A DNA stretch of 12,409 bases from Sphingomonadales bacterium (GTDB lineage: Bacteria; Pseudomonadota; Alphaproteobacteria; Sphingomonadales; Sphingomonadaceae): NCBI GenBank assembly GCA_017302775.1, contig JAFLDC010000036.1:1-12409 (forward strand), written 5' to 3'. A program made the position numbers and the translations under genes. The notes beneath the pieces are model-generated. The model saw nothing but the letters and a program-made list of their open reading frames with translations. It ran no database searches and was not told the DNA's origin. Of this stretch, positions 1-12,409 are shown piece by piece. Numbering within the stretch: position 1 is the first letter of the stretch; each line of letters starts with the position of its first letter.

Positions 1-53
1 GAGGCATGTCGATTTTCGACGATTTCGATTTCGTAAGGGCGTCGGGTCTTTGA
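1..53 (+). CDS. possible C-terminal end of a plus-strand gene
   Basis: Frame 3 of the plus strand is open from the left edge to a TGA at 51-53. It would encode a short acidic/aromatic tail, GMSIFDDFDFVRASGL. It would converge tail-to-tail with the dGTPase gene, whose stop codon begins 3 bases further on. Only 17 codons are visible, so this may be chance. There is no recognisable domain and no function can be given. Confidence 0.2.
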   Translation, partial: GMSIFDDFDFVRASGL

Positions 54-55
54 AG

Positions 56-1417
56 TCAGCGCACGATCGGATCGAGGACCAAGCCGCTCTCCGTACCCAT
101 CAGTCGATGATGGAGCTGATAAGCCTCATTTTCTGTTAGCGAGGCGACGCAATCGGCTGCGAGTCGGGCGCCTTTTTCATCGCCATTATCTTCCCAGATA
201 TACCGCAGCCGCGCGGGGAACAGGGCGAGGTTGCCCGCTTTGCCCTCCGAGAGAAAAATCTTGAAAAGCTCGCGGACGATTTTCTTCTGACCATACTGTT
301 GAGCATGCAGCGCGGGCAGTCCGATCACATAGTAGCGGGCGAAATATTTCAGCAGCCGAACCTCGTCGGCCGCGTCGTCTCGGATAATGACGGCGGCCGT
401 TCCGAGATCACTCACGAGCGACACGGCACGCACATAGTTTCCGATCAGCTGCGAGGTAAAGTTGCGAAGCTGCCGACGTTGTTCGCGGGCGCCGTTGTAA
501 ACTTCCTTGGTGACCGTCGGAAACATGACGAGCTTGCGAATGACGCGTTCCAACGCCTCCCTCATTCGGCGCGGCCCATCCGCGGGGTAGCTCGGATCCT
601 TCTTCCACGATTTGACGACGCCGTTGATGATCGTGTCCCGAGAATCCTCGGAAATGATTTCGCTCCACGGGATGATGCCGACGCGGTGGAAATCTTCCAG
701 ATCGTGCACAGAATAGGCAATGTCGTCCGCCCAATCCATCAGCTCGGCCTCGGCGGTTTTGAACTCTCCCGAACAATGCTCACGCGCCCATTTGAAGTCA
801 GCCTCCTCTGAGGCGTACGCTGACCATTTAGAGCGTTTCTTGTCGACGGAATGGTCGCGAAGCCAAGGATATTTCAGCGTTGCCGCGAGCGTCGCGCGCG
901 TGAGATCAAGACCAGGGTTGTCCTTGCTGTAGCGTACCGCCAACTTCGTGAGGATACGGAAAGTTTGCGCGTTGCCCTCATAGCCGTCTGGCGCCGCGTC
1001 CTCTTTATTAGCTTTCACGATTGTGGGGTCGCAAACGAGGCGATCGAGTTCCGTCTCCGCCGCGTGCCCAAAGGGCGGGTGGCCTAGGTCATGGGCGAGA
1101 CACGCCGCTTCCACCACCTCCGGGTGCAGGCCGTGCAGTCTAGCGGCTTCGGGCTGCTCAATTAGGCGGTGCTCCGCCAAGCGGCGCCCAACCTGCGCCA
1201 CTTTATATGTGTGTTGTTGTCGCGTGTGGAAGATATCCAGTTCGCCGGCGCGCACGATCTGCGTGATTCCCGCGAGACGATGAAACGCTGAGGAATAGAG
1301 AATCCGATCCCGGTCGCGCGCGAACTCATCCCGCTGGTCGAGACCAGAGGCGGTTGAGTCGCTATAGCATCGGCTTTTACGGGCCGCCTCTAACGACGAC
1401 TCTTCTTCACCCACCAC
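56..1417 (-). CDS. dgt: dGTPase-like deoxynucleoside triphosphate triphosphohydrolase (HD domain)
   Basis: Cytoplasmic enzyme of the Dgt/HD-domain family, which hydrolyses dGTP (and in many members other dNTPs) to the deoxynucleoside and tripolyphosphate. The 453-residue product has the expected order. An N-terminal RDRDRILYSSAFHRLAGITQ segment is followed by H69, then the HD signature ACLAHDLGHPPFGHAAE (H109-D110, with H113 and H118). The acidic motif MDWADDIAYSVHD follows near residues 227-239. H69, H109-D110 and D231/D232 are the likely metal ligands. The start is GTG at 1417, about 6 bases after a G-rich Shine-Dalgarno-like run. The gene follows a small DNA-binding-like protein by 20 bases, so the two are probably co-transcribed. 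The region appears lower in GC than the rimO-serS block, which hints at an accessory origin. Family assignment is firm; substrate and physiological role are not. Both nucleotide-pool control and phage defence are known roles of such enzymes. Confidence 0.9.
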   Translation of the reverse strand: MVGEEESSLEAARKSRCYSDSTASGLDQRDEFARDRDRILYSSAFHRLAGITQIVRAGELDIFHTRQQHTYKVAQVGRRLAEHRLIEQPEAARLHGLHPEVVEAACLAHDLGHPPFGHAAETELDRLVCDPTIVKANKEDAAPDGYEGNAQTFRILTKLAVRYSKDNPGLDLTRATLAATLKYPWLRDHSVDKKRSKWSAYASEEADFKWAREHCSGEFKTAEAELMDWADDIAYSVHDLEDFHRVGIIPWSEIISEDSRDTIINGVVKSWKKDPSYPADGPRRMREALERVIRKLVMFPTVTKEVYNGAREQRRQLRNFTSQLIGNYVRAVSLVSDLGTAAVIIRDDAADEVRLLKYFARYYVIGLPALHAQQYGQKKIVRELFKIFLSEGKAGNLALFPARLRYIWEDNGDEKGARLAADCVASLTENEAYQLHHRLMGTESGLVLDPIVR

Positions 1418-1437
1418 TCAAATCCCCCCAGGATGCG

Positions 1438-1653
1438 TCAGGCCGCGTTAGCGAATTCTCGCTTTACCGCGACCACCATGCCATCGCTGGCGAGGGAGAT
1501 TTTGCCGCGCTCGATAGCGCGCTGAAGGGCTTCAATAATGGCGCTCATCGGGTACTCGGCGCCCAGCAGCGTGTTGATCAGTTGCTGCGGGTCAATGCCA
1601 TTTTCGCCAATCGCGGCCAAGATTTCCGTGTCTTGCGGATCCTTATCTGCCAT
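1438..1653 (-). CDS. small protein with winged-helix-like pattern, upstream of dgt
   Basis: A 71-residue soluble protein beginning MADKDPQDTEILAAIGENG. The ATG at 1653 is preferred over one 15 codons upstream because a clear GGAGG (minus strand, bases 1660-1664) lies 6 bases before it. Two predicted helices (roughly residues 8-29 and 35-49, the latter around MSAIIEALQRAIERG) are followed by a hairpin-like KISLASDGMVVAVK. That order resembles a minimal winged-helix DNA-binding fold. This is inference from the pattern only; no family was recognised. The stop is 20 bases before the dgt start, so the protein is probably translated from the same mRNA and may regulate or accompany the dGTPase. Confidence 0.65.
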   Translation of the reverse strand: MADKDPQDTEILAAIGENGIDPQQLINTLLGAEYPMSAIIEALQRAIERGKISLASDGMVVAVKREFANAA

Positions 1654-2052
1654 GGTTAGCCTCCGAGTTACGGTTCCCCTGTCGTGCAAATTCGTCATTA
1701 ACTGATGAACGCATGACGGTGCGAGGTGCGTCGATTTTTACCGTCGCTAGGACACAACTCACCTGAAAACGTGCGTCTGTCAAATCGCGATCTCAGCGAG
1801 CTTTTCTGGAATATGCGGAAAAAGACGTTCTGAGCGTCGCTAAATAACGCCAAATTTCCAGCTAGCTCGGGCGCCAAAGATAATTTTTTGCCGCTGTGAA
1901 GGCCGTTTCCGGGCGCGCACGGCGGAGATTCGATGCCGCGGTCTACGTTTTCCAAATTGGCTCAGATTTTTTTGTTCATAAAAAGTCTAAAAATCGCGAT
2001 GCCGAAAATGGCGCCCCGAGGCGACAAAGGTTGGATCACTTCATTATCTGCA

Positions 2053-2382
2053 TCAGCGATGATTGCGGTTCGGAAAAGCGATAATCTGACCTTCACCTCG
2101 CGGCGAAACTTCACCGTCAGACGAAGCGAGCTTCAAAGTCACGACCTCCGCCGCATCGCGATCAAACCATCCCGGCGACAAACCGCAAAGCAGCTCGACA
2201 TCGGTTGCCGAGATCGTGAACTCGGTCGCTAGCAGGTCCGCTTTGCCCAAGACATAACCAGTGCAAAGCGACTGTTTTCCTACACCTGCCCCGCCTGCTA
2301 AACTCGCGCCCGCTCTTTCCCATCGTCGATCCCCGCGCGCGGCGCGGCCAATTTGCTCCGAAAACGGCAATGTGTCACCCAA
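2053..2382 (-). CDS. doubtful hypothetical protein, 109 residues
   Basis: An open minus-strand frame downstream of rimO in the same direction. Only the second half (from about residue 45, including VELLCGLSPGWFDRDAAEV) has amino-acid and codon use that looks coding. The first half is Arg/Gly/Ala-rich and contains a nucleotide-binding-loop look-alike, GGAGVGKQS. That lacks the Ser/Thr directly after Lys, and the protein is too short for a P-loop ATPase. No good ribosome-binding site precedes the ATG. It could be a small real gene with a later start, a remnant of a larger gene, or chance. No function assigned. Confidence 0.25.
   Translation of the reverse strand: MGDTLPFSEQIGRAARGDRRWERAGASLAGGAGVGKQSLCTGYVLGKADLLATEFTISATDVELLCGLSPGWFDRDAAEVVTLKLASSDGEVSPRGEGQIIAFPNRNHR
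2239..2270. repeat. perfect 8-bp inverted repeat with 16-base spacer
   Basis: CGCTTTGC at 2239-2246 and GCAAAGCG at 2263-2270 are exact reverse complements. On the plus strand the second arm is followed by ACTGTTTTCC, a weak T-stretch. It could form a hairpin or serve as a protein-binding site. The loop is too long and the T-run too poor for a confident intrinsic terminator. Confidence 0.4.
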
Positions 2383-2440
2383 ATTGCATGTAAACTATTG
2401 AAAAGAAAGAAGTAATGCAGGTTTACACTATGGCCGGATC

Positions 2441-2462
2441 TGTCAACCTGGTGTCAACTTGT
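2441..2462. repeat. two 11-bp tandem repeats just after the rimO stop
   Basis: TGTCAACCTGG (2441-2451) is followed immediately by TGTCAACTTGT (2452-2462), differing at two positions. A further partial copy, TGTCACCC, starts at 2460. The same TGTCACCC occurs at 2373-2380. The repeats lie between the rimO stop and the gene-poor spacer. On the minus strand each reads TTGACA, but no matching -10 box is found at normal spacing. Confidence 0.4.
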
Positions 2463-2473
2463 CACCCGGCTGT

Positions 2474-3859
2474 TCAGCTGTCCGCGATCACCCCGAACAG
2501 GTCGTGTGCGTCGGCATCCTCAACCCGTACCGGCACGATCTGGCCGGGCTGCAGGCCCTCTGGCACATCGCGCAGATATACCGCGCCGTCGATCTCGGGC
2601 GCGTCGGCCTGGCTGCGCCCGGTGGCGCCCCGGTCGCCGTCTTCGTCGGGCTCGCCCACTTCGTCGATGATCACCGGCAGGACGCGGCCGACCTTGGCCG
2701 CCAGTTTGGCGGCACTGATGGCCTCGGTCCTGGCCATGATCCGGGCAAAGCGTTCTTCCTTGACCTCCTCGGGCACCGGGTTGGGCAGGGCATTGGCCGC
2801 CGCGCCCTCAACCGGCTCGAACCGGAAGGCTCCGACCCGGTCAAGCTGGGCTTCGTCCAGCCAATCGAGCAGATATTGGAAATCAGCCTCGGTCTCTCCG
2901 GGGAAGCCGACCACGAAGCTGCTGCGGATCGTCAGATCGGGGCAGACGGCGCGCCAGGCCCTGATCCGTTCGAGCACCTTGGCCTCGTTCGCCGGGCGCT
3001 TCATCGCTTTCAGCACCGATGGCGCGGCGTGCTGGAACGGGATGTCGAGGTACGGCGTGACCAGCCCTTCGGCCATCAGCGGGATCACCGCATCGACATG
3101 GGGGTAGGGATAGACATAGTGCAGGCGCACCCAGGGCGGGGTGCCGTCGGCGGTGCGCAGATCGCCCAGTTCGCGCGCCAGATCGGTCATGTGGGTGCGG
3201 ACCGGCTGACCCTTCCACGCGCGTTCTTCATGCCGGACATCGACGCCATACGCGCTGGTGTCCTGGCTGATGACCAGCAGCTCGCGCGTGCCGGCGGCGA
3301 CCAGCTTCTCGGCCTCGCGCAGCACGGCGTCGATCCGGCGGCTGGCCAGTTTGCCGCGCAAGCTGGGAATGATGCAGAACGCGCAGGCATGATTGCAGCC
3401 CTCGCTGATCTTGAGGTAGCTGTAGTGGCGCGGGGTCAGCTTGACGTCGGCCAGCTCCTCGGTCCTTTGGGGAACCAGATCGATGAAGGGCCCTTGGGTG
3501 GGAGGGGCAGCCGCGTGCACCGCCTCGACCACGGCTTCGTACTGGTGCGCGCCGGTAATGGCGAGGACGGCGGGGAACTTGGCGCGGATCAGTTCGGCCT
3601 CATTGCCCATGCAGCCGGTGACGATCACCCGGCCGTTCTCGGCAATCGCCTCGCCAATCGCGGAGAGGCTCTCTTCCTTGGCGCTGTCCAGGAAGCCGCA
3701 GGTGTTGACCAGCACGACGTCGGCCCCGTCATAGTCGGGCGACATGGCATAGCCATCGGCCCTCAGCCGGGTGAGGATCCGCTCGCTGTCGACCAGGGCC
3801 TTGGGGCAGCCCAGGCTGACCATGCCGACGCGTTTTTGCTGGGGGATTACGGTTGCCAT
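2474..3859 (-). CDS. rimO: ribosomal protein S12 methylthiotransferase RimO
   Basis: Radical-SAM enzyme that adds a methylthio group to the conserved aspartate of ribosomal protein S12, using two iron-sulfur clusters and S-adenosylmethionine. The 461-residue length is typical. The N-terminal cluster-binding domain shows C18 (in [12 protein letters not shown]), C54 ([14 protein letters not shown]) and C83 ([10 protein letters not shown]). The radical-SAM motif is C155-x3-C159-x2-C162 in [27 protein letters not shown] and the SLGCPK form separate RimO from the tRNA-modifying MiaB. The C-terminal 75 or so residues fit a TRAM domain. The ATG at 3859 gives the expected N-terminus and a G-rich ribosome-binding stretch lies just upstream. 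The gene is divergent from a small membrane protein, with 61 bases between them. Confidence 0.96.
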
Positions 3860-3920
3860 TGCCGCGGCCCCTTACACCGCGTCGCCGCAAAGTGCTAGGG
3901 CAGTGGCAAGGAGGCCGGAT

Positions 3921-4265
3921 ATGGGCGTGATGGACGGGGTGGCGGTGCTGGCGGCGGCGGGTGCGGCCGCGGCGGTTCTGTGGCTGTTCTGGCGGGATCG
4001 GGGCCCGGTCTGGGCCTATGGCCTGACGCTTATCCCCGCGGCGATGCTGGGCCATGCATTGGCACGGATCGGGCCGGACAAGCTGGCGCTGAAGCCGTGG
4101 CTCTATTTCATGCAGTCCGGCGGATTGGCGCTGGCCTTTGTGCTGCCGGCGCTGTGGCTGCTGGGTTTGCGGGACGGAGCTGCGAAGGCGGCGATGACGC
4201 GGGACAGCGCGGCCTTTGTCCTGGCTTACCTGGCGATGGGCACGGTGTTCTGGATATGGGGTTGA
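3921..4265 (+). CDS. small integral membrane protein, four predicted helices
   Basis: A 114-residue protein of unknown function. The start at 3921 is set by AAGGAGG at 3908-3914, 6 bases upstream; the open frame continues further 5' but there overlaps rimO. Hydrophobic segments lie at about residues 5-24, 32-50, 62-85 and 95-113, joined by short loops with charged residues (WRDRGP, RIGPDK, LRDGAAKAAMTRD). The protein is therefore probably an inner-membrane four-helix protein with nearly no soluble part. It ends 9 bases before the convergent stop of the LysM/M23 gene. I do not recognise the family. The clear ribosome-binding site and strong topology pattern make the gene itself likely real. 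Confidence 0.75.
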   Translation: MGVMDGVAVLAAAGAAAAVLWLFWRDRGPVWAYGLTLIPAAMLGHALARIGPDKLALKPWLYFMQSGGLALAFVLPALWLLGLRDGAAKAAMTRDSAAFVLAYLAMGTVFWIWG

Positions 4266-4274
4266 CCCGCCAGG

Positions 4275-5126
4275 CTATTTCTTGGCCTTGGGCAGGTACT
4301 TGACCGGATCAAGCGCCACGCGGTTCCTGCGCACTTCAAAATGCAGTTGCGGCTCGGTCGCCATGCCGGTTTCGCCGACCAGGCCGACCCGCTCTCCGGC
4401 TTTGACCTCGTCCCCTTCCTTCACAGTGACTTTGGACAGGAAGGAATAGGTGGTGGTCCAGCGTCCGCCGTGGAAGACGATCACGGTCAGCCCATAGTCC
4501 TCTGGACCTTGTCCGGCGAAAATCACCTTGCCGGCTGCGCTGGCGCGCACGGCGGTGCCTTCCGGCGAAAGCAGGTCGATCCCTTCATGCGGGCCGTCCT
4601 TGGCCCCCGCCAGCAGGAACGGACGGCGCACCTTTCCGGTCAGCGGCCAGGCGAACTTGGGCGCCGGCGTGTCCGCCAGCGCCGGGACGGCGGCACCGGG
4701 TGAAGGGGCTGGCGTGGCGGGCTGCGCCACAGCCTTGGCCGCCACGGTCGGGATTGCGAGCTTTTGCCCGGACTTCACCGGATCATCGACTTTCAGGCCA
4801 TTGGCGGCCGCAATCGCCGACCACGGCACGCCATAGTCCATCGCGATGGAAAAGCCGGTTTCCCCGTCTTTCACCGTGTGGCTGCGGCGGCGCGGGATAA
4901 CCAGCTTCTGCCCGGCGCGCAGTGCATAAGGCGCCTTGAGCGCGTTCGCCTCGATAATCAGAACCCGGGGCACCTCAGCCCGATTGGCGATGCCGCCCAG
5001 CGTTTCGCCGGATTTGACGACGTGAACCGTTTCGGTCTTGGCATCGCTCGTTGCAGGCTCCTCTGCCCGCAGCGGTGCGGCGCCCAGGACGGACAGCATC
5101 AGGCCAAGGGCGGCAAACTGCTTCAT
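4275..5126 (-). CDS. LysM and M23/LytM-domain protein with degenerate active site (NlpD-like)
   Basis: An exported cell-wall protein of 283 residues. A signal peptide (residues 1-20, cleavage near PLRA|EE) lacks a lipobox cysteine, so it is not a lipoprotein, unlike E. coli NlpD. Two LysM peptidoglycan-binding modules follow at about 35-78 (VKSGETLGGIANRAEV) and 82-126 (HTVKDGETGFSIAMDYGV), then a Pro/Ala linker and an M23 domain at about 157-277. H180 and D184 (HEGID) of the zinc site are present. The histidine of the usual YxHL motif is Phe (F229, TYSFLS), and the first histidine of HxH is Gln (Q260, in PQLHFEVR). The domain is therefore probably catalytically dead and works as an amidase activator, as known for EnvC and NlpD. 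The ATG overlaps the surE stop by 4 bases (ATGA), so translation is coupled in the serS-surE operon. Confidence 0.88.
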   Translation of the reverse strand: MKQFAALGLMLSVLGAAPLRAEEPATSDAKTETVHVVKSGETLGGIANRAEVPRVLIIEANALKAPYALRAGQKLVIPRRRSHTVKDGETGFSIAMDYGVPWSAIAAANGLKVDDPVKSGQKLAIPTVAAKAVAQPATPAPSPGAAVPALADTPAPKFAWPLTGKVRRPFLLAGAKDGPHEGIDLLSPEGTAVRASAAGKVIFAGQGPEDYGLTVIVFHGGRWTTTYSFLSKVTVKEGDEVKAGERVGLVGETGMATEPQLHFEVRRNRVALDPVKYLPKAKK

Positions 5127-5887
5127 CCGCCGTACCGCCCGGCCAATTCCGCCAGCGAGGCATCGTGCGTCAGATCAAGCTGCAGCGGCGTCACCGAAAC
5201 ATATCCATCCTGAATGGCCTCCAGATCGGTTGCATGGCCGGGCGTATGCTCGATCCCATGCAAGCCGAACCAGAAATACCGATAGCCCCTTGGATCAGTG
5301 CCTTCAACCACTGATCCGCGTGCATAATCATGAAATCCCTGCCGAACCACGCGGATACCCTTAACTGCATCGGCGGCCACAGGCGGAAAATTGATGTTCA
5401 CCAGCGTCCGCGGCGCAAAGGGCAGTCCCAGCAACGGCTCGATCGCACGGGCAGCCCAGGCTTCTGCCGCGGTAAAGGGTACTTCATCCCCCATGCCTTC
5501 CCTGGAATAGACCTGGCTCAAAGCGATTGAGCGGATCCCGGCCAAAGCACCTTCGACCGCGGCGCTGACTGTGCCGGAATAGGTAACGTCGTCACCCAGG
5601 TTGGCGCCGCGATTGACCCCTGACAGGATCAGATCGGGCGCGGCCGGCATGACTTCGCGCAGCGCCATCATCACCGAATCCGTCGGTGTTCCTGACACGG
5701 CGAAGCGACGATCGTCAAACTGGCGCAGACGCACCGGACGGCTCAAGGTCAGCGAATGGCCCGCGCCGGACTGCTCTTCGGCCGGGGCAACAATCCAGAT
5801 ATCGTCCGAAAACTGCCCGGCGATCCTTTCCAGAACTGCAAGCCCGGGGGCGTGGATCCCATCGTCGTTGGTCAGCAGAATGCGCAT
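5123..5887 (-). CDS. surE: 5'/3'-nucleotidase SurE
   Basis: Metal-dependent cytoplasmic phosphatase acting on nucleoside monophosphates (and, in family members, short polyphosphate). It is linked to stationary-phase survival. I chose the ATG at 5887 (254 residues) because SurE proteins begin with this M-R-I-L-L-T-N-D-D-G sequence. A GTG at 5908 that overlaps the serS stop would add 7 residues and cannot be excluded. Metal and active-site residues are in place: D8 and D9 (TNDDGIHAPG), S40 (EEQSGAGHSLTL) and N92 (ILSGVNRGANLGDDVTYSGT). The length is normal. The gene sits 17 bases after serS and overlaps the LysM/M23 gene by 4 bases. The pcm gene often found next to surE is absent here. Confidence 0.95.
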   Translation of the reverse strand: MRILLTNDDGIHAPGLAVLERIAGQFSDDIWIVAPAEEQSGAGHSLTLSRPVRLRQFDDRRFAVSGTPTDSVMMALREVMPAAPDLILSGVNRGANLGDDVTYSGTVSAAVEGALAGIRSIALSQVYSREGMGDEVPFTAAEAWAARAIEPLLGLPFAPRTLVNINFPPVAADAVKGIRVVRQGFHDYARGSVVEGTDPRGYRYFWFGLHGIEHTPGHATDLEAIQDGYVSVTPLQLDLTHDASLAELAGRYGG

Positions 5888-5904
5888 CGGCCTATCTCGA
5901 TCTG

Positions 5905-7179
5905 TCACGGGACGAGACGATCAATCCCGCCCATATAGGGCCGCAGGGCCACGGGCACATCAACCGAGCCATCCTGTTGCTGGTAGTTTTCCAGTACCGC
6001 CACCAGCGTTCGCCCGACCGCAAGGCCAGACCCGTTCAGAGTGTGGACGAATTCCGTACCCTTCTGGCCCTCGGGACGATAGCGCGCATTCATTCGCCGC
6101 GCCTGGAATGAGCCGCAGTTGGAGCACGACGATATCTCGCGGTAGGTATTCTGTCCTGGCAGCCATACTTCCAGATCATAGGTTTTCTGGGCACCGAAGC
6201 CCATGTCGCCAGTGCAAAGCAATACCTTGCGGTACGGCAACTCCAGCGCTTGCAGGATTGATTCGGCACAGGCCGTCATCCGCTCATGCTCGGCGGCAGA
6301 GTCCTCTGGGCGCACCACGCTGACGAGCTCGCACTTTTCGAACTGGTGCTGGCGGATATAACCCCGGGTGTCCTTGCCGGCTGCACCCGCCTCGCTGCGG
6401 AAACAGAGCGTGAGTGCGGTCATCCGGAGCGGCAAGGCAGCGTCATCCAGGATTTGCCCCATGACCGAGCTGGTCAGGCTGACCTCGGACGTGGGAATGA
6501 GCCAGCGACCATCGGTGGTACGGAACGAATCCTCGGCAAACTTCGGCAATTTGTCAGTGCCGTACATCGCCTCGTCGCGGACCAGCACCGGGGTGCTGCA
6601 TTCGCTGTATCCATTCACGCCGGTCTGGTGATCGACCATGAACTGGCCGATCGCGCGCTGAAGCCGCGCCATCTGACCGCGCAGGAAGGTGAAGCGCGCG
6701 CCCGAAATCAGCGCGCCCGTTTCAAAATCGAGGCCAAGCGGCGGGCCAAGATCGGCGTGTTCCAGTGGAGTGAAGTCGAACGATCGGGGCGCGCCCCAGC
6801 GGCTGACTTCGACGTTATCGGCTTCACCCGCGCCTTCGGGCACATCCGCGCCCGGCAGATTGGGGATGATCGCCAGGGTATCGGTCAGGCGCTGGGTCAG
6901 ATCGCGCTCGTTCGTTTCCAGCGATGGTAGCGTATCCTTCAGGCTGGCGACTTCGCCCTTTAGTCGTTCGGCCTCCTCCTTGTCGCCGCGGCCTATGGCC
7001 GCGCCGATCAGCTTGGAGGCCTCGTTGCGCCGGTTCTGCGCCTCCTGCATTCGGGTTGCGATCTGCCGGCGTTCGGCATCGAGCGCCAGAATTGCGGCAG
7101 ATTGCGGTTCGAGCCCGCGCCGTGCCAAGCCGGCGTCGAATGCTGCGGGATTTTCGCGGATGAACTTGATATCGTGCAT
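5905..7179 (-). CDS. serS: seryl-tRNA synthetase
   Basis: Class II aminoacyl-tRNA synthetase that charges tRNA-Ser (and tRNA-Sec) with serine in the cytoplasm. The 424-residue product starts [18 protein letters not shown]. An N-terminal helical hairpin arm (about 1-110, charged Arg/Glu/Lys-rich) contacts the tRNA long variable arm. Class II motif 2 is in [20 protein letters not shown] and motif 3 is in [19 protein letters not shown]. The serine/ATP-site segment reads TSEVSLT where many homologues have TAEVPLT. The ATG at 7179 is chosen because it gives the canonical N-terminus; a longer in-frame extension to 7386 has non-coding-like composition. First gene of the serS-surE-LysM/M23 operon, divergent from the secreted protein gene with 93 bases between. 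Confidence 0.96.
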
Positions 7180-7272
7180 GGTAGCGGCGCTATGCCGGTT
7201 CGGCCGGAACGGTGCAAGGCCGGGACAACCCGCAAACTTCACTTGCAGGTAACCCACCACGCCTAATAGGTC

Positions 7273-8697
7273 ATGATGATGATCGCGAAACCTGCCTTGT
7301 TTGTGATTGCTGCCGTGGGTGGCATCGCCGCCGTCGGGCTGGCCTGGGCGCAAGGCGCACCCGCGCCGGCCAAGCTCGCGCCCCAACCGTCGGCGCCCGT
7401 TTCAGTGGTCGCGCCGCCGATCGCGTCGGGCAGCTATCCCTTCTACATGCCGATGCAGGGCCTGCGCCGCCCCGCTGCGCGGCTCTTCGTCAGGTGCGAG
7501 GCTTCCCGTCGCGCCGGGCAGGAAGTCTATGCTGCGCCTGGCAAGGATCCGCTGGGGGGGCGGGCCGAGGGCGGGTTTGAAATTGTGTTTGAGGCGACCG
7601 ATGCCGCCGGGCGGCCCTGTGTCTATCCCTTCTCGCCATGGATGCCGCAGATCGTCGGCTCGCTGCAGGGCACGCAGTTTATCCTGCGCTCATCGGTCCC
7701 AGGGCGGCGAGTGACGTTCCGGACCAACGATGCCTGGGCGAATATAAATTTGCGGCTGTTCGATTTTGGTCGCCAGCGTGTTCATTTCGAGATGAGCGAT
7801 ATCGAGTTCGACTTTCCCGGCTCCATTCAGCCCAAGGGTGTCGTTAACATCGAAGGGTTCGGCGGAGTGGCGCCCGGTCTGTTCAGCATCGTGATCCGGC
7901 GTTCAAAGATTTTCGGCGGTAAGAACGCCCTGTTCGTGCCAAGCGGGCAGACCATGCTCTATGTCGAGGATAGCGAATTCGCGGGCAATGTCGGGACCAA
8001 TGTCGATCAGGAACACACCAGCTATATCAACGGCGTTCTGGTATCGCACTTGCGCAATTCGGTCTGGTACGGTCAGCGGGCGGCCGGCAACCAGGCCAGC
8101 GGCCATCAGCTGAAGGACAAGGCATATCTTCGGATATATGAGGACGTTTCCGTTACCAATACGCCCAACGGCGGGCCGCCCTCGGCCATGCCGCTGCTGG
8201 ATCTTTCGGCCTTCGGTTTTACCTGGACCAACAACCTCAGGATGAAGCGGCTCCAGCCGGAACAGACGGTTCGCGATACGATGGTCGATCTGCGGACCGA
8301 GATTCTTTACGGCGATCCCAAGATCTATCCGTGGAACGTTCTGGCTGGCGGGAACTGGCGGATGCCCGCCGCGCCGCTTGCCGCACTCGATCAAGTGTAC
8401 CTGTCGGTATTCCACAATACTGTGGCGGATAGCTTTCGGATAGAGCCTTACGTGTTCTCGCTCCGGCCCCAGGGGTTGGGCTATGTCCCTGGCACCAACA
8501 CGGTAGCCGCCAACGACCGGTCCACGCCGTCACAGCAGCGCATGGTTTCGCTGGCATTTGGCACCCGGGGCCGGTTTGCGCGGGTCTACTCACACGAAGG
8601 CTGGACTTACGCCGATCCGCAACTGCCTGCCGGCGCCGAATGGGTCCACGATCGAGACGCATTTATCCGTCATGCGCTCAAGCTCACGGGGCGCTGA
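7273..8697 (+). CDS. secreted protein with right-handed beta-helix-like repeats, unknown function
   Basis: A 474-residue exported protein. A hydrophobic N-terminus (residues about 5-26, ending AWAQG) fits a Sec signal peptide. Three ATGs in a row (7273, 7276, 7279) make the exact start uncertain. The middle (about 130-330) alternates short hydrophobic beta-like stretches with Asn/Gly turns, for example [25 protein letters not shown] and [15 protein letters not shown]. That is the texture of a right-handed parallel beta-helix, as in pectate-lyase-like and adhesin-like proteins. No catalytic motif of a polysaccharide lyase was recognised. The C-terminus (about 370-474) looks like a separate globular part. 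It ends 13 bases before the tRNA-Val fragment and appears to belong to the ancestral chromosome rather than the element. Confidence 0.75.
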
Positions 8698-8710
8698 TGC
8701 TGCAAGGGAA

Positions 8711-8760
8711 TGGTGGGCGCGACAGGGATTGAACCTGTGACCCCACCCGTGTGAAGGGTG
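8711..8760 (-). tRNA. 3' fragment of tRNA-Val(CAC), attachment-site remnant
   Basis: Read on the minus strand, this is the second half of a tRNA. It has an anticodon stem CACCC/GGGTG (8756-8760 with 8744-8748) and a seven-base loop TTCACAC with anticodon CAC (8751-8753). A 5-base variable region and a TTCAATC T-loop closed by ACAGG/CCTGT follow. The acceptor strand CGCGCCC, discriminator A and encoded CCA (8711-8713) complete it. The matching 5' acceptor strand (GGGCGCG) and the D arm are missing from 8761 onward. It is therefore not a functional tRNA gene but the part shared between chromosome and element. The crossover probably lies in or near the anticodon arm. Confidence 0.85.
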
Positions 8761-8828
8761 GATCAGTCTGCTATCAGATGCCTTTCTCGTTACTGTTGTT
8801 CTTGCCATTCCGCCACTTAGCTAAGATA

Positions 8829-8856
8829 CGTGTTTTAGACGTTTTTAAGCGTTTCA
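8829..8856 (+). repeat. three phased CGTTTT-type repeats near the element end
   Basis: CGTGTTTTA (starting at 8829), CGTTTTTAA (8840) and CGTTTCA (8850) recur at 11- and 10-base intervals, about one helical turn each. They lie between the tRNA fragment and the integrase promoter, where arm-type sites for an integrase or Xis binding sites are expected. The function is inferred from position and phasing only. Confidence 0.35.
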
Positions 8857-8876
8857 CCGAGTTAATCCGGTTGCTG

Positions 8877-8949
8877 GTGGGGATTCAGTGGGGTGGAAAT
8901 CCCGACAGATTCATGGTATAATACTCTTATGCCCCACTGGATTCCCCAC
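8877..8949. repeat. 17-18-bp imperfect inverted repeat enclosing the integrase promoter
   Basis: The left arm GTGGGGATTCAGTGGGG (8877-8893) matches the reverse complement of the right arm CCCCACTGGATTCCCCAC (8932-8949) apart from one indel and one C/T change. A shorter third copy, AATCCCCAC, lies at 8973-8981. The arms sit exactly on either side of the predicted -35 and -10 boxes. They are good candidates for operator or arm-type recombinase-binding sites through which Int or Xis could control its own promoter. Confidence 0.6.
8894..8922 (+). promoter_or_regulatory. predicted integrase promoter
   Basis: A perfect -10 box, TATAAT, at 8917-8922 is preceded by an extended -10 TG (8914-8915). 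A weak -35, TGGAAA, lies at 8894-8899 with 17-base spacing. Transcription would start near 8929, giving a leader of about 70 bases before the integrase start at 9002. The promoter lies between the two arms of the inverted repeat, so binding there should repress it. Confidence 0.55.
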
Positions 8950-9001
8950 TAACGGAATCGCGGAATTCGGGCAATCCCCACACTGTATCGACGGAGGATG
9001 T

Positions 9002-10258
9002 ATGGCTGAGCAACGCCGCCCCAAGGGTCGCCCTGGGCGTTACGCAAAATTCGAGATTTTCGAGGCTTCGTTGCCCGATCAAATGACCAAGCGACCGCTC
9101 TATTTCGACGGCATCGGCTTTTTCAAAGGTGCCAATGGCTGCACCGTTTGGGTCAAGCTCAAGCTCCCTCGCGGGGGTATGTTCAAGGGGCGCAGTATCG
9201 CTCCCGGTGGAGCCGTGGAAATGAAGCTGGGCAAGCGGGCGTCTTGGCCGTGGCCTGAACTGATCGCCGAGCGTGATCGGCTGCAAGGGCTGGCGGATCG
9301 CGGCGAGCCGTTGGAGGAGGTCACGGTCCCGACCTTTGGCAAATATGCCGATGAGTGGTTGGAGCGAAAGAAGACCCAGCTGCGCAGCTTTGGAGTGACC
9401 AAGGGCAACGTCAATACTGCCCTCAAGCCGACGTTTGGCAGCAAGGCGCTGAACGCAATCACCGTTGCCGACCTGAACAAGTGGATCGGCAAGCAAAGCG
9501 CCAGTCTCAAGCCGTCCTCTGTCCAGCGGCAGCTCAACACCTTCAATTCGATCATGAACAGTGCGCTTAGCGAAGGCCTTATAAACGAAAATCCTTATGC
9601 AAAGGCCCACCGGGTCAAGGGGATTGAGGAGAGGCAACGCTTCATTACCGAAAGCGAATACAAGAAAATCCTGTCCACCGTCGATCGCATCGAACGAAAG
9701 CAGGAAAAGGAGAAGGACAGCAAACCGCACCAGCTTCGCGGCTGGCTCAAGCCCTATATCGAATGGGCCTATGAGTCAGGAATGCGCAGGGCCGAAATCC
9801 TGAATCTCACCTGGGCCAATATCCGGACGCTGGAGGGCCAAATGGCGAAAGTGGAGGTTCGCAACACGAAAACCTCCAATCCGCGTTACGTGACCTGCAC
9901 GGGCAAAATGGAGGCCATTCTAAAGACCTTGGCCGCATTGGACCGCGAAGAGGGCGACAACCGCCTGTTTCCCGTCTCCATGACCACCCTCAAACGCGCT
10001 CTGACCCGGCTTTGGAAGCAATGCGGTGTCGAAGACGTCAGGCTGCACGATCTGCGCCGCACTCACGCCACGCTTTTGATGGAGATGAACATTGATCCTC
10101 GCACGGTCGCTGGCCGTCTCGGTCACACTGGCACCGGAATGCTGGCGAAGCGATATGCCGTCAATCGCGGCGACGAATTCGCGGCAGGACTCTTTGGCCA
10201 GCGGAGTGCCGGAAAGGCAGAAAGTCCGGCAGCGGAGCCGGGTGAATCCGTCGGCTGA
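9002..10258 (+). CDS. tyrosine-recombinase integrase
   Basis: Site-specific recombinase of the phage-integrase family, 418 residues, expected to insert and excise the element at the tRNA-Val anticodon arm. The start at 9002 is chosen for GGAGG at 8993-8997 and because upstream in-frame sequence overlaps the promoter and repeats. N-terminal residues 1-105 (Arg/Lys-rich, then a beta-rich stretch TVWVKLKLPRG) probably form the arm-binding part. Residues about 110-200 form the helical core-binding domain (FGKYADEWLERKK onward). The catalytic domain has R262 (ESGMRRAEILNL), K290, H349 and R352 (LHDLRRTHAT), H375 (GRLGHTGTG) and the nucleophile Y385 (AKRYAV). The full set is present, so the protein is probably active. 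The gene points away from the att site, with the control region between. Confidence 0.93.
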   Translation: MAEQRRPKGRPGRYAKFEIFEASLPDQMTKRPLYFDGIGFFKGANGCTVWVKLKLPRGGMFKGRSIAPGGAVEMKLGKRASWPWPELIAERDRLQGLADRGEPLEEVTVPTFGKYADEWLERKKTQLRSFGVTKGNVNTALKPTFGSKALNAITVADLNKWIGKQSASLKPSSVQRQLNTFNSIMNSALSEGLINENPYAKAHRVKGIEERQRFITESEYKKILSTVDRIERKQEKEKDSKPHQLRGWLKPYIEWAYESGMRRAEILNLTWANIRTLEGQMAKVEVRNTKTSNPRYVTCTGKMEAILKTLAALDREEGDNRLFPVSMTTLKRALTRLWKQCGVEDVRLHDLRRTHATLLMEMNIDPRTVAGRLGHTGTGMLAKRYAVNRGDEFAAGLFGQRSAGKAESPAAEPGESVG

Positions 10259-10326
10259 TTGCATGGCTCCATCAGGGTCTATCACTGTGCCAAGCCGCTT
10301 GAATCGCTGATTTTAGCCGAATTTTC

Positions 10327-10358
10327 TTGACAAAACGGTCAAAGTGTGGTAGTTTAAT
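10327..10358 (+). promoter_or_regulatory. candidate promoter with inverted repeat for the Xis-like/polymerase genes
   Basis: TTGACA, a perfect -35 box, is at 10327-10332. TTTAAT at 10353-10358 is the best -10, but the 20-base spacing is longer than usual. An inverted repeat, TTGAC-6-GTCAA (10327-10342), covers the -35 box and could be an operator. Transcription would give a leader of roughly 115 bases before the start at 10484. Confidence 0.4.
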
Positions 10359-10423
10359 AATACAGCGCTAGAGTTTGTTCGCTTTCTTCCAGCCTGTGCC
10401 CACCCAAGCCCCGAGCGACCTGT

Positions 10424-10454
10424 CACTCGTTTGAAGCACCGCTTCGAGCGAGTG
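10424..10454 (+). promoter_or_regulatory. 14-bp hairpin in the leader of the Xis-like gene
   Basis: CACTCGTTTGAAGC (10424-10437), loop ACC, and GCTTCGAGCGAGTG (10441-10454) pair over 14 base pairs, two of them G-U. No T-run follows, so it is not an intrinsic terminator. GCGAG in its 3' arm (10448-10452) can instead pair with CTCGC (10461-10465) close to the ribosome-binding site. CGAG at 10412-10415 can pair with CTCG in its 5' arm. These mutually exclusive pairings suggest a regulatory leader, or a protein-binding palindrome at DNA level. Confidence 0.5.
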
Positions 10455-10483
10455 TCCTTGCTCGCAACGATAAGGAGAAGCTC

Positions 10484-10687
10484 ATGTCAATTGAGCCCGC
10501 ATTCTACACCGATAAAGATGTTGCCCGTCGTTTCAGTATGTCGCCGTCCTGGGTCCGTGGACAGCGGCACAAGCGCAAGACAGGGCAAGATCATGTCCTC
10601 ACCTTGAACCCAAGATTCATCGGTTCCTGCCCCCGCTACGTCCGCGCCGAGGTTGAGGCCCTTGTCGCACAGCTGATGGGGGAGTGA
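10484..10687 (+). CDS. AlpA/Xis-type helix-turn-helix DNA-binding protein
   Basis: A 67-residue basic protein. AAGGAG at 10472-10477 lies 6 bases before the ATG. The pattern FYTDKDVARRFSMSPSWVRG is the helix-turn-helix of the MerR-like/AlpA excisionase group. It is followed by a wing-like stretch and the closing RYVRAEVEALVAQL helix, where family members usually carry an R-Y/F-R-x-x-D/E-V/L-E sequence. Such proteins bend att DNA for excision or switch on element genes. Its place right after the integrase and overlapping the next gene fits a control role. Its TGA overlaps a possible GTG start of the polymerase-like gene (GTGA). Excisionase versus regulator cannot be told from sequence alone. 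Confidence 0.75.
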   Translation: MSIEPAFYTDKDVARRFSMSPSWVRGQRHKRKTGQDHVLTLNPRFIGSCPRYVRAEVEALVAQLMGE

Positions 10688-10692
10688 GGATC

Positions 10693-12186
10693 ATGATACT
10701 TTGGGAAGATATTGCCGCGTCGCTCGACATTGAGCCGACCAACGAGGCGCAAAGTCCAGCCGAGGCCGTGAGTCCAAGCCTGCACCCCCATGGTGATGAA
10801 AATCGGCCGGTCAAGGCATCAGCACCCGGTCGAGGAACCTTTTTTGATGAGCATATCGACTTGCGCGACCCCGAAGGGGGGCAGCTTGTGGAGCGGCTCA
10901 TTGAGGCCTTCGACACAGTGCGCCCCAAGAAGCGCAAGCGGCACCGTGAATTATTGAAAATCCGGCTTCGTAGGATCGCTGCGAATGCGCTGCGGGGGTA
11001 TTTCTACCGTGATCCCGCATCTATCCTATATTACAGTGCGTCGTCGAGCACGGCCTATGATGACAAGCCGAGTTTGATGAAGAACGGCTCGCTTCGCAAA
11101 GCCGTTGATGCACTGGCTGATGCCGGATTGGTCCGCAAAATCCCCGGGAAGAAGATGCCCCGCAACTCTGAGACGAGGTCTTGGACATCGTCATTCTGGG
11201 CGACCGATGAACTGGTCTGCATGGCTATGGAGTGCGGTGTTACGGCGCAATCAATAGAACGACAAATGCCGAGCGATGCGTTGGTCCAACTTTACGCTCC
11301 AAAGCCCAAGGCCAAATTCGAGTGGGCCAGTAAGGATTTGATCCGGCCCGCAAAGGGCAGGCGCATCCCGTTCAATCCGACTGCGGAGACTGAGGGTTGG
11401 GCTACCAGTTTGGCGGCGATCAATTCCGGCTATAGAGAAAGGAACATTGCGCTCGGCTTGTCGCCTGCCGAATTGGCATTGTGGTTGATCGAGTGTAACG
11501 CCAGCCGTGACCGGAAGGGCGGGCAATACCGCCTGCCGGAAACCTTCTCGACAGACCTCTATCGTGTGTTCAACGAAGGAATCGCAACCGACCCGAAGTT
11601 TGACATGGGCGGACGTATGTTTGGCGGCTGGTGGATGCAAATCCCCAGCGATTTGCGCAGTGCGATCACCATCGACGGTCAAACTACGGTGGAATTGGAC
11701 TATGCGAACTGCCACCCCCGAATGCTCTACGCCGAACGCGGATTGGATTGCGCAGGGGAGCTGTATGAGTTGCCCGAAATCACCGCGTATGAAGTGCAGT
11801 CAGGGTTGGAGCCTGGCACCTATCGTCCTTGCATCAAATGGCTGACGCAGGTGCTAATTAACGGAAAGCGACGTCCACAGGAGAAAGAGATGCCGGACGA
11901 TATTGACCTGCCTCCCGGCTTCACCGTGAAGGACATCGCTGCCTTTATCGAAGTGCGGCACCAGCCGATCGCCGATGCCTTCAAGACCGGGGCAGGATTG
12001 CGGCTGATGTGGCTTGAATCGCAAATTGCCTTGGAGATCGTGTCAACAGCGACAGCCGAGGGCTGGACGGTTCTTCCGGTCCATGATTCCTTTATCACTA
12101 CGACCGATCAGCAAGACCGATTGAAATCAATGATGATTGAATCTTATTCCCGTCGGTTCGGGATGGAGCCAATCATCAAACATTGA
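10693..12186 (+). CDS. polymerase-like protein of the Pol A/T7 RNA polymerase superfamily, with winged-helix-like N-terminal half
   Basis: A 497-residue protein counted from ATG 10693, which has a G-rich ribosome-binding stretch 8 bases upstream. A GTG at 10684 that overlaps the previous stop would add 3 residues. No standard name was recognised. Residues about 80-105 are a basic helix. Residues about 128-175 (SLRKAVDALADAGLVRKIPG) look like a winged helix of plasmid replication proteins. The C-terminal 200 residues carry three motifs in the order and spacing of the single-subunit polymerase palm. Motif A is VELDYANCHPRMLYA with D336. Motif B is R378-x3-K382-x7-N390-G391 (RPCIKWLTQVLING). Motif C is LPVHDSFIT with H464-D465. 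The helix before motif C (WLESQIALEIVSTA) also fits family A. D336 and D465 would bind the catalytic metals. The likely role, by inference, is replication of the element; template, primer and product type are unknown. Confidence 0.6.
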   Translation: MILWEDIAASLDIEPTNEAQSPAEAVSPSLHPHGDENRPVKASAPGRGTFFDEHIDLRDPEGGQLVERLIEAFDTVRPKKRKRHRELLKIRLRRIAANALRGYFYRDPASILYYSASSSTAYDDKPSLMKNGSLRKAVDALADAGLVRKIPGKKMPRNSETRSWTSSFWATDELVCMAMECGVTAQSIERQMPSDALVQLYAPKPKAKFEWASKDLIRPAKGRRIPFNPTAETEGWATSLAAINSGYRERNIALGLSPAELALWLIECNASRDRKGGQYRLPETFSTDLYRVFNEGIATDPKFDMGGRMFGGWWMQIPSDLRSAITIDGQTTVELDYANCHPRMLYAERGLDCAGELYELPEITAYEVQSGLEPGTYRPCIKWLTQVLINGKRRPQEKEMPDDIDLPPGFTVKDIAAFIEVRHQPIADAFKTGAGLRLMWLESQIALEIVSTATAEGWTVLPVHDSFITTTDQQDRLKSMMIESYSRRFGMEPIIKH

Positions 12187-12210
12187 TGAATAATGGAGGC
12201 GTTGAGGGAT

Positions 12211-12238
12211 AGTCTTAGGAAAACTGAATACCAAGACT
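12211..12238. repeat. hairpin after the polymerase-like gene
   Basis: AGTCTTAGG (12211-12219) can pair with CCAAGACT (12231-12238), six pairs plus two after a one-base bulge. A second short stem, GCCCC/GGGGC, lies at 12248-12265. Neither has a following T-run on either strand, so terminator function is only possible, not shown. They lie between two convergent genes. Confidence 0.3.
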
Positions 12239-12298
12239 CCCCCTCGCGCCCCATTTCTAAGGGGCCATAAGGACTCTCGATCAGACTCAGCGAGATGG

Positions 12299-12409
12299 TC
12301 ATGGTCTATCTGGAATGGACTTGCTGCTCGATTCATCATGAAGGGCTAGCGCAAATCCAAGGACTGCCCCCGCAACTGCGCCGATCAGTATTAAGCCGCG
12401 ATACTTGAG
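12299..12409 (-). CDS. C-terminal part of a small membrane protein, cut by the window edge
   Basis: The minus strand is open from the right edge to a TGA at 12299-12301, giving 36 residues. A basic LKYR segment comes first, then a hydrophobic helix of about 19 residues with small-residue pattern (LILIGAVAGAVLGFALAL). A polar tail ending HDESSSKSIPDRP follows. This reads like an N-in membrane anchor with a short outer tail, and the start codon may lie just past the window. Composition is convincing for a membrane segment, but the fragment is short. It would converge on the polymerase-like gene with 112 bases between. Function unknown. Confidence 0.4.
   Translation of the reverse strand, partial: LKYRGLILIGAVAGAVLGFALALHDESSSKSIPDRP

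Follow-up and report, generated by a model that had tools for sequence, protein, structure and literature searches.

We find that a small protein of 497 residues encoded in a Sphingomonadales genome is related, by its modelled fold, to DNA polymerase I and phage T7 RNA polymerase. Our preferred reading, which we put at roughly 60%, is that it is a TV-Pol-type primase-polymerase, the third gene of an int-xis-pol core lodged in a tRNA-Val(CAC) gene, and that it would start replication of the excised element; the enzymatic activity is predicted. We analyzed a stretch of 12,409 nucleotides (contig JAFLDC010000036.1 of assembly GCA_017302775.1, positions 1 to 12,409; hereafter, “the window”) and describe by computation the fold and catalytic residues of the protein, the operon in its relatives, and the attachment sites and direct repeats of the elements. 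The family itself is already known; this member adds an active-site signature that our searches did not find in print, and mapped ends of the elements.

The polymerase gene (pol) is an open reading frame from ATG to stop at 10,693-12,186 on the + strand. A GTG at 10,684, nine bases 5' of this ATG, overlaps the stop codon of the preceding gene, xis, by four bases. The four-base overlap recurs in L114, L116 and L117, and the two genes overlap by 1 base in L115 and by 58 bases in L118 and are separated by a gap of 6 in L119, all counted on ORFs called from their first start. Because of this pattern across relatives, and of the four-base overlap that the window shares with three of them, GTG 10,684 may be the true start, which would make the protein three codons longer, and xis and pol may be translated together. 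The gene thus spans 10,684 or 10,693 to 12,186.

The first-pass annotation, made from the letters of the sequence, had read the motifs of family A DNA polymerases and T7-like RNA polymerases in the C-terminal part of the protein, and every residue that it named in motifs A, B and C lies where it was placed in the 497-residue translation. All on the + strand, motif A (E334-L-D336-Y-x3-H341-P-x2-L-Y346) occupies 11,692-11,730, motif B (R378-x3-K382-x3-Q386-x3-N390-G391) 11,824-11,865 and motif C (L461-P-V-H464-D465-S-F467) 12,073-12,093. They are preceded by a lead-in, GGR308...R322 (11,608-11,658), that resembles the TGR...QNIP...R lead-in of DNA polymerase I. Aligning profiles with hhalign pairs GR308 and D336 with their PolA residues at low confidence, with R322 one residue off the PolA Arg, and pairs motif C with the IHDSF of T7 RNA polymerase (E 7.7e-5, 49 columns, probability 62%).

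Conservation of these residues was measured in a palm/fingers alignment of 189 rows, in which near-duplicates are possible. A database search gave 114 relatives, many of them metagenomic, and 80 intact reading frames from public genomes were added before realignment; the 189 rows comprise 112 proteins, including the query, and 77 of the 80 frames, three having been dropped by length. G307, R308 and K382 never vary (189 of 189 each), and D336 (188), Y358 (188), R322 (187), H464 (187), D465 (187) and R378 (184) are near-invariant, so that the motif residues are not there by chance. A 67-row alignment has ten invariant residues: G306, G307, R308, R322, D336, Y358, K382, L438, H464 and D465. The alignment of homologues that had been proposed as a check on the catalytic residues therefore upheld them, and the lead-in is conserved, as had been suspected. 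Motif B fared less evenly: its R-x3-K spacing holds and N390 is kept in 177 of 189 rows, but G391 is weakly conserved (Gly in 81/189), and the position that had been equated with Tyr766 of DNA polymerase I and Tyr639 of T7 RNA polymerase is that same Asn and never Tyr. The exceptions at D336, H464 and D465 are P0049 (Gln for H464), P0055 (a gap at 464-465) and L011_9674, the 1 row in 189 in which the motif A Asp is lost (Gly) and the motif C Asp changed (Glu). That row comes from a Pseudodesulfovibrio MAG that carries the polymerase gene twice in tandem (L011:9674-12597); the first copy has both replacements and the second retains both aspartates, and the dead and live copies may form a two-subunit enzyme.

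A confident AlphaFold2 model (pLDDT 91) has as its top matches among solved structures the family A DNA polymerases (Klenow-type) and the mitochondrial and T7 RNA polymerases, which was the outcome expected of the proposed structure prediction and fold search if the polymerase-like reading was right; confident fold, PDB matches and near-invariant catalytic residues all support that reading. Sequence comparison reaches less far. No PDB chain was found by sequence below E 0.1, PolA and family profiles are barely linked (hhalign probability 0.5-3%), and Pfam RNA_pol (PF00940) is reached by 7 of 67 members at E up to 1, with a best value of 8.9e-4. By fold, the protein also matches the DNA replication protein of Zamilon virus, a virophage like Sputnik (E 5.1e-4). 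The exonuclease domains are absent and the thumb is reduced, in agreement with the first-pass annotation: the protein (P0001) matches 0 Pfam families at E up to 1, and the secondary structure of the model has a thumb of two helices (231-249 and 258-270) within residues 231-270 (11,383-11,502, +), called a thumb by analogy with PMC2579912. The N-terminal domain, about residues 82-187 (10,936-11,253, +), looks like a winged helix, by a weak match. The only modelled helices from the GGR motif to motif A are 313-315 and 319-322, neither longer than four residues. The protein thus shares with the Klenow-type core of DNA polymerase I the palm and fingers fold and the order and spacing of GR, D, RxxxK and HD, but the family differs from it in having no exonucleases and a short thumb; against T7-like and mitochondrial RNA polymerases, the N-terminal part is unmatched.

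The protein fits the TV-Pol family, first described in 2008 by Iyer, Abhiman and Aravind (PMC2579912), the named members of which we compared by description only. TV-Pols were presented there as polymerases of mobile elements, some beside a lambda-type integrase, proposed to be primase-polymerases and to lie close to the minimal core ancestral to DNA polymerase I and T7 RNA polymerase (PMC2579912). Like the window protein, they have a minimal core of the same superfamily, 400-600 residues and a two-helix thumb (PMC2579912). The hairpin Arg, the two palm Asp and the fingers with an acidic residue and RxxxK are likewise found here: R308 (189/189) lies in strand 306-310, the catalytic aspartates are D336 (188/189) and D465 (187/189), and position 356 is Asp in 135 and Glu in 32 of the 189 rows, with Glu in the window. 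By model secondary structure only, the two thumb helices are antiparallel, with no nuclease domain. TV-Pols reside on mobile elements with an integrase or resolvase, as does pol in the window, in relatives and at 38 of 80 genome loci, and Loktanella and Methylobacterium are among the hosts in both sets. There are also differences, as the extra N-terminal domain of those proteins (TV-PolN) is predicted to be all-helical, whereas that of the window protein models as a winged helix, and some TV-Pols are fused or linked to a D5 helicase, of which we noticed none. The first-pass annotation had thought that a compact family A-type polymerase on an integrase-Xis element would be an unusual system; the arrangement itself is present in the window and five relatives, but it is not a new system, since it fits TV-Pol.

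The phage “divPolA2” proteins are of the same family as the window protein, the link being phrog_4756 (E 1.5e-31 for P0001; all 67 members scanned reach it at E up to 0.1). A “DNA polymerase” of Rheinheimera phage Barba31A is matched in BFVD with E 5.1e-20. Relatives occur in 22 phage records; for the 20 listed, identity is 22-27%, and 19 of these records are longer than 100 kb. In two Aeromonas phage neighbourhoods the immediate neighbours are hypothetical proteins. The section of PMC11348598 on divPolA2 describes a palm without exonuclease, an N-terminal domain that it assigns to no known fold or function and a resemblance to both DNA and RNA polymerases, and asks whether the protein is a repair polymerase or an RNA polymerase. 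It places the genes of barbaviruses and other Caudoviricetes in variable positions, and within that section integrative elements are not mentioned.

Another comparison is with CCPol-MP-Cch2 of SCC elements and with PolA-SSB primases, which, in the relevant passages of PMC7581432 and PMC10061031, also have a family A core, a mobile element and a shortened helix before motif A. According to such passages, CCPol-MP primes DNA de novo in vitro, CCPol is included in the proposed TV-Pol group, and no other TV-Pol had been characterised by 2020 to the knowledge of those authors (PMC7581432). CCPol is accompanied by an OB-fold partner and a helicase gene, as described there; in sequence scans that covered part of the cargo genes none was recognised beside pol, where xis lies upstream and the downstream gene is not widely shared.

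The residues that would choose the nucleotide set the family apart. By motif spacing, E710 of DNA polymerase I and G542 of T7 RNA polymerase (the steric gate) correspond to H341 (D336+5), F762 and M635 to Q386 (R378+8), and Y766 and Y639 to N390. We assume that the equivalents of positions 341, 386 and 390 act in nucleotide choice, and likewise presume that Y639 and H784 of T7 RNA polymerase select the ribose. For E710 and F762, a passage of PMC7581432 describes discrimination against ribonucleotides. In the 189 rows, position 341 is H in 158, Q in 8, F in 7, N in 6 and other in 10, never E or G; position 386 is Q in 101, N in 42, L in 32, M in 5, F in 2 and other in 7; and position 390 is N in 177, F in 5, A in 3, G in 2, S in 1 and Q in 1, never Y. 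The DNA polymerase I residues E710, F762 and Y766 are therefore found in 0, 2 and 0 of 189 rows, and the Gly, Met and Tyr of T7-like RNA polymerases in 0, 5 and 0. As a control, 28 of 30 PolA rows, picked without regard to the motifs, have E, F and Y; the remaining 2 also depart from PolA at R754/K758 and H881 and probably reflect a wrong reading frame. T7-like RNA polymerases have G, M and Y together with H784 in 9 of 9 rows each. Because all three positions differ from both sets, the family signature, mostly H - Q/N/L - N, is on its sequence that of neither the DNA nor the RNA polymerase class. It also separates the family from CCPol, in which the E710 and F762 equivalents are kept according to the part of PMC7581432 concerned with them. 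We found no report of the signature in open-licence PMC text, a body of text that has figures and supplements outside it, including the motif alignment figure of PMC11348598.

The same residues bear on whether the protein is a single-subunit RNA polymerase that transcribes the genes of the element or synthesises an RNA primer, its promoter being read by the N-terminal winged helix. We consider this unlikely. The G542-M635-Y639-H784 signature is absent: Asn stands at the Y639 position in 177 of 189 rows, and the H784 position (Q849 in DNA polymerase I) is Met in 115, Gln in 72 and Phe in 2, i.e., Met or Gln in 187, with Gln being the residue of 28 of the 30 PolA rows. Moreover, the genes of the element are few, and 5' of int lies a sigma-70-like sequence, although such sites are no commoner there than by chance.

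The window contains the left end of the element only, its right end lying outside. To its left is a host gene (7,273-8,697, +) for a protein of 474 residues, to which Pfam gives no match at E up to 1; of 396 genomes from the order, nine contain recognisable DNA of this gene. The matches of these nine genomes cover the host gene, and in two (L168 and L169, 77% and 74% identical) they extend to an intact tRNA-Val(CAC) gene, with the window match ending at 8,760; these two genomes have the tRNA-Val site of the window uninterrupted. We place attL at 8,710-8,760 on the - strand from tRNA and direct-repeat matches: it is the 3' part of a tRNA-Val(CAC) gene, identical at 47 of 51 positions to the intact tRNA-Val(CAC) of L117 and a perfect match to each of the two copies of the G288 direct repeat (51 bp).

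Next comes int (9,002-10,258, +), encoding a tyrosine recombinase (PF00589, E 1.1e-20; phrog_1 integrase, E 3.6e-53; HDLRRT motif). Its frame is open from GTG 8,888, and ATG 9,002 is the likelier start because homologues in L114, L118 and L119 have their first start about there; those in L115 and L116 have it further upstream. At 8,876-8,950 (no strand assigned), paired 7-bp repeats (GGTGGGG, AGTGGGG; CCCCACT, CCCCACT) flank an extended -10-like sequence, the TATAAT hexamer of which ends at 8,922; one promoter-like site was seen versus 1.5 expected by chance. Five of six relatives have the repeats: the arrangement 5' of int is comparable in G001 (one arm imperfect), G003, G071 and G288, G285 has three of the four copies, and G002 is cut there. 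We read the repeats as possible arm-type sites of the integrase or as autoregulatory sites; they suggest a dual role for integrase or Xis, in binding the attL arms and in regulating int. We name the second gene, xis (10,484-10,687, +; 67 residues), as a putative excisionase from its position and from phrog_66 (excisionase and transcriptional regulator), which it matches weakly (E 0.016); its homologue adjoins pol on the upstream side in six of six relatives examined.

The genes int, xis and pol occur together in the window and in G001, G002, G003, G071 and G288; G285 has xis-pol, with the integrase at the far end of the element. Both ends could be mapped for three relatives, giving elements of 11-14 kb with direct repeats of 49-54 bp, at tRNA genes in two. 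The G288 element is ~11.1 kb, and the far copy of its exact 51-bp repeat is the 3' part of an intact tRNA-Val(CAC); that of G071 is ~13.9 kb, with an exact repeat of 54 bp at tRNA-Gly(GCC); and that of G285 is ~11.7 kb, with a repeat of 49 bp (98%) at which ARAGORN called no tRNA. In G002 an intact tRNA-Val(CAC) lies beyond the cargo and the integrase is cut by the contig end, in G001 a tRNA-Val 3' part precedes int, and for the G003 element no end was found.

Among 396 genomes of the order to which G001 belongs, 27 have a family member, and in 5 this member is close (E < 1e-70). More widely, 103 genome loci were confirmed and 80 kept, by their titles mostly alphaproteobacterial, with gammaproteobacteria, Desulfovibrio-type bacteria and a Lentisphaeria MAG; among the 80, all three genes are together only in L001-L003 (Sphingobium). 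Counting four mechanical ORFs on each side, with some loci cut by contig ends, a tyrosine-recombinase cluster is found at 30 of 80 loci, a serine-resolvase cluster at 12, either at 38 and neither at 42, and Pfam confirmed three tyrosine-recombinase representatives and one serine-resolvase representative. Any other neighbour cluster occurs in at most 4 of the 80. At L048, L056, L058 and L061 (three Desulfovibrio-type), a shared gene of ~272 residues comes immediately after the polymerase gene; the copy tested (L048:1855-2670) has no Pfam match. On a Thioclava plasmid, a shorter relative adjoins IS21 genes.

Cargo varies between elements. Defence-like genes are present in four of five elements scanned for cargo (the window ends before its cargo, and G001 was outside the scan): Vsr and a cytosine methylase in G288, GmrSD and a PD-Lambda-4 protein in G003, a type IIG enzyme in G071, and a type III methylase, a weaker type III restriction match and GmrSD in G285. 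Several cargo genes have no Pfam match. In Sphingobium sufflavum (G003; L118:2528-6379) the PD-Lambda-4 gene (PADLOC, 1161 bits) adjoins the GmrSD gene downstream of pol. In G285 (L115:9739-18001) the integrase is separated from xis-pol by the type III restriction and GmrSD-type genes, an order that differs from the int-xis-pol then cargo of other elements. Sphingobium xanthum (G002; L117:1528-7539) encodes a protein of 2003 residues, with a Pfam HTH_upst_double_PIN segment only and no PADLOC match, next to the intact tRNA-Val end. This company, and the option of a defence role mentioned for PolA-SSB primases in a passage of PMC10061031, raise the idea that pol is itself defence cargo and not a replication module. 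We regard that as very improbable, as pol stays beside xis while the cargo differs and has no PADLOC match.

In the primase-polymerase reading that we prefer, Int and Xis would cut the element out in circular form, the enzyme may be helped to find or hold the template by its winged-helix-like N-terminal domain, and the polymerase domain would start a strand de novo and extend it on the circle. The extra-chromosomal copy could then be re-inserted or spread. The scanned genes of the elements include no recognisable replicative helicase, for which reason a host helicase would have to be borrowed for anything beyond initiation, host enzymes doing the rest; no replication origin was identified, and our search for activity data on the subfamily found none. 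The passages of PMC7581432 and PMC10061031 on de novo initiation argue that shortening of the last thumb helix gives the first triphosphate room; we take the short helices between GGR and motif A to be the same region.

Alternatively, the protein could be a DNA polymerase for second-strand synthesis or gap filling, converting element DNA that arrives as single strands into duplex or tidying up recombination intermediates. Gap filling is already within the reach of host Pol I, and initiation is suggested instead by the N-terminal domain, which resembles a DNA-binding domain, and by the shortness of the helices that precede motif A. Yet no conserved helicase cluster adjoins pol at the 80 loci, second-strand synthesis is proposed for the related PolA-SSB primases in part of PMC10061031, and the barbaviruses with divPolA2 each also encode a regular PolB according to the corresponding part of PMC11348598. 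On balance, we give this alternative little credence.

Going beyond the primase-polymerase reading, we tentatively raise the possibility, doubtful as it is, of a third functional class in the superfamily, in which the winged helix would recognise an origin, the H - Q/N/L - N site would initiate de novo with a mixed or unusual nucleotide preference, and int-xis-pol would be enough to excise and copy an element without a helicase or SSB of its own. CCPol keeps the choice residues of DNA polymerases, as far as the relevant part of PMC7581432 goes, but the branch of the window does not. Because this branch is widespread and compact and sits in elements with mapped ends, ancestral nucleotide choice and de novo initiation become directly testable in it, and the unexplained divPolA2 genes of phages are tied to integrative elements that carry defence genes.
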